Source: Brucella tritici
GTDB lineage: Bacteria; Pseudomonadota; Alphaproteobacteria; Rhizobiales; Rhizobiaceae
Assembly: GCF_902825325.1 (NCBI RefSeq)
Contig: NZ_CADEAR010000002.1
Coordinates: 186,001-250,000 of the forward strand
DNA: 64,000 bases
Direction: 5' to 3'
Both the position numbers and the translations under genes were made by a program. Positions 1-64,000 of this stretch are shown in pieces (positions within the stretch are counted from its first letter, which is position 1; every line of letters begins with the position of its first letter). The notes under the pieces were generated by a model. That model ran no database searches, was not told where the DNA came from, and saw only the letters and a list, made by a program, of their open reading frames with translations.

Positions 1-824
1 GGACCACCCTGCTGCGGGCGGCCACCTTGCGGCGGACGATTGCCCTGAGGACGACCGGCCTGCTGCGGGCGATTGCCCTGCGGTGCCGGGCGGGCATCAT
101 CGCGCCGCTCGGCACGGGCTTCCGGCTGCGGCATACGCTTGGCAGCTTCTTCCTCAGCTTTGCGGCGAGCATCGGCCTCGGCCTTGAGACGGGCTTCCTC
201 TTCCGCCTGACGACGGGCAGATTCTTCACGTTCCTTGGCCCGGCGAGCATCTTCCTCAGCGCGGCGCTTGGCTTCCTCGACAGCGCGAGCGCGTTCTTCA
301 ACTTCACGAACCTGAGCTTCTTCGAGCGCGCGGCGACGTGCATCCATTTCGGAACGCGACAACGTGTTCAGCACCATGCCGGAACGGTCGGACGGGCGCG
401 GACGCTGTGCCTGCTGGCCGCCAGGGCGCTGCTGTGCCGGTCGTTGCTGTGCAACATGCGGCCTTGTTACCGGAGCGGCAGGTGCTGCTGGCTTCGGTGC
501 CGGGGCAGCAGGAGCGGGCGCGCGCACTACCGGAGCGGCCTGTGCAGGCTGCGCGGCGACTGGCGCGGGTGCGGCAGGGGCAGATGCAGCAGGCGTAGGC
601 GCGGCGGGTGCCGGAGCTGCTGGCCTTGGGGCCGCTGCCTCGACTTCCGGCTTTTCGTCAGGCCGCGAGAACTTGCGCTTCTTCGTTTCAACGACGACAG
701 CCTTCGTGCGGCCGTGGCTGAAATTCTGGCGCACGGTGCTCTGCTCGACGCCTGGCCGCTTCATGGTCAGCGTCTTCTTCGTATTAACGCTCAGCGTCTT
801 GTCGTCGTTCGTTTTATCGCTCAT
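1..824 (-). CDS. infB: Translation initiation factor IF-2, N-terminal part (cut by window edge)
   Basis: Only the first ~274 codons are present; the GTPase core lies beyond the left edge. IF-2 is the GTPase that brings initiator tRNA to the 30S subunit. The protein opens [12 protein letters not shown], then has an Ala/Pro-rich linker (about residues 75-140) and a long charged Arg/Glu/Ala helix (about 150-235, many EEA and RRKAEE repeats), followed by a Gln/Gly/Arg/Pro-rich segment. This low-complexity N-terminus is typical of alphaproteobacterial IF-2. The ATG (822-824) follows a purine-rich AAGGAAACGG site. It is the last visible gene of the rimP-nusA-ylxR-infB operon, 142 nt after ylxR. The identification rests on the operon position plus the N-terminal composition. 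Confidence 0.92.
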
Positions 825-966
825 TACGTTTCCGTTTCCTTCGCGGCTCCGGCCGCTCTACTCGAGCATTATCCAACGCGACTGGGTCAGGTTGGATAAA
901 GCTCCAGTCATCCGCCTCAACGCGCAATCCAATCCGGGGCCTGCCAAGCCCTTCCAGATTTGCGCT

Positions 967-1569
967 CTAATCCGGGTTCGATGCGCTTTCACCGCGATAG
1001 CGATGCAACATAAGCGCCCGCTTTACGAACCCGGCCGCCGCCTTTCCTTCAAGTACGGCTGCATGTATCACATTTCCGCCCCCAAATGCCAAATCCATTT
1101 CTTCCCCTGTAAAAAGAGTGAAAGAAGGGATTTCCGGACCATCCAGATGCACCACAGCACGGCGAGCCTGATCGAGCTTGCGTACGCCGTCGGCGGCGGC
1201 TTCCTTTGCGTGCAACACCATGGCGGCTGTCCCAGTGCGGATCGCCTGATCCACCTTGGTCGAGCCCGACACCACAGCCCCGGCCTTGCGAGCCAGAGCG
1301 AGGCTACCGAGAGCAGATTTCGTCAGCAGCTGGTCCACCAGCGCGCCAAGATCCGCCTGCGGCGTCACACCTTCTTTCAGCGCCCGCGCAAAAAGCTTGC
1401 GCTTGACCGCTTCATCCACCAGACGACGCTCAGCCTTGACCCAGCATCCCCTGCCCGGCAGATTCCTTTTCAAGTCCGGCACCACAGAACCGTCGGGACC
1501 GGCCACAAAACGGATCAGATCATCGGCAGAACCGCTTTCGCGCGTGACGATACAGGTTCTGTCATTCAT
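967..1569 (-). CDS. YlxR (DUF448)/L7Ae-like RNA-binding protein
   Basis: A 200-residue protein between nusA and infB, where the YlxR family normally lies. The N-terminal half carries the hallmark DRTCIVTRESG and the GRGCWV motif of the YlxR fold. The C-terminal half (about 95-190), with LALARKAGAVVSG, resembles the L7Ae/L30e RNA-binding fold; the two-domain version is common in alphaproteobacteria. The start at 1569 was chosen over the longer frame (to 1713) because a GGAGCAGGAT ribosome site lies just before this ATG and the family begins there. Its role in RNA binding or rnpB/ribosome function is inferred from the family. Confidence 0.88.
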   Translation of the reverse strand: MNDRTCIVTRESGSADDLIRFVAGPDGSVVPDLKRNLPGRGCWVKAERRLVDEAVKRKLFARALKEGVTPQADLGALVDQLLTKSALGSLALARKAGAVVSGSTKVDQAIRTGTAAMVLHAKEAAADGVRKLDQARRAVVHLDGPEIPSFTLFTGEEMDLAFGGGNVIHAAVLEGKAAAGFVKRALMLHRYRGESASNPD

Positions 1570-1752
1570 ATCCTGCTCCACGCGAACTCCAGTCTTGCCA
1601 TATTGCGGTCTGCCCGCACATCGGACGTAACGCGGGCGCTGTACCAGAGCAAAAGCCCCACCACAACCCGTAAGATGGCCGGAACCCGCTCGAAACCCGA
1701 ACCGGCCAATCAATTCGAATGAACGACGACCATTTTTCCGGGATCAATTGCG

Positions 1753-1810
1753 AGAGCCGCACAGCTTACGCCTGAATTGCCTCAGACGTAAGAAGCCATG
1801 CGGCTCTTTT
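1753..1810 (+). terminator. Long hairpin with T-run on + strand between nusA and ylxR
   Basis: An AGAGCCGCA arm (1753-1761) pairs with TGCGGCTCT (1799-1807), continued inward by CTTACG/CGTAAG and CTGA/TCAG. A TTTT run follows only on the plus strand, so it reads as an intrinsic terminator for plus-strand transcription, opposite to the nusA operon. On the minus strand it is a hairpin without a U-tract, directly after the nusA stop, and should allow read-through. Confidence 0.6.
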
Positions 1811-1825
1811 TATTCCAGCAGCTCC

Positions 1826-3439
1826 TTAAGAAGCAGCTTCCTCTTCACCGGCTTCTGCTTCGGCTTGTTCTTCCTGAGCTGATGCCAGTTCTTCTTCCGT
1901 GATCCATCCTGCCTTCAAACGAGCAGTCAGAACCATCTGTTCCGCATCGACGCGCGAAACATCGAAGGAAGAGAAGATACCGCTATGAGCAACGGTTTCG
2001 CCGTCCTTGCGTTCACGCCAACCGACCAGATCGTCAACGGCATATCCGGCAAAGTCCTCGATCGTCTTCACGCCGTCCTCCCCGACTGCCACCAGCATCG
2101 CCGTGGTGATGCCCGGCAGCTCGCGCAATTCGTCTTCGACGCCCAGTTCCTTGCGGCGATCATCCTGTTCGCTTTCGATGCGATCCAGATACTCGCGGGC
2201 ACGTTCCTGGATTTCGCCAGCCGTATCCTCATCGAAACCATCGATGGACGCAATTTCTCCCGGCTCGACATAGGCCAGTTCTTCAACGGATGCGAAACCT
2301 TCGGAGGCCAGAACCTGACCAACCATCTCGTCCACGTTAAGGGCATCCATGAAGAGCGTCGAACGCTCGGTGAATTCCTTCTGGCGACGTTCGGATTCTT
2401 CGTCTTCCGTCAGGATGTCGATATCCCAGCCGGTGAGCTGGGAAGCCAGACGCACGTTCTGACCGCGACGACCGATTGCAAGTGATAGTTGGTCATTCGG
2501 GACGACAACTTCAATACGTTCGGCATCTTCATCGAGAACAACCTTGGCAACTTCAGCGGGCTGAAGCGCGTTGACGATGAAGGAAGCGGCGTCCGGCGAC
2601 CACGGAATGATATCGATCTTTTCACCCTGCAGTTCGCCGACAACGGCCTGAACGCGTGAGCCGCGCATACCGACGCAGGCGCCGACCGGATCGATGGAAG
2701 CGTCACGTGACACGACCGCAATCTTGGCACGGGAACCCGGATCGCGGGCAACCGATTTGATTTCGATGATGCCGTCGTAAATTTCCGGCACTTCCATGGT
2801 GAAGAGCTTCGCCATGAAGGATGGATGGGTGCGCGAGAGGAAAATCTGCGGACCGCGCTGTTCGCGGCGCACGTCGTAAACATAGGCGCGGATACGGTCG
2901 CCATAACGGAATGCTTCACGCGGGATCAGTTCGTCGCGGCGTACGATGGCTTCGCCACGACCGAGATCGACAATCACATTGCCGTATTCGACGCGCTTGA
3001 CGGTGCCGTTGACGATTTCACCAACGCGATCCTTGTATTCGTCATACTGGCGATCACGCTCGGCTTCGCGCACTTTTTGCACAATAACCTGCTTTGCAGA
3101 CTGGGCGGCAATACGGCCGAAATCCATTGGCGGCAGCTGATCGGCGATGAAGTCGCCAACCTGTGCATCCGGATTGCGATCGCGCGCGGTGAAAAGCGAA
3201 ATCTGCGTCGCGTAATCCTCTACATGCTCGACGACTTCGAGCAGGCGCTGCAGCTTGATCTCGCCGGACTTCGCATTGATGTCCGCGCGGATGTTGCTTT
3301 CCTGGCCGTAACGCGAACGCGCCGCCTTCTGGATCGCATCGGCCATGGCCGCAAGAACGATCTCGCGGTCGATCGACTTCTCGCGTGCGACCGCATCGGC
3401 GATCTGCAGAAGCTCCAGCCTGTTAGCACTGACTGCCAT
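1826..3439 (-). CDS. nusA: Transcription termination/antitermination factor NusA
   Basis: A 537-residue RNA polymerase-associated factor acting in pausing, termination and antitermination. The N-terminal polymerase-binding domain covers about 1-125. It is followed by an S1 domain (about 135-200), KH domains with GMRG and GRRG loops (about 235-345), and C-terminal helix-hairpin-helix repeats rich in acidic residues, ending in an Asp/Glu/Ala tail. The length fits alphaproteobacterial NusA. The ATG at 3439 has an AGGAGAG ribosome site. It sits 53 nt after rimP and precedes ylxR and infB, the classic operon order. Confidence 0.98.
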   Translation of the reverse strand: MAVSANRLELLQIADAVAREKSIDREIVLAAMADAIQKAARSRYGQESNIRADINAKSGEIKLQRLLEVVEHVEDYATQISLFTARDRNPDAQVGDFIADQLPPMDFGRIAAQSAKQVIVQKVREAERDRQYDEYKDRVGEIVNGTVKRVEYGNVIVDLGRGEAIVRRDELIPREAFRYGDRIRAYVYDVRREQRGPQIFLSRTHPSFMAKLFTMEVPEIYDGIIEIKSVARDPGSRAKIAVVSRDASIDPVGACVGMRGSRVQAVVGELQGEKIDIIPWSPDAASFIVNALQPAEVAKVVLDEDAERIEVVVPNDQLSLAIGRRGQNVRLASQLTGWDIDILTEDEESERRQKEFTERSTLFMDALNVDEMVGQVLASEGFASVEELAYVEPGEIASIDGFDEDTAGEIQERAREYLDRIESEQDDRRKELGVEDELRELPGITTAMLVAVGEDGVKTIEDFAGYAVDDLVGWRERKDGETVAHSGIFSSFDVSRVDAEQMVLTARLKAGWITEEELASAQEEQAEAEAGEEEAAS

Positions 3440-3492
3440 TGGACTCTCCTTGGTGTCGCACCCGGCTCCTCTAGATGCCGGACGCCAGAAAC

Positions 3493-4167
3493 TTATTCTT
3501 TATTTTCAGCTTCGCCCGATGCGGCTTCACCGGACGGCTCGCCCGCTTCTTCGCTACCGAGGTCGTCACCGGGAATGCGGCCTTCGCGCAGGGCCTTGTC
3601 CTTGCGCAACGCATCACGGATCAGGTCATCGGTCAGCACGAGGCGTGCATCCGAAATCAGGTCGAATGGAATGCGCACGACAGGTTCGCTGCCGTAGGAA
3701 ATCTGGTCGCTTTCAATCACAACGGATTCCGTATCGCCCAGAATAATGCGACCGCGGAATTTCTTGCGACCTTCGTGCACGATGGAGGTTTCCACCTTCG
3801 CGATATGACCGGCCCAATCGGCAAAATCCGATTTGCGGACCAGTGGGCGATCGATACCAGGAGAGGAAATCTCCAGATGATATTTTCCGCTAACCGGATC
3901 TTCCACATCGAGCACCGGCGCGACTGTGCGGCTGACGATTTCGCAATCATCGACGGTCATCGTGCCATCGGGACGTTCAGCCATGATCTGCAGGGTCTGG
4001 CCGTTCAATCCCGAGAGACGCACGCGCACCAGCCGGAAGCCCAGCGTATTGATGACGGGCTCGATGATGGAAGCCACTTTCGCATCGATACCCGTCTCGC
4101 GAATGATGCGCTCATCCGCGCCTGTTGCGAGCGTTTCTGCTTCGTTTGCCTGAACCTGTTCCGTCAA
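3493..4167 (-). CDS. rimP: Ribosome maturation factor RimP
   Basis: A 224-residue 30S assembly factor, first gene of the rimP-nusA-ylxR-infB operon. It shows the RimP N-terminal domain ([19 protein letters not shown], then [10 protein letters not shown] and the VDDCE segment), the SPGIDRPL motif, and a C-terminal SH3-like domain with KKFRGRI. The C-terminus extends into a Gly/Glu-rich tail beyond the usual ~150-200 residues. The reading frame opens with TTG at 4165-4167 and there is no in-frame ATG before the conserved domain. An AAAGG element lies about 11 nt upstream. The MTEQVQANE start agrees with what I recall of Brucella RimP. Confidence 0.95.
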
Positions 4168-4218
4168 CCTAAAAACCTTTCAAAAGGCTGGAAAGCCTCT
4201 TCAAGTTAGCCGCAAGTA

Positions 4219-4254
4219 ACAAAAAAGAGCGGGACCGGGTGGACCCACTCTTGT
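4219..4254 (-). terminator. Intrinsic terminator after trmB
   Basis: On the minus strand AAGAGTGGG pairs with CCCGCTCTT (one G-T wobble), followed by a run of six T. It separates trmB from the rimP operon, so the rimP promoter should lie between here and 4168 or overlap this region. Confidence 0.75.
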
Positions 4255-4351
4255 TCAAACGACCAAGAATTTGAGACTTATATACCAGCGGAAGCGGATT
4301 TTTTCAAGACCGCTTCTGACGTTCGATGACACGCCGTCGCTGCTGGCAACT

Positions 4352-5053
4352 TTAACGGCGTATGAAGGTCAGATAGGCGGCGCGCCGACCTTCGCGAAAA
4401 GCCTTTGCCTCATAGCGCGTGCCCGGCCAGCCTTCATAAGCGTCGTTCCAGTCGGAGGGACCTTCTGCCTGCCAGTCGAATGCAGAATGACGGCGACAAT
4501 GCTGGAGTGTCCAGTTAACATAATGCTCGATGTCAGAAGCAAACCGGAATTTTGCACCGGGCTTCAAGACCCGGGCAAAGCGGTCGAGATTGGCATCGCT
4601 GACGAAACGGCGTTTCCAGTGGCGACGCTTGTGCCATGGATCGGGATAGAAGAGATCAATACCCGCCAAGGAGGCGTCCGGCAACCAGTCCAAAACCGCC
4701 GTTGCATCTTCGTCGTAGAGACACAGATTTTGTCGCGGTTCGCTATCCAATGCAGCCAGCATCTTGGCCATGCCGTTGACGAAGGGCTCAACGCCAATGA
4801 AACCCGTTTGCGGATAGCGACCCGTCTCATGATGCAGATGCTCACCGCCGCCAAAACCGATTTCCAGACGCACAGCATCGACCTTTGCTTCAAAGAGCGT
4901 GCGCAAATCCTGCGGCGCGGACTTTTCGACATCAATCTTCAGGCGCGGCAGAAGATCCTCGAACAGGTTCTTCTGATGGTTGCGCAAAGGTTTGCCGTGG
5001 CGACGTCCGAAAAAATTTCCGGCACCGCGCAGAGGATGAGATTCTTCGGTCAT
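4352..5053 (-). CDS. trmB: tRNA (guanine-N7-)-methyltransferase
   Basis: A 233-residue SAM-dependent enzyme making m7G46 in tRNA variable loops. Visible family marks are the SAM-binding [13 protein letters not shown] segment, [10 protein letters not shown], and the diagnostic [15 protein letters not shown] stretch. The ATG at 5053 was taken as start ([10 protein letters not shown]). It stands alone between metK and rimP, with a hairpin on each side. Confidence 0.97.
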
Positions 5054-5090
5054 ATTTTATCCGTCGGCATCATAGTGAGTTCAAATAGCA

Positions 5091-5119
5091 GAAGAGCGCG
5101 ATCAAAGACCGCGCTCTTC
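5091..5119 (-). terminator. Hairpin between metK and trmB
   Basis: A perfect 10-bp stem GAAGAGCGCG/CGCGCTCTTC with a 9-nt loop lies 58 nt after metK. The T-tract is weak (CTTCTGC), so termination may be partial. Confidence 0.5.
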
Positions 5120-5177
5120 GAAATTTGCGGGAGACATAACGCCAAGCCGCTTGCGATGCAACTTTCCGACAGGAAAG

Positions 5178-6440
5178 TTACGCCACTGCGGCCTTCAGCG
5201 CCTTGGTCAGGTCCGTTTTCTCCCAGGAGAAGGAGCCGTCACGGCCCGGCTTGCGCCCGAAATGACCATAAGACGAGGTCTTGGCATAGATCGGCTTGTT
5301 GAGGTCGAGATGCTTGCGGATACCGGTCGGCGAGAGGTCCATGACCTCGCGGAGTGCTTCTTCGACCGCGGATTCGGCTACCTTGCCCGTACCATGAAGA
5401 TCGACATAAACCGAAAGCGGCTGTGCCACACCGATGGCGTAGGAGAGCTGGATCGTACAACGGTCGGCAAGACCGGCAGCAACAACATTCTTGGCGAGAT
5501 AGCGCGCTGCATAAGCGGCAGAACGATCAACCTTGGTCGTATCTTTGCCCGAGAATGCGCCACCACCGTGCGGAGCGGCTCCGCCATAGGTGTCTACGAT
5601 GATTTTACGGCCAGTCAGTCCGGCGTCGCCGTCCGGCCCGCCAATGACGAACTTGCCGGTCGGGTTGATGTACCAGTTGCAGGTAGCTGCAATCGGCAGC
5701 TCGCCGAGCGCTTCCCGGATATAGGGTTCGACAACCGAACGAACCTTTTTCGAATCCCAACTTGCATCCAGATGTTGCGTGGAAAGAACGATCTGCGTGA
5801 CCTCGGCGGCCTTGCCGTTCTCGTAGCGCACCGTGACCTGGCTCTTGGCATCAGGCCCGAGCTTGCCTGCGTCACCCTCGCCCTTGTGCCGGGCTTCAGA
5901 GAGCTTTTCGAGAATCTTGTGCGAATAATAGATCGGCGCCGGCATCAGGTCCGGGGTTTCGCGGCAGGCATAACCGAACATGATACCCTGATCGCCTGCA
6001 CCTTCTTCGCCCTGACGGTCAGCGGCGTTGTCCACGCCCTGTGCGATATCGGCAGACTGTGGATGCAGAAGAACGTCGATCTTTACGGTCTTCCAGTTGA
6101 AGCCGTTCTGTTCGTAACCGATCTCCCGGATTGCCTTGCGGGCCGCCGAACGGAAACGCGAAGGATTGATCAGCGGATGCCCGGCAGCATCATGGGCGAC
6201 AGTGCCGTCCTTATTCTTCTTCAGGAACGTATCCGGCACACGCACTTCGCCGGCAATGACCACACGATTGGTGGTGGCAAGCGTTTCGCAGGCAACACGG
6301 ACAGACCATGGATCAACACCAGTACGGCGCGCTTCCTTGTAGATCATGTCCACGATTTCATCGGAGATGCGGTCGCAAACCTTGTCCGGATGGCCTTCGG
6401 ACACAGATTCGCTGGTGAAGAGATAAGAACTGCGCGACAC
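5178..6440 (-). CDS. metK: S-adenosylmethionine synthetase
   Basis: A 420-residue enzyme forming SAM from methionine and ATP. Signature segments are [12 protein letters not shown] at the N-terminus, the [10 protein letters not shown]-type loop (here [10 protein letters not shown]) and the GGGAFSGKD phosphate loop. The GTG at 6438-6440 was chosen as start ([12 protein letters not shown]): AAGAGGGG lies 6-13 nt upstream and homologues begin there. The longer frame to 6527 adds 29 residues that would be translated through the structured leader. It supplies SAM to the methyltransferases in this window (trmB, miaB, pmtA). Confidence 0.96.
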
Positions 6441-6485
6441 GGGTAACCCCTCTTGAAAATCCAACGGAGAATATCTCCGCCATGG

Positions 6486-6563
6486 AAACACAGTAGCGCC
6501 CGGAACAGGTTCCAGCGTTCCGGGCACGGTAATGTGTTAGCGAAGTTAGGATTAAACCGTCAA
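6486..6563 (-). promoter_or_regulatory. metK promoter and structured 5' leader
   Basis: The minus strand has TTGACG (6558-6563), a 17-bp spacer and CTAACA (6535-6540), a plausible sigma-70 promoter. The predicted transcript then begins with a strong hairpin: GCCCGGAAC (6517-6525) pairs perfectly with GTTCCGGGC (6498-6506). An outer AACACA/TGTGTT pair (6533-6538 with 6487-6492) frames it. The leader to the GTG is about 85 nt. I do not recognise the SAM-II consensus here; the function is unknown. Confidence 0.5.
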
Positions 6564-6646
6564 TGCATATTCTTGTTGCGACAGCGCCTCGACGGGAAAT
6601 TTCGTTCCAGACGGCTTTTCCTATCGGCTTGAACGCTGAAATTCGC

Positions 6647-6677
6647 AAAAATCCGGCGGGACACGATCATGTCCCGC
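6647..6677 (-). terminator. Terminator after the HTH regulator gene
   Basis: Perfect 8-bp stem GCGGGACA/TGTCCCGC with a 6-nt loop, followed on the minus strand by CGGATTTTT. It lies 27 nt after the regulator stop codon and isolates it from metK. Confidence 0.7.
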
Positions 6678-6703
6678 ACTTGCAGCTTTTCCGGGATATG
6701 AAA

Positions 6704-7111
6704 TCAGTCAGCGTCCGCAGCGAGCGACTTAACGAGGTCGATGATCTTGCGGCGCACTTTCGGATCTGAAATTTTCGTGAAGGCGCGGGTCAGTTGAACA
6801 CCTTCATTGGAATTCAGGAAATCGACCACATAGGTCGCCTCATTATCTTCTGCAAAACCGGCCTGGTTCGAGGAACCCGGTGCATCTTCAAAAAAGAAGG
6901 AAACCGGGACACTGAGAATTGCCGAGATCGCCTGAAGGCGGCTTGCTCCGACGCGGTTGGTGCCTTTTTCGTATTTCTGGATCTGCTGAAATGTAATTCC
7001 GAGGCTTTCGCCAAGCTTTTCCTGACTGAGGCCCAGCATGTTACGGCGGAGACGGATGCGGCTGCCGACATGCACGTCAATTGGGTTGGGCTTCTTTTTA
7101 TTCTCAATCAT
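6704..7111 (-). CDS. XRE-family HTH transcriptional regulator (PhrR/PraR-like)
   Basis: A 135-residue DNA-binding regulator. The helix-turn-helix covers about residues 14-70 (VGSRIRLRRNMLGLSQEKLGE, then FQQIQKYEKG). The C-terminal ~60 residues include FLNSNEGVQLTRAFTKI, a tail typical of the rhizobial PhrR/PraR regulators. The gene lies between lnt and metK, where I recall this regulator lying in other Rhizobiales. The start at 7111 has a GAGGAG ribosome site. Two perfect palindromes lie immediately upstream (see the regulatory entry), consistent with autoregulation. The targets cannot be told from the sequence. Confidence 0.85.
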   Translation of the reverse strand: MIENKKKPNPIDVHVGSRIRLRRNMLGLSQEKLGESLGITFQQIQKYEKGTNRVGASRLQAISAILSVPVSFFFEDAPGSSNQAGFAEDNEATYVVDFLNSNEGVQLTRAFTKISDPKVRRKIIDLVKSLAADAD

Positions 7112-7124
7112 ACAACTGTCACTC

Positions 7125-7168
7125 CTCGCAGCTGCGAGCTTTCATTCATGCTCTGTTCATCTGAACAG
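7125..7168 (-). promoter_or_regulatory. Two perfect palindromes upstream of the HTH regulator
   Basis: CTCGCAGCTGCGAG (7125-7138) is a 14-bp perfect palindrome overlapping the ribosome site region. CTGTTCA-TC-TGAACAG (7153-7168) is a second, 42-57 nt before the ATG. Dimeric XRE proteins bind such sites; autoregulation is an inference. Confidence 0.45.
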
Positions 7169-7257
7169 CGATAACAATAAGTTTTGGGAGGTAGTCTGAC
7201 GATTTTTCCGCAAAAACCGTCGCCGCCGCGCCATAACATCGTAACAATATTAGTCTG

Positions 7258-8856
7258 TCAATGAAAACGCCTGCCGATTGGCAGTCGGAAAGCCACGCTC
7301 AACACGAGTAAGGTTAATAGCGCTACCAGAGATTGTCGCGAGCCGGGTGCCGTGCCCCAAAATGGTGCACGAGATGACGGTAGGTAAGCGTCGATTACCC
7401 CTACAGCGTCATGCGCAAGGCCCTCAGTGATTCGACCATAAGCATCAACAACAGCTGAAAGACCATTATTAGCTGCACGAATGAGGGGAAGCCCCTGTTC
7501 CACTGCGCGAACCTGCGCCTGTCTGAAATGCTGGTATGGGCCGGGTGTATCACCATACCACGCATCGTTTGTCACATTGATGATGGCGCTGGCTCTTTGA
7601 CCCGAATATCCAAGCTCATCTGGAAAAATGGCTTCGTAGCAGATCAGCGGCAGAAAGGTCTGGCCGTCTTTCACGTTCAATGCCCGACGTGAGGTACCAG
7701 CCGTAAATCCGCCCGGCATTTCCACCACTTCCTGAAGTCCGAGCCTGCGCAGGAAATTCTCATAGGGAAGATATTCGCCGAAGGGAACGAGGTGCACCTT
7801 GTCGGCAGCGTCAACAATGACGCCGCGATCATCAATTGTGTAAATTGAATTATAGTAGCGCGGTTCACCGCCACCAGCTGCCTTCTCTTCGCGAACGGCA
7901 CCGGTGAGCAGCATCTGCCCATCCTGCAAAACCTCGCCAATACGTAACAGAGCCTCGGGCGTTGATGTGAGAATATAAGGAACCGCTGTTTCCGGCCAGA
8001 TGACCACATCGGGTTTCGGCTTGCCTTCGGCAGGCGCTTCGCCAGTCAACGCCGCCAGCTTGTCGAATATCGACCGACGTTCGGCATTGTCCCATTTCAT
8101 GGTTTGGGCAATAGAAGGCTGCACGATTCGAACCGCAAGCGAGCCTTTTTCCTCACCGATTGCTGGTGCCTTTGAAAGCGTCCAGGCACCGAAACCAACG
8201 TGACCAGCTATAAGCATCAGGGCGAAGACAATGCCCGTCTTCGCAAACCGCCCACCGATCAGAAGAGCCGGTGCAGCAAAGACAAAGACGGCCAATACGC
8301 TCATTCCGATCAGGCCGAGCACGGCAACCGATTGCATCAGCAGCGGGGTCGGCATAATGGCATAGCCGATGGCGTTCCACGGAAAACCGGTGAACAGGAA
8401 AAGGCGCAGCCATTCTGCCAGTGCAAAACCGAATGCAAGCGCGAAGATGCGCCCCAAACCATCCGACCACAAGATGCGTGCAACCATGGTTGCAAGTGCA
8501 TAAAACAGCGCCAAAAACGCAGGCAGGCCGAGAACTGCAAGTGGCAGGGCCCATGCAAACTGGTCTGCATCAACCAACAGCGCCGTGCCGATCCACCATA
8601 GTCCGGAAGCGAAATAGCCGAAACCGAACCACCAGCCAACCATGGCGGCTGGGAGGAGACGGCGCACAGGCCCGGCATTCGCTTTCGCAATGGCTCCGTC
8701 AATCAGCCAGACCAAAATGGGGAAGGAAACGAAACCCGCGACGAAAACATCAAATGGCGACTGGGTCAGCGTGGCGAAGGCGCCGCTCAGAAAAGCGGCC
8801 AGCGCACGACGCCAGCCGCTCGAAAGAATGATTTTCCCCGCGAGCTTTTCGATCAT
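7258..8856 (-). CDS. lnt: Apolipoprotein N-acyltransferase
   Basis: A 532-residue inner-membrane enzyme that adds the third acyl chain to lipoproteins. Multiple membrane segments fill about residues 15-220, followed by a periplasmic nitrilase-like domain. The catalytic triad is visible as Glu in VIWPETAVPY, Lys in DKVHLVPFGEY and Cys in LICYEAIFPDE. A final hydrophobic segment (SLVALLTLLVLSVAF) closes the protein. The ATG (8854-8856) overlaps the stop of the CorC-like gene (TGATG), so translation is coupled. The order miaB-phoH-ybeY-corC-lnt is the same as in E. coli. Confidence 0.97.
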   Translation of the reverse strand: MIEKLAGKIILSSGWRRALAAFLSGAFATLTQSPFDVFVAGFVSFPILVWLIDGAIAKANAGPVRRLLPAAMVGWWFGFGYFASGLWWIGTALLVDADQFAWALPLAVLGLPAFLALFYALATMVARILWSDGLGRIFALAFGFALAEWLRLFLFTGFPWNAIGYAIMPTPLLMQSVAVLGLIGMSVLAVFVFAAPALLIGGRFAKTGIVFALMLIAGHVGFGAWTLSKAPAIGEEKGSLAVRIVQPSIAQTMKWDNAERRSIFDKLAALTGEAPAEGKPKPDVVIWPETAVPYILTSTPEALLRIGEVLQDGQMLLTGAVREEKAAGGGEPRYYNSIYTIDDRGVIVDAADKVHLVPFGEYLPYENFLRRLGLQEVVEMPGGFTAGTSRRALNVKDGQTFLPLICYEAIFPDELGYSGQRASAIINVTNDAWYGDTPGPYQHFRQAQVRAVEQGLPLIRAANNGLSAVVDAYGRITEGLAHDAVGVIDAYLPSSRAPFWGTAPGSRQSLVALLTLLVLSVAFRLPIGRRFH

Positions 8857-9977
8857 CAGGACTCTTGGGGGTCGTCAGTTGCGGCTTCGACCTCTGCGGG
8901 TTGTTCTCCCGGCTTAGGAGACACGACAGCACGCTGCTGGCGGCGGCGATCAGCCGCGGAAAGCGGCACAATGCGCACTTTCTTCACCCGACGCGGATCG
9001 ACTTCCAGCACATGGAATTCATAGCCCGGAATTGCCTGCACGACTTCGCCGCGAACTGGAATACGCCCGAGAACCGAGAAGATGAGACCGCCAACCGTGT
9101 CGACATCCTCGCCATGCTCGCCCACTTCGAAAGACGGGCCGATTTTTGCAGCCAGTTCTTCCAGATCGGCACGCGCATCGACAACGAAAACTCCGTCGGC
9201 CTCTTCGGCGATCATGATTTCTTCGTCGTCGTGCTCATCTTCGATATCGCCGACAACCATTTCGACGATGTCTTCCAGCGAAACCAAACCGTCGGTACCG
9301 CCATATTCGTCGATGACCAGCGCCATCTGGATATGGGTCGCCTGCATGCGCGCCATCAAGCCGCTCGCCATCATGGACGGCGGCACGAACAGGACCTTGC
9401 GCATGAGATTGAGTTCACCGATCGTCTTGGTGAGATCAATGCGGCCCATGTCGAATTTGGCGGCTTTGTCTTCGGCCGTCGCCTTGCTGCGTGCACTGCT
9501 ACGGCGCGTGGTTTTCTGGCGGGCCTGCTTGGTGATGTAATTGAGAACATCACGGATATGGATCATGCCGCGCGGATCATCCAGCGTTTCGGCATAGACC
9601 GGCATACGCGAATGGCCAGACTTTTCGAAAAGCTCCAGCACCTCCCAGAGTGGCGTGGAAACTTCCACTGCCTCGACATCGGCGCGCGGGATCATCACAT
9701 CTTCGACGCGGATTTCGCGCAAGCGAAGGATGTTGTGCAGCATCGCCTTTTCTTCAGGCGAGAATGCGGAATCCTGCTCGCTTGCCGTGCTGGAAAGGGC
9801 ATCGGCCAAATCTTCACGCAGAGAAGATGACTGGCGCGAGCGCATGAACGGGAAAATATTAGACAAAAGGGAACGCTTCTCGGCCATTACGGGCCGTTGC
9901 GTACTTTGCCCTTCGGCGTCTTGAGTCTCGCTGCGATTCTCGCCAGCGGACGGGGGGTGCGATGTTTGATCAGCCAT
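8856..9977 (-). CDS. CorC/HlyC-type CBS-domain protein (hemolysin family, YbeX)
   Basis: A 373-residue cytoplasmic protein. The first ~80 residues are variable. Two CBS domains follow (about 95-235, RVEDVMIPRADVEAVEV... and LVIDEYGGTDGLVSLEDIVE), then the CorC_HlyC transporter-associated domain (about 270-345). It lacks the DUF21 membrane domain. The family is linked to cobalt/magnesium efflux and to ribosome-associated functions with YbeY; the role here is inferred. The ATG at 9977 (MADQTSHPP) was chosen; an in-frame TTG two codons earlier is the alternative. It lies 20 nt after ybeY and overlaps lnt. Confidence 0.9.
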   Translation of the reverse strand: MADQTSHPPSAGENRSETQDAEGQSTQRPVMAEKRSLLSNIFPFMRSRQSSSLREDLADALSSTASEQDSAFSPEEKAMLHNILRLREIRVEDVMIPRADVEAVEVSTPLWEVLELFEKSGHSRMPVYAETLDDPRGMIHIRDVLNYITKQARQKTTRRSSARSKATAEDKAAKFDMGRIDLTKTIGELNLMRKVLFVPPSMMASGLMARMQATHIQMALVIDEYGGTDGLVSLEDIVEMVVGDIEDEHDDEEIMIAEEADGVFVVDARADLEELAAKIGPSFEVGEHGEDVDTVGGLIFSVLGRIPVRGEVVQAIPGYEFHVLEVDPRRVKKVRIVPLSAADRRRQQRAVVSPKPGEQPAEVEAATDDPQES

Positions 9978-9997
9978 GGTCAATCGTTGTTAGGGTC

Positions 9998-10486
9998 TTA
10001 TTCGGATACAGCATAAGGGTCAGGGATGGCAAGAGCATGAAGGATTTCACGCTCGCGCCCCTCCATCACATCAGCTTCCGCATCGGTTTCGTGATCGTAA
10101 CCCAAAAGGTGCAAAAAGCCATGGACGACGAGATGCGTGAGATGGTTTTCGAGCGGCTTGTCCTCCTCACGGGCCTCGCGCTCGACAGTCTCCCGCGCGA
10201 TGATGATGTCGCCCAGCATCGGCCCCGGCTGCGCCCCTGCCTTGACCGGAAACGCCGGAAATGACAGCACATTGGTTGGCTTGTCCTTGCCACGCCATTC
10301 CGCATTCAGTGTCTGGATCGAGGCATCGTCGGTGAAAACCACACTCAGTTCGCTTTCAGCGTCCTTAAGGTTCAAATTGGCCCAGGCGGCCTCGACCGAC
10401 TTCCTGACGAGCCCTTCAAGGGCGGTCTCATCCGGCCAGTTGCCAGCTTCAACCATGATATCGATATGGATCGCGTTATTTGACAC
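9998..10486 (-). CDS. ybeY: Endoribonuclease YbeY (rRNA maturation factor)
   Basis: A 162-residue metal-dependent RNase involved in 16S rRNA 3' maturation and ribosome quality control. The zinc-binding [15 protein letters not shown] motif (consensus HGxLHLxGYDH) is complete near residue 120. The N-terminal [16 protein letters not shown] block is also typical. The frame starts with GTG at 10484-10486; no in-frame ATG precedes the conserved region. It is the third gene of the conserved miaB-phoH-ybeY-corC-lnt cluster. Confidence 0.96.
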
Positions 10487-10622
10487 GTTCTGCGGCGGCT
10501 CTCCATGCCGGCTAGCCGCATCATCCTTTCAGTTACAAGAAAGCTGCCTACCCAAAGGGCAGACAGCATTTTTTAAATCGTGATTCCGACAGGCAATTGC
10601 AAGAGCACTCAGCCTGTTCGCT

Positions 10623-11684
10623 CTATTCCGAACGCGCGTGCTGTTTGCCATCGCGGTCGTAAGCGCCGACGATTGCCGCTACCAGCGGATGACGAACGAC
10701 GTCTTTCTCCGTAAAGCGTACCTTGATAACGCCCTCGACATCGTCCAGCACGCGAAGCGCCTCTACCAGCCCGGATTTCTGGCCGGGCGGCAGGTCGATC
10801 TGGCTCGGATCACCAGTCACAATCATGCGTGATCCCTCACCAAGACGGGTCAGGAACATCTTCATCTGCATGGATGTCGTGTTCTGCGCCTCATCGAGAA
10901 TGACAGCAGAATGCGCCAGTGTGCGTCCGCGCATGAAGGCGAGCGGCGCGATCTCGATCACGCCTGCCGCAATGGCGCGTTCGACCTTTTCCGCTGGCAT
11001 CATATCGTAAAGCGCATCGTAAAGCGGGCGTAGATAAGGGTCGACCTTTTCCTTCATATCGCCCGGCAGAAAACCCAGTCGTTCGCCCGCCTCGACAGCC
11101 GGACGCGACAGGATGATGCGCTCCACCAGACCGCGTTCCAGCAGCATCGCCGCATGGGCGACGGCAAGATAGGTCTTGCCGGTCCCGGCAGGGCCGACGC
11201 CGAACACCAGTTCCGACCGGTCGAGCGCGCGCATATAGGCATCCTGCGTCGGTGTGCGGGCAAAGATGGTCTTCTTGCGCGTGGAAATCTGGGCCGCCGA
11301 AAGCTTGCCCTTGTTTTCCATGGTCGGTAGCGTCAGCTGGTCATCGGCCGCGATTGCCATGCGCAAGGCGCCGTCGACATCCGACGTCGTCAGTTCATGA
11401 CCCTTCTGCAAGGTTTCATAAAGATGATCCAGCGCACGCCGCGCCTGCTCGGTCGCGGTCGGTTCACCCCGGATCGAAAGCTGGTTCCCCTTGGAGCGGA
11501 CATCCACGCCAAGCTTCTGTTCGATACGGGCCAGATTTTCATCGAACTGACCGTAAAGCGCGATGGCAAGACGGTTATTGTCGAAGGTGAGCACGATGTG
11601 GGCCATATCCGAGGCCCCGGTCGTCGGGCTTTTTTGCGTTTGATTGGTTGGCTTGGCAGACTTCAGCTTTTCCGTGGCGCTCAA
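10623..11684 (-). CDS. phoH: PhoH-like ATPase (YbeZ)
   Basis: A 353-residue P-loop protein. Walker A is GPAGTGKT near residue 170. The Walker B-like VILDEAQN and the TGDPSQIDLP motif follow, as in PhoH/YbeZ proteins. An N-terminal KH-like segment covers about 30-110. The start is TTG at 11682-11684, because AAGGAGAT lies 5-12 nt before it; the longer frame would be read through that ribosome site. It partners with YbeY in the same operon. Its biochemical role (RNA helicase/ATPase in rRNA processing) is inferred from the family. Confidence 0.95.
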   Translation of the reverse strand: MSATEKLKSAKPTNQTQKSPTTGASDMAHIVLTFDNNRLAIALYGQFDENLARIEQKLGVDVRSKGNQLSIRGEPTATEQARRALDHLYETLQKGHELTTSDVDGALRMAIAADDQLTLPTMENKGKLSAAQISTRKKTIFARTPTQDAYMRALDRSELVFGVGPAGTGKTYLAVAHAAMLLERGLVERIILSRPAVEAGERLGFLPGDMKEKVDPYLRPLYDALYDMMPAEKVERAIAAGVIEIAPLAFMRGRTLAHSAVILDEAQNTTSMQMKMFLTRLGEGSRMIVTGDPSQIDLPPGQKSGLVEALRVLDDVEGVIKVRFTEKDVVRHPLVAAIVGAYDRDGKQHARSE

Positions 11685-11707
11685 CCGTATCTCCTTAAAG
11701 CACAATC

Positions 11708-11763
11708 CTGAAAAGTTGCAGGCTTTTCAGACCAGATTATGCGTGAACGCAAACCGTTCACGC
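11708..11763. repeat. Two small hairpins between miaB and phoH
   Basis: CTGAAAAG/CTTTTCAG (11708-11730) and TGCGTGAAC/GTTCACGCA (11739-11763) are adjacent perfect inverted repeats in the 158-nt gap. Neither has a clear T-tract. They could modulate read-through from miaB to phoH. Confidence 0.4.
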
Positions 11764-11842
11764 ATTGCAATCACAGTCTCGACAGGATTACCGGCAAGCG
11801 ACTCAAAGTGCCGAAATTTTCTGCCTCGACATCATCATGCCT

Positions 11843-13231
11843 TCAGGCCAGTTTTTGCGCAATAAGGCTATTGGTCCCTGTGGATGTGATTTTCACATGA
11901 ATGATGTCGCCGACCTGGTCATTGTTGTCATCGATGATGACAGGCAGGAGCCAAGGCGAGCGGCCAACCATCTGGCCAGCAATACGGCCCGGCTTTTCGA
12001 GCAGCACATCCATCTCGCGACCGATCATGGAATCCTGAAACGCATATTGCTGTTCTGACAGAAGCGCCTGGAGACGCTGGAGACGCTCATCCTTCACCCC
12101 TTCTTCCACGTGATCAGGCAGATCGGCACCCGGTGTGCCGGGACGTGGCGAATATTTGAACGAATAGGCCTGCGCGTAATTGACCGTGCGTACCAGCTGC
12201 ATCGTGTCTTCGAAGTCCTGATCGGTCTCACCGGGAAAGCCAACGATGAAATCACCCGACAGCGCCAGATCGGGCCTCACTTCGCGAATACGCTCGATCA
12301 GACGCACATATTCATCCGCCTTGTGACGACGGTTCATTGCCTTGAGAATACGGTCCGAACCGGATTGTACCGGCAGATGCAGATAAGGCATAAGCTGGCG
12401 CAGGTCACGGTGGGCGGCAATCAGGCTGTCGTCCATGTCGCGCGGATGGCTGGTCGTATAACGAAGACGGGCAATGCCCGGAATGCGCGCCAGCCGAAAC
12501 AGAAGTTCACCCAAGCCCCATTCGCGACCATCGTCACCAGCCCCGTGCCAGGCATTGACGTTCTGTCCTAGCAAGGTCAGTTCACGCACGCCGCTATCGG
12601 CGAGGCGCTCGGCCTCTGCCACGATCTGCTTCACGCTGCGCGAAACTTCCGAGCCGCGCGTATAGGGAACCACGCAGAAGGTACAGAATTTGTCGCAGCC
12701 TTCCTGCACGGTGAGGAAGGCAGAAACACCACGCTTGCGGGTTTCCTCGCGCCTGGGCGACGGCAAATGTTCGAATTTATCTTCGAGAGCATATTCCGTC
12801 TCGACCACCTTTTCGCCACCGCGAACCCGCGCCAGTGCATTGGGTAGGCGATGATAGGTCTGTGGGCCAATGACGAGATCGACATTTGGCGCACGGCGAA
12901 GGATTTCCTGTCCTTCGGCCTGCGCCACGCATCCTGCAACGCCAATGGTCAGTTCCTTGCCATTCGCTTCGCGCGCGTCCTTCATCTTGCGTAGTCGACC
13001 AAGCGCGGAATAGAGCTTTTCCGACGCCTTCTCGCGAATATGGCAAGTATTGAGCAGAACCAGATCGGCATCGTCCGGCGTATCGGTTGCGACATAGCCT
13101 TCCGCTGCAAGGCTGTCGGCCATGCGCTGGCTATCGTAGACGTTCATCTGGCAGCCATAGGTTTTTACGAAAACCTTGCGCACATTGGGGCGCTCTGCCG
13201 TTGGTTCAAGATCGGTGATATTGTCGCTCAT
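11843..13231 (-). CDS. miaB: tRNA-2-methylthio-N6-dimethylallyladenosine synthase
   Basis: A 462-residue radical-SAM methylthiotransferase acting on A37 of tRNAs. The N-terminal UPF0004 domain carries the auxiliary-cluster cysteines ([24 protein letters not shown]). The radical-SAM CxxxCxxC is seen as GCDKFCTFC near residue 190. A TRAM domain closes the C-terminus (about 395-460, [18 protein letters not shown]). The ATG at 13231 was taken ([10 protein letters not shown]). It heads the miaB-phoH-ybeY-corC-lnt cluster, 80 nt after the acyltransferase gene. Confidence 0.98.
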
Positions 13232-13311
13232 GCGCGGCTATCTACAGCTTTTGTCGTCATTTTGAAAGGTGACATTCTAGCCAATCGGCTGACCGCCTGA
13301 TCGAGCGGCTG

Positions 13312-14115
13312 TTACTCTTCCGGAATTTCGCGCCCCAGCAACGCACTTTGCAAAAGTGCGCGCACCCGGTTTTCCATCGTACGGGCCAGCGCCTTGCGGT
13401 CGGTCTTGGCGGTCACGGCGACTGGTTCACCGAAACGCACCTCGACATCGATGGCGCCCTCGCGCAAAATACCTTTCAGGTGCGGCATCAGCTCGACGTC
13501 GCCCGGCCAGGAGGCAATCGGGCGGAAATAACGGCCCATTGCCATGCCATGAACCCCTATATAGGCGATCGCAACCGGTTGAACCACGACTTCGGGTACA
13601 TTGGCTTCCTTGATCGCAGCGTGCGCGGCACCGAAAAGCGCCGTCTTGAACGGCAGAACGCGATTGCCATCCGATGTCGTGCCTTCAGCGAACAGCACCA
13701 TAGCATCGTCCGTTGCCAGACGCCTTGCGATTTCCGATGTCTGTTCAGCCGTCTTGCCCCGCCGTTCCCGTTCCACGAAAACGGTCCGTTGCAAAACGGC
13801 GAACATGCCGAAAACAGGCCATTTTCTGACTTCCGACTTGGCGATGAAGGAGACCTGACCGACCGTCGACAGAACGATGACATCGCTCCACGAGGTATGG
13901 TTGGCGACAAGTAGCAGAGGCCGACCCTCCTGCATCTGGCCGACTATCTTGATGCGAAAGCCGAACAGGCGTGCGGCAATACGATGGAAAAAGGTCGGCA
14001 GGCGACGCTTCCAGTTGTTCTTCAGCTTAAGCAACAGATACTGAACTGGAATAAGCGACAGACTCAATGCGACCATCGCCGCAACGACGAGAAAGATGCG
14101 GATTGCTCCGATCAT
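13312..14115 (-). CDS. olsA: 1-acyl-sn-glycerol-3-phosphate/lyso-ornithine lipid acyltransferase
   Basis: A 267-residue PlsC-family acyltransferase. An N-terminal membrane anchor (about 5-30) precedes the catalytic NHTSWSD (the NHX4D motif) and the acceptor-site FAEGTTSDG. The ATG overlaps the rimI stop by 4 nt (ATGA). As I recall, the acyltransferase at this chromosomal position in Brucella and Sinorhizobium is OlsA, which completes ornithine lipid synthesis. The sequence alone only shows a lysophospholipid-type acyltransferase, so PlsC activity is the alternative. Confidence 0.8.
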   Translation of the reverse strand: MIGAIRIFLVVAAMVALSLSLIPVQYLLLKLKNNWKRRLPTFFHRIAARLFGFRIKIVGQMQEGRPLLLVANHTSWSDVIVLSTVGQVSFIAKSEVRKWPVFGMFAVLQRTVFVERERRGKTAEQTSEIARRLATDDAMVLFAEGTTSDGNRVLPFKTALFGAAHAAIKEANVPEVVVQPVAIAYIGVHGMAMGRYFRPIASWPGDVELMPHLKGILREGAIDVEVRFGEPVAVTAKTDRKALARTMENRVRALLQSALLGREIPEE

Positions 14116-14624
14116 CGTGGCCTAGCCGGTGCACGGCTCAAGTCGCGACGCAATATCAGCGCAGCCGAACGCCCATTCGCGGTTTCATAGTAAGCGGGAC
14201 GGTCACCAACCTTCTGGAAACCGAGACGGCGATAAAGTGCCTGTGCGGCAACATTGGCCTCATCCACTTCCAGAAAAAGCGTTTCAGCGCGCTCCTGATA
14301 GAGATTGCGCAACACGGCATCCATCAGCGCGCGCCCGACGCCTTGGCGCTGTACATCACGCGCGACGGCGATGGTCAGGATTTCCGCCTCACCAGCCACC
14401 AGACGTGCCAGCACGAAACCACAGGCATCGTTCGGCTTACCTTCCGCACGGGCAACAAAACCGAAAACCGTATCCTGCGCAATCAGCGACCTGAAATCGT
14501 CGGAACTCCAAGCGTGATGGAAAGCGACGGCATGAATGCGCTGGATCGCATGACTGTCCTGTACGCCAAGCGGCTCCACCGAGATTTGTCTGCGACCGAA
14601 ACGCCCAAACGGCAAGCCCATCAT
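14112..14624 (-). CDS. rimI: Ribosomal protein S18-alanine N-acetyltransferase (RimI-type GNAT)
   Basis: A 170-residue GNAT acetyltransferase. The acetyl-CoA loop is seen as RDVQRQGVGRALM (RxxGxG/A), followed by LFLEVDEANVAAQALYRRLGF, a hallmark of RimI. It starts 3 nt after tsaB with a GGAG site; two adjacent ATGs are possible (14624 or 14621). It overlaps the next gene by ATGA. The tsaB-rimI pairing is widespread and supports RimI over a generic GNAT. Confidence 0.9.
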   Translation of the reverse strand: MMGLPFGRFGRRQISVEPLGVQDSHAIQRIHAVAFHHAWSSDDFRSLIAQDTVFGFVARAEGKPNDACGFVLARLVAGEAEILTIAVARDVQRQGVGRALMDAVLRNLYQERAETLFLEVDEANVAAQALYRRLGFQKVGDRPAYYETANGRSAALILRRDLSRAPARPR

Positions 14625-14627
14625 CGG

Positions 14628-15317
14628 CTATTCTCCGGCGGACTTGCGCGGCAGCGCAAACCCGACTTGTGGCTTCGCATCCGGCCCACGCATGTAAAGC
14701 GGCTTCGGCGCATCGCCAGGCTGGCGCAAGCTTGCCAGACGCGCATAGATGCCGATTTTCGCGGTCGGCTCAACCGGGCCAAGTGTGAAACGACTGCCGA
14801 TCACTTCATTGATCGCAGTGGCCGCAGAACCTGCAAGAACCGTATTTTCTGCCTGGGAATCGGCAAGAGTCTCCGCTTCCTCTCGTGACAGAACCAGCGG
14901 CTTCGCGTTCGGTAAACCCTTTGCATCGAATGATTGCGCATAAATTTCGCCGCGATGCGCATCGAGAAGAACCAGAACTGGCTTTTCCGGCGACAGAGAC
15001 TGTGTTTCCGCAGCCAGCGCCTCGAAAGCTGTAATGCCGATGGCGGGAACACCCAGCGCCAGTGCAAAACCACGTGCCGCCGAGACACCGATACGGACAC
15101 CGGTAAACGATCCCGGCCCAATATTGACCGCCACTCTATCCATATCGCGAAGCGATAGTTTCGTCTCTCTCACAGCACGTTCGATATAGTCCATCAAGAC
15201 TTCCGCATGTCCCTTGCCGATGTTTTCGCTTACATCGGCAAGCATGATATCACCGTCATAATCGTAGACGGCAACGGAACACCACGAAGCGGCAGTATCA
15301 AGCGCAAGTATCTTCAT
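14628..15317 (-). CDS. tsaB: tRNA threonylcarbamoyladenosine biosynthesis protein TsaB
   Basis: A 229-residue ASKHA-fold protein that partners TsaD and TsaE in making t6A37. The N-terminus MKILALDTAASWCSVAV and the VNIGPGSFTGVRIGV block are diagnostic. The ATG at 15317 was chosen rather than a TTG two codons upstream. It is first in the tsaB-rimI-olsA run and divergent from dps. Confidence 0.95.
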   Translation of the reverse strand: MKILALDTAASWCSVAVYDYDGDIMLADVSENIGKGHAEVLMDYIERAVRETKLSLRDMDRVAVNIGPGSFTGVRIGVSAARGFALALGVPAIGITAFEALAAETQSLSPEKPVLVLLDAHRGEIYAQSFDAKGLPNAKPLVLSREEAETLADSQAENTVLAGSAATAINEVIGSRFTLGPVEPTAKIGIYARLASLRQPGDAPKPLYMRGPDAKPQVGFALPRKSAGE

Positions 15318-15606
15318 GTGCAACCGGGTAAATCAGATTTTGCGTCGCGACAAGCCAAGTCTTGCCCAAAGGCCGGATCGTGTTCGTTTTTAGCCGTTCT
15401 CGTGGAACAAAAGCCGGCGATATGCATTTCGTCATCGGGTGCGGGAATATTTTTGTGTTGTCCTGACGGCGACAAAGGCCCATCCGGCAATCGAACCTCA
15501 TAAGGATCTGGCGGGTTCGTTTGCGTTTGGAATAGCTGCCCGTGACTATGAGCGATACTCCCCCAGTCGCTCCAAGCCGGATCGAACAAAAGGATATGAG
15601 GATACA

Positions 15607-16104
15607 ATGTCCAAGAAGTCGATGCATGCAACCCGCAACGATCTTCCTTCCAATACGAAGACGACAATGATCGCGCTGCTGAATGAGAACCTCGCCGCGA
15701 CGATCGATCTTGCCCTCATCACCAAACAGGCACACTGGAACCTCAAGGGGCCTCAATTCATAGCCGTTCATGAAATGCTCGATGGTTTCCGCGATGATCT
15801 TGACGAACATGTCGACACGATTGCCGAGCGCGCTGTACAGATCGGCGGGACGGCCTATGGCACCACGCAGGTCGTGGCCAAGGAAAGCAAGCTCAAGCCT
15901 TATCCGACCGACATCTATGCCGTTCACGATCATCTGCTTGCACTGATCGAGCGTTATGGCGACGTCGCCAATCTTGTGCGCAAGTCGATCAAGGATGCAG
16001 ATGACGCAGGTGACGACGATACGGCGGATATTTTTACAGCCGCGTCCCGCAGTCTCGACAAGGCATTGTGGTTCCTTGAGGCCCATGTTCAGGAAAAGAA
16101 CTGA
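15607..16104 (+). CDS. dps: Dps-family DNA-binding ferritin-like protein
   Basis: A 165-residue protein that oxidises and stores iron and protects DNA in starvation or peroxide stress. The ferroxidase residues are present: His43 in QAHWNLKGP, and Asp70 and Glu74 in [16 protein letters not shown]. The N-terminus is Lys/Arg-rich, as in DNA-binding Dps types. The ATG at 15607 follows AGGATA; the longer frame upstream is not supported. It is divergent from tsaB across 289 nt and ends at a terminator shared with the converging aminopeptidase. Confidence 0.96.
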
Positions 16105-16119
16105 CCTTACAGATGCAAT

Positions 16120-16148
16120 GAAAAAGCCGGGAAATTCTCGGCCTTTTC
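16120..16148. terminator. Bidirectional terminator between dps and the aminopeptidase
   Basis: A stem GAAAAAGCCGGG paired with CTCGGCCTTTTC (one mismatch, one G-T), with T-runs on both strands, sits between two converging genes. Confidence 0.75.
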
Positions 16149-16161
16149 TATTTCGCGACAA

Positions 16162-17415
16162 TCAGTTGGCCCATTCACCACTGCGCATCACCGGCTCGCG
16201 GGTTCCGTCCGCGTTGATGCCATCGACGTCGATCTGGCCAGAGCCGATCATCCAGTCGATATGGATAAGGCTCGAATTGCCGCCCTGCGCCTTGATTTGT
16301 TCCGGCGTCAGTTTTGCACCGTCGATAAAGCACTTGGAATAGCACTGGCCGAGTGCAATGTGGCTTGCGGCATTCTCGTCAAACAGGGTGTTGTAGAACA
16401 AAAGCCCACTCTGCGAGATCGGCGATGAATGCGGAACCAGCGCCACTTCACCCAGATGACGGGCACCTTCATCCGTATCCAGCACCTTGTTGAGCACTTC
16501 TTCACCGCGGCTTGCCTTCGCCTCGACAATTCGTCCGCCTTCAAAGCGAACCGCAATATTCTCGATCAACGTGCCTTGATGCGACAGAGGCTTGGTGCTC
16601 GTCACATAGCCTTCGACACGCAGCGCATGAGGTGTAGTGAACACTTCTTCCGTCGGAATGTTCGGATTGCAGGTGATACCATTCTTCGCCGTAGACGCGC
16701 CGCCGTGCCATTCATGACCGTCGGCAAGCCCGACCGTCAGATCGGTGCTCGGGCCCTTGAAATGCAGGGCACTATATGCCTTGCCATTCAGGAAACGGGT
16801 GCGGGTACGAAGCGCTGCATTGTGCACCGACCAGGCGCCAATCGGATCGTCCACATCGACGCGCGAAGCCGCGAAGATCGCATCGGCCAGCTTGCGGGTC
16901 GCGATGTCCGCCGGCTCGTTCGGAAACATGAGCTTTGCCCATGCCGGATTGGGATAGGAGACGATGTTCCAGTTGATGTCGAAACCGGCGATCTTCTCGA
17001 GAGCCGGCTGATAGGCCTTCGAATTGGCCCGGTTGGCGCGTGAAACCTTGGCAGGGTCCTGGCTGGAAAGAAGCATCGGATTGTCGGCGGCGATGGCGAG
17101 ACGCGCAGCGCCATCCGAATAGGCCTTCGCCATACCCTCATAAAGCCAGCTTGCCGCGCGGTCGAAACTCGCATCGGATGCGTTCTCGTAACGAGCAAGC
17201 GCCATTTCGTCATCCGCGAAGAACGGCGTTACCAGTCCGGCCCCGGCCTTGTAGGCGTGCTTGGCGATAAGGCGAACCAGCGGCAAGGCCACGACTGGCG
17301 CGGTAATGACAAGATCTTGCCCCTCGCGCAACTGCAGACCAACGCGAACGGCGACTTCCGCAAGACGTTCGAGTTTCACCGGATCGATGATTGGGTTCAA
17401 CTGTTCATGAGCCAT
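16162..17415 (-). CDS. M29-family metalloaminopeptidase (AmpS/AmpT type)
   Basis: A 417-residue cytosolic peptidase. The family's metal-ligand regions are visible: EGYVTSTKP with surrounding acidic residues, EVALVPHSSPISQSGLLFYNTLFDENAASHIALG, and SLIHIDWMIGS. The length matches the M29 family (~410). The ATG at 17415 is preceded by an AGAGG element. It stands alone, converging on dps. The substrate specificity cannot be read from the sequence. Confidence 0.92.
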   Translation of the reverse strand: MAHEQLNPIIDPVKLERLAEVAVRVGLQLREGQDLVITAPVVALPLVRLIAKHAYKAGAGLVTPFFADDEMALARYENASDASFDRAASWLYEGMAKAYSDGAARLAIAADNPMLLSSQDPAKVSRANRANSKAYQPALEKIAGFDINWNIVSYPNPAWAKLMFPNEPADIATRKLADAIFAASRVDVDDPIGAWSVHNAALRTRTRFLNGKAYSALHFKGPSTDLTVGLADGHEWHGGASTAKNGITCNPNIPTEEVFTTPHALRVEGYVTSTKPLSHQGTLIENIAVRFEGGRIVEAKASRGEEVLNKVLDTDEGARHLGEVALVPHSSPISQSGLLFYNTLFDENAASHIALGQCYSKCFIDGAKLTPEQIKAQGGNSSLIHIDWMIGSGQIDVDGINADGTREPVMRSGEWAN

Positions 17416-17539
17416 GGGTGGAAGACCTCTTTGGATGTGGAATCACCGGCAGTTTATCAGACGGCATAATTTCACCACCTTTTTTCCTGCCTTTGCGTTA
17501 TAGTAAATCTGCGGTCAGTGCAGAAGAAAGCAGACAGTA

Positions 17540-17791
17540 ATGAATAAGAAAGTGCTTATCTTGCTGGGCGTTACCGGCCTTCTGGCAGGGTGCGTGAGCA
17601 TGACGCCGGAACAACGCCGTGCCGCTGACGAACAGACCTGCCGCAGCTATGGCTTCAAGGCCAATACCGACGCTTTTGCCAACTGCCTGATGCGACTGGA
17701 CCTCGATCGCAGAGCTGACAGGCGTGCCTGGCAGAATCAGGTCGATTTCTACGACACCCCGATGGTGATCTATCGACCGATCTACCGCTGA
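17540..17791 (+). CDS. Small lipoprotein of unknown function
   Basis: An 83-residue protein with a lipoprotein signal: MNKKVLILLG, a hydrophobic run, and the lipobox LLAGC with Cys18. The mature part is short, has two further Cys (TCRSYGF and FANC), is rich in Arg/Asp, and ends VIYRPIYR. Short lipoproteins of this pattern are common in Rhizobiales, but I cannot name a function. The start has an AAAGCAGACAG upstream purine stretch. A hairpin terminator follows. Confidence 0.8.
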   Translation: MNKKVLILLGVTGLLAGCVSMTPEQRRAADEQTCRSYGFKANTDAFANCLMRLDLDRRADRRAWQNQVDFYDTPMVIYRPIYR

Positions 17792-17831
17792 GCCCCTCAC
17801 TGGAAAGCGACAACAGTCAATCAGGAAATCA

Positions 17832-17868
17832 AAACGCCGGTCGGATTGAACCAGACCGGCGTTTCAGA
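17832..17868. terminator. Bidirectional terminator
   Basis: An 11-bp perfect stem AAACGCCGGTC/GACCGGCGTTT lies between the converging lipoprotein and SleB-like genes. The minus strand continues TTTTGATT. Confidence 0.75.
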
Positions 17869-17891
17869 TTGTCCGACTGTAAGAGCGTTTC

Positions 17892-18839
17892 TTATAGTGG
17901 CGCTTCGGGACGGTCCTGGGACAGAAGAAGTGCGCCGATGGCGTCAGCCTGCTTCTGGCTTGCAGGAGCATAGCCGAGCGATGTCGGTTGCGGAGCCGTC
18001 GTATCGAATTGCGGCTGGTAGGAGGCCACCTGCATATGCGGTTCCTGCTGAGGTGCCGCTACGCCGCGATGACGCGCCAAGCGGTCGCCACGAGCCTGCG
18101 GACCGGCACCGACATTCTGCTCTACACTTTGAGCCTTCACAGCTTCCGCGAGCGCCACCTGAACGGTTGGCTCCGTTCCCGGAATCGGGCCCGTCTGCGG
18201 CAGTGTCACGTCATAAGACGGGTCCTGCGGAAGGGATGGTGATTGCGGTGAATAGGCCATTGCGAGATTGTATGGTTCCTGCGGGACAGGGTTTTGCAGC
18301 GAGCCGTCTCGATTGCGCTTCTCGTAGAAGGAATTTCCACCGGCTACGAGCACGTAATGCATGTTGTTGTAAGGGAATTTCAGACCCGCCGTGTGGAAGA
18401 ACATGGCATTCTTCAACTTTGGATGCCGTTCTCCTTTGAGGACTGCGGCGGCGGCGGCCTGAACATCCGGCAGCGCTTTGGAATTCATTTGGCGTGAAAG
18501 AACACCAGGTGCAAACTGGTTCTTCTGACCGACGACACCACAAATCGTATCCGGATAACGACCCGAAGCGAGTCGATTCATAACAACCGTGCCGACAGCC
18601 AGAAGACCGTCGGAACTTGAACGGTTGGATTCGAAGAACATCGCACGTTCAAGACAATTCTTGTCCCGTGCGGTGTAGGTGTAGGTCTTTACGCCATTGA
18701 CGGACTTGACGTGGCTTGCCGCCGTCTTTTCCGAATTGGCTTTTCCCGAGGTTCCGGTCGTCGTGCAACCGGTCACCACGAAAGGCGCAACCACCAGCCC
18801 GATAAGAACGGGCAATTTCCACTTCGCGGCGCGCGTCAA
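17892..18839 (-). CDS. SleB-type cell wall hydrolase lipoprotein
   Basis: A 315-residue envelope protein. The N-terminus is a lipoprotein signal with lipobox VVTGC (Cys25). The Hydrolase_2 (SleB) domain spans about residues 55-170, with FFESNRSSSDG holding the probable catalytic Glu70 and VGTVVMNRLASGRYPDTICGVV downstream. The C-terminal ~130 residues are a Pro/Gln-rich tail. The frame opens with TTG (18837-18839); a second TTG lies eight codons in, and no ATG precedes the domain. It is probably a muramidase or transglycosylase acting on peptidoglycan. A 660-nt gene-free region lies upstream. Confidence 0.85.
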   Translation of the reverse strand: MTRAAKWKLPVLIGLVVAPFVVTGCTTTGTSGKANSEKTAASHVKSVNGVKTYTYTARDKNCLERAMFFESNRSSSDGLLAVGTVVMNRLASGRYPDTICGVVGQKNQFAPGVLSRQMNSKALPDVQAAAAAVLKGERHPKLKNAMFFHTAGLKFPYNNMHYVLVAGGNSFYEKRNRDGSLQNPVPQEPYNLAMAYSPQSPSLPQDPSYDVTLPQTGPIPGTEPTVQVALAEAVKAQSVEQNVGAGPQARGDRLARHRGVAAPQQEPHMQVASYQPQFDTTAPQPTSLGYAPASQKQADAIGALLLSQDRPEAPL

Positions 18840-19117
18840 TGGCTCAGTCTCATGTTAGGACCCTTAACTGATCCAGTCATCCATTCAGGCGAACACATCT
18901 GGAACGATGCGCGCGAACGTCTGACTGCGGTGCAAGTCAAAGAGGACGAAGATCAAAATTACTCGCCCTACTGTCGCTCAATCGAATTCAAGGTTTTGGA
19001 ATTTTTAGGCCAAAAAAAGGCGACAGGTCAAATCCCAACAATGCTGGAGACCGCTGAAAAGTCCTAAAACAATTCCGAATCGAGATCGCGAATGTGCCTA
19101 CAAGCCCTTTAAATATA

Positions 19118-19132
19118 TTAATAATTTCTTAA
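19118..19132. promoter_or_regulatory. Putative CtrA box
   Basis: TTAA-TAATTTC-TTAA, followed by C, matches the CtrA consensus TTAA-N7-TTAA(C). It lies about 280 nt upstream of the SleB-like gene, in locally AT-rich DNA, so chance occurrence is possible. Confidence 0.4.
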
Positions 19133-19421
19133 CGAGAACTGGGAATTCAGGTAAGATATTGATTTAACGAGATTCAAATTCTCACAATACACGCCATACC
19201 CCTGCCTTAATTCGCTTTTGCTTGTACATTTTTTGCATACACATTCGTGGTGGTTCAAATGTTCTGCAGAATTTCTGTTTTCAGGCCGGTTCCGTTGCTA
19301 TCCGTCAACTTTGGCAACACACTTGTAATATCGCGTGAGATGAGGCTTCTCACACTCGTTTTGGGTTGTTGCAATGCGAATCGGACGAGTACGATCTCGC
19401 ACCTTGCAAAGCTCGCCCTTA

Positions 19422-19458
19422 AACAAAAGGCGACCCGCCACAGAAACCGTAACGGGTC
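19422..19458 (-). terminator. Terminator after phoB
   Basis: The minus strand has GACCCGTTAC/GTGGCGGGTC (10 bp with two G-T pairs), a 7-nt loop, then GCCTTTTGTTT. It ends the pstSCAB-phoU-phoB operon. Confidence 0.75.
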
Positions 19459-19498
19459 AGACAAGTTCAGTGCTCGAAGCCGCAGATAACGGCATCGG

Positions 19499-20185
19499 TC
19501 ATCCGAAAGAATAACCGGCACCCCGAACGGTGCGGATAGGATCAAGCGCGCGACCGACATTGATCGCCTTGCGCAGCCGCCCGACATGAACATCCACCGT
19601 GCGATCATCGACGTAGATGTCCGGCCCCCAGACGCCATCCAGAAGCTGGCTGCGCGAGAACACGCGCCCGGGCGACATCATGAAATACTCGAGCAGGCGG
19701 AATTCCGTCGGCCCGAGACGGACTTCCTTCTCCTTGCGGTAGACACGATGCTGCTGGCGGTCGAGAACAAGATCGCCCACTTTCAGCACGTGCGAAAGAA
19801 TGCTCGGGTTAGACCGGCGCAGCATCGCTTTGACGCGAGCCAGAAGCTCTGGCGTCGAAAATGGCTTCACGACATAATCGTCCGCACCGACGCTTAAGCC
19901 GCGCACGCGTTCGCTTTCTTCGCCACGCGCCGTCAGCATGATAATTGGCAGACGCTCCGTTTCCTGCCATTGGCGCAAACGACGGCAAAGCTCAATGCCC
20001 GATACGCCCGGTAGCATCCAGTCCAGGATGAGTAGATCCGGCACGTTCTCGCGCAAGGCGATTTCGGCCTCGTCGCCGCGCAGCATCGTATCGACCTGAT
20101 AGCCCTCTGCCTCAAGATTGTAGCGAAGCAGCACGCTCAGCGCCTCTTCGTCTTCTACCACAGCGATTTTGGGTGCCTGTGACAT
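19499..20185 (-). CDS. phoB: Phosphate regulon response regulator PhoB
   Basis: A 228-residue OmpR-type regulator. The receiver domain has the acidic pocket (VVEDEEA), phospho-acceptor Asp55 in LLILDWMLPG and the conserved Lys in VVKPFS. The winged-helix DNA-binding domain (about 130-226) contains LGPTEFRLLEYFM and DDRTVDVHVGRLRKAI. It is last in the pst operon, and so probably autoregulated through the Pho box in front of pstS. The cognate sensor PhoR is not encoded in this window. Confidence 0.97.
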   Translation of the reverse strand: MSQAPKIAVVEDEEALSVLLRYNLEAEGYQVDTMLRGDEAEIALRENVPDLLILDWMLPGVSGIELCRRLRQWQETERLPIIMLTARGEESERVRGLSVGADDYVVKPFSTPELLARVKAMLRRSNPSILSHVLKVGDLVLDRQQHRVYRKEKEVRLGPTEFRLLEYFMMSPGRVFSRSQLLDGVWGPDIYVDDRTVDVHVGRLRKAINVGRALDPIRTVRGAGYSFG

Positions 20186-20302
20186 CCAGTATTTCCCTAT
20201 CCAAATTCGGCGGGCGGTGGATAAAATCCCCCCAATCGACCGCGTGCCGCCGCGCTATTCACTCATTCCCACCCGTCGGAGCAAGGTCCGGCTGGCTGTA
20301 GT

Positions 20303-21025
20303 TCAGGGTTTACGTGCCTCATCCACGACAATACCGTGGCTCAGGTCTTCTTTCGGTCGTTCGGCCGGCATTTGCAGGCCGGTCACAATGTAATAGACGG
20401 TCTCCGCAATATTGGTTGCATGATCGCCAATGCGCTCGATGTTCTTCGCGCAGAACAGAAGATGCGTGCAGGCAGAAATGTTGCGCGGATCTTCCATCAT
20501 GTAAGTCAGCAATTCACGAAACAGCGACGTGTACATGGCATCGATCTCGTCATCGCGGTCGCGAACGACATTGATCTGCTGCACCGAGCGCGACGCGTAG
20601 GCGTCGAGAACATCCTTGAGCTGGGTTAGCGCCAGCTCGGCCAGTGTTTCAAGCCCGCGATAGAGCTTTACCGGCTGACGCGATTCCGAAACGGCGGCAA
20701 CACGCTTGGCAATATTCTTGCCCAGATCGCCGACGCGCTCCAGATCGGCGGAGATGCGGATCGATCCGATGATCTCGCGCAGGTCTACGGCCATAGGCTG
20801 ACGCTTGGCGATAATCATCACGGCCTTGTCGTCAATCTCGCGCTCACTGGCATCGAGGATGAGATCGTCGGAGATAACGCGCTGTGCAAGCGCATTGTCC
20901 GCATTGACGATAGCGGCGACCGACTGCTCGACCATACGTTCCGCATGTCCGCCCATTTCGGCGATCTTATGGGTGAGAAACTTCAATTCCTCATCGTAGG
21001 AGCGAACGGTATGCTGAGACGGCAT
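20303..21025 (-). CDS. phoU: Phosphate signalling protein PhoU
   Basis: A 240-residue all-helical protein with the two PhoU repeats. The metal-binding motifs are visible as ASEREIDDKA in the first half and DRDDEIDAMY in the second. It links PstSCAB to PhoR/PhoB signalling and keeps the Pho regulon off in phosphate excess. It lies 65 nt after pstB and 117 nt before phoB. Confidence 0.97.
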   Translation of the reverse strand: MPSQHTVRSYDEELKFLTHKIAEMGGHAERMVEQSVAAIVNADNALAQRVISDDLILDASEREIDDKAVMIIAKRQPMAVDLREIIGSIRISADLERVGDLGKNIAKRVAAVSESRQPVKLYRGLETLAELALTQLKDVLDAYASRSVQQINVVRDRDDEIDAMYTSLFRELLTYMMEDPRNISACTHLLFCAKNIERIGDHATNIAETVYYIVTGLQMPAERPKEDLSHGIVVDEARKP

Positions 21026-21090
21026 AGTAGACCTCGTAATATAAATTGCGGGGAAGCCGCACTGTCTATCTGTTTGAGCGCAGTTCCGGA

Positions 21091-21912
21091 TTAGCCGAAG
21101 CGTCCGGTGATGTAGTCCTGCGTGCGCTTTTCGGTCGGCGCGGTGAACATGGTTTCCGTGTCACCCACTTCGACCAGATTGCCGAGGTGGAACATGGCGG
21201 TACGCTGCGAAACGCGGGCGGCCTGCTGCATGGAGTGCGTAACGATGACGATCGTATAGTTCTGACGCAGTTCGTCGATCAGCTCTTCCACCTTTGCGGT
21301 TGCAATCGGATCGAGTGCCGAGCACGGTTCATCCATGAGGATCACTTCCGGGCTCACGGCAATCGCACGTGCAATGCAGAGGCGCTGCTGCTGGCCACCA
21401 GAAAGGCCAGTGCCCGCATCGTGCAAGCGGTCCTTCACTTCCTCGAACAAACTCGCCTTCTGGAGGCTCGTCACAACGATTTCTTCCAGATCTGCCTTGG
21501 TACGGGCGAGACCATGAATGCGCGGGCCATAGGCGACATTTTCATAGATCGACTTCGGAAACGGATTCGGCTTCTGGAAAACCATGCCAACGCGGGCGCG
21601 CAGTTCGACGACATCGATCTTCGGATCGTAGATGTCTTCATTGTCGAGCGTGATCTTGCCGCCAACCTTGCAGCCTTCAATCGTGTCGTTCATGCGATTG
21701 AGCGAACGCAGGAAAGTGGACTTGCCGCAACCGGAAGGTCCGATCAGCGCCGTGACCATCTTTTCCTGGATATCCAGATCGACGTCGAACAGCGCCTGCT
21801 TCTCGCCATAAAATACGCAGACCTTATCGCCGCGCATCTTTATGGAATTGGCGTTGGCGTTCATTTTTTCTCCTACGGCTTTTTCGAGAGATCGTTCAGT
21901 CATCAGATTCAT
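21091..21912 (-). CDS. pstB: Phosphate ABC transporter ATP-binding protein
   Basis: A 273-residue ATPase energising phosphate import. Walker A is GPSGCGKST (58-66), the signature is LSGGQQQR (about 170) and Walker B is VILMDEP, followed by the D-loop. The N-terminal ~25 residues precede the conserved domain; the ATG at 21912 has a GGGAG site. It begins 17 nt after pstA. Confidence 0.98.
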
Positions 21913-21929
21913 AGCTTTCGACTCCCGTT

Positions 21930-23246
21930 TTACCAGCGGCGCTCGAAGCGGCGGCGCAGAATGATTGCTGCAATATTCATCACGGCAAGGAACAGAAGCA
22001 GGACAATGATAGCGCCTGACGTGCGTTCCACAAAGGCGCGCTCTGCTTCATTTGCCCACATATAGATCTGCACCGGAAGAGCCGTCGACGGGTCCATCGG
22101 TGTCGACGGTACGTCGGCAACGAAGGCCACCATGCCAATCAACAGAAGCGGAGCAGTTTCACCAAGCGCATGGGCGAGTCCGATGATCGTGCCGGTCAGG
22201 ATGCCGGGTGCGGCAAGCGGCAGGACATGGTGAAACACCATCTGCGTTTTCGATGCGCCGAGACCAAGAGCTGCGGCGCGGATGGAAGGCGGCACTGCAC
22301 GAAGAGCGGCGCGCGTTGCAATGATGATAGTGGGAAGCGTCATCAGCGTCAGCACCAGACCGCCGACCAATGACGCAGAACGCGGCAGGCCGAAGAAGTT
22401 GATGAAGACTGCAAGCCCGAGCAGACCGAACACAATGGATGGCACGGCCGCCAGATTATTGATGTTCACCTCAATCATGTCGGTGAACCGGTTCTTCTTG
22501 GCGAACTCTTCCAGATAGATCGAAGCGGCGACGCCGATCGGCAGCGACAGGCCGAGAACAATCAGCATCATGTAGAGTGAGCCGACCAGCGCAACACCAA
22601 GACCGGATGTTTCCGGGCGGCTGGAAGCGCCGAAGGTGAAGAGACCGGTATTGAAGGCCTCCTTCATGACGCCCTCTTCCGAAAGCGTTTTCATCCAGGC
22701 AACCTGACGGTCAGAAACCTTGCGGCTCGTCTCCGGCACGGAAAGGTCGATCTGCCCTTTGAAGGCGGAATCGATGTCGGCGCCCGCCAGAACCGGAACA
22801 GTCTGCGTCGTACCGATGAGCGATGGATTGTCCAACACCATCTTGCGCAGCTGAATGCGCACGCCGTCCGAATAGAAGCGGCCAAGATCGCGCATTGCCG
22901 AACGGTCTGTCGTGGCAACACCCAGCTTTTCGGCCAGCGCATTGCGCACCAGCAGCGGATAGTTGGCCGTGATTAGCACGTTCGGATCAGTCGCGCGCTT
23001 ATTGCTTGGGTCGATCACCTTTTCTTCGAGCTTGACCGGCAGATAAAGCGTCGTCTGCCAGAAGGCTGTATAGCCCTTGGAAAAGACCGAAAACAGGAGC
23101 GCGCACAGGAAGAATACGCCGATTGCAATCGCGGCAATACCGTAATAGCGGAAGCGACGTTCTGCGGCGTAGCGACGCTTGATCCCGATATCGCGGCGTG
23201 TTGGCTGTGCCGTCGTGCCGCTGGCGTTGAAAGTCGTATCGGTCAT
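21930..23246 (-). CDS. pstA: Phosphate ABC transporter permease PstA
   Basis: A 438-residue inner-membrane permease. After one N-terminal membrane segment (about 35-60) comes a periplasmic insertion of ~150 residues, longer than in E. coli PstA but usual in alphaproteobacteria. Then the five-helix permease core follows, with the coupling EAA loop [23 protein letters not shown]. It shares one base with the pstC stop (TAATG), giving coupled translation. Confidence 0.96.
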
Positions 23247-24739
23247 TATTCGTACTGCTCCCGGTACTTGCGCACAATGTGCAGCGCAAAGATGTTCATG
23301 ATCAGCGTCAGGACGAAAAGCGTGATGCCGAGTGCAAAGGCCACCAGCGTCTGCGGCGAGTTGAATTCAAGGTCACCGGTGAGCTGGTTGACGATCTTCA
23401 CCGTGATGGTGGTCATCGCCTCGAATGGATTGATATTGATGCGTGCCGCAACACCTGCTGCCAGAACCACGATCATGGTTTCGCCGATGGCGCGCGACGC
23501 GGTCATCAAAAGCGCCCCGACGATGCCCGGCAGAGCAGCTGGAAGGACCACGCGCTTGATGGTTTCAGAACGGGTTGCTCCAAGACCGAGCGAACCGTCG
23601 CGCAAGGTCCGCGGCACGGCAGTGATGATGTCGTCCGAAAGCGAGGACACGAAGGGGATGAGCATCACGCCCATGACAAGACCGGCGGTCAGAACGCTCT
23701 GTGCCATGATGAAACCCTGCCCGCCTGCAATGGCAATCGAGAGATCGCGCAAGAAAGGTCCGACAGTCACTAGGGCGAAGAAGCCGTAAACGATGCTGGG
23801 AATACCTGCCAGAAGCTCAAGGACCGGTTTTACAACCGTGCGCACTCGGGGCGAAGCATATTCAGCCATATAGATGGCCGAGAACAGCCCCACCGGAACG
23901 GCGAACAGCATGGCCACAAGCGCGATATAGAGCGTACCCGCCAGAAGCGGGATGAGACCGAACTGGCCTGTTTCACCACCCGAGCCGGCTGCGGCAAAGC
24001 GCGGGTCCCAGACAGTGCCGAAGAAGAAATCCCATGGCGAAACGGACTGGAAGAAGCTGATGGTCTGGAACAACATCGAACAGATGATGCCGACCGTTGT
24101 CAGAATGGCTATACCGGATGCGGCGATCAGCCCCCAGAGAACGATACGCTCGACATTGTTGCGCGCGCGCATACGGCGGCTGATCGTGGAAAGGCCGAAG
24201 ATCAGGCCAGCGACGGCGATCACCAGAGAAACGGCGGAACCGATGGTATGCGTCAGCGCGGTTGCCTTTTTCAGGTAGAGCGCGATCGGCACCATGTAAT
24301 CCTGGCCTTCGGTCGCGAGCGCTACGCCCTTGGAAGCCAGAAGCGTGCGAGCATCCTGATAATTCGATGGAAAGCTTTCCAGTTCGGCAGGCGTCAGCCG
24401 GTCAAGACCGTTGGCCAGACCACGCACCATGCCAAGCTGCAGGCTGCGATTGGTGAAAGAACCGTCCTCAATGGCGTCCGGCAGACGCGCGGTCGCACTG
24501 TGATCGAGATAAACCGACGTTCCAACGGCCCAAACAGCGAGGAACAGAACTGCAGGCAACGCAGAAACGAGGAAAACCCACCAGCCATGATAATGCGGGC
24601 GGGAATGCATTTTCTCGGTCCGCGAGGCTTGCGCGGAAGCAGACTGGATCTTGTCCAGTGCAACGGCACGCTGCCGGCCTATGAAGAATCCAATCAGCCC
24701 GATTGCAACGATACTGACGAGAACCAGAAAGAAGGACAT
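23246..24739 (-). CDS. pstC: Phosphate ABC transporter permease PstC
   Basis: A 497-residue inner-membrane permease. The N-terminal extension (about 1-200), with extra membrane segments and a periplasmic loop, is the alphaproteobacterial form. The C-terminal core has the EAA loop LGLGATRSETIKRVVLPAALPG. It lies 149 nt after pstS, and a hairpin occupies that gap, so expression is probably lower than pstS. Confidence 0.96.
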   Translation of the reverse strand: MSFFLVLVSIVAIGLIGFFIGRQRAVALDKIQSASAQASRTEKMHSRPHYHGWWVFLVSALPAVLFLAVWAVGTSVYLDHSATARLPDAIEDGSFTNRSLQLGMVRGLANGLDRLTPAELESFPSNYQDARTLLASKGVALATEGQDYMVPIALYLKKATALTHTIGSAVSLVIAVAGLIFGLSTISRRMRARNNVERIVLWGLIAASGIAILTTVGIICSMLFQTISFFQSVSPWDFFFGTVWDPRFAAAGSGGETGQFGLIPLLAGTLYIALVAMLFAVPVGLFSAIYMAEYASPRVRTVVKPVLELLAGIPSIVYGFFALVTVGPFLRDLSIAIAGGQGFIMAQSVLTAGLVMGVMLIPFVSSLSDDIITAVPRTLRDGSLGLGATRSETIKRVVLPAALPGIVGALLMTASRAIGETMIVVLAAGVAARININPFEAMTTITVKIVNQLTGDLEFNSPQTLVAFALGITLFVLTLIMNIFALHIVRKYREQYE

Positions 24740-24846
24740 TCAATTTCCCCGGTTGCCCTGATGATTTGGACCAGCAGGTGCAGCTTCCACCCTTATGCCG
24801 TTCCACGCGAATGCGCCTGTCTTAGTGCAAAGGCGCGAAAGGAGAA

Positions 24847-24875
24847 GAACGCGGAGATTTGTCATCCCCGCGTTC
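24847..24875 (-). terminator. Hairpin between pstS and pstC
   Basis: Perfect 8-bp arms GAACGCGG/CCGCGTTC follow the pstS stop by 14 nt. The T-tract is weak (TTCTCCTTT). This suggests an attenuator or mRNA-stabilising stem that favours pstS over the downstream genes. Confidence 0.5.
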
Positions 24876-24888
24876 CACAGATCAAAAC

Positions 24889-25935
24889 TTACTTCGCGGC
24901 CATCGTCTTGCCTTCGGAGAAGGCAGCACGCTGCGCTTCACGTTCTGCATCCGGAGCCGGAACCAGACCGTATTCGGCAAGCGGGCCGTCAGGACCGATC
25001 ATCTGGTCGTTCAGGAAGAACTCAACATATTCCTTGAGACCGGGGATAACGCCGAGGTGAGCCTTCTTCACGTAGAAGAACAGCGGGCGCGACACCGGAT
25101 ACTCGCCCGAGGCGACGGTTGCAGCCGAAGGAGTGATGTCGTTGACGGTGGCGACCTTCAGCTTGTCGGCATTGTTTTCGAAGAAGTAGAGGCCGAAAAT
25201 GCCAACGCCGGTCTTGTTGGAGTCGATGCGGGCCAGAGTTTCGGCATAGTCGCCGTCGATGTCGACAGCCTTGCCGTCCTTGCGCACTGCGATACAGGCG
25301 GAAGCGGCAGCTTTGTCATCGAGACCGGCCTTTTTGATTTCATCCAGAGCGCCGGAGTGCTTGCAGCCGTCGGCAAGAACCTTTTCTTCGAAAACTTCAC
25401 GGGTACCGTGCTTTTCGCCCGGAATATACGCAGCGATGTCCCAATCTGGAAGGTTCGGATTGACCTGGTTCCACTTGGTGTTTGGATTGTCGACAAGTTT
25501 GCCGTCTACGACCAGCTTGGCGGCCAGAGCCTTGTAGACATCTTCCGGCTTCAGCTTCCAATCCGGACCCTTTGCGTCGGTTGCGAAAACGATGCCGTCA
25601 TAGCCGAAACGAACTTCCTGAACGTCCTTGACGCCAGCGTCGATGCACGATTTCAGTTCCGATTCCTTCATGGCGCGCGATGCATTGGCGATGTCGATGG
25701 TGTTTTCGCCGACGCCCTTGCAGAATTCCTTGATGCCTGCGCCCGAGCCGCCCGATTCAACAACCGGCGTCTTGAAATTCGGAAAGGTTTCACCGAAGGT
25801 CTCGGCAACGATTTTTGCATAAGGCAGAACGGTCGAGGAACCGGCAACCTGAATCTGATCGCGCGCCTGAGCGGCGGAAACCGACATAACGGCAGCGATG
25901 GCAAGCGCTGCGGTCGAGGAAATCATCTTGTTCAT
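24889..25935 (-). CDS. pstS: Phosphate ABC transporter substrate-binding protein
   Basis: A 348-residue periplasmic phosphate-binding protein. A signal peptide covers about 1-24, ending AAQA. The binding-site motifs QVAGSSTVLPY and VESGGSGAGIKEFC are present. It is the first gene of pstSCAB-phoU-phoB and has a good ribosome site (AGGAG). A near-consensus Pho box lies 78-95 nt upstream of the ATG. Confidence 0.97.
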   Translation of the reverse strand: MNKMISSTAALAIAAVMSVSAAQARDQIQVAGSSTVLPYAKIVAETFGETFPNFKTPVVESGGSGAGIKEFCKGVGENTIDIANASRAMKESELKSCIDAGVKDVQEVRFGYDGIVFATDAKGPDWKLKPEDVYKALAAKLVVDGKLVDNPNTKWNQVNPNLPDWDIAAYIPGEKHGTREVFEEKVLADGCKHSGALDEIKKAGLDDKAAASACIAVRKDGKAVDIDGDYAETLARIDSNKTGVGIFGLYFFENNADKLKVATVNDITPSAATVASGEYPVSRPLFFYVKKAHLGVIPGLKEYVEFFLNDQMIGPDGPLAEYGLVPAPDAEREAQRAAFSEGKTMAAK

Positions 25936-25994
25936 GAGCTGCGGCTCCTGTTGTAAAAGACATATGACGATGTGGCGTCGTTAGCCCTCTACGC

Positions 25995-26030
25995 GCTCTA
26001 TATTACATTCATATGACACTATTGTTACAG
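25995..26030 (-). promoter_or_regulatory. Pho box and promoter of the pst operon
   Basis: On the minus strand, the PhoB-type direct repeat CTGTAAC-AATA-GTGTCAT (26013-26030) is followed 7 nt later by a TAATAT -10-like element. This is the normal geometry for a PhoB-activated promoter, where the Pho box replaces the -35. Confidence 0.8.
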
Positions 26031-26103
26031 GTTTGTATCAGAGCCGCTTGCCATTGATTTTGTGGGGTTTTGCCGCGCCTTGAACCGGCAAATATTTTGG
26101 GCT

Positions 26104-27273
26104 CTAAAAATGTGGCAAACGAGCACCAAGAGCTTTGATGCCGGAAACATCGACATTGGCGAAGGCAAAGCGCAGGAAGGCTTCCTGTCCTTCACCGAAG
26201 AACCGGCCTGGCAAAGTGATGATGCCGAGCGACTTCGCAAGGCGCTCGGCAATCTCAACCGATGAGACATCCGAATAAGGATGACGCACAAAAGCGAAAT
26301 AGGCTCCGACCGCCTCCACATGCCAGCCTTCGATATTGGCCATGACTGACCGCAATGCAGAGGCGCGCCTTGCAATCTCGCCGCGATTATCGTCACGCCA
26401 GCCGGTCAAAGGTTCGATAGCGCGTGCGACAGCAATCTGCGGCGCACGGCTTGCGCATATCTGCAGATTGTCCATGACTTTTGCGACGTTCTCGACCATC
26501 GCCTGGCCCGCAACAATTGCACCAAGCCGGTGTCCCGGAATGCAGAACGATTTTGAAAAGCTGTAAAGCTGGATCAGATGCGACGGCCAATCCGTCTCGT
26601 CAAACAGCCGGTGCGGCGGTTCGTTGGCATCGGCCAGAAAATCTCGATAGGTCTCATCCAGAATGAGCCATGTCCCATTGTCGCGGCACAAAGCATAGAT
26701 TTCCGACAACAGCCCCGCCGGATAAATCGCCCCGGTTGGGTTGTTCGGGGAAACAAGTGCCAGCGCCGTGATACCCGGACGAAGCGCAGCGCGAACGCCC
26801 TCCACGCTAGGGATGAAACCATTCCGGGCATTGCAGGGCACTGAGCCAGAAGCGATACCGAGCATGTCCAGCGATGAACGATGATTGAAATAGAACGGAT
26901 CGGTGGTCAGCACCGTATCGCCACTTTGCGCCACACACATGATGGCGGCGATGAAGGCCTGATTACAACCGGATGTGATATGGACGTTGGCGGCATCGAT
27001 CTGCGCGCGATAAAGCTGACCGACATGCGCCGCATAAGCCCCGCGCAAAACCTTTTCACCCTCAATCGGACCGTAACCGGCGGAAGCCAGCGATCCCGCC
27101 GCCTCACCCAGAAAGCGCAGCATATCGGGATGCGGAGGGTAACCGGGAACTGCCTGCGAGAGGTCAATAAGCGCGCCATGCGACCCGTCATAGTCCCGCG
27201 CCCAGGCCTGAACCGCCGGGATGGGCGGTGCGGAAAGGAGATTGATCAGTGGATTGACGGCAGGCAAGGACAT
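26104..27273 (-). CDS. PLP-dependent aminotransferase, class I/II
   Basis: A 389-residue fold-type I aminotransferase. Landmarks are SGCNQAF (cofactor phosphate), SPNNPTGAIYP, the LILDETYRDF aspartate region, and SFSKSFCIPGHRLG with the PLP lysine (about residue 235). The ATG at 27273 has a GGGGAG site. The substrate is unknown. It sits immediately upstream of the pst operon, where many rhizobia have phoR, but is separated from it by the Pho box promoter. Confidence 0.9.
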   Translation of the reverse strand: MSLPAVNPLINLLSAPPIPAVQAWARDYDGSHGALIDLSQAVPGYPPHPDMLRFLGEAAGSLASAGYGPIEGEKVLRGAYAAHVGQLYRAQIDAANVHITSGCNQAFIAAIMCVAQSGDTVLTTDPFYFNHRSSLDMLGIASGSVPCNARNGFIPSVEGVRAALRPGITALALVSPNNPTGAIYPAGLLSEIYALCRDNGTWLILDETYRDFLADANEPPHRLFDETDWPSHLIQLYSFSKSFCIPGHRLGAIVAGQAMVENVAKVMDNLQICASRAPQIAVARAIEPLTGWRDDNRGEIARRASALRSVMANIEGWHVEAVGAYFAFVRHPYSDVSSVEIAERLAKSLGIITLPGRFFGEGQEAFLRFAFANVDVSGIKALGARLPHF

Positions 27274-27289
27274 TGGCGACTCCCCATTT

Positions 27290-27394
27290 TAGAGCGGTTC
27301 CAGTTAAAGTGGAATCGTGGAGCCGCTCTATCTCTTTGTTTTTACGCATTATCCTACGCAAAACCGCTTCGCACTTTTGCTGGAAATGCTCTAA
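27290..27394. repeat. Palindromic intergenic repeat (Rhizobiales type)
   Basis: A ~105-nt element starting TAGAGCGGTTCC and ending GGAAATGCTCTAA. Internal inverted repeats include AGAGCGGTTCCA with the TGGAATCG...GCCGCTCT half. The TTTTACGCATTATCCTACGC core is a motif I recognise as recurrent in Ochrobactrum, Brucella and Mesorhizobium intergenic DNA. Confidence 0.7.
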
Positions 27395-27434
27395 TCAGCC
27401 ACTCTTACCGTGATCGCTGGCATGGTTGAAGCTG

Positions 27435-27851
27435 TTATTCGCTCGGACGCGAAAGCACGTAAGCTGCGGAACCGAGCATGAAGATCGTTACTGACGTTGC
27501 CAGCAGCCAGTTAGGTTTCGCCCCCCACCAGAATAAGCCATAGCCGACCGTCATGCCGATACAGGCATAAAGCTTCGCGCGCGGCGGGATGGCTCCGCGC
27601 TCGCGCCATTTGATGACAAGTGGACCGAAACGCTGATTGGCAAGCAAACGCGCTTCGAGCTTTGGCGATGACCGTGCAAAGAACCACGCGGCAAAAATGA
27701 TGAAGATCGTAGTCGGCATGACCGGCAGGAAAGCACCAATAATGCCAAGTCCAAGCATGAGAAAGCCGAGGCAAAGATAGAATATCCGCTTACTCGCTGA
27801 AATTGCTGGCGACACGGCCTCGGTTCTGTCTTTGTCTGGGTGGTCCTGCAT
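27435..27851 (-). CDS. DUF454 (YbaN-type) inner-membrane protein
   Basis: A 138-residue protein with hydrophobic segments at about 24-58 and two more at about 95-135. The family signature is GIIGAFLPVMPTTIFIIFAAWFFARSSP. The function of DUF454 proteins is unknown. It is a single gene flanked by a palindromic repeat and a 565-nt non-coding region. Confidence 0.88.
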   Translation of the reverse strand: MQDHPDKDRTEAVSPAISASKRIFYLCLGFLMLGLGIIGAFLPVMPTTIFIIFAAWFFARSSPKLEARLLANQRFGPLVIKWRERGAIPPRAKLYACIGMTVGYGLFWWGAKPNWLLATSVTIFMLGSAAYVLSRPSE

Positions 27852-28416
27852 GGTTTTCCATCGTCTGATCCGGATGCTTATAGCAGGATTCTAGCGTCCT
27901 CGTGCAGGCTCTTGCCGGTCAAAGAAACGTCATCCCACGACCTTTCCGCCCCTGTGGATAACTTTTTGAGGTCGGTAAGGAATTGTGAAACACAGTCATA
28001 AATTGCAATTTTGCCCCCGAAACGCCTTATTTCATCAACTTTGCAGCTGAAGCTGAAAACTTGCCTTACAAATAAAAATTGTAAACCGGGCTCGTCCCAT
28101 CGGGAACCGGGCAAGCAGATTTTCTTGCAATCGGCACGCGAAAACAAGGCATAGCAAAGGCCTGCCGCAGATTCCTAACGAATCGTAAACAGCTTTACAG
28201 AAACAACGCCAAATCTTTCCTATTATTCCTTGGTTATGTTTATGCCTTTAAGTAAACAACGTTCAGTATAGGATGATTTTCCCGACACGATATAGATTCA
28301 GTTATCGTACAATGTTCTCATTCGAACCACGTCAGCGCCACATTTAGATTCCAGTTCGCAATTGTCTTTCTCAGCAACAACTGTGAGACATCCCGTTAAC
28401 AACTAGTGGATCTGGC
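27852..28416. other. 565-nt gene-free region upstream of the RlpA-like gene
   Basis: AT-richer than its surroundings, with no credible coding frame on either strand. It holds a possible -10 (TACAAT, about 28309-28314) and the leader of the RlpA-like gene. I see no terminator or known RNA motif. Confidence 0.6.
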
Positions 28417-28773
28417 ATGACTTTCAAGACCCGTATGGCTATGCTTGCCGTTGCGGCAACCGGTCTTCTCGCGGCCACCGCAATCGAGGCTTCAGCACAG
28501 CAATGCGGCGGTGCCTCCTGGTACGCCCTCACTTCCCGCACGGCTTCGGGTGAACGTATGAACCCATCCGGTCTGACCGCAGCGCACCGCACCCTGCCGC
28601 TTGGCAGCAAGGTCAAGGTTACCAATCAACGAAACGGCAAGTCGCTCGTCGTTCGCATCAATGATCGCGGCCCATTCATCAAGGGACGCGTTTTGGACCT
28701 GTCAAAGGGTGCCGCAGGTCGGCTCGGTTTCATCGGCGCAGGACACACCAAGGTCTGCTTTACGCCGCTTTGA
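28417..28773 (+). CDS. RlpA-like double-psi beta-barrel protein
   Basis: A 118-residue secreted protein. The signal peptide is about 1-27 (ends EASA). The rest is one RlpA/DPBB domain, with [27 protein letters not shown] and LDLSKGAA, the conserved blocks of septal-ring lytic transglycosylase RlpA. It has no lipobox and no SPOR domain, so it is a minimal form. A role at the peptidoglycan is inferred. Confidence 0.88.
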
Positions 28774-28803
28774 TTTCGGCGAAGCTTCGCTCGACGGCTG
28801 GAT

Positions 28804-30264
28804 TTATTTTCGATCCAGCCGGTGGGTGAACCAGCGGGTCAGCTTGATCCAGACCTCATCCTTTTCGGCAGCATCCTCGATCCCATGTTCAAGATTGGGA
28901 TTGTCGTTGACCTCAATCACCACCACGCCGTCGTCCGTTTCCTTGAGATCGACGCCATAAAGTCCGTCACCGATGCAGCGTGCCGCGCGCAGCCCGGTTT
29001 CCAGAACCGACGGCGGCGCATCGCCCAGCGCATAGGAACGAAACCCGCCTTCCAGGGGCTTGCCGCCCGTATCGTGCTTGACGATCTGCCAGTGATTTTT
29101 TGCCATCATATACTGGCAGATGAAAAGTGGCTTGCCGTCGAGAACGCCGACGCGCCAGTCGAACTTCGTCGGCATGTATTTCTGCGCCAGCAGGAGATCG
29201 CTGTCCTCCAGCCATAAAGTGGCGAGCGCTTTCAATTCGGCAAAATCCTTCACCTTCTTCACACCGCGCGAAAATGACGAATCCGGTATCTTGATCACCA
29301 TCGGAAAGTTGAGCACATCGGCAGCGCGCTCCAGATCCTCCTCGCCTGCAATCATCACCGTCGGCGGAACCGCCACGTCGTTCGCCTGCATCAGTTCGTG
29401 CAGATAGACCTTGTTCGTGCAGCGGATCATGGAAATCGGATCATCGATCACCGGCATGTTTTCCTGCTGCGCCCGCCGGGCAAACCGGTAAGTATGATTG
29501 GAGATCGACGTCGTCTCGCGGATGAATAGTGCGTCAAAATTGGCAAGCCGCGGCAGATCGCGCTTGCCGATAGGCTCGACTTCCACCCCGAGCCGGGCCG
29601 CTATCCTCGCCCAGTGCTTCAGCGTCGAGACGGTAGACGGCGGCATAGCCTCCTTCGGATCGCACAGAGTTGCGAAGGAGTAGCGGGCTGGAACCTTTGG
29701 GCGTGCTGCGCGCCACTCACGCTGGGTATAGCGATCAAGTGCGTCCTCGAAGCGTTCCTTCTGCGTTTTGGTAAACTTGGTGATATTCGCAAAGCCGATC
29801 TTCTGGATCCGCGCCCATTCACCGGATTTGACCGTGACTTCCAGCGACGGCGCGCGAAACCAGTCGAAGAGCAACCGTCCAAACCGCTCAAACTCGGGAT
29901 TATCGGCAAGGCCAAAATGCACATGGATCGTTTCCGGTGCTTTTTCCGGATGCTTGCCGAGCGCCTTGTTCAGCATGTCTTCCAGCTCGGGAATGGCGTT
30001 TTCATAAAGTCGCCGTTCCGACAGGTCGATCATCGTTTCCACGGAGGGGATGATGCGATGCCCCCGCGCTTCAGCCAGAAGCGAAGCGTAATATCCACGG
30101 CTTTGATATGCGTAGGAGCGCGACAAGTTGATGATGCGCGGGCGCAACTGTCCGTTGAAGAGCGCGGGATGCGCGAGATAGTCGCGCGTGGTCATGACCT
30201 TGTGTGGCGTCGCCCCGTTATCGATATCCGAGAGGCGCCCTACCAGAATGACGCAGATCGTCAT
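28804..30264 (-). CDS. RimK-like ATP-grasp ligase with RLAN N-terminal domain
   Basis: A 486-residue amide ligase. The N-terminal ~200 residues (MTICVILVGRLSDIDNG..., FNGQLRPRIINLSRSYAYQSRGYYASLLAE) match the RLAN domain that accompanies a subset of RimK-like ATP-grasp enzymes. The ATP-grasp part (about 270-465) has nucleotide-binding Lys285 and Lys325 (FPMVIK) and metal ligands Asp439, Glu451 and Asn453 (VVIEVNDNPN). The start overlaps the stop of the GNAT-C39 gene (TGATG), so the two products are made together. Families with this pairing are predicted to build or modify peptides; the substrate is unknown. Confidence 0.9.
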   Translation of the reverse strand: MTICVILVGRLSDIDNGATPHKVMTTRDYLAHPALFNGQLRPRIINLSRSYAYQSRGYYASLLAEARGHRIIPSVETMIDLSERRLYENAIPELEDMLNKALGKHPEKAPETIHVHFGLADNPEFERFGRLLFDWFRAPSLEVTVKSGEWARIQKIGFANITKFTKTQKERFEDALDRYTQREWRAARPKVPARYSFATLCDPKEAMPPSTVSTLKHWARIAARLGVEVEPIGKRDLPRLANFDALFIRETTSISNHTYRFARRAQQENMPVIDDPISMIRCTNKVYLHELMQANDVAVPPTVMIAGEEDLERAADVLNFPMVIKIPDSSFSRGVKKVKDFAELKALATLWLEDSDLLLAQKYMPTKFDWRVGVLDGKPLFICQYMMAKNHWQIVKHDTGGKPLEGGFRSYALGDAPPSVLETGLRAARCIGDGLYGVDLKETDDGVVVIEVNDNPNLEHGIEDAAEKDEVWIKLTRWFTHRLDRK

Positions 30265-31370
30265 CAGTCCGTCCTTTTTTCCAGAATAACGGCTGCCCTG
30301 AGCCCATCACTGCCGAACCGTGCGATGCGGTCGAAAATATGGAAGGGAACAGGGACGTTTGCAGCATCGGCGATGGTTTCGCCAAGCTCTTCCTCCACCC
30401 AGGGGTCGTGAATGAGAATGTGCCGCCCGTCTTCACCATGGGCCAGCACCCAGTGCGGCACTTTCTTGCCGAACATATGATAACCGCTGACCAAGACGAT
30501 CACAGCCGCCCCACGGCGCAAGGCAGCCAGAATGTCGTGCAGGGTGAAACCACGATAGTCCACCGGAATGGCATAGGCTTCCGTGCGCTGGCGAAAATCG
30601 GTTTGCGCCAGTTGCATTACCTTGCGCTTTTCTTCCGAGCGCACCGATTGCAGGAAAAGCATGTCCTCAATGGATACGATGATCGACGCTTTCAGACCGC
30701 GCTCATGCGCAGCGACCGCAAGTCCGAAAGGCTCGCAGCCGCCCGGCCCCGACATCATATAGATCGTCGTCGCATCGCGCCAAAGGCGGACTTCCAGCAC
30801 GGGATCGAGCCGCGTCTCCCAATTGTGTCGGGCAAGCACCATCATCAGGCAAGCCGCACCGCAGGTAAAATCGGTCGTCTGCTCGTAGTAAGGGAAAGCT
30901 GTGACCGGTGAAATCTCCCCGCGAACCGTCTTTTCGAAACGTAGCGCATCCGAATGATCAGCATAATAGTCGAGATAGCGTCCGATGGGGCGATAACCGT
31001 GCCGCTTGTAGAGTGCGATGGCGCGTTCGTTGTCCTCGCGCACCTCCAGCCGCAGCAACGGACGGTCGTGGTCGTAAGCTGCCGTTTCCGCCGCCTGCAA
31101 CAGGAGAGAGCCGATGCCTTTGACCTTGGCCTCCGGGTCGACAGCAATCGAGTAAAGCCGTGCAAGTGCAGTGCCATGACGAAACAGGATCATCGCATAG
31201 CCGATGACGGTCCCTTCCATTGTTGCAACGATGGTTTCTGCGGTCGGTCGCGCGATGAGGGCGCGAAATGAACGGCGGGAAATTCGGTCTGTCTCGAAAC
31301 AGCGCTCTTCGATGCGCATGAGCGCATCTATGTCGTCTGCCGTGGCCTTGCGCGTCGTTGCGCCTGTCAT
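30264..31370 (-). CDS. GNAT acetyltransferase fused to C39/papain-like cysteine peptidase
   Basis: A 368-residue two-domain protein. Residues 1-150 form a GNAT domain with the acetyl-CoA loop VKGIGSLLL (83-91) and the LEVREDNERAIALYKRHGY segment. Residues 155-368 are a papain-like peptidase of the C39 type with Cys170 (TDFTCGAACLMM), His306 (VPHWVLAHGEDG) and Asp322 (ILIHDPW). All three catalytic residues are intact. It is the first gene of a two-gene operon with the RLAN/ATP-grasp ligase. No ABC exporter is adjacent, so it is not an ordinary C39 bacteriocin maturation protease. The start at 31370 fits the domain boundary. Confidence 0.9.
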   Translation of the reverse strand: MTGATTRKATADDIDALMRIEERCFETDRISRRSFRALIARPTAETIVATMEGTVIGYAMILFRHGTALARLYSIAVDPEAKVKGIGSLLLQAAETAAYDHDRPLLRLEVREDNERAIALYKRHGYRPIGRYLDYYADHSDALRFEKTVRGEISPVTAFPYYEQTTDFTCGAACLMMVLARHNWETRLDPVLEVRLWRDATTIYMMSGPGGCEPFGLAVAAHERGLKASIIVSIEDMLFLQSVRSEEKRKVMQLAQTDFRQRTEAYAIPVDYRGFTLHDILAALRRGAAVIVLVSGYHMFGKKVPHWVLAHGEDGRHILIHDPWVEEELGETIADAANVPVPFHIFDRIARFGSDGLRAAVILEKRTD

Positions 31371-31546
31371 CTTTTGGCCTTTGCAAATGGATCGTTATGA
31401 TCCGGTCGAACAACAACAATTGGCTTATTCGAGGCAAAAGACAAGCGCCCGGACCGTGGCAAAATTATGAGTGATTTTCACCGCCCGATCCGCTTCGAAA
31501 AGCTTACAAATTCAATCACTAATTGCATTTTTTAAGAATACCCTCA

Positions 31547-31561
31547 TTAACCATTAATTAA
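31547..31561. promoter_or_regulatory. Putative CtrA box 1
   Basis: TTAA-CCATTAA-TTAA, an exact TTAA-N7-TTAA site including TTAACCAT, in the 295-nt divergent region and 105-119 nt before the transglutaminase-like gene. Confidence 0.6.
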
Positions 31562-31613
31562 GAAGTCGAGCGACCCCGAGGCGAACTGAATTGACTCCGG
31601 AGTATTTCAGCCA

Positions 31614-31628
31614 TTAACGTTTCGTTAA
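31614..31628. promoter_or_regulatory. Putative CtrA box 2
   Basis: TTAA-CGTTTCG-TTAA, a second exact spacing match 38-52 nt before the ATG. It overlaps a likely promoter whose -35 may be TTGACT at 31591-31596. Confidence 0.6.
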
Positions 31629-31665
31629 TAAATGAGTAACTGGCGAAAACCAAAGGGCGTTGAGT

Positions 31666-32286
31666 ATGTTTTGCGTTGTTCGCTCGACCACAAAGATTAT
31701 GGCAGCCGCCGGTTTCGCCGCTTCGCTGCTGATGGCAAGCTTTGGTGCACAAGCCGCCTCCGGCGACTTCATGCAGACCGGCAAGTTGACCTCGCAGCCG
31801 ATCGGACATTATGAATTCTGCAAGCGCGAAGCCAAGGAATGCGGCATCACCAGCCGTGACACCCGCGCACTGCAGCTCAACCATTCGAATTGGCAGCGCA
31901 TCGTCGAGATCAATCTTGCGGTCAATGAAAGCATCAAGCCGATGACCGACATGGAAATCTACGGCGTTGAGGAATACTGGGCTTACCCGACAACCGTTGG
32001 TGACTGCGAAGATTACGTATTGCTGAAGCAGCGTGAATTGCAGAAGGCGGGCATCCCGATTACCGATCTTCTGATCACTGTCGTTCGCAAGCCGGACGGC
32101 GAAGGCCATGCGGTCCTCACCGTTCGCACGGATCGTGGCGACTTCGTTCTCGACAATCTGACCGACGAAGTCATGCGCTGGAACGAGACGGATTATACCT
32201 ATCTGAAACGTCAGGCCGCCAGTGATACCGGTCGCTGGGTCACGATCGAAGGCCCGGACAATCTTCTCGTCGGCGCAGTGCACTGA
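31666..32286 (+). CDS. Transglutaminase-like cysteine peptidase (BTLCP family)
   Basis: A 206-residue secreted protein. The signal peptide is about 1-30 (ends GAQA). The COG3672/BTLCP catalytic triad is visible: Cys114 in TTVGDCEDY, His148 in GEGHAVLTV and Asp163 in FVLDNLTD. Family members include LapG-like periplasmic proteases, but many rhizobial members are uncharacterised. The ATG at 31666 was preferred to a TTG two codons upstream because AAGGG is then correctly spaced. Two CtrA boxes upstream suggest cell-cycle control. Confidence 0.9.
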   Translation: MFCVVRSTTKIMAAAGFAASLLMASFGAQAASGDFMQTGKLTSQPIGHYEFCKREAKECGITSRDTRALQLNHSNWQRIVEINLAVNESIKPMTDMEIYGVEEYWAYPTTVGDCEDYVLLKQRELQKAGIPITDLLITVVRKPDGEGHAVLTVRTDRGDFVLDNLTDEVMRWNETDYTYLKRQAASDTGRWVTIEGPDNLLVGAVH

Positions 32287-32319
32287 TATCGAAACGTCCC
32301 GATTGATTTTGAAGATGGT

Positions 32320-32344
32320 CCCGGAATGTGTTATTCATTCCGGG
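32320..32344. terminator. Hairpin after the transglutaminase-like gene
   Basis: Perfect 9-bp stem CCCGGAATG/CATTCCGGG with a 7-nt loop, 33 nt after the stop. There is no U-tract on either strand, so it may be a 3' stabilising or weak terminating stem. Confidence 0.45.
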
Positions 32345-32493
32345 TCTAAAAAGGAGAGGTCGGTGCGGTTAGCCCGACCCCCGTTGCAAAGCGGGTCCTG
32401 GCCTTCGCAATTGCTTTCTTTTCGGTATATGCGTCGAGTCCCTTGACCTTCCACTCCGATGCAATGGTGCATTGGAGAACAAAGGTCTTGGTC

Positions 32494-32916
32494 ATGAAAC
32501 AGCAAATCTCCGTCATTACACTTGGTATCGCCGATCTTGAGCGCTCGCGTCGCTTCTACGCCGAGGGTTTCGGCTGGGTGCCCGTTTTTGAAAATGAAGA
32601 AATCATCTTCTACCAGATGAACGGTTTCATTCTCGGAACCTTTCTGAAAGCCTCCCTCGAAGTCGATATGAATCGCGGCGGTCTTCTACAGCCCGGCGCA
32701 TTTTCCCTAGCGCACAATGTGGAACAGAAAGTTGATGTTGCGCCACTCATGGACCGGCTGGTTGCAGCCGGTGGCAAACTGTTGCGGTCTGCTGATGCAC
32801 CAGTCCACGGAGGCTTTCGCGGCTATGTCGCCGATCCCGACGATCATGCCTGGGAAATTGCCTGGAACCCGGCCTGGGCCATCGACGAGAATGGCTTGGT
32901 AACATTCGGAATATGA
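32494..32916 (+). CDS. VOC-family (glyoxalase/dioxygenase-like) protein
   Basis: A 140-residue vicinal-oxygen-chelate fold protein. It shows the paired beta-alpha-beta pattern: ITLGIADLERSRRFYAEGFGW at the start and FRGYVADPDDHAWEIAWNP at the end. The start was set to the ATG at 32494, where the fold begins. The substrate is unknown. A strong terminator follows at once. Confidence 0.88.
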   Translation: MKQQISVITLGIADLERSRRFYAEGFGWVPVFENEEIIFYQMNGFILGTFLKASLEVDMNRGGLLQPGAFSLAHNVEQKVDVAPLMDRLVAAGGKLLRSADAPVHGGFRGYVADPDDHAWEIAWNPAWAIDENGLVTFGI

Positions 32917-32929
32917 ACCCGATGAGATG

Positions 32930-32962
32930 ACCACAGGGCGCGTTTCGCGCCCTGTGGTTTAT
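32930..32962 (+). terminator. Strong hairpin terminator
   Basis: A 13-bp perfect stem (ACCACAGGGCGCG with its complement, 32930-32958) with a 3-nt loop, followed by TTAT. It separates the VOC gene from the phosphatase-like gene. Confidence 0.7.
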
Positions 32963-32986
32963 AAAGATGCGACTATTGGGGACCGC

Positions 32987-33559
32987 ATGACAAAAATCTA
33001 CTTCATCTCCCATCCGGAAGTCGTGATCGATCCAGCAAAACCTGTTCCGTCGTGGAACCTGTCAGAGCGTGGCATTGAACGGATGCGTTTCTTTGCTAGC
33101 CAGCCGGAACTGCAATCCATCACGACGATCTGGTCCAGCACGGAAACAAAGGCAATGGAAGCTGCTGAAATTCTGGCTGGTGTTCTGGGAATTGTTCCCT
33201 CAACAGATCGCCGTTTTAATGAGATCGACCGAAACGCCACCGGCTTTCTGCCCGCCGAACAACACGAGATTGTCACCAATCGATTCTTTTCAGCACCCGA
33301 AACAAGCATTTGCGGGTGGGAGCGGGCCGTTGACGTACAGCAGCGCATTGTGGAAGGCTACGAAGCAGTGAAGCGGCTTGGAACTTCTGGCGATATCGCC
33401 ATCGTCGGCCATGGTGGCGCAGCTACGCTGCTTCTCTGCTTCTTGGCCGGACTTCCGATCAGCCGCCAGTATGATCAGCCCTATCAGGGGCATTACTGGT
33501 GCTACTCAAGCGACGCCGATGCTGTCCTCTATCACTGGAAGCCGATAGCACCGCGTTAA
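32987..33559 (+). CDS. Histidine phosphatase superfamily protein with altered RHG motif
   Basis: A 190-residue protein with the phosphoglycerate-mutase-like fold: MTKIYFISHPE at the start, a central Glu region (FNEID) and the second catalytic His in IAIVGHGGAATLLLC. The usual RHG triplet is SHP here, and the second arginine segment reads SSTETKAMEAA. The catalytic histidines are kept but the phosphate-binding arginines are not obvious. The ATG at 32987 follows GGGG. The substrate is unknown, and activity may be weak or altered. Confidence 0.8.
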   Translation: MTKIYFISHPEVVIDPAKPVPSWNLSERGIERMRFFASQPELQSITTIWSSTETKAMEAAEILAGVLGIVPSTDRRFNEIDRNATGFLPAEQHEIVTNRFFSAPETSICGWERAVDVQQRIVEGYEAVKRLGTSGDIAIVGHGGAATLLLCFLAGLPISRQYDQPYQGHYWCYSSDADAVLYHWKPIAPR

Positions 33560-33575
33560 TGGCTTGCGCGGTAGC

Positions 33576-35108
33576 TTATGCTGCGGAAACCAGCCTTTCT
33601 GCGCCCATGCGATAGGATATGGCGCTGGCCAGATGTATGCGACCGACCTTGTCGCTGGCGTCCAGATCGGCAAGCGTGCGGGCGACCTTCAGAATGCGAT
33701 GATAGGCGCGGGCGGAAAAACGCATCTGCTCGCTTGCGTCGCGCAAAAGCTTGAGACCGGCTGCATCCGGCTGGGCGACTTCCTCTATCAGCTTCGCCGA
33801 ACAATAAGCGTTGGTCATGGACGGTTCCAGACCACGCGCGGAATAGCGCGCGGTTTGGATTGCGCGGGCACGGGCGACGCGTTGCGCGACCGTCTCGCTC
33901 GATTCCGATCGGGATGGCTTGATGAGATCGAAGGCGGAGACAGCAGGCATGTCCACACGCAAATCGATACGGTCGAGAAGTGGGCCTGAAATGCGCGCCT
34001 GATAGTCGGACTGACAACGCGGCCCGCGTGCGCAGACATGGCCGGGTTCACCCGCCATGCCGCAACGGCAAGGATTCATGGCAGCAATCAACTGAAAGCG
34101 CGCCGGATAGCTGGTTCGGTGATTGACGCGCGCAATGAGACATTCGCCGGTTTCGAGCGGCTGGCGCAGAGAATCCAGTACCTGTGGTGAGAATTCCGGA
34201 AACTCGTCCAGAAACAGTACGCCGTTATGCGCAAGCGATACCTCGCCGGGCTTTGCACGCAGCCCGCCGCCAACCATTGCCGCCATTGAGGCTGAATGAT
34301 GCGGCGCCCGGAACGGACGGCGATCTGACAGTTTTCCACCCGAAAGCTCACCCGCAATCGAGGCAATCATCGATACGTCCAGTAACTCGCGCGGAGAAAG
34401 GCGAGGCAGAATGGACGGCAATCGCTGAGCAAGCATGGATTTGCCTGATCCCGGCGGTCCGACGAGCAGCAGATTGTGATTGCCTGCAGCGGCGATCTCA
34501 AGCGCACGCTTGGCGGTTTCCTGTCCCTTTATGTCGGCAAGATCGAGTTCCGTTTCACCAGAAATCCGCATAGATGGTTCCGGCCGGGTCAGAACCTGTG
34601 TGCCGCGAAAATGATTGGCAAGGGCGATCAGACTGCGCGGAGCAAGGATATCGATGTCGGCACCCGCCCAGGCTGCCTCCGGCCCACAAGCATAAGGGCA
34701 GATGAGCCCCTTCTCGTCCCGGTTCGCACCGATTGCAGCAGGCAGGACGCCTGCCACTGGTGTTATCGAACCATCGAGCGATAGTTCACCCAGAACGAGA
34801 TAGGACTGGATCGCATCCGCTGGAATGGCGCCGATTGCCGCCATAAGCCCGACAGCAATGGGCAAATCATAATGCGACCCTTCTTTCGGCAGATCGGCAG
34901 GTGCCAGATTGACTGTCACCCGTTTGGTTGGCATGGAAAGGCCAGAGGCGTGCAACGCCGCCTGCACCCGCTCCCGGCTTTCTGCCACGGCCTTGTCCGG
35001 CAAGCCGACAATGGACATGCCCATCTTGCCCGGTGCAACCATCACCTGCACGTCGACAGGCACAGCTTCTATGCCTTGAAAAGCAACTGTTCCAACCCGC
35101 GCGACCAT
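33576..35108 (-). CDS. comM: YifB/ComM Mg-chelatase-like AAA+ ATPase
   Basis: A 510-residue protein. The N-terminal ChlI-like domain opens MVARVGTVAFQGIEA and includes IVGLPDKAVAESRERV. The AAA+ core has Walker A GPPGSGKS (about 220), Walker B VLFLDEFPEF, and the FRAPHHSAS motif. The cysteine cluster MNPCRCG/HVCARGPRCQ and a C-terminal helical domain complete it. ComM homologues are helicases promoting branch migration in natural transformation; whether that applies here is unknown. The start at 35108 was preferred over a TTG seven codons earlier. Confidence 0.95.
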   Translation of the reverse strand: MVARVGTVAFQGIEAVPVDVQVMVAPGKMGMSIVGLPDKAVAESRERVQAALHASGLSMPTKRVTVNLAPADLPKEGSHYDLPIAVGLMAAIGAIPADAIQSYLVLGELSLDGSITPVAGVLPAAIGANRDEKGLICPYACGPEAAWAGADIDILAPRSLIALANHFRGTQVLTRPEPSMRISGETELDLADIKGQETAKRALEIAAAGNHNLLLVGPPGSGKSMLAQRLPSILPRLSPRELLDVSMIASIAGELSGGKLSDRRPFRAPHHSASMAAMVGGGLRAKPGEVSLAHNGVLFLDEFPEFSPQVLDSLRQPLETGECLIARVNHRTSYPARFQLIAAMNPCRCGMAGEPGHVCARGPRCQSDYQARISGPLLDRIDLRVDMPAVSAFDLIKPSRSESSETVAQRVARARAIQTARYSARGLEPSMTNAYCSAKLIEEVAQPDAAGLKLLRDASEQMRFSARAYHRILKVARTLADLDASDKVGRIHLASAISYRMGAERLVSAA

Positions 35109-35230
35109 GTGCCCCCGCTCGCCACGCAATACATCTCTTAAGTGAGTAAAAACTCAAATACAACTTAGAGAGTTAAGCACGGACGAGCGGCAAGTTCAAG
35201 AACGTTAAGAGAACAAATTTGGGTCGGCTC

Positions 35231-36169
35231 CTACCGCCTGGCTTCGACCGCATCCCAGAACAGGGCCGCAATGTTGGTCCCGTCGAAACGCTGGATTTCG
35301 CGGATACCAGTTGGAGAGGTAACGTTGATTTCGGTCATGTAATCGCCGATCACATCGATGCCAACCAGGATGAAGCCACGCTCCCTCAACGATGGTCCAA
35401 TGCGTTCGCAAATCTCGCGTTCCCGCGGCGTCAGCTTGCTCTGTTCCGCACGCCCACCAACATGCATGTTGGAACGGGCATCGGTTTCCGACGGCACACG
35501 ATTAATCGCGCCGACGGGTTCGCCGTCGATCAGAATGATGCGCTTGTCACCAGCGCGCACGTCTTTCAGATAGCGCTGCGCGATGAACGGCTCCGTGAAG
35601 AGCTGGCCGAACATTTCCAGAAGCGAGGTCAGGTTGCGGTCACCATCGGCCAGATGGAAGACGCCCGCACCGCCATTGCCGTAAAGCGGCTTCAAAATAA
35701 TGTCGCCGAACTCGCGACGGAAATCCATGACTTCCTGCGGGTCCTTGGTGATGAGTGTTTCCGGCATCAGGTCAGGAAACTCTGTCACGAAGATTTTTTC
35801 GGGACTATTGCGCACCCAGGCCGGATCATTGACCACCAGTGTCTTCGGGTGAATCCGCTCCAGAAGATGGGTTGTGGTAATGTAGTTCATGTCGAAGGGC
35901 GGGTCCTGACGCAGAAGCACCACATCCATTTCCGAAAGGTCACGGCGGGTCGGCTCGCCCAGCGAATAGTGATCGCCCTTGACGTCGCGCACTTCCATTT
36001 TTTCCAAGCGGGCGGAAACGACGCCGTCACGCATCGAAAGCCGGTCCGGCGTATAATGGTAAAGCTCATGACCGCGCTTCTGCGCCTCGAGCGAAAGGGC
36101 GAATGTGGTATCGCCTGCAATGTTCACCGTGCTGATATGGTCCATCTGGACCGCGACTTTGAGAGCCAT
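35231..36169 (-). CDS. gshB: Glutathione synthetase
   Basis: A 312-residue ATP-grasp enzyme joining glycine to gamma-glutamylcysteine. Diagnostic blocks are [45 protein letters not shown] and [22 protein letters not shown]. The length matches bacterial GshB. It is a single gene with an ATG at 36169 and an AGGAAAT ribosome site, divergent from the SMP-30 gene. Confidence 0.97.
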
Positions 36170-36343
36170 GATTTCCTCGCGATTCGAAGTTGCGGGAAAT
36201 CTAAAACGGAATGATCAGGCAACATAGCCCTTTCTCTCAATCCGGCTCGGTACGCTATTCCAATGTGCAAAGTTAAACTGGATCGGCTTTCATCGGTTGT
36301 CTATGCTGGTTGTAATCGGTTCGGCCGTTTCGGGAGGGAAAAA

Positions 36344-37219
36344 GTGACCGTCGTTAAAACCACTTTGTTTGCTGATCATATAGCGCAACTGGGCGAGGGC
36401 CCCGGCTACGATCCTCTGAGCGGAAATGTCTGGTGGTTCGATATTCTCGGCCAAAAACTGATCGAGAAAAACTGGGAAAACGGCGAGATACATGTTCATG
36501 CACTCGGCATGAAGGCCAGCGCCCTGGCCGTTATCGATCGTGATCGGCAGTTGATCGTCAGCGAACATGGGCTGTTCATTCGCGAGCGGGCAAATGGGCG
36601 ATTGACCCTTCATCATCCGCTTGAAGCCGAGAATGAAGTCACCCGTTCCAATGATGCGCGCGTGCATCCTTCGGGATCGTTCTGGATCGGCACGATGGGC
36701 AAAAAAGCCGAAACCGATGCAGGTTCGATCTGGTGGTATCGCGAAGGCCAGGTGAAAAAGCTTTTCTCCGGCATTACGATCACCAATTCGATCTGCTTTT
36801 CTCCCGACGGAAAAATCGCCTATTTCGCCGATACGGATCGCAATATCATCTGGCGGGTCGACACTGATCCAGAAACCGGATTGCCGATATCCGACAAAAG
36901 CGTATTCCATCACCGCGTCGAAGATGGCGGTGTCGATGGCTCGGTTGTCGATGCGGAAGGTACGCTGTGGAATGCCTGCTGGGGGGGCAGCTCGATCAAT
37001 GCCTATTCCCCGCAAGGCCGCCTGATCCGCTCGATTTCGCTGCCGGTCCGCCAGCCATCATGTCCCGCTTTCGTCGGGCCGGATGCAACCGTGATGATCG
37101 TGACCAGCGCCTATGAGGGCCTAGACGAAGAGGCCCGTCGTTCTGATGCTCACGCTGGAAAGGTGCTGCTGCTCGATTTGACGCTTGCCGGACGGCATGA
37201 TCCACCCGTTCGGCTTTAG
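36344..37219 (+). CDS. SMP-30/gluconolactonase-family lactonase
   Basis: A 291-residue beta-propeller. Metal ligands are suggested by the Glu in LGEGPGYD, Asn-Asp in RSNDARVHPSGSFWIGTM, ITITNSICFSPDG and DGGVDGSVVDAEG. GTG at 36344 was chosen as start because GGGAGGGAAAAA precedes it; the longer ATG frame at 36263 has an unrelated Cys/Arg-rich extension. It likely hydrolyses a sugar lactone. A strong bidirectional terminator follows. Confidence 0.9.
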   Translation: MTVVKTTLFADHIAQLGEGPGYDPLSGNVWWFDILGQKLIEKNWENGEIHVHALGMKASALAVIDRDRQLIVSEHGLFIRERANGRLTLHHPLEAENEVTRSNDARVHPSGSFWIGTMGKKAETDAGSIWWYREGQVKKLFSGITITNSICFSPDGKIAYFADTDRNIIWRVDTDPETGLPISDKSVFHHRVEDGGVDGSVVDAEGTLWNACWGGSSINAYSPQGRLIRSISLPVRQPSCPAFVGPDATVMIVTSAYEGLDEEARRSDAHAGKVLLLDLTLAGRHDPPVRL

Positions 37220-37231
37220 GGTAAAATTTTA

Positions 37232-37256
37232 AAAGGGCCCTTGTGGGCCCTTTGAT
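37232..37256. terminator. Bidirectional terminator
   Basis: Perfect stem AAAGGGCCC/GGGCCCTTT with a 4-nt loop and T-rich flanks on both strands, between converging genes. Confidence 0.8.
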
Positions 37257-37257
37257 T

Positions 37258-37545
37258 TTAGATACCTTCAACGATGACTATTTCACCATCCGCAACCGTC
37301 TGGCGGATTGCCTTCGCGGCCTGATATTCGGGTGAATTGTAGCAATCGAGCGCGTGCTGCATGGTTTCGAACTCAATGATTACGTTGCGGGCACGACCCT
37401 GTCCCTCGACTGCGTCTGTCTTACCGCCACGCGCAATGAAATTTGCACCATAACGCTCGAACGCCGGTTTTGCGGTCGAAACATAATCCTTGTATCGCTC
37501 GGGATCACGAACATCCACGCGGGCAATCCAGTAGGCTTTGGTCAT
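37258..37545 (-). CDS. DUF1330 family protein
   Basis: A 95-residue ferredoxin-like alpha/beta-barrel protein. DUF1330 marks are MTKAYWIARVDVRDPERYKDY, a central FIARGGK and NVIIEFETMQHALDCYNSPEYQ. The start at 37545 has an excellent GGAGGAAA site. It follows pyrF by only 13 nt, so the two are probably cotranscribed. The function is unknown. Confidence 0.92.
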   Translation of the reverse strand: MTKAYWIARVDVRDPERYKDYVSTAKPAFERYGANFIARGGKTDAVEGQGRARNVIIEFETMQHALDCYNSPEYQAAKAIRQTVADGEIVIVEGI

Positions 37546-37558
37546 GCTGTTTCCTCCA

Positions 37559-38293
37559 CTAGCTATTTGATAGAACGGAACGCATTTCATCGAGAATGGC
37601 AAGGGCTGCTGCCTTACGATCAACTGCGCCGACAATCGGGCGGGCGACGACCAGATGGCTGGCTCCGGCCTCCAAGGCATCCGCAGGGGTCATGACCCGT
37701 TTCTGGTCGCCCTTTTCCGAACCGGCGGGGCGAATGCCTGGTGTGACAATGGCCATATCCGGACCCACTGCCTGACGGATGGCTGCCGCTTCGACGGCGG
37801 AAGCCACAATGCCGCCCATGCCGGCCTCGCGCGCCTGCCGGGCGCGTTTCAGCACCAGCGTTTCCGCATCGTCGGAATAACCGGCTTCCTGCAGGTCGGC
37901 ATTGTCCATTGAGGTCAGAACCGTTACGCCCAGAAGGCAGAGGTCCGATCCTCTGGCAGCTTCCACCGCTGCCCGCATCGCTTTCGGATAAGCATGCAGG
38001 GTGAGCATGGACACACCCATCTTCGCGACATTCTCGACACCCTTTGCGATGGTGTTGTCGATATCGAGCAACTTCATGTCGAGGAAGACTTTCTTCTTCG
38101 CCGCCACGAGGCTTTTTGCGAAGTCGAGTCCACCTGCAAAAACCAGCTGATAGCCGATCTTGTAGAAGGAAACGGCATCGCCCAGCTCTTCGACCACCTT
38201 TTCCGCTTCGGCAATGGTCGGCACGTCGAGGCCCACGATCAAGCGCCCAGATGCTTTCCCGGGCGCTTGATCGCGCAAATCTGTCGTCGTCAT
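37559..38293 (-). CDS. pyrF: Orotidine 5'-phosphate decarboxylase
   Basis: A 244-residue TIM-barrel enzyme for the last step of UMP synthesis. The catalytic Asp-Lys-x-x-Asp is seen in [13 protein letters not shown], and the phosphate site in [17 protein letters not shown]. The ATG at 38293 has a GGAG site. It leads a two-gene unit with the DUF1330 gene. Confidence 0.97.
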
Positions 38294-38356
38294 GAGAGTC
38301 TCCGTGGTGATTTTTACTCTCTTCGCATAACGGAACCCGTTGCGAAAGAGACGGAA

Positions 38357-38935
38357 TCAGCTTTTTGCTTCTTCCACCCGCGCGATGAGGCTGCGGCAGA
38401 CGGCGGAGAGCATTCTGGCGCTGCGTTCTTCTTTCAGCGTTCCATCATCATTGAACGCTACCGATGCATGACCGACCGAGCATTGCTCGGTCACGATCTG
38501 CACGCCGACATTCATCAGCACAGCACGCAAATGATAAAGTCCGCGCATACCGGCGAACATGCCGTCGGAGCTGGAACAGAGGCCGACAGTCAGACCGGCA
38601 TAGGGTCTGAACGGCTTGTCCCCATCCTTTGATATGCGACTGACCCAATCGATGGTGTTTTTCAGAAGCGGCGGGATCGATGCATTATATTCCGGCGAGC
38701 AGATCATCAGGCCATCCTGTTCGGCGAACAGGCGACCAAGCTTCATAGCGTTTTCCGGAACGCCATGCTCGTTTTCCAGATTCTGGTCCATGATCGGCAA
38801 AGGATAGTCGGCAAGCGTGATGCGCGTGACATCGGCCCCCTGCGCCCGCAACTCCTTTTCCGCGGCATCCGCCATGTGGCCGGAAAAAGCACCGATACGA
38901 ACCGAACCCGCGAAGACGAGAATACGTGCAGTCAT
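38357..38935 (-). CDS. NADPH-dependent FMN reductase
   Basis: A 192-residue flavodoxin-fold enzyme. The FMN phosphate loop is FAGSVRIGAFSG and the family motif SPEYNASIPPLLKNTIDW is complete. It resembles chromate/azo/quinone reductases; the true substrate is unknown. It is a single gene next to paired palindromic repeats. Confidence 0.92.
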   Translation of the reverse strand: MTARILVFAGSVRIGAFSGHMADAAEKELRAQGADVTRITLADYPLPIMDQNLENEHGVPENAMKLGRLFAEQDGLMICSPEYNASIPPLLKNTIDWVSRISKDGDKPFRPYAGLTVGLCSSSDGMFAGMRGLYHLRAVLMNVGVQIVTEQCSVGHASVAFNDDGTLKEERSARMLSAVCRSLIARVEEAKS

Positions 38936-38953
38936 GAAAAGCCTCGCTCGAAA

Positions 38954-39031
38954 CTAGTGGATTGAATTTGACGTTTGAATCCCGACTGAATGAGATGCTG
39001 TTTCAAACGTCAAATTCGAAAAATCCACTAG
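38954..39031. repeat. Palindromic repeat, CTAGTGGATT type
   Basis: CTAGTGGATT and the following TTTGACGTTTGAA arm pair with TTTCAAACGTCAAA and AATCCACTAG. The ends are CTAG on both sides and the central loop is about 21 nt. It forms one long cruciform-capable unit. Confidence 0.85.
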
Positions 39032-39044
39032 ATACATAAAATTA

Positions 39045-39120
39045 CTAGTGGTCTTTGCGATTCCGACATTTGCTCGGCGCCTGTATCAGAGGGACGCAAA
39101 TGTCGGAATCAGACCACTAG
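39045..39120. repeat. Palindromic repeat, CTAGTGGTCT type
   Basis: CTAGTGGTCT and ATTCCGACATTTGC pair with GCAAATGTCGGAAT and AGACCACTAG. It has the same CTAG-bounded architecture as the neighbouring unit but different stem sequence. It overlaps the pmtA stop codon. Confidence 0.85.
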
Positions 39121-39716
39121 ACCAAAGGGCTGCGATAAACCCAAAGCTGCGCTGGCGGCACATTGCGCACCACGAAATCATAGTGCTGAACCGTATAGTT
39201 GCCGCGGCCAGCGGGAACCGGTGGCAAGGGACCATAGGTGATCTGCATCAAAGGCCGTCCGCGTGGAATGCGGGAAAGCAGGCTTTCCACGAGCTGGATG
39301 CGCCCGTCCATCGGGAAATTGAGCATCGGCACGGCAGAGATGATACAATCGAATTTCTGGTCTTTCTTCTCACCCAACGCGCTGTCGAGGTCGAATGCAT
39401 CGCCCTGAATAATATTGACCTCTGGAAAGATCGTGTTCAGGTGATCCACGAAATCCTGCGAATATTCGATGGAATAGAGGTCGGCAGGTTTTACGCCCTG
39501 TTTCAGGATCGCCTTGGTGATGACGCCCGTGCCTGGTCCAAGTTCAAGAACGGGAAGGCCGGAGCCGGTATCGATGACGCTGGCCATACGGCGCGCTGTA
39601 ATAGAACTCGTCGGCAAAATAGCCCCGACCGCTTTCGGCCCGTCTATCCATCCCTTGAAAAAACGGATCTCCTCATCGAACTTAGCGGCCAGTTTCCTGC
39701 CGAGCTGTCCTGCCAT
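39117..39716 (-). CDS. pmtA: Phosphatidylethanolamine N-methyltransferase, Sinorhizobium type
   Basis: A 199-residue SAM-dependent enzyme that methylates phosphatidylethanolamine three times to phosphatidylcholine. The SAM-binding loop is LELGPGTGVITKAIL, and RFFKGWIDGPKAVGAILPTS and SAVPMLNFPM are typical of PmtA. The ATG at 39716 was chosen, with GGGAGC 8 nt upstream; another ATG at 39731 lacks a ribosome site. The TAG stop lies in the end of a palindromic repeat, so the extreme C-terminus may have been reshaped by it. Confidence 0.88.
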   Translation of the reverse strand: MAGQLGRKLAAKFDEEIRFFKGWIDGPKAVGAILPTSSITARRMASVIDTGSGLPVLELGPGTGVITKAILKQGVKPADLYSIEYSQDFVDHLNTIFPEVNIIQGDAFDLDSALGEKKDQKFDCIISAVPMLNFPMDGRIQLVESLLSRIPRGRPLMQITYGPLPPVPAGRGNYTVQHYDFVVRNVPPAQLWVYRSPLV

Positions 39717-39795
39717 TCTCGCTGCTCCCATTGTCGTTATTGGACAAGTTTATGCCGCTTTGAATTCCCTAAGCAAGGCGTGAATAAGGAAAAGA

Positions 39796-39824
39796 ACAAA
39801 AAAGGGAGCCTTTCGGCTCCCTTT
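39796..39824 (-). terminator. Terminator after dnaJ
   Basis: Stem AAGGGAGCC/GGCTCCCTT with a 4-nt loop and a six-T run on the minus strand, immediately after the dnaJ stop. Confidence 0.85.
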
Positions 39825-39825
39825 A

Positions 39826-40959
39826 TTATTCTCCGATACCTTCGAAGAATTCTTTCATCCTTGAGAAGAACCCCGCTGATTTCGGGCTATTCTCCTGCGA
39901 GGAAAGTTTTTCGAACTCTTCCAGCAGTTCACGCTGGCGTTTGGACAGGTTCTGCGGTGTCTCAATGTCGATCTGGATATAAAGATCGCCTACCGCAGCC
40001 TGACGCAGAACCGGCATGCCCTTGCCCTTGAGGCGGAACTGCTTGCCATTCTGCGTGCCGTCCGGAACCTTGACCCGTGTCTGTGTGCCATCGAGCGTGG
40101 AGACTTCGAACTGGCCACCAAGGGCTGCCGTCGTCATCGAGATCGGTACCTTGCAATAAAGGTCGGAGCCGTCGCGCTGGAAGAACTCGTGCGGCTTGAC
40201 CGAAAGGAAAATGTAGAGGTCGCCTGCCGGGCCGCCGCGCATACCGGCTTCGCCTTCACCGGCGAGACGGATACGGGTGCCATCCTCGATGCCTGCCGGA
40301 ATATTGACCGACAGCGAACGCTCCTGCGTGACACGGCCCTGACCATGGCACTTGCCGCAAGGGTCCTTGATGATCTGGCCACGACCGTTACAGGTCGGGC
40401 AGGTGCGCTCCACCGAGAAAAAGCCCTGGGCAGCGCGAACACGGCCCGAACCCGAACACATGGTACAGGTGGTCGGCTGAGAACCGGCCTTTGCGCCGGA
40501 GCCGGAGCATTCGTCGCAGGTGATGGACGTCGGAACGCGGATTTGCGCGGTCTTGCCCGCATAGGCTTCTTCCAGCGTCACTTCCATATTGTAGCGAAGA
40601 TCGGCGCCGCGTTCGCGTCCGCCACTGGAGCGGCGCCGACCGCCGCCCATCATCTCGCCAAAAATGTCTTCGAAGATATCGGCGAAACCACCGGCACCGC
40701 CAAAGCCGTTACCGAAACCGCCACCCATGCCGCCATTTTCAAAGGCTGCGTGGCCGAACCGGTCGTAGGCGGCGCGCTTCTGCGGGTCCTTCAGCGTTTC
40801 GTAAGCCTCGCCGATTTCCTTGAACTTGCGCTCAGCTTCCGGATTATCCGGATTGCGATCCGGATGATATTCCATGGCGAGTTTGCGAAAGGCTGTTTTC
40901 AGCGTCTTGTCGTCTGCTGTTCTTTCAACACCCAGAGCTTCGTAGTAGTCGATCTTCAT
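39826..40959 (-). CDS. dnaJ: Chaperone DnaJ
   Basis: A 377-residue Hsp40 co-chaperone of DnaK. The J domain (1-70) contains YHPDRNPD. A Gly/Phe-rich linker (about 75-110) follows. Four zinc CxxCxGxG repeats are present ([32 protein letters not shown]). A C-terminal substrate-binding domain closes the protein. It lies 395 nt downstream of dnaK with a terminator between them, so it may also have its own promoter. Confidence 0.98.
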
Positions 40960-41354
40960 CAGTTCGTTATCCCGGCGACAGGAACGCGCCTTTTGCTTTC
41001 ACGGACATCGTATCCCGAAACCGGTCCCCAGATTCGTGCGACACGCCCCAAAGCGTTCAACACTTGTCAGGGGCCAGCGTTTCCAATTGTTCATCTATCG
41101 AAGCGCCTTCCGACCCATGCGTCAGAGCGGCACTCCGGGTTTCAGCATCAATACCCACTTTGCCCGAAACCGTCTCATGCTTTTCAAGATGTATGCAGGC
41201 CAGAGCGATTTTTCAAACAGAGGCTGATTTTCTCGGCATTTGCCACCGACACCGGCCAATATGCAGGCTTATACAAAACCTGCGAATATGAACATCTCAA
41301 AAATTGGCAAAAGCCCGGGGCAGAGCCCCGGGCTTGAGCGTATTGAGCCTAGAA
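40960..41354. other. 395-nt gap between dnaK and dnaJ
   Basis: No coding frame is credible. It contains the dnaK terminator at its right end. The rest is presumably the dnaJ promoter and leader. I could not find a clear heat-shock promoter like that of dnaK. Confidence 0.55.
41304..41335 (-). terminator. Terminator after dnaK
   Basis: Perfect 11-bp stem AAGCCCGGGGC/GCCCCGGGCTT with a 3-nt loop, followed by TTTTGCCAATTTTT on the minus strand. Confidence 0.8.
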
Positions 41355-43268
<1,914 letters not shown>

Positions 43269-43410
43269 ATTTCTCTCCATTCAGCAAACCGCCAAGACCT
43301 CTACCGAGCGTTCCGTGGGCGGTTCCTATCGGTTTCACAATGCGCTTTTCACGATGCTTGTCCAAAAACCGGACCGGTTTCCAGACGCACATCAATGCCC
43401 TGTGCGAGGC

Positions 43411-43441
43411 GTATATAAGAAACGCGGTTTTTTACTGCAAG
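43411..43441 (-). promoter_or_regulatory. Heat-shock (RpoH) promoter of dnaK
   Basis: CTTG (43438-43441), an 18-bp spacer and CTTATATAC (43411-43419) on the minus strand fit the alphaproteobacterial sigma-32 consensus. The leader to the ATG is about 140 nt. Confidence 0.8.
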
Positions 43442-43547
43442 TCACAACAGCCAAGCTGGGGCAGATTCAGCACCCGGAAACACTGACAGGGACCTATCGA
43501 CGTACGAAATAGGGGCCGCAGCTGCACAAGATAGTGCGCGCGGACCA

Positions 43548-44534
43548 TCATACCATAGCCGAGCCGTCTTTTGCCGCACGGTAGATCGCATCGATGAATT
43601 TCTGGTTCGCCTTCGAGTTTTCAAGCGAGAAAAGTCGTGTATCCCTGCTGCCGTGAGTGGCACGCACAAAGCTTTCCGCCTGAAGCTGATAATGATTGGC
43701 GTCACCGAACGACCATTCCGTTGCCTTGGTGTGGCCGGCGTCGAAAAGTGAGATGCTGCCATGACCATATTTGCCGGTATTGAATGGCGCGTAGACTTCA
43801 ATGAAGCCCTTGTCGCCATGGAAAACCATCGTCTGCCGAGCGCCAAGCTGAGTCGCGACATAAAAGGTCAGGTCAAATCCGTCGAAGCGGGCCGAAACAT
43901 TGGCATAACGGTCGGTACCGAAAGCCGGATCGTATTCCACCGATGCTTGAACCGATACTGGCTCCAGACCGGTCACCATGCGGGTTACCACGGTCGGATA
44001 GACGCCAATATCCGGCAGGGCGCCGCCGCCCAGTTCCGGCTGGTTGCGCATATTGCCGGGATCGACATTGAAATAGGAAAAAGCACCCTGCACATGGCGG
44101 AGCCTGCCGATAGCGCCTTCGGCCAGAAGTTCCTGCAGCTTGATCCACTGCGGATGGTAATAGACCATGAAGGCTTCAGCGATAGTGACCTTATGCTTGT
44201 CACGTGCGGCAATGAGTTGGTCGATATCGTCGGCCTTGAGTGCAATCGGCTTTTCGCACAAGACATGCTTGCCCGCTTCAGCCGCCTTAAGGCTCCATTC
44301 TATGTGCTGCGAGGTCGGCAGCGGTATATAGACGCCATCAATGACATCGCTTGCTAGAAGCTCTTCATAGGAGCCGAATGCCAGCGGCGCGCCGAAGCGG
44401 TCGGCGACGGAGCGCGCACGCGACAGGTCGCGGCTTGCAATGGCATGAACAACGCCATTTTCGGATGCGCAAAGCGCTGGAATCACCTGCGTGACGCCGA
44501 TCTTGGCTGTTGAAAGGATACCCCAACGAAACAT
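43548..44534 (-). CDS. Gfo/Idh/MocA-family oxidoreductase
   Basis: A 328-residue NAD(P)-dependent dehydrogenase. The Rossmann start is [13 protein letters not shown], and the cofactor/catalytic [10 protein letters not shown] motif holds the conserved Lys. The C-terminal Gfo_Idh_MocA fold follows. The start at 44534 has an AGAGGGA site. Its substrate, probably a sugar or polyol derivative, is unknown. It follows the nucleotidyltransferase-like gene by 36 nt. Confidence 0.9.
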
Positions 44535-44570
44535 GCTGTTCCCTCTTTTATTCAAAGCAAAAATCCAGGC

Positions 44571-45214
44571 TCATTGCGGCGTGTCCCAGTCCTGAACTCG
44601 CAGTTCCGGCCAGAATTTGAGCGCGCGGGCTGCATTGATCTCGTGCGTTTCGCGGTTATCGATGGCACGATTGGGACGAATGCGAAATGAAAAAATATCA
44701 TCGAAGCCGAAAGGAGCGTGAATGAGCAGCCCATCCTCCGTCGCTTCGCCGTCTTTTGCCAGCCGCGCGCCCACGCAATGGGCAATCGTCGAATAACGTT
44801 CTATCGATTCGGTCGCAGAGCGAAGCGGCGCATAGGGCTGTCCGAAGCGTTTTTCGAACCACAGATGCACCCGCGCCTGATTGCGAACCTGCACCGGAAG
44901 CGGGAAGTCGCGGAAGACGCCAGCCCCGCGGGTGATAACAGCGTCCTCTGCCTCCCAGGAAAGATCGCTGCCGTCGAAATAGATAATATCGAGATCCTTG
45001 ATCCCGTGCAGGACCGGCCTCCCGGTCAGTCGGTTCCAGATGGTGTTATAGAGCGCGCCTGAGACGAGCCAGAAATCAGACGCTTCCCCGGCCAGTTCAT
45101 GCAACCGATGCAGCGCATCCGTCAACAGCGGGCTTTCCAGAATCATCTGTGAAAAGATATCCCGCTGCTGTGCGAGCGGCAGACCGGCATGACGCAAATG
45201 GTTCGACACTGATT

Positions 45215-45218
<4 letters not shown>
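44571..45218 (-). CDS. Nucleotidyltransferase-like protein (COG3575/DUF925 type)
   Basis: A 215-residue protein. The family pattern is WLVSGALYNTIWNRLTG, then GIKDLDIIYFDGSDLSWEAED with the Asp-x-Asp typical of nucleotidyltransferase folds. The ATG at 45218 overlaps the LysR stop by ATGA, so it is translated with the regulator. Function and substrate are unknown. Confidence 0.82.
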
Positions 45219-47280
<2,062 letters not shown>

Positions 47281-47283
47281 TGA

Positions 47284-47386
47284 GAGCGCATCCCGAAAAG
47301 TGTGAAACGATTTTCGGGCAAGATGCGCGGTAAAAAAGCAGTTAGAGCGCCGATCTGTTTCAATCCGATCGAAACGCGCCCTAACT
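47284..47386. repeat. Two palindromic intergenic repeat units
   Basis: Unit 1 is GCGCATCCCGAAAA paired with TTTTCGGGCAAGATGCGC (47286-47328). Unit 2 is GTTAGAGCGC with GTTTC, paired with GAAAC and GCGCCCTAAC (47341-47386). The first is a motif I recognise as recurrent in Brucellaceae genomes. Confidence 0.7.
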
Positions 47387-47395
47387 GTTCCAAAT

Positions 47396-47425
47396 AAAAA
47401 GGGAGCCCGTCGGGCTCCCTTTTTA
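47396..47425. terminator. Bidirectional terminator
   Basis: AAAAAGGGAGCCC pairs with GGGCTCCCTTTTT, with T-runs both ways, between the converging aldo/keto reductase and MFS genes. Confidence 0.85.
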
Positions 47426-48637
47426 TTACATTCTGCGCAAGGCTGGCGGTGCAAGCGTCAGAAGCCCGGCCAGCGTCATGGCAAAGCCGACCCATAGCGG
47501 TGCATGCAGGCCATACCCGGCCTCCATTGCCTGTCCGCCAACCCACGGCCCAAGCCCGAGACCGATATTGATGACCGATGCGTGCATCGCGTTCACCAGC
47601 GCGCCCGGATGTGCGATCCGCATCACCCGCGCAATAAAGGCCGGATTAAGCGCAATGCCCGTAAGGCCGATCATCACGATGGCAAGGATTGCAGCCGGTT
47701 TCAGCTCTGCGAAAAGCGCGAAAATCAGCATGGCCGACAGCATCAACACGAGGCCGATGGCGATAGTCGGGATCGTGTGACGGTCGGCAAAGCGACCCGT
47801 GACATAGTTGCCAACGATATTGGCACCGCCATAGAGGGCAAGCAACAATGGCACCTGCATCGCGGAGAAACCGGCAAGCTGCACCGTAATCGGCGACAGA
47901 TAACTATAGACGGCGAAGGACGAGCCTATGACCAGCGCGCTGGTGGCATAGGCAGCCCAGAGTTTCGGCTTGCGCATCTCCTTCAGTTCAGAGCGCAGAT
48001 CGGCCTGCGGCGTATCGGGCGACGACTCGACCTTGATTGCGATGACAAGCGCGCAAACCAGAATCAGGACTACAATGGCCCAGAAGCTCGCCCGCCAGCC
48101 GAACGCATTGGTGATCGCAGTCGCGATGGGCACGCCGAAGACTGTACAGAGCATGAGGCCGGCAAAGACCAGCGATGAAGCCCGTCCGCGCAGTTCCGGT
48201 CCGACGAGCTGTGCCGTGATGGCAAGCATCAGCCCGAAGCTCGTTGCCGCCGCCATGCCGGTCAGAACACGCGCAATCAGCAGAACCTGGAAGCTGCTTG
48301 TGGATGCCGCCACGCTTTGCGCCGCCGCATAAAATACAAGCAGAATCAGAAGCCCCCGCTTGTTCTCGATCTTCAAGGCCAGAAACAGGATCGTGACCAG
48401 CGGTCCTCCGATCATCATGCCAAGCGCATAGAGCGAAATGAGATTGCCTATATCAGCAATGGAACGGTCAAATGCCACCTGAAGCGACGGCAGCATGCCC
48501 GAAATCATGAGTTCGGAAGTCGTGAGCGCGAACACGCCCAAGCTGAGGCAATAGACAACCAGCGGGATCGCTCGCGCCTTTTGCGAAGACGCAGAAACCT
48601 CTTCCGCCGCAAGGGCAGATTCGCACGTATCGTTCAT
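47426..48637 (-). CDS. MFS transporter, DHA1 family (AraJ/YdhP-like)
   Basis: A 403-residue inner-membrane protein with twelve predicted hydrophobic segments. The loop 2-3 region and the GMAAATSFGLMLAI segment fit drug:H+ antiporter-1 members related to AraJ. It is divergent from a TetR regulator, the usual arrangement for a repressed efflux pump. The substrate is unknown. Confidence 0.92.
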   Translation of the reverse strand: MNDTCESALAAEEVSASSQKARAIPLVVYCLSLGVFALTTSELMISGMLPSLQVAFDRSIADIGNLISLYALGMMIGGPLVTILFLALKIENKRGLLILLVFYAAAQSVAASTSSFQVLLIARVLTGMAAATSFGLMLAITAQLVGPELRGRASSLVFAGLMLCTVFGVPIATAITNAFGWRASFWAIVVLILVCALVIAIKVESSPDTPQADLRSELKEMRKPKLWAAYATSALVIGSSFAVYSYLSPITVQLAGFSAMQVPLLLALYGGANIVGNYVTGRFADRHTIPTIAIGLVLMLSAMLIFALFAELKPAAILAIVMIGLTGIALNPAFIARVMRIAHPGALVNAMHASVINIGLGLGPWVGGQAMEAGYGLHAPLWVGFAMTLAGLLTLAPPALRRM

Positions 48638-48651
48638 GGGACGAATCCTAT

Positions 48652-48714
48652 TTATATAGTGTAAGCTACATAATTAATATCGCCTTGCCCGAAAGGGTCA
48701 AGAGAATTATATAG
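48652..48714. promoter_or_regulatory. Divergent MFS/tetR control region
   Basis: In the 101-nt gap TTATATAG occurs twice (48652-48659 and 48707-48714). The first copy runs into TGTA-AGC-TACA (48660-48670), a small palindrome. These are plausible TetR operator elements. Confidence 0.4.
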
Positions 48715-48738
48715 GGATGACTACAGAAAGGGAGAAAA

Positions 48739-49347
48739 ATGGTTCCACGCGGACGCCCGCGCAGCTTCGACCGCGATGCAGCGCTGGACAAGGTGATGAA
48801 GGTTTTCTGGGCCAAAGGCTACGAGTGTGCCCAGATCAACGACTTCACGACCGCCATCGGCATTACGCCGCCAAGCTTCTATGCCGCCTTCGGCAATAAG
48901 GAGCAGGCGTTTCGTGAAGCCGTCGACTATTATCGTCGTACCATCGGCGCCGCTCCGTTCGACGCACTGGAAAACGCGACCACCATTCAGGAAGGCATGC
49001 GCCAATGGCTGGAACTGAGCGCGGACAGTGCTTTTGTCTGTCCGGCGGGTGGCTGTATGATCAGTGTCAGCTCGATACAGTGCAAACCGGAAAATGTGCC
49101 TGTGAAGGAATTTCTCCAAGCTATCCGCCACGCCAATCATGACCGGCTTTCCAGGCGCTTGCAGCGAGCGATAGAGACGGGCGACCTCCCGTCCGATTCC
49201 GATATTACGCAAATGACCGAGTTCTATCACATGATACAGCAGAGCATTTCCTTTGAAGCCCGCGATGGCAATTCACGCGCCAATGTGCAGAAGATCATCG
49301 ATATGGCCATGCGCGCCATGCCCGCCAAGGTAAAAAGCCCGGCTTGA
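48739..49347 (+). CDS. TetR-family transcriptional regulator
   Basis: A 202-residue repressor. The helix-turn-helix is about residues 25-50 (FTTAIGITPPSFYAAFGNKEQAF). The C-terminal part is a helical ligand-binding domain with two Cys (FVCPAGGCM). The ATG has an AAAGGGAGAAAA site. It probably represses the divergent MFS gene. Its stop codon lies inside the loop of the terminator. Confidence 0.93.
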   Translation: MVPRGRPRSFDRDAALDKVMKVFWAKGYECAQINDFTTAIGITPPSFYAAFGNKEQAFREAVDYYRRTIGAAPFDALENATTIQEGMRQWLELSADSAFVCPAGGCMISVSSIQCKPENVPVKEFLQAIRHANHDRLSRRLQRAIETGDLPSDSDITQMTEFYHMIQQSISFEARDGNSRANVQKIIDMAMRAMPAKVKSPA

Positions 49348-49360
49348 AGCCGGGCTTTTT
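49332..49360. terminator. Bidirectional terminator between tetR and pheT
   Basis: A 12-bp perfect stem AAAAAGCCCGGC/GCCGGGCTTTTT with a 5-nt loop that contains the TetR stop codon. Confidence 0.85.
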
Positions 49361-49369
49361 GTTTCATGC

Positions 49370-51784
49370 CTATCCGCGAAGGACGCCGCCGGTCTGTTTG
49401 GCCACACTGGCCACGACCTGCTTCGACAACGCTTCCAAATCTTCATCCGTCAATGTGCGGTCCTGTGGCTGCAGTAGCACCTCAACCGCGATCGACTTCT
49501 TGCCTTCGCCAAGCGATGCGCCTGTGAAGATATCGAACACCTGAACGCCGACGATTAGTTTCTTGTCCGCGCTTGAGACCGCCTTCACGACATTTCCGGC
49601 TTCTACATCTGCATCCACCACAAACGCGAAATCGCGCTTGAGGCTCTGGAACTGTGAAAGGTTCAAAGCCGGCTTGGTGCGGGTCGCCTTTGCCTTCGGC
49701 TCAGGGATCGCATCGATATAGATTTCGAAGCCGCAGAGATTGCCCGACACGTCGAGGGCTTCCAGCGTGTCCGGATGGAACTCGCCGAAATAGCCAAGCA
49801 CGACCTTGGGGCCGAGCTTCAGCGTGCCGGAACGGCCCGGATGGAACCATTCCGGTCCACCGGCTTCGATCTGGATGCGATCAACCGGCGCACCGGCAGC
49901 TTCCAGCGCCGCCAGCGCATCGGCCTTGGCGTCGAACACGCCAACGGTCGCCGCATTGCCCGACCAGAAGCGGCCAGCGCCTTCAACGCCCGCCGTTCCG
50001 CGACGGATACCACCGGCCACACGGCGCTGCTTCTCCGGCGTGTCGCCTTCATAGATGCCCGAAACCTCGAACAGAGCGATATCGCCAAAACCGCGATCCG
50101 CATTGCGCTGTGCCGCAGCCAAGAGGCCCGGCAGAAGCGACGGACGCATATCCGACATGTCGGCTGCAATCGGGTTGGCAAGCTTCAGCTCCGGCTGGCC
50201 GCCGCCAAATGCCTTGGCCTGCGCTTCGGAAATGAAAGAATAGGTCACCGCTTCCAGCATGCCCCGTGAAGCGAGCATACGGCGGGCATGGCGCGTGCGA
50301 ATCTGCAAGGTGGTCAGGATGCGCCCGTTGACGGCGCCATGGTTTGGCAACGGCTGCGGATCGATCTGGTTGATGCCGTGGATACGCATGACTTCTTCAA
50401 CAAGGTCAGCCTTGCCTTCCACATCACCACGCCATGACGGAACGATTGCCCTGATGACCTTGCCATCACCTTCGACGCCGAAGCCGAGACGCTTCAGAAT
50501 ATCGAGCGACGCTTCATAGGACACTTCGATACCCGTCAGGCGCTTGACTTCCGATACCGGGAAATCGATCACGCGCGGCTCAGGCTTGCTATATCCGACC
50601 ACGTCGAGAACTGTCGGCTCGCCGCCGCAAAGTTCCAGCACCAGCTTGGTCGCGATTTCTGCACCTGGAACCATCATTTCCGGATCGACGCCACGTTCAA
50701 AACGGTAGCGCGCATCGGTAACGATACCTAGCTCGCGGCCCGTGCGCGCAATCATGCGCGGGTCCCAAAGAGCGGATTCGATCAGCACATCGACCGTGTT
50801 TTCGTCGCAGCCGGAATGCTCGCCACCCATGATACCGGCAATTGATTCGGGACCGTTTTCATCGGCAATCACATACATGCCCGGCTTGAACTTATATTCG
50901 CGCTGATCAAGGCCGAGAATGGTTTCGCCATCCTTTGCCAGTCGCACCGTCAGATTGCCCTTGACCTTGGCCGCGTCGAAGACGTGCAGCGGACGGCCCT
51001 GATCGAAGGTCACATAATTGGTGATGTCGACCAGTGCATTGATCGGGCGCAGGCCGATGGCCTTCAAACGCTGCTGCATCCATTTCGGGCTTGGGCCATT
51101 CTTGACACCCCTGACCATGCGCAGTGCGAAACCGGTGCAGAACGGGTTTTCGGCATCCTGATCCAGTATGACCTTGACCGGCGTTTCGCCTTCACCCTTG
51201 ACTGCTTCCGGCAGCGTGTTCTTGAGCGTGCCAAGACCGACAGCGGCCAAATCGCGCGCAATGCCGCGAATGCCAGTGCAATCGGCGCGATTCGGTGTCA
51301 GGCCGATCTCGATCACCGCATCGTCCAGTCCGGCATAGATCGCGAAGCTGGTGCCGACTGGAGCATCTTCCGGCAGGTCGATGATGCCATTGTGTTCGTC
51401 GGAAAGCTCCAGCTCGCGTTCGGAACACATCATGCCGAAACTTTCGACACCGCGAATCTTGCCGACCGAAAGCGTGACATCGAGGCCCGGCACATAGTCG
51501 CCAGGACGGCCCAGAACACCGACGAGACCGGCGCGGGCATTCGGTGCGCCGCAGACGACCTGAACCGGCTGGCCTTCGCCCGTATCGACCGAAAGAACGC
51601 GCAGCTTGTCGGCATCCGGATGTTGAACGGCGCTCACGACCTTGGCGATCTTGAAGGCCTTGAAAGCAGCGCGGTCATCGACCGATTCCACTTCCAGACC
51701 GATATCGGTCAGCTTCTCGACGATCTGATCGAGCGTCGCATCGGTTTCAAGGTGATCCTTGAGCCAGGAAAGCGTGAATTTCAT
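49370..51784 (-). CDS. pheT: Phenylalanyl-tRNA synthetase beta subunit
   Basis: An 804-residue subunit of the alpha2-beta2 enzyme. An N-terminal tRNA-binding EMAP-like domain (about 40-150) is followed by B3/B4 editing, B5 and catalytic-like domains. A C-terminal anticodon-binding (FDX-ACB) domain ends it ([15 protein letters not shown] onward). It starts 21 nt after pheS, so the two are cotranscribed. Confidence 0.98.
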
Positions 51785-51805
51785 TTGTCTTGTCCCTTCC
51801 TGTCC

Positions 51806-52915
51806 TTACGCGCTCAGTCCGCCGAAAAGCGTCGGAATGTCGAGCGGACGGAAACCGTAATGTTCGATCCAGCGCACATCGGCGTCGAAGAAGGCGCGCA
51901 AGTCAGGCATACCGTATTTCAGCATGGCGATGCGATCGATGCCCATGCCCCAGGCGAAGCCCTGATAGACGTCCGGATCGTAGCCGGAAGCGCGCAGCAC
52001 ATTCGGATGCACCATGCCGCAGCCCAGAATTTCGAGCCAGTCATTGCCTTCGCCGAACTTCACATGCGGACCGGAACGGTCGCACTGAATATCCACTTCA
52101 ACCGATGGCTCGGTGAACGGGAAGAAGCTCGGACGCATGCGCATCTTGACCGAAGGCACTTCGAAGAAGGCCTTGCAGAACTCTTCCAGCACCCATTTCA
52201 TGTTGGCGACATTGGCCGACTTGTCCACGACCAGACCTTCGACCTGATGGAACATCGGCGAATGGGTGGCGTCGGAATCCATGCGATAGGTCTTGCCCGG
52301 AATGACGATGCGGATCGGCTCGTCACGGCCTTCCTTGTCACGGATGGCGGCAAATTTCTCCATCGTGTGCACCTGCACCGGCGAGGTGTGGGTGCGCAAC
52401 AGCTTGCGCTCACCCTTCTCATCCGCATTGAAGAAGAAGGTGTCATGCATTTCACGCGCCGGATGGCCTTCAGGAAAGTTCAGGGCGGTGAAGTTATAAT
52501 AGTCGGTTTCGATATCCGGACCTTCGGCAATTGAGAAACCCATATCAGCGAAGATTGCGGTGATCTCATCGATGACCTGTGAAATCGGATGGATGCGTCC
52601 GCGCGATACAGCGCTTTCGCGTACCGGCAGTGTCACATCGACCTTCTCACGCTCAAGGCGCGCTGCAATGGCTTGCTTGCGCAGCTCTGTCTTGCGTTCG
52701 GTCAGTGCATCAGTAACGCGGTTCTTCAAGCCGTTGATGGCCGGGCCCTGTGCCTGACGCTCTTCCGGCGTCATGCTGCCCAGCGTCTTCAGCTTTTCCG
52801 AAACCGAGCCCTTCTTGCCAAGAGCGGCGACACGCACGGCTTCAATGGCAGGCTCGTCAGCCGCCGCCGCGATGTCTTCGAGAATCTGCCGTTCGAGTTG
52901 TTCTAGATCACTCAT
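51806..52915 (-). CDS. pheS: Phenylalanyl-tRNA synthetase alpha subunit
   Basis: A 369-residue class II synthetase subunit. After an N-terminal coiled coil come motif 2 ([19 protein letters not shown]-type segment) and motif 3 ([14 protein letters not shown]). The [15 protein letters not shown] block binds phenylalanine/ATP. The ATG lies at 52915. The leader carries tandem GGAG...GGCAC-type repeats shared with rpmI. Confidence 0.98.
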
Positions 52916-52922
52916 TGTTTAA

Positions 52923-52990
52923 ATCCCTGTCGTGCCCGCGGCACTCCACGCCTCTTGTTTTGAGTTCCCTGTTGCGCCTGCAGCGCTCCA
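52923..52990 (-). repeat. pheS leader repeats shared with the rpmI leader
   Basis: A 36-nt element (52923-52958) matches 54613-54648 upstream of rpmI at 31 of 36 positions. A partial tandem copy (52965-52990) sits beside it. On the minus strand each has a GTGCC-nnn-GGCAC mini-hairpin or variant, 8-75 nt before the pheS ATG. Confidence 0.6.
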
Positions 52991-53024
52991 TATATTTCGC
53001 TTTGCAGCCAAAGAAGCGTTGTCG

Positions 53025-53867
53025 TCACTCTCTTTGGCCTGATTGACGAGACGCATCAAGATTAGCGTCAAAAAATTCCATCGCCTGCAAAAGCCGTCTT
53101 CCATCGCCACCGAGAAAAATGCGGCGGAACAGCTTCAACGGCGCGATGGTAAATCGGAAGAATCCAACGATTTTCTTCAATTCCGGAATTACGTCAGCGG
53201 GCGCAACCGCACGATAGGCTGCGAATGTCTGCTGCGGTGTCCCGGCAAGACGCGCCTGCGCCGTGATCTGGAAAAACAGAAGCCAGACATCGCGCGCCTG
53301 CGCGGCAGCAAGCGGCATGACGGTTTCCGGCTCTTCCTCGAAATCGAGAAAGCCGGCAACACCGTTTTTCTGGAAAAAATCGCGCGGATGCGGGCGCCCG
53401 TGGCAGAGTCCTGCCGCATGAGCCTCGCCCAAAGAACGGGCACAATGGACGAGAAGCGCGTCATGGCCCTGCGGATCATTGCGACGCAACTGGTCAAGTC
53501 GATCCTGGATGATCGGCGCGACATCGCTCAAAACCATTACCGCCCCTTGGCGGTAGACAATTCTGGGCACCTGAAAACCCGCCTGCAGAAAAGCGCTCAT
53601 CTTGCGCTCTTCGCGGTCGGCCATGCCTGCTTCTCCGACATCCTTCGGGCTACGCAGGAACGGATAGGGAAGAAGCGGCGAAATCAGGCTGTGCAGGCGC
53701 TTCGGAAGTGGGCGCCTTTCGGCATCGTGGCGCTTGATCCAGACACGCCGACCGCCAATGACAGCGCTGGAAATGCGCTTGCCCTGGCTCTGGGCAAGCA
53801 GAACCAGCAGGCTGCGGAGATCATCCGCATCCAGATCCAGTCTCAACTTGCCCGGTTCATCCTTCAT
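53025..53867 (-). CDS. Kinase-like (LPS kinase/phosphotransferase fold) protein
   Basis: A 280-residue protein with a degenerate eukaryotic-like kinase fold. RRVWIKRHDA resembles the ATP-binding lysine strand. EAHAAGLCHGRPHPRDFF occupies the catalytic loop and AGFLDFEEEP the metal-binding DFG-like position. The usual HGD-x-H-x-x-N is altered (HGRPHPRD). The tail is aromatic and basic. Similar proteins are annotated as lipopolysaccharide core kinases or are hypothetical. It sits between rplT and pheS, after the rplT terminator. Confidence 0.7.
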   Translation of the reverse strand: MKDEPGKLRLDLDADDLRSLLVLLAQSQGKRISSAVIGGRRVWIKRHDAERRPLPKRLHSLISPLLPYPFLRSPKDVGEAGMADREERKMSAFLQAGFQVPRIVYRQGAVMVLSDVAPIIQDRLDQLRRNDPQGHDALLVHCARSLGEAHAAGLCHGRPHPRDFFQKNGVAGFLDFEEEPETVMPLAAAQARDVWLLFFQITAQARLAGTPQQTFAAYRAVAPADVIPELKKIVGFFRFTIAPLKLFRRIFLGGDGRRLLQAMEFFDANLDASRQSGQRE

Positions 53868-53889
53868 GCCCGATTTGAATCCTTAAAAC

Positions 53890-53922
53890 GAGAAAACCCG
53901 CGCCAGCCGAGCCAGCGCGGGT
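53890..53922 (-). terminator. Terminator after rplT
   Basis: ACCCGCGC/GCGCGGGT stem followed by TTTTCTCGTTTT on the minus strand, 39 nt after the rplT stop. Confidence 0.75.
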
Positions 53923-53960
53923 CCCCAAATTATCGATACTGCTTGGGAAAGGCGGCTGGC

Positions 53961-54365
53961 TTAGCGGACAGCGCCTTCAAAAGCGTTCGGCGTCTCGGTG
54001 TTCTTGAGGTACTCGAGAGCCTTCTTTGCCGACGCAACCAGCGCACCGAATGCATCCGGTTCGTGGATTGCGATGTCGGACAGAACCTTGCGGTCGATCT
54101 CGATGCCAGCCTTGGCAAGACCGTCGATGAAACGGCCATAGGTCAGGCCCTGCTCGCGGACAGCAGCGTTGATACGCTGAATCCAGAGAGCGCGGAACGA
54201 GCGCTTGCGGTTCTTGCGGTCGCGGTAAGCATACTGCTTCGAACGGTCGACTGCAGCCTTGGCGGTGCGGATCGTGTTCTTGCGACGGCCACGGAAACCA
54301 GCAGCCTGATCCAGAACCTTCTTGTGCTTTGCGTGGGCGGTAACGCCGCGTTTTACGCGTGCCAT
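53961..54365 (-). CDS. rplT: 50S ribosomal protein L20
   Basis: A 134-residue ribosomal protein binding 23S rRNA. The N-terminal basic extension [21 protein letters not shown] and [16 protein letters not shown] are diagnostic. It follows rpmI by 26 nt. The usual infC-rpmI-rplT order is kept, but a membrane methyltransferase gene separates infC from rpmI. Confidence 0.98.
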
Positions 54366-54391
54366 GTTATGATCTCCTTCTCAGACTAATC

Positions 54392-54592
54392 TTAGAGGCC
54401 GTTCGGCAGGAACTGCTTCACGATCTTTGCATCGGCATCGGCGAGAACCATGGTGCCGCGTGCATCGCGAATGAACTTGTTCGAACGCTTGATCATGCCA
54501 TGACGCTTACCAGCAGCTGCGGCCTTGATTTTGCCGGTGCCGGTGATCTTGAACCGCTTCTTGGCGGCTGATTTGGTCTTCATCTTGGGCAT
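54392..54592 (-). CDS. rpmI: 50S ribosomal protein L35
   Basis: A 66-residue ribosomal protein: [20 protein letters not shown], then [20 protein letters not shown]. The ATG at 54590-54592 has a perfect AAGGAGT site. The 36-nt element in its leader is shared with pheS. Confidence 0.97.
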
Positions 54593-54612
54593 TTTGCTAC
54601 TCCTTCTTTGCG

Positions 54613-54648
54613 ATCCCCCTCGTGCCTCCGGCACTCGACGCCTCTTGT
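54613..54648 (-). repeat. rpmI leader copy of the pheS/rpmI element
   Basis: 31 of 36 positions match 52923-52958. It includes GTGCC-GGA-GGCAC on the minus strand and lies 21-56 nt before the rpmI ATG. Confidence 0.6.
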
Positions 54649-54826
54649 CGTGGCGTCCGGTCATGCCTGATGCGGATGGGAACCTAGTTTTACTTCCGGA
54701 CTGACCAAGCCCGAAAAGCATACGAAACCGCCACGGCATGCCCTGCCGGGCGGTTCGAACGCGGCCTTATAGGCTCAAAGACCGCAAAACGCAATGCCCG
54801 AATTGGGCTGAATCGCAGTCTAAACG

Positions 54827-55447
54827 TCAATAAAGCCGCAGAAGCACCGGCAGGACGTGGATGTCCTGCAAATACTCCACGAACTCGAAAAACGGATAGG
54901 CGACGAAAAACACCAGTCCATCCGTGAAGGTACGATAAAGCCGATCAGGACGAACGATCAGCTCCTTGTCGTCGCGAAACAGCGAAAACTTCGGGAAGAA
55001 ACGCGGCACACTCGCACAATAGGCTTCATAAGGCTTGCCGAAATTCTGCCTGAGAAATTTCTCCTCCGTCCGAATGACAACCGAGAAAGCGAGATAGCAA
55101 AGCACGCCGAAGGCGACCGCAATGATAACACTGCCGGTCTGCGCGCCGATGCCCATCGCACCAACGCTGCTGAAGACGTAAAGAGGATTGCGCGTAACCG
55201 AATAGGGTCCGCTCTGCACGATTTCCGCGCTTTTTCGCCCGCCGATATAGAGCGTGCACCACATGCGCCCTATGATGGCCGCAACGATCAGGCTCAGACC
55301 GAACGCTTCGATATACTCATGGAAATGGCCTGTCGATTGCGAGCTGACAAAAAGCAACGCCACGACCAGAAGTACCACGACGGCGCCGATCGTAAGGCGC
55401 CGACGCTGCTGATATTTCCCCAATTCGCCCAAAGTTTTCATTGTCAT
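54827..55447 (-). CDS. Isoprenylcysteine carboxyl methyltransferase-like membrane protein
   Basis: A 206-residue membrane protein with hydrophobic segments at about 20-36, 48-65 and 90-125. The family motif SGPYSVTRNPLYVFSSV and a C-terminal RTEEKFLRQNFGKPYEAYCASVPRF are those of ICMT/PEMT-fold enzymes. The substrate in bacteria is unknown. It interrupts the usual infC-rpmI arrangement. Confidence 0.85.
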   Translation of the reverse strand: MTMKTLGELGKYQQRRRLTIGAVVVLLVVALLFVSSQSTGHFHEYIEAFGLSLIVAAIIGRMWCTLYIGGRKSAEIVQSGPYSVTRNPLYVFSSVGAMGIGAQTGSVIIAVAFGVLCYLAFSVVIRTEEKFLRQNFGKPYEAYCASVPRFFPKFSLFRDDKELIVRPDRLYRTFTDGLVFFVAYPFFEFVEYLQDIHVLPVLLRLY

Positions 55448-55476
55448 TCCACGATCCCATATTTATCCGGGCAAAT

Positions 55477-55502
55477 GAAAAGCCGCCCGAAGGCGGCTTT
55501 TC
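55477..55502 (-). terminator. Terminator after infC
   Basis: GAAAAGCCGCC/GGCGGCTTTTC stem with a 4-nt loop and a T-run, 19 nt after the infC stop. Confidence 0.8.
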
Positions 55503-55520
55503 CAAGGCATTTCGAAATGT

Positions 55521-56057
55521 TCAGCGCGGAGCGAGAACCATCATCATCTGACGGCCTTCAAGCTTCGGTTCGGACTCGACCTTGGCGATCTCGACAGTGT
55601 CTTCCTTGACGCGCTGCAAAAGCTTCATGCCAAGTTCCTGGTGCGCCATTTCGCGTCCACGGAAACGCAAGGTAACCTTGACCTTGTCGCCTTCCTCAAA
55701 GAAACGCAGAGCAGCCTTCATCTTCACCTCATAATCATGGGTGTCGATGTTCGGTCGCATCTTGATTTCCTTGATTTCAACCGTTTTCTGCTTCTTGCGC
55801 GCTTCGGCGGCCTTTTTCTGATTCTGATACTTCAGCTTGCCGAGGTCGACGATCTTGCAAACCGGAGGCTCCGCGTTCGGCACGATCTCGACGAGATCGA
55901 GACCTGCTTCTTCAGCCATGGCGATAGCTTCCTGAATGGAAACATCGCCGTGGTTCTGGCCTTCGGCATCGATAAGCTGAACCCGGGGAACCCGGATATC
56001 ACGGTTGGAGCGCGGTCCGTCTTTCTGAACCGGCGTCGCTCTGAAGGGTCGGCGAAT
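55521..56057 (-). CDS. infC: Translation initiation factor IF-3 (AUU start)
   Basis: A 178-residue factor that guards start-codon selection on the 30S subunit. The N-domain begins [15 protein letters not shown], and the linker and C-domain ([27 protein letters not shown]) are standard. No ATG or GTG exists before the N-domain. The only fitting start is ATT at 56055-56057, with AGGAG 10 nt upstream. IF-3 genes use this rare codon for autoregulation in E. coli. The first internal ATG (55919) would delete 46 conserved residues. Confidence 0.95.
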
Positions 56058-56459
56058 GGTCGTTATCTCCTGAATTGTTACGTCTCATGCGGTCGGATAC
56101 TTGCTGCCAGACGGCATGTCCCCGATCAAACCACAGTTGATCGCGGAAATGTCGTCAAGCAGGCGGCGAAGTCAATAGCATCTTTGACAGGAAAAATCAC
56201 CCCCGCGTGATAAACGTTCTTTTTGGCGTCATTTCGCGGCGGACAAGCGGCATATCGGTCACATTTGCCGTCATTTCAAGGGCCTCGCACCAGATGGCGG
56301 GTTTTCACTCAATTACGAACATGCCAAAACAATCTAGAGCGCCGTGCGTCCCTTCGGACGCACAAAGGACGCTCTAATCTATTGAATCTACGCATCGTGC
56401 TTTCCGAAAATCGATTCTGATTTTCGGGCCGATACTGTAGGAAAATGAGGAGATTTGAA
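56058..56459. other. 400-nt gene-free region between infC and the hydrolase
   Basis: It holds the infC promoter/leader (left part) and two palindromic repeat units (56333-56435). No coding frame is credible. Confidence 0.55.
56333..56435. repeat. Two palindromic intergenic repeat units
   Basis: Unit 1: TCTAGAGCGCCGTGCGTCC with GGACGCAC...GGACGCTCTAA. Unit 2: GCATCG...CCGAAAATC with GATTTTCGGGCCGATAC. The second shares CGAAAA/TTTTCGG with the unit at 47286. Confidence 0.7.
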
Positions 56460-57239
56460 ATGAGCGCTGCGGGGCCGGAATTCATCGACGTGGACGGAGC
56501 GAAAATCGCCCTGCGTTACAGAGCCGGAAGCAAATCTCCGGGTGTAGTGTGGCTCGGCGGCTATCGTTCCGACATGTTGGGCACCAAAGCCGTGGTTCTC
56601 GACGAATGGGCTGGTCAAACCGGCCACAGTTCTCTCAGACACGATTATTCCGGCCATGGCGAATCCGGTGGCGATTTCAATCAGGGCACCATCTCGCGCT
56701 GGCTGAATGAAAGTCTCGCCGTCTACCGGCAATTTGCCAAAGGTCCGCAGATTCTGGTTGGCTCCTCCATGGGAGGCTGGATCGCGCTGCGCATGGCGCA
56801 GGAGCTCAAGCAGGAAGGCAACTCGCCCGCCGGGATCGTTCTGATAGCACCCGCTCCGGATTTTACGGCGGCGCTCGTGGAACCCACGCTTTCCGATGCA
56901 CAGAAAAACGATCTTCAGGAAAAGGGCTATTTCGAAGAACCGTCCGACTATTCGCCCAATCCTTATGTCTATACCCGCGCATTGATCGAGGACGGGCGAA
57001 AGAATCTGGTTCTCAAGGGTATCATCGAGACCGGCTGTCCGATTCATATCCTGCAGGGCATGCAAGACCCGGATGTTCCTTACAAGCATGCGCTGACGCT
57101 TGTGGAACACCTGCCAGTCGATGACGTGACCCTGACGCTGGTGCGCGACGGCGATCATCGCCTGTCACGACCACAGGATCTCGATCTTCTGATCCGCACC
57201 GTATCCGGGCTGGCAGAGCGCATCGGCGAAAAATCGTAA
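56460..57239 (+). CDS. Alpha/beta hydrolase
   Basis: A 259-residue hydrolase. The nucleophile elbow is VGSSMGGW and the catalytic His lies in RDGDHRLSRP near the C-terminus; the Asp is probably in QGMQDPDVP. The start at 56460 was set by GAGGAGA 9 nt upstream. It runs 12 nt ahead of the BenE-type gene, so they are cotranscribed. It is probably an esterase or palmitoyl-thioesterase-like enzyme of unknown substrate. Confidence 0.88.
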   Translation: MSAAGPEFIDVDGAKIALRYRAGSKSPGVVWLGGYRSDMLGTKAVVLDEWAGQTGHSSLRHDYSGHGESGGDFNQGTISRWLNESLAVYRQFAKGPQILVGSSMGGWIALRMAQELKQEGNSPAGIVLIAPAPDFTAALVEPTLSDAQKNDLQEKGYFEEPSDYSPNPYVYTRALIEDGRKNLVLKGIIETGCPIHILQGMQDPDVPYKHALTLVEHLPVDDVTLTLVRDGDHRLSRPQDLDLLIRTVSGLAERIGEKS

Positions 57240-57251
57240 CGGAGTACAGTC

Positions 57252-58403
57252 ATGCGGTTTTCGGTTTTCGCTTCCTCGGCGGTTGCGGCCATTGTCGGTT
57301 TCGGCGGCACGCTGGCGCTCATCATTGCTGCAGCGCAGGTGCTGGGCGCCACGCAGGCCGAAACCGCAAGCTGGGTGACTGCGATCTGCCTTGCGATTGC
57401 CGCTTCCTCCGCCTGGCTCAGCATCCGCTACAAGATGCCGATCATCGCAGCCTGGTCCACACCGGGGCTGGCACTGATCGGCGCCAGTGCCGGTTTCACC
57501 ATGCCGGAAGCGGTCGGCGCATTCATCGTGACGGCACTGGCACTGGTCGCCACCGGACTGATCCGCCAATTGTCGGTGCTCGTTTCCCGCATTCCAGCCT
57601 CCGTCGCATCAGGTATGCTTGCAGGTGTGCTGCTGAGTTTCGTCATTGCCGCCGCCAAAACAGTGCCTGGCGATCCGGTTTTCGTCCTGCCGCTGGTGGC
57701 ACTGTTTTTCATCATCCGCCTGTTCAACCCGTCGCTTGCCGTCATTGCCGTTCTGGTGACCGGCATGATCTTCGCATTGATCACAGGACGCTCACCCACC
57801 CTGCCCGCGCCTGAAATCTCGACGCTTACCCTCATCTGGCCGGAATTCCACATGAGCGCGATGATCGGCATCGCGATCCCGCTCTATCTGGTGACCATGG
57901 CCTCGCAGAACCTGCCGGGCTTCGCCGTGCTGCGCGCTTCGGGCTATGAGCCGCCAACCAGCGCCTGCCTGCGCGTAACCGGCCTGGCTTCTTTGCTGAC
58001 AGCGCCTTTTGGGGCTTCTACCACCAATCTTGCCGCGATCTCGGCAGCGCTCTGCACCAATCCCGACGCACATCCGGACCACAGCAAACGCTGGCTCACC
58101 GGACCGGTCTATGCAGCGATTTATGTCGTGTTTGCCCTTTTCGGCGCCTCGCTGGTCGCGATCTTTGCCGTATTGCCTGTAACGCTCATCGCCCTTGTTG
58201 CTGGTCTTGCCCTGACAGGCCCGTTCATCAATGCGATGTCGCTGGCGCTGAAGGACGAACATGAGCGTCTTGCTGCAACGATAACCTTTGCCGTGACGGC
58301 TTCCGGCATGGCATTTTTCGGGGTCGGCTCCGCCTTCTGGGCGCTGATCGCCGGGCTTGCCGTCACTTTTCTCGAACATTTTCGTAAAAAAATTTCGAGA
58401 TAA
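57252..58403 (+). CDS. BenE-family benzoate/H+ symporter-like transporter
   Basis: A 383-residue inner-membrane protein with about ten to twelve hydrophobic segments. PIIAAWSTPGLALIG and TNLAAISAALCTNPDAHPD are conserved in BenE proteins. GGAG precedes the ATG. No benzoate catabolic genes are nearby, so the substrate is uncertain. Confidence 0.9.
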   Translation: MRFSVFASSAVAAIVGFGGTLALIIAAAQVLGATQAETASWVTAICLAIAASSAWLSIRYKMPIIAAWSTPGLALIGASAGFTMPEAVGAFIVTALALVATGLIRQLSVLVSRIPASVASGMLAGVLLSFVIAAAKTVPGDPVFVLPLVALFFIIRLFNPSLAVIAVLVTGMIFALITGRSPTLPAPEISTLTLIWPEFHMSAMIGIAIPLYLVTMASQNLPGFAVLRASGYEPPTSACLRVTGLASLLTAPFGASTTNLAAISAALCTNPDAHPDHSKRWLTGPVYAAIYVVFALFGASLVAIFAVLPVTLIALVAGLALTGPFINAMSLALKDEHERLAATITFAVTASGMAFFGVGSAFWALIAGLAVTFLEHFRKKISR

Positions 58404-58597
58404 TCACATTGGTTAGCGGAAACACGGTCTGAATCCGCAGGTTGCATTCTTGAAAAACCGCATTCTTTTCACCACGTCGAAGTCAAGCCGCCAGAACAAA
58501 ATGCCCGCATAGGGCGGGCTGGCAGGCCTTGGTTTCGCGCATGTTGCCGGACGATGTCGAACGGTTGAATGGCATGCGCTTTTCGACGGAGCAGACC

Positions 58598-59053
58598 ATG
58601 ACCAATACTGCATTGATCCGCCCGGCATGGACGCCAGCCACGATTGCGCTGATGGTGCTCGGCTTTTTCCTGTTCTGGCCGCTTGGCCTCGCCATGCTCG
58701 CCTATATCCTCTGGGGTGATCGCCTCGAAGGGTTCAAGCGCGGCGTGAACGAGAAGACCGATTCCATGTTCGGCTCGTTCCGCAACTGCCGCAAGGGCGA
58801 AAGCTTCAACTTCGGTGGCACCACTGGCAACGAGGCTTTTGACGACTGGCGTCGCGCCGAACTGGAGCGACTGGCCGAAGAACGCCGCAAGCTCGAAGAA
58901 GCACGCGCCGAATTCGAGGCCTATGCTGCAGAACTTCGCCGCGCTCGCGACAAGGAAGAATTCGACCGCTTCATGGCTGAGCGCCGTGCGGCCTCGAAGA
59001 AGACGCCTGCCCCGCGCGCGAAAGGCGGCAAGGATGACATCACCGATCTTTGA
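58598..59053 (+). CDS. DUF2852 protein
   Basis: A 151-residue protein. One membrane segment lies at about 15-35 (ALMVLGFFLFWPLGLAMLAY), followed by WGDRLEGFKRGV. A long Glu/Arg/Ala coiled coil (about 75-135) and a basic tail come next. DUF2852 is found mainly in Rhizobiales and related groups and has no known function. The start was set to 58598 (GGAG upstream). Confidence 0.85.
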   Translation: MTNTALIRPAWTPATIALMVLGFFLFWPLGLAMLAYILWGDRLEGFKRGVNEKTDSMFGSFRNCRKGESFNFGGTTGNEAFDDWRRAELERLAEERRKLEEARAEFEAYAAELRRARDKEEFDRFMAERRAASKKTPAPRAKGGKDDITDL

Positions 59054-59162
59054 TAAGGTATAACACCCTGGAATCTCTCGAAACGGCGCGGTTTGGCTGC
59101 GCCGTTTCAGTTAAAATAGCAATTTTCTCTGGCTTTTTAAGCGAATCGCTTATTCTTAAGCG

Positions 59163-59924
59163 ATGGGCTTATCCTTTCTTCGGCAAATCAGCGGTAAAGG
59201 GGCATCCGCTGGGACGACAACCGTTCGCAGCGAACGTATTCACGCGGTCGCAGGGCGGCAACTTTCCTTGCGTATTTTCGAAAATCCGCGTGCCAAACGA
59301 CTAACCCTGCGTATCGAAGCAGGTGGCAGGGGACTGCGCATCACGGTTCCGCCCGGCCTTCCCGATCGTGAAGTGCTGAGCTTTCTCAACCGTCACGAAG
59401 GCTGGATCGAGAGCCGCATCGCAAAACTGCCTGACCAGCCGGGCGTGCGTGCCGGTATCAAAATCCCCTTGCGCGGCGTGCCACACAAGATCGTGCACCA
59501 GCCCGGGCGCGGCACCACACAGCTTATCGAAGGCAATATTCTGCTGGTCCATGGCGACCCGGCACATCTGCCGCGCCGCGTCGCCGATCACATCAAGCGC
59601 GAAGTGAAGCGCGAGATCGAGGCGCTTGTCGTCCGCCACACTGCCACAGTTGGCCGCAAGGCCAAATCCGTGCGTTTCAAGGACACGAAGAGCCGCTGGG
59701 GGTCCTGCACCTCCGACGGTGTGCTTTCCTTCTCCTGGCGCATCGGCATGGCTCCTGCCCCGATTATCAACTATCTTGTCGCCCATGAGGTGGCCCATCT
59801 CATCGAGATGAACCACGGGCCGAAATTCTGGAAACTCTGCCATGAGCTTTGCCCCGATACGGAGCGCTGCAAGGCTTGGCTGAAGCGCAACGGCAGCGCA
59901 TTACAGGCTATCGACTTCACATGA
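59163..59924 (+). CDS. YgjP/SprT-like zinc metallopeptidase (DUF45/M48-type)
   Basis: A 253-residue protein with the zinc site VAHEVAHLIEMNHGPKFWKL (HExxH plus downstream His). The preceding KDTKSRWGSC block is family-defining. It is cytosolic by appearance. The substrate is unknown. Its stop overlaps the start of the next gene (ATGA). Confidence 0.92.
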   Translation: MGLSFLRQISGKGASAGTTTVRSERIHAVAGRQLSLRIFENPRAKRLTLRIEAGGRGLRITVPPGLPDREVLSFLNRHEGWIESRIAKLPDQPGVRAGIKIPLRGVPHKIVHQPGRGTTQLIEGNILLVHGDPAHLPRRVADHIKREVKREIEALVVRHTATVGRKAKSVRFKDTKSRWGSCTSDGVLSFSWRIGMAPAPIINYLVAHEVAHLIEMNHGPKFWKLCHELCPDTERCKAWLKRNGSALQAIDFT

Positions 59925-60556
59925 CCCCATCCATACTGACCGCCGCCAAGGTGCTGTGGGATTATCACTGCATCTATGATCCGCTGGAAACCGCCGATGT
60001 CATTATCGGGCTTGGCAGCTACGATCCGCTCGTGGCCGAAAGAGCAGCCGATCTTTTTCTCGAAGGCATGGCGACCTGGCTGGTATTCACCGGCAAAAGC
60101 GGCCACTGGACGGAAAAGCTCTATACGACAAGCGAAGCGGAAGCCTTTGCCGAAATCGCCATCAAGCGCGGCGTGCCCAAAGAAGCGATCGCGATCGAGC
60201 CCAATGCCACCAATATCGGCGAAAACATAAGGTTCAGCCGCGAAAGGCTTGCGCCCGGCGCCATCAGCGCCATCCTTGTGACAAAGCCGCAGACCCAGCG
60301 CCGCGTTCTGGCGACCGTGGCGCGCCAATGGCCGGAAGCGCGCGCAAGCATCACCGCTCCCCTCACCGCCTTTGAAGATCAGCCGACGGCGGATCATCCG
60401 GTCGAAATGCTTATCCATGAGATGGCTGGCGACCTGCAACGCATTCTGGAATATCCCGCCAAGGGCTACCAGATCGCGCAGGCAGTTCCCCTTGAGGTCA
60501 TGGAGGCGTATGATTTTCTGATTGCACAGGGTTTTGACGGGCATCCGGTCCGATAG
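59921..60556 (+). CDS. YdcF/ElyC-like DUF218 protein
   Basis: A 211-residue protein. DUF218 marks are ADVIIGLGSYDP, WLVFTGKSGH, the acidic EPNATNIGEN and VTKPQTQRRVLAT. No membrane anchor is seen, so it is closer to YdcF than to ElyC. It is translationally coupled to the metallopeptidase (ATGA). The function is unknown. Confidence 0.88.
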   Translation: MTPSILTAAKVLWDYHCIYDPLETADVIIGLGSYDPLVAERAADLFLEGMATWLVFTGKSGHWTEKLYTTSEAEAFAEIAIKRGVPKEAIAIEPNATNIGENIRFSRERLAPGAISAILVTKPQTQRRVLATVARQWPEARASITAPLTAFEDQPTADHPVEMLIHEMAGDLQRILEYPAKGYQIAQAVPLEVMEAYDFLIAQGFDGHPVR

Positions 60557-60595
60557 CAACTTGAGTAGTGCCCTGATTTGTGCGACGGGAAACCT

Positions 60596-62487
<1,892 letters not shown>

Positions 62488-62488
62488 C

Positions 62489-62959
62489 ATGGGTAACGAC
62501 GTTGCCGAAATCTCCGTCTACAAGCCGCGCGCCGCATGGTTCGACGGCCTGACGACGTGCGGTCCGGCGACGATCAAGCTCAACATCATCGAAGCCGATC
62601 CAGCCAATCCTGTCGCGGAGGCTGCTGTCGGCCTCGCCCGCAGACAGATCGAAACCGCCGCTGAAAAGCTCGCTGCCTTGCCGCATCTGGGGGTTGGCTT
62701 CGCCGTTCTTCATCAGGGCGAGGAGGGCCTCTGGCTGCTTCTGCACTGGTGGCTGGAGGGCGGCATCGCCACGGAAATCCTCTGGCAGTCGGAACTCGGC
62801 GACGAGGTGGAATTCATGCCCGCACAGCCGCTGCTGATGGCCTGTGTGTGGGAACTCGGAATCATAGACTTTGAACGGCGTGCATGGATGGAAACGGCGA
62901 TGGCGGGCAAGCCCGTTGCCGACTATCTGGCGCGCACTTTGCCACGGGGCACGGTATGA
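62489..62959 (+). CDS. Unnamed conserved-context protein between trpB and trpA
   Basis: A 156-residue soluble protein. It opens [20 protein letters not shown] and has a Trp-rich middle (LHHGE-type segment [10 protein letters not shown]). An acidic segment and [22 protein letters not shown] follow. I cannot assign a named family. It begins 1 nt after the trpB stop and overlaps trpA by ATGA, so it is translated with the Trp synthase subunits. There is no signal peptide or membrane segment. The coding call is firm because of the tight spacing and codon fit. Confidence 0.85.
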
Positions 62960-63795
62960 CTACTCGCATCGACACCAAATTCGCTGAACTGAAGGTCGAG
63001 GGCCGTCCGGCGCTCGTCACCTATTTCATGGGTGGCGATCCCGATCTGGAAACCTCGCTCAAGGTGATGAAGGCCCTGCCAAAGGCCGGTGCCGACGTGA
63101 TCGAACTGGGCATGCCCTTCTCCGATCCGATGGCAGACGGACCCGCCATTCAGGCCGCTGGCCTGCGCGCCCTCAACGCCGGTCAGACGCTTGCCAAGAC
63201 GCTGCACATGGCAGCAGAATTCCGCAAGGAAGACGACACCACCCCCATCGTCATGATGGGCTACTACAACCCGATCTATATCTATGGCGTGGAACGTTTT
63301 CTGACCGATGCCAAGGCCTCTGGCGTGGACGGGCTGATCGTCGTCGATCTTCCCTCCGAAATGGATGCCGAGCTTTGCATTCCGGCTATGAAGGCGGGCA
63401 TCAATTTTATCCGCCTCACCACGCCGACCACGGACGACAAGCGCTTGCCGAAGGTACTGCATAATTCGTCGGGCTTCGTCTATTACGTCTCGATGAACGG
63501 CATCACCGGCTCGGCCATTGCCGATACGGCAAAGGTCGGCGAAGCTGTGCGTCACATCAAGAAGAGCACCAATCTGCCGATCTGTGTCGGTTTCGGCGTC
63601 AAGACGCCGGAGCAGGCAGCAGCCATCGCCACCCACGCCGATGGCGTCGTCGTCGGCACGGCGATTGTCAACGCAATTGCCGGTGAACTGGACGAAAACG
63701 GCAAGGTGAAGGGCGATCCAGTCGCCGCAGCAACAAGACTTGTCCACGCTCTTGCAGAGAGTGTGCGTGCCACACGCCTTGAAGCCGCCCAATAA
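62956..63795 (+). CDS. trpA: Tryptophan synthase alpha subunit
   Basis: A 279-residue TIM barrel splitting indole-glycerol phosphate. The catalytic Glu50 and Asp61 are in [29 protein letters not shown] and the phosphate-binding [11 protein letters not shown] are standard. The ATG overlaps the preceding stop by 4 nt. Confidence 0.97.
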
Positions 63796-63808
63796 ATCGT
63801 CCATTTAG

Positions 63809-63844
63809 AGCACATCTTAAAAGTGCTAGGCGGCTGAAGCTCTT
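63809..63844. repeat. Degenerate palindrome between trpA and accD
   Basis: AGAGC ... GCTCT arms bound about 36 nt with an internal imperfect repeat. It may be a decayed copy of the AGAGC-type palindromic repeats. Confidence 0.3.
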
Positions 63845-63875
63845 TGCCGAAGAACAAGAAACGGAACCAAACGTC

Positions 63876-64000
63876 ATGAACTGGATCACCAACTACGTCC
63901 GTCCGAAGATCAATTCGATGCTCGGCCGTCGTGAAATGCCGGAAAATCTCTGGATCAAGGATCCGTCGACCGGTGAAATGGTGTTTCACAAGGACCTTGA
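63876..64000 (+). CDS. accD: Acetyl-CoA carboxylase carboxyltransferase beta subunit, start (cut by window edge)
   Basis: Only the first ~41 codons are present: [17 protein letters not shown], then [19 protein letters not shown]. This is the AccD N-terminus in Rhizobiales, just ahead of its zinc-ribbon. The product is part of the malonyl-CoA-forming enzyme. The trpA-accD adjacency is common in bacteria. Confidence 0.9.

What the first reader, a model, noticed from the sequence alone, without database searches (positions are those of the whole stretch)
28804..31370. Coupled RLAN/ATP-grasp ligase and GNAT-C39 peptidase: candidate peptide-synthesis or peptide-tagging system
Seen: two genes sharing one base (TGATG). 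One encodes an ATP-grasp ligase with intact Lys285, Lys325, Asp439, Glu451 and Asn453. The other fuses a GNAT domain to a papain-like peptidase with intact Cys170, His306 and Asp322. Known: RLAN-type RimK-like proteins are reported to neighbour GNAT-papain fusions and have been predicted to make or modify peptides, but no substrate has been shown, as far as I know. Inference: the unit ligates amino acids, acetylates an amine and trims or transfers a peptide. No exporter or precursor gene is nearby.
Basis: partly seen in the sequence, partly recalled or inferred. Interest (0 to 1): 0.75.

Follow-up and report, generated by a model that had tools for sequence, protein, structure and literature searches.

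The report
Acetyltransferase–peptide-ligase pair with optional peptidase
Two neighbouring bacterial genes encode an amino-acid-joining enzyme and an acetyl-capping enzyme that stay together in most of the relatives examined and probably build a capped small peptide or tail of unknown identity, while the attached peptide-cutting domain is an extra that many lineages lack.

Summary
On the minus strand, GNAT-C39 (30264-31370) and the RLAN/ATP-grasp ligase (28804-30264) share one base. The named catalytic residues are present and nearly invariant in relatives.

The interpretation needs one change. In 136 ligase loci (133 distinct ligases), 135 have a GNAT at the locus, but in 55 none of these GNATs carries a C39 domain. 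On the ligase tree that label changes about 24 times, at least 14 forced by well-supported branches. In two close comparisons the DNA aligns across GNAT and ligase but not across most of C39. The conserved core is ligase plus GNAT; the peptidase is dispensable.

The GNAT resembles protein N-terminal acetyltransferases (RimI/Ard1), the ligase LysX/ArgX/RimK. I found no widespread third partner and no linked precursor. Best reading: synthesis of an N-acetyl-capped peptide, working like NAGGN or NAAG synthesis. It is not the NAGGN enzyme, which this genome encodes separately. Substrate unknown.

The families were known and a role in peptide modification was predicted before. Side finding: phage contigs carry a GNAT+ligase pair without the RLAN domain.

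The parts
28804..30264 (-). RLAN-domain ATP-grasp ligase, 486 aa: RLAN domain (about residues 1-182) plus a complete LysX/RimK-type ATP-grasp module (193-486)
   Evidence: catalytic residues
30264..31370 (-). GNAT-C39 fusion, 368 aa: RimI/Ard1-type N-acetyltransferase (about 1-150) plus DUF3335 papain-like domain (157-365)
   Evidence: C170/H306/D322; E109/Y121
30264..30264 (-). single shared base of the two genes (TGATG)
   Evidence: in relative L190 the two genes lie in one open frame
31371..31659 (.). intergenic region shared with the divergent BTLCP gene; presumed promoter region of the pair (not tested); no ATG-started ORF of 20 aa or more in the direction of the pair

Best explanation
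The conserved unit is a two-enzyme module with no linked exporter. The RLAN protein uses ATP to form an amide bond between a carboxylate and an amino acid, as LysX, ArgX and RimK do; its RLAN domain probably recognises the acceptor. The GNAT, built like RimI and Ard1, acetylates the alpha-amino group of the same small peptide or of one of its amino acids. The product would be an N-acetyl-capped peptide made from common cell metabolites, working like the known GNAT + ATP-grasp routes to N-acetylglutaminylglutamine amide (NAGGN) in bacteria and N-acetyl-aspartyl-glutamate (NAAG) in mammals. The C39-type cysteine peptidase is an accessory that trims or recycles the peptide, or exposes the amine that the fused GNAT caps. 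Shown here: gene coupling, conservation of catalytic residues, fold kinship of GNAT and ATP-grasp parts, many changes in the presence of the peptidase. Inferred: the reactions. Unknown: the amino acids, the order of steps and the physiological role.
Against: The nearest solved relatives with known substrates act on protein termini (RimI on S18; RimK on S6; LysX/ArgX on carrier protein LysW), which favours a protein target as much as a small peptide. No biosynthesis gene, regulator or osmotic-stress gene is widely linked. The unit fails the NAGGN model (30.8 bits against a cut-off of 569). RLAN and GNAT distances track each other well only where C39 is present (correlation 0.86 for 77 loci, 0.27 for 53 loci without C39), so the tie is looser without C39. 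No expression or metabolite data exist here.
Confidence: 0.45

Rival explanations
1. Protein-terminus tagging system: the RLAN protein adds amino acids to the C-terminus (or a side-chain carboxyl) of a cellular protein, as RimK does to S6, and the RimI-like GNAT acetylates the N-terminus of the same or a partner protein; C39 removes or edits the tag.
For: Closest solved structures are protein modifiers on both sides: Ard1/RimI and LysX/ArgX/RimK. No linked precursor or biosynthesis gene is needed if the target is a conserved protein encoded elsewhere. This genome has its own RimI and no protein over the RimK-family cut-off. Phage contigs carry a GNAT+ligase pair.
Against: No target is indicated; the ligase is patchy (18 of 35 genomes in the genus), odd for a modifier of an essential protein; RimK-fold enzymes also make small metabolites (recalled; NAAG synthetase).
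Confidence: 0.27
2. RiPP-like 'cut and cap': C39 cleaves a leader from a ribosomal precursor, the fused GNAT acetylates the new N-terminus and the ATP-grasp enzyme cross-links or extends it, as in microviridin maturation.
For: Microviridins use ATP-grasp ligases, a GNAT that caps the N-terminus and, in classes II/III, often a C39 domain in the transporter (abstract and passages of PMC13039773). Fusing the cutter to the capper would make chemical sense.
Against: No small-ORF family within 2 kb is shared by four or more loci spanning RLAN distances over 0.8 (very short or fast-changing precursors could be missed); no transporter family recurs beyond an ABC-ATPase-like cluster in 7 of 48 lineages; C39 is absent at 55 of 136 loci.
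Confidence: 0.1
3. The C39 domain is an acyl or peptidyl transferase rather than a hydrolase (compare BtrH in butirosin, phytochelatin synthase), handing an aminoacyl or peptidyl group made by the ligase to a small molecule.
For: Papain-like relatives with transferase chemistry exist (passages of PMC10318531); weak sequence match of the profile to BtrH-type chains (E about 0.08, not significant).
Against: The domain is absent at 55 of 136 loci, so the product must form without it; no recurrent carrier-protein gene was seen.
Confidence: 0.08

Closest known systems
RLAN and DUF3335/GNAT families (Pfam PF14401, PF11814) and the amidoligase survey of Iyer, Abhiman, Burroughs and Aravind 2009
   Same: Same domain families.
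   Different: Here the peptidase is shown to be optional, GNAT is the constant partner, and GNAT-RLAN fusions and RLAN-less phage pairs are described.
NAGGN synthesis (asnO-ngg, TIGR03103)
   Same: Ngg acetylates one glutamine and joins a second to give an N-acetylated dipeptide; a peptidase gene is in the operon (passages of PMC8070244; ATP-grasp nature of Ngg recalled).
   Different: Model not met (30.8 bits against 569); this genome has a separate NAGGN enzyme at 918.8 bits.
Mammalian NAAG cycle (NAT8L, RIMKLA/RIMKLB, GCPII)
   Same: An acetyltransferase makes N-acetyl-aspartate, NAAG synthetase (Rimkla) joins glutamate, a peptidase cleaves it (passages of PMC8836185; RimK homology of Rimklb from an abstract).
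   Different: Separate genes, zinc peptidase, no RLAN domain (first and last points recalled).
RimK, LysX and ArgX
   Different: Extra RLAN domain; 72.6 bits against the RimK-family cut-off of 143.4.
RimI / Ard1 N-terminal acetyltransferases
   Different: Fused to C39 or paired with RLAN; the genome has a separate RimI.
Microviridin / graspetide maturation
   Same: ATP-grasp, GNAT capping and, in some classes, C39 (PMC13039773).
   Different: No shared precursor-like ORF found near.

Membership tests
RLAN family (PF14401) | match to the RLAN model over its cut-off, N-terminal to an ATP-grasp module | tested here: met
   147.7 bits against 25, residues 27-175, followed by RimK
DUF3335 / C39-like peptidase (PF11814) | model match over cut-off and Cys-His-Asp with oxyanion Gln | tested here: met
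   274 bits against 25; Q164 and C170 87/87, H306 86/87, D322 83/87; activity untested; the roles of Gln and the triad are recalled
RimK (TIGR00768) | curated cut-off 143.4 bits | tested here: not met
   72.6 bits, 73 in the genome search
LysX (TIGR02144) | curated cut-off 275.6 bits | tested here: not met
   68.3 bits; fold similarity only
RimI (TIGR01575) | curated cut-off 86.4 bits | tested here: inconclusive
   85.9 bits for the protein, 88.4 for the open frame in the genome search; a separate RimI exists (94.1 bits)
NAGGN synthetase (TIGR03103) | curated cut-off 569 bits over 547 positions | tested here: not met
   30.8 bits, GNAT part only; a copy over the cut-off lies elsewhere in the genome
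Graspetide/RiPP maturation | linked precursor peptide gene | tested here: not met
   no shared small-ORF family within 2 kb by the criteria; an unlinked or very variable precursor is not excluded
C39 double-glycine leader peptidase | cleaves leaders after GG | not testable with these tools
   needs an assay; PDB sequence matches not significant, and the fold of this domain was not compared because GNAT matches filled the list

The most novel reading that the evidence does not exclude
An ATP-grasp/NAT pair that modifies both ends of a cytosolic peptide or protein: the RimI-like domain caps the N-terminus, the RLAN ligase extends the C-terminus, and the fused C39 domain, where present, cuts first so that cutting and capping are done by one polypeptide. 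Phages carry a stripped-down version (GNAT plus RLAN-less ligase, with phage structural or integration genes nearby), which would make it a terminal-tagging chemistry used by both hosts and viruses.
Probability: 0.12. Interest if true: 0.85.

Novelty: new variant of a known kind. Interest (0 to 1): 0.5.

Why it matters
The ligase is found in 72 of 398 sampled genomes of the phylum, sits beside a GNAT in nearly every locus that I read, and has no known product; the paper searches here found no experimental work on either domain family. Knowing that the peptidase is optional tells experimenters what to assay first, and relatives with and without it inside one genus (Nitratireductor: L138 with; L110 and L113 without) give ready-made comparisons.

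Tried and rejected
Partner swapping against domain loss. The GNAT tree clusters by architecture (6 changes for GNAT-C39 against the rest, at least 3 forced) where the RLAN tree needs about 24, which first suggested that lone GNATs had replaced GNAT-C39. For the best case I reject this. L121 and L123 have 94% identical ligases, and L121's GNAT scores highest against L123's GNAT (423), above other lone GNATs of its clade (400) and outside it (338); in the DNA 687 bp of L123, most of C39, face 132 unaligned bp in L121. L085 against L156 shows 671 bp facing 77 bp. Against this: in 12 of the 16 lone GNATs of that clade the best own-clade match is another lone GNAT, and in 4 (L113, L091, L087, L121) a GNAT-C39. 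In 14 of 16 the best own-clade GNAT-C39 scores above the best lone GNAT from outside the clade (exceptions L086, L093). So a mix of old and recent losses with faster GNAT change is the better reading; swapping in some lineages is not excluded. The C39 label is clustered on the RLAN tree (shuffled mean about 43 changes; none of 500 shuffles as low). That tree is a quick one without bootstrap, and the tool warns of long branches that meet.

Third partner: the commonest non-core family is a GGDEF/EAL group in 7 of 48 lineages (five members identified); a second family in 7 looks like an ABC ATPase by eye. DUF2817 and DUF155 genes lie near some copies (identified in L058 only).

Linked precursor: none by the criteria. 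The only ATG-started ORFs of 20 aa or more in the upstream gap run the opposite way.

NAGGN identity: rejected. Named phages: no match at E 1e-10 in 50,697 records for the window ligase or the L202 ligase.

Folds of the RLAN and C39 domains: not tested, because ATP-grasp and GNAT matches filled both lists. RLAN model pTM is 0.59, so the domain arrangement is uncertain.

Literature: the 2009 survey is not held. Searches found no experimental study of RLAN or DUF3335 proteins. Of the hits, one table lists a 'RimK family protein' next to a GNAT on a Pseudomonas fosmid, without function (passage); two others name C39 proteins with no sign of RLAN (passages). PMC4535666 was seen as a listing only. 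Most subscription papers are outside the library.

Between them searches were made and these facts were mended: number of genomes read (56), the swapping evidence, the neighbour families, and what the 2009 paper was seen to say.

Full report
WHAT IS THERE. Two genes on the minus strand overlap by one base: GNAT-C39 (30264-31370, first in transcription order) and the RLAN/ATP-grasp ligase (28804-30264). Pfam assigns GNAT and DUF3335 to the first, RLAN and RimK to the second. The flanks are a DPBB (RlpA-like) gene (28417-28773, +) and a divergent BTLCP cysteine-proteinase gene (31660-32286, +). The nearest named relative of the ligase is in Ochrobactrum teleogrylli at 92% identity. Within the genus both genes are under strong purifying selection, dN/dS 0.02-0.08.

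CATALYTIC RESIDUES. C170 is identical in 87 of 87, H306 in 86 of 87 and D322 in 83 of 87, with three Glu. In the GNAT, the residues corresponding to RimI's catalytic Glu and Tyr (mapping recalled) are E109, in 83 of 83 copies with C39 and 57 of 57 without, and Y121, in 78 of 83 (five Phe) and 57 of 57 (hits of 60 bits or more; without that filter E109 is in 141 of 142).

DISTRIBUTION. Family sample: RLAN in 42 of 101 genomes, DUF3335 in 31 of 101, all 31 inside the 42. Phylum sample: RLAN in 72 of 398, DUF3335 in 58 of 398, 57 of them with RLAN. The two samples share some genomes. Within the genus the ligase is in 18 of 35 genomes (two of them in pieces in poor assemblies), although the flanking BTLCP gene has a copy at least 71% identical in 34 of 35, so the pair itself has been gained or lost.

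WHAT IS CONSTANT AND WHAT IS NOT. A GNAT lies within 1 kb of RLAN in 53 of 55 and 80 of 80. The two exceptions are L048, whose genome has GNAT-C39 on another contig (L049), and L067, with a GNAT at 1.5 kb. Of 136 rows including the window (133 different sequences), 80 have a GNAT-C39 at the locus, 55 a GNAT but no GNAT-C39, and 1 none; the split is 27/27/1 in the unnamed set and 52/28/0 in the named one, plus the window. On the RLAN tree these labels need 24-25 changes, at least 14 forced by starred branches (quick tree). The label is nevertheless clustered: shuffles need about 43. A tree cannot tell gain from loss. DNA comparisons help in two cases: in L121 against L123 and in L085 against L156 the GNAT and ligase align and most of the C39 segment has no counterpart. 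Between L121 and L123 the GNATs are only 58% identical; ten pairs with C39 at a similar ligase distance have 85-89%, so the GNAT seems to change faster without C39, but it keeps its catalytic residues. The competing reading, partner swapping, is discussed under Tried and rejected and not fully excluded. GNAT is fused to RLAN in L074 and L096; both genomes also hold a GNAT-C39 gene. In L190 the GNAT-C39 and ligase genes lie in one frame of 855 codons, a natural fusion or a one-base assembly difference.

PARTNERS. Among 4502 small ORFs of 25-130 aa within 2 kb, no family is shared by four or more loci spanning RLAN distance over 0.8 (BLAST at E 1e-4, so very short or fast-changing peptides could be missed). 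Among larger ORFs within 5 kb, the commonest family reaches 7 of 48 separated lineages and is GGDEF/EAL; GNAT is at the locus in 47 of the same 48. So there is no sign of a widespread linked precursor, exporter or third enzyme.

MECHANISM. Taken together: an ATP-dependent amide-bond ligase plus an alpha-amine acetyltransferase, working on substrates that need no dedicated neighbour gene. Two known routes have this logic: NAGGN, where one protein acetylates glutamine and joins a second (PMC8070244, passages), and NAAG in brain, made from N-acetyl-aspartate and glutamate and cleaved by a peptidase (PMC8836185, passages). I therefore favour an N-acetyl-capped peptide as product (0.45), with protein-terminus tagging next (0.27). 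The genome has its own NAGGN enzyme (918.8 bits) and its own RimI inside this window, and nothing over the RimK cut-off, so the unit probably duplicates neither of the first two.

PHAGE SIDE FINDING. Nine viral contigs hold an ATP-grasp relative (L200 and L201 look alike). Seven lack the RLAN domain, one (L206) is cut off and one (L207) has only part of it. In four (L202-L205) a GNAT gene directly precedes the ligase. Phage genes lie nearby: baseplate wedge (L202) and integrase (L203); portal and ribonucleotide reductase (L242, same contig as L199); tail fibre, terminase and portal (L244, same contig as L201). For L204 no phage gene was looked for by PHROGs. None matched 50,697 phage records. 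This supports GNAT+ligase as a minimal unit.

KNOWN OR NEW. The domain families are in Pfam. A 2009 survey of amidoligases is cited for them; I could not read it and saw it only as a citation. A 2023 survey notes that DUF3335 is often fused to GNAT (passage). I found no experimental study in the library.

Noticed in passing
L202 5558-6867, L203 5493-6858, L204 5475-6906, L205 5579-6846: Viral contigs with a GNAT gene directly followed by an RLAN-less ATP-grasp ligase of this family; phage baseplate (L202) or integrase (L203) genes nearby; in L244 a ligase without a GNAT match sits between terminase and portal genes.
   Followed up: partly
L190 394-2961: GNAT-C39 and RLAN lie in one uninterrupted frame of 855 codons in one same-genus genome (G497).
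   Followed up: partly
L074 8282-10285 and L096 8911-10965: GNAT fused to the N-terminus of RLAN while a separate GNAT-C39 gene is held in the same genome.
   Followed up: partly
L095 8385-10909: A diverged stand-alone DUF3335 gene lies on the opposite strand between RLAN and a diverged GNAT (80 bits to PF11814).
   Followed up: partly
window 14163-14552 (-): The genome's best RimI match (94.1 bits, over cut-off) lies in the same window, about 14 kb from the pair.
   Followed up: no
G000:C4:179854-181491: A separate NAGGN synthetase match (918.8 bits) in the same genome.
   Followed up: no
window 31660-32286 (+): Divergent BTLCP (Peptidase_C93) gene, present at 71% identity or more in 34 of 35 genomes of the genus although the ligase is in only 18; a relative also stands beside the pair in L103.
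   Followed up: partly
L058, L071, L075, L078: DUF2817-like and/or DUF155-like genes near GNAT-C39 or RLAN in several proteobacteria (clusters; Pfam run on the L058 copies only).
   Followed up: partly
L082: Two DUF3335 proteins without a GNAT match and without RLAN at the same locus (G294:C15).
   Followed up: no
window 35231-36169 (-): Nearest other RimK-fold protein of the genome (81.7 bits to TIGR00768), probably glutathione synthetase by appearance.
   Followed up: no
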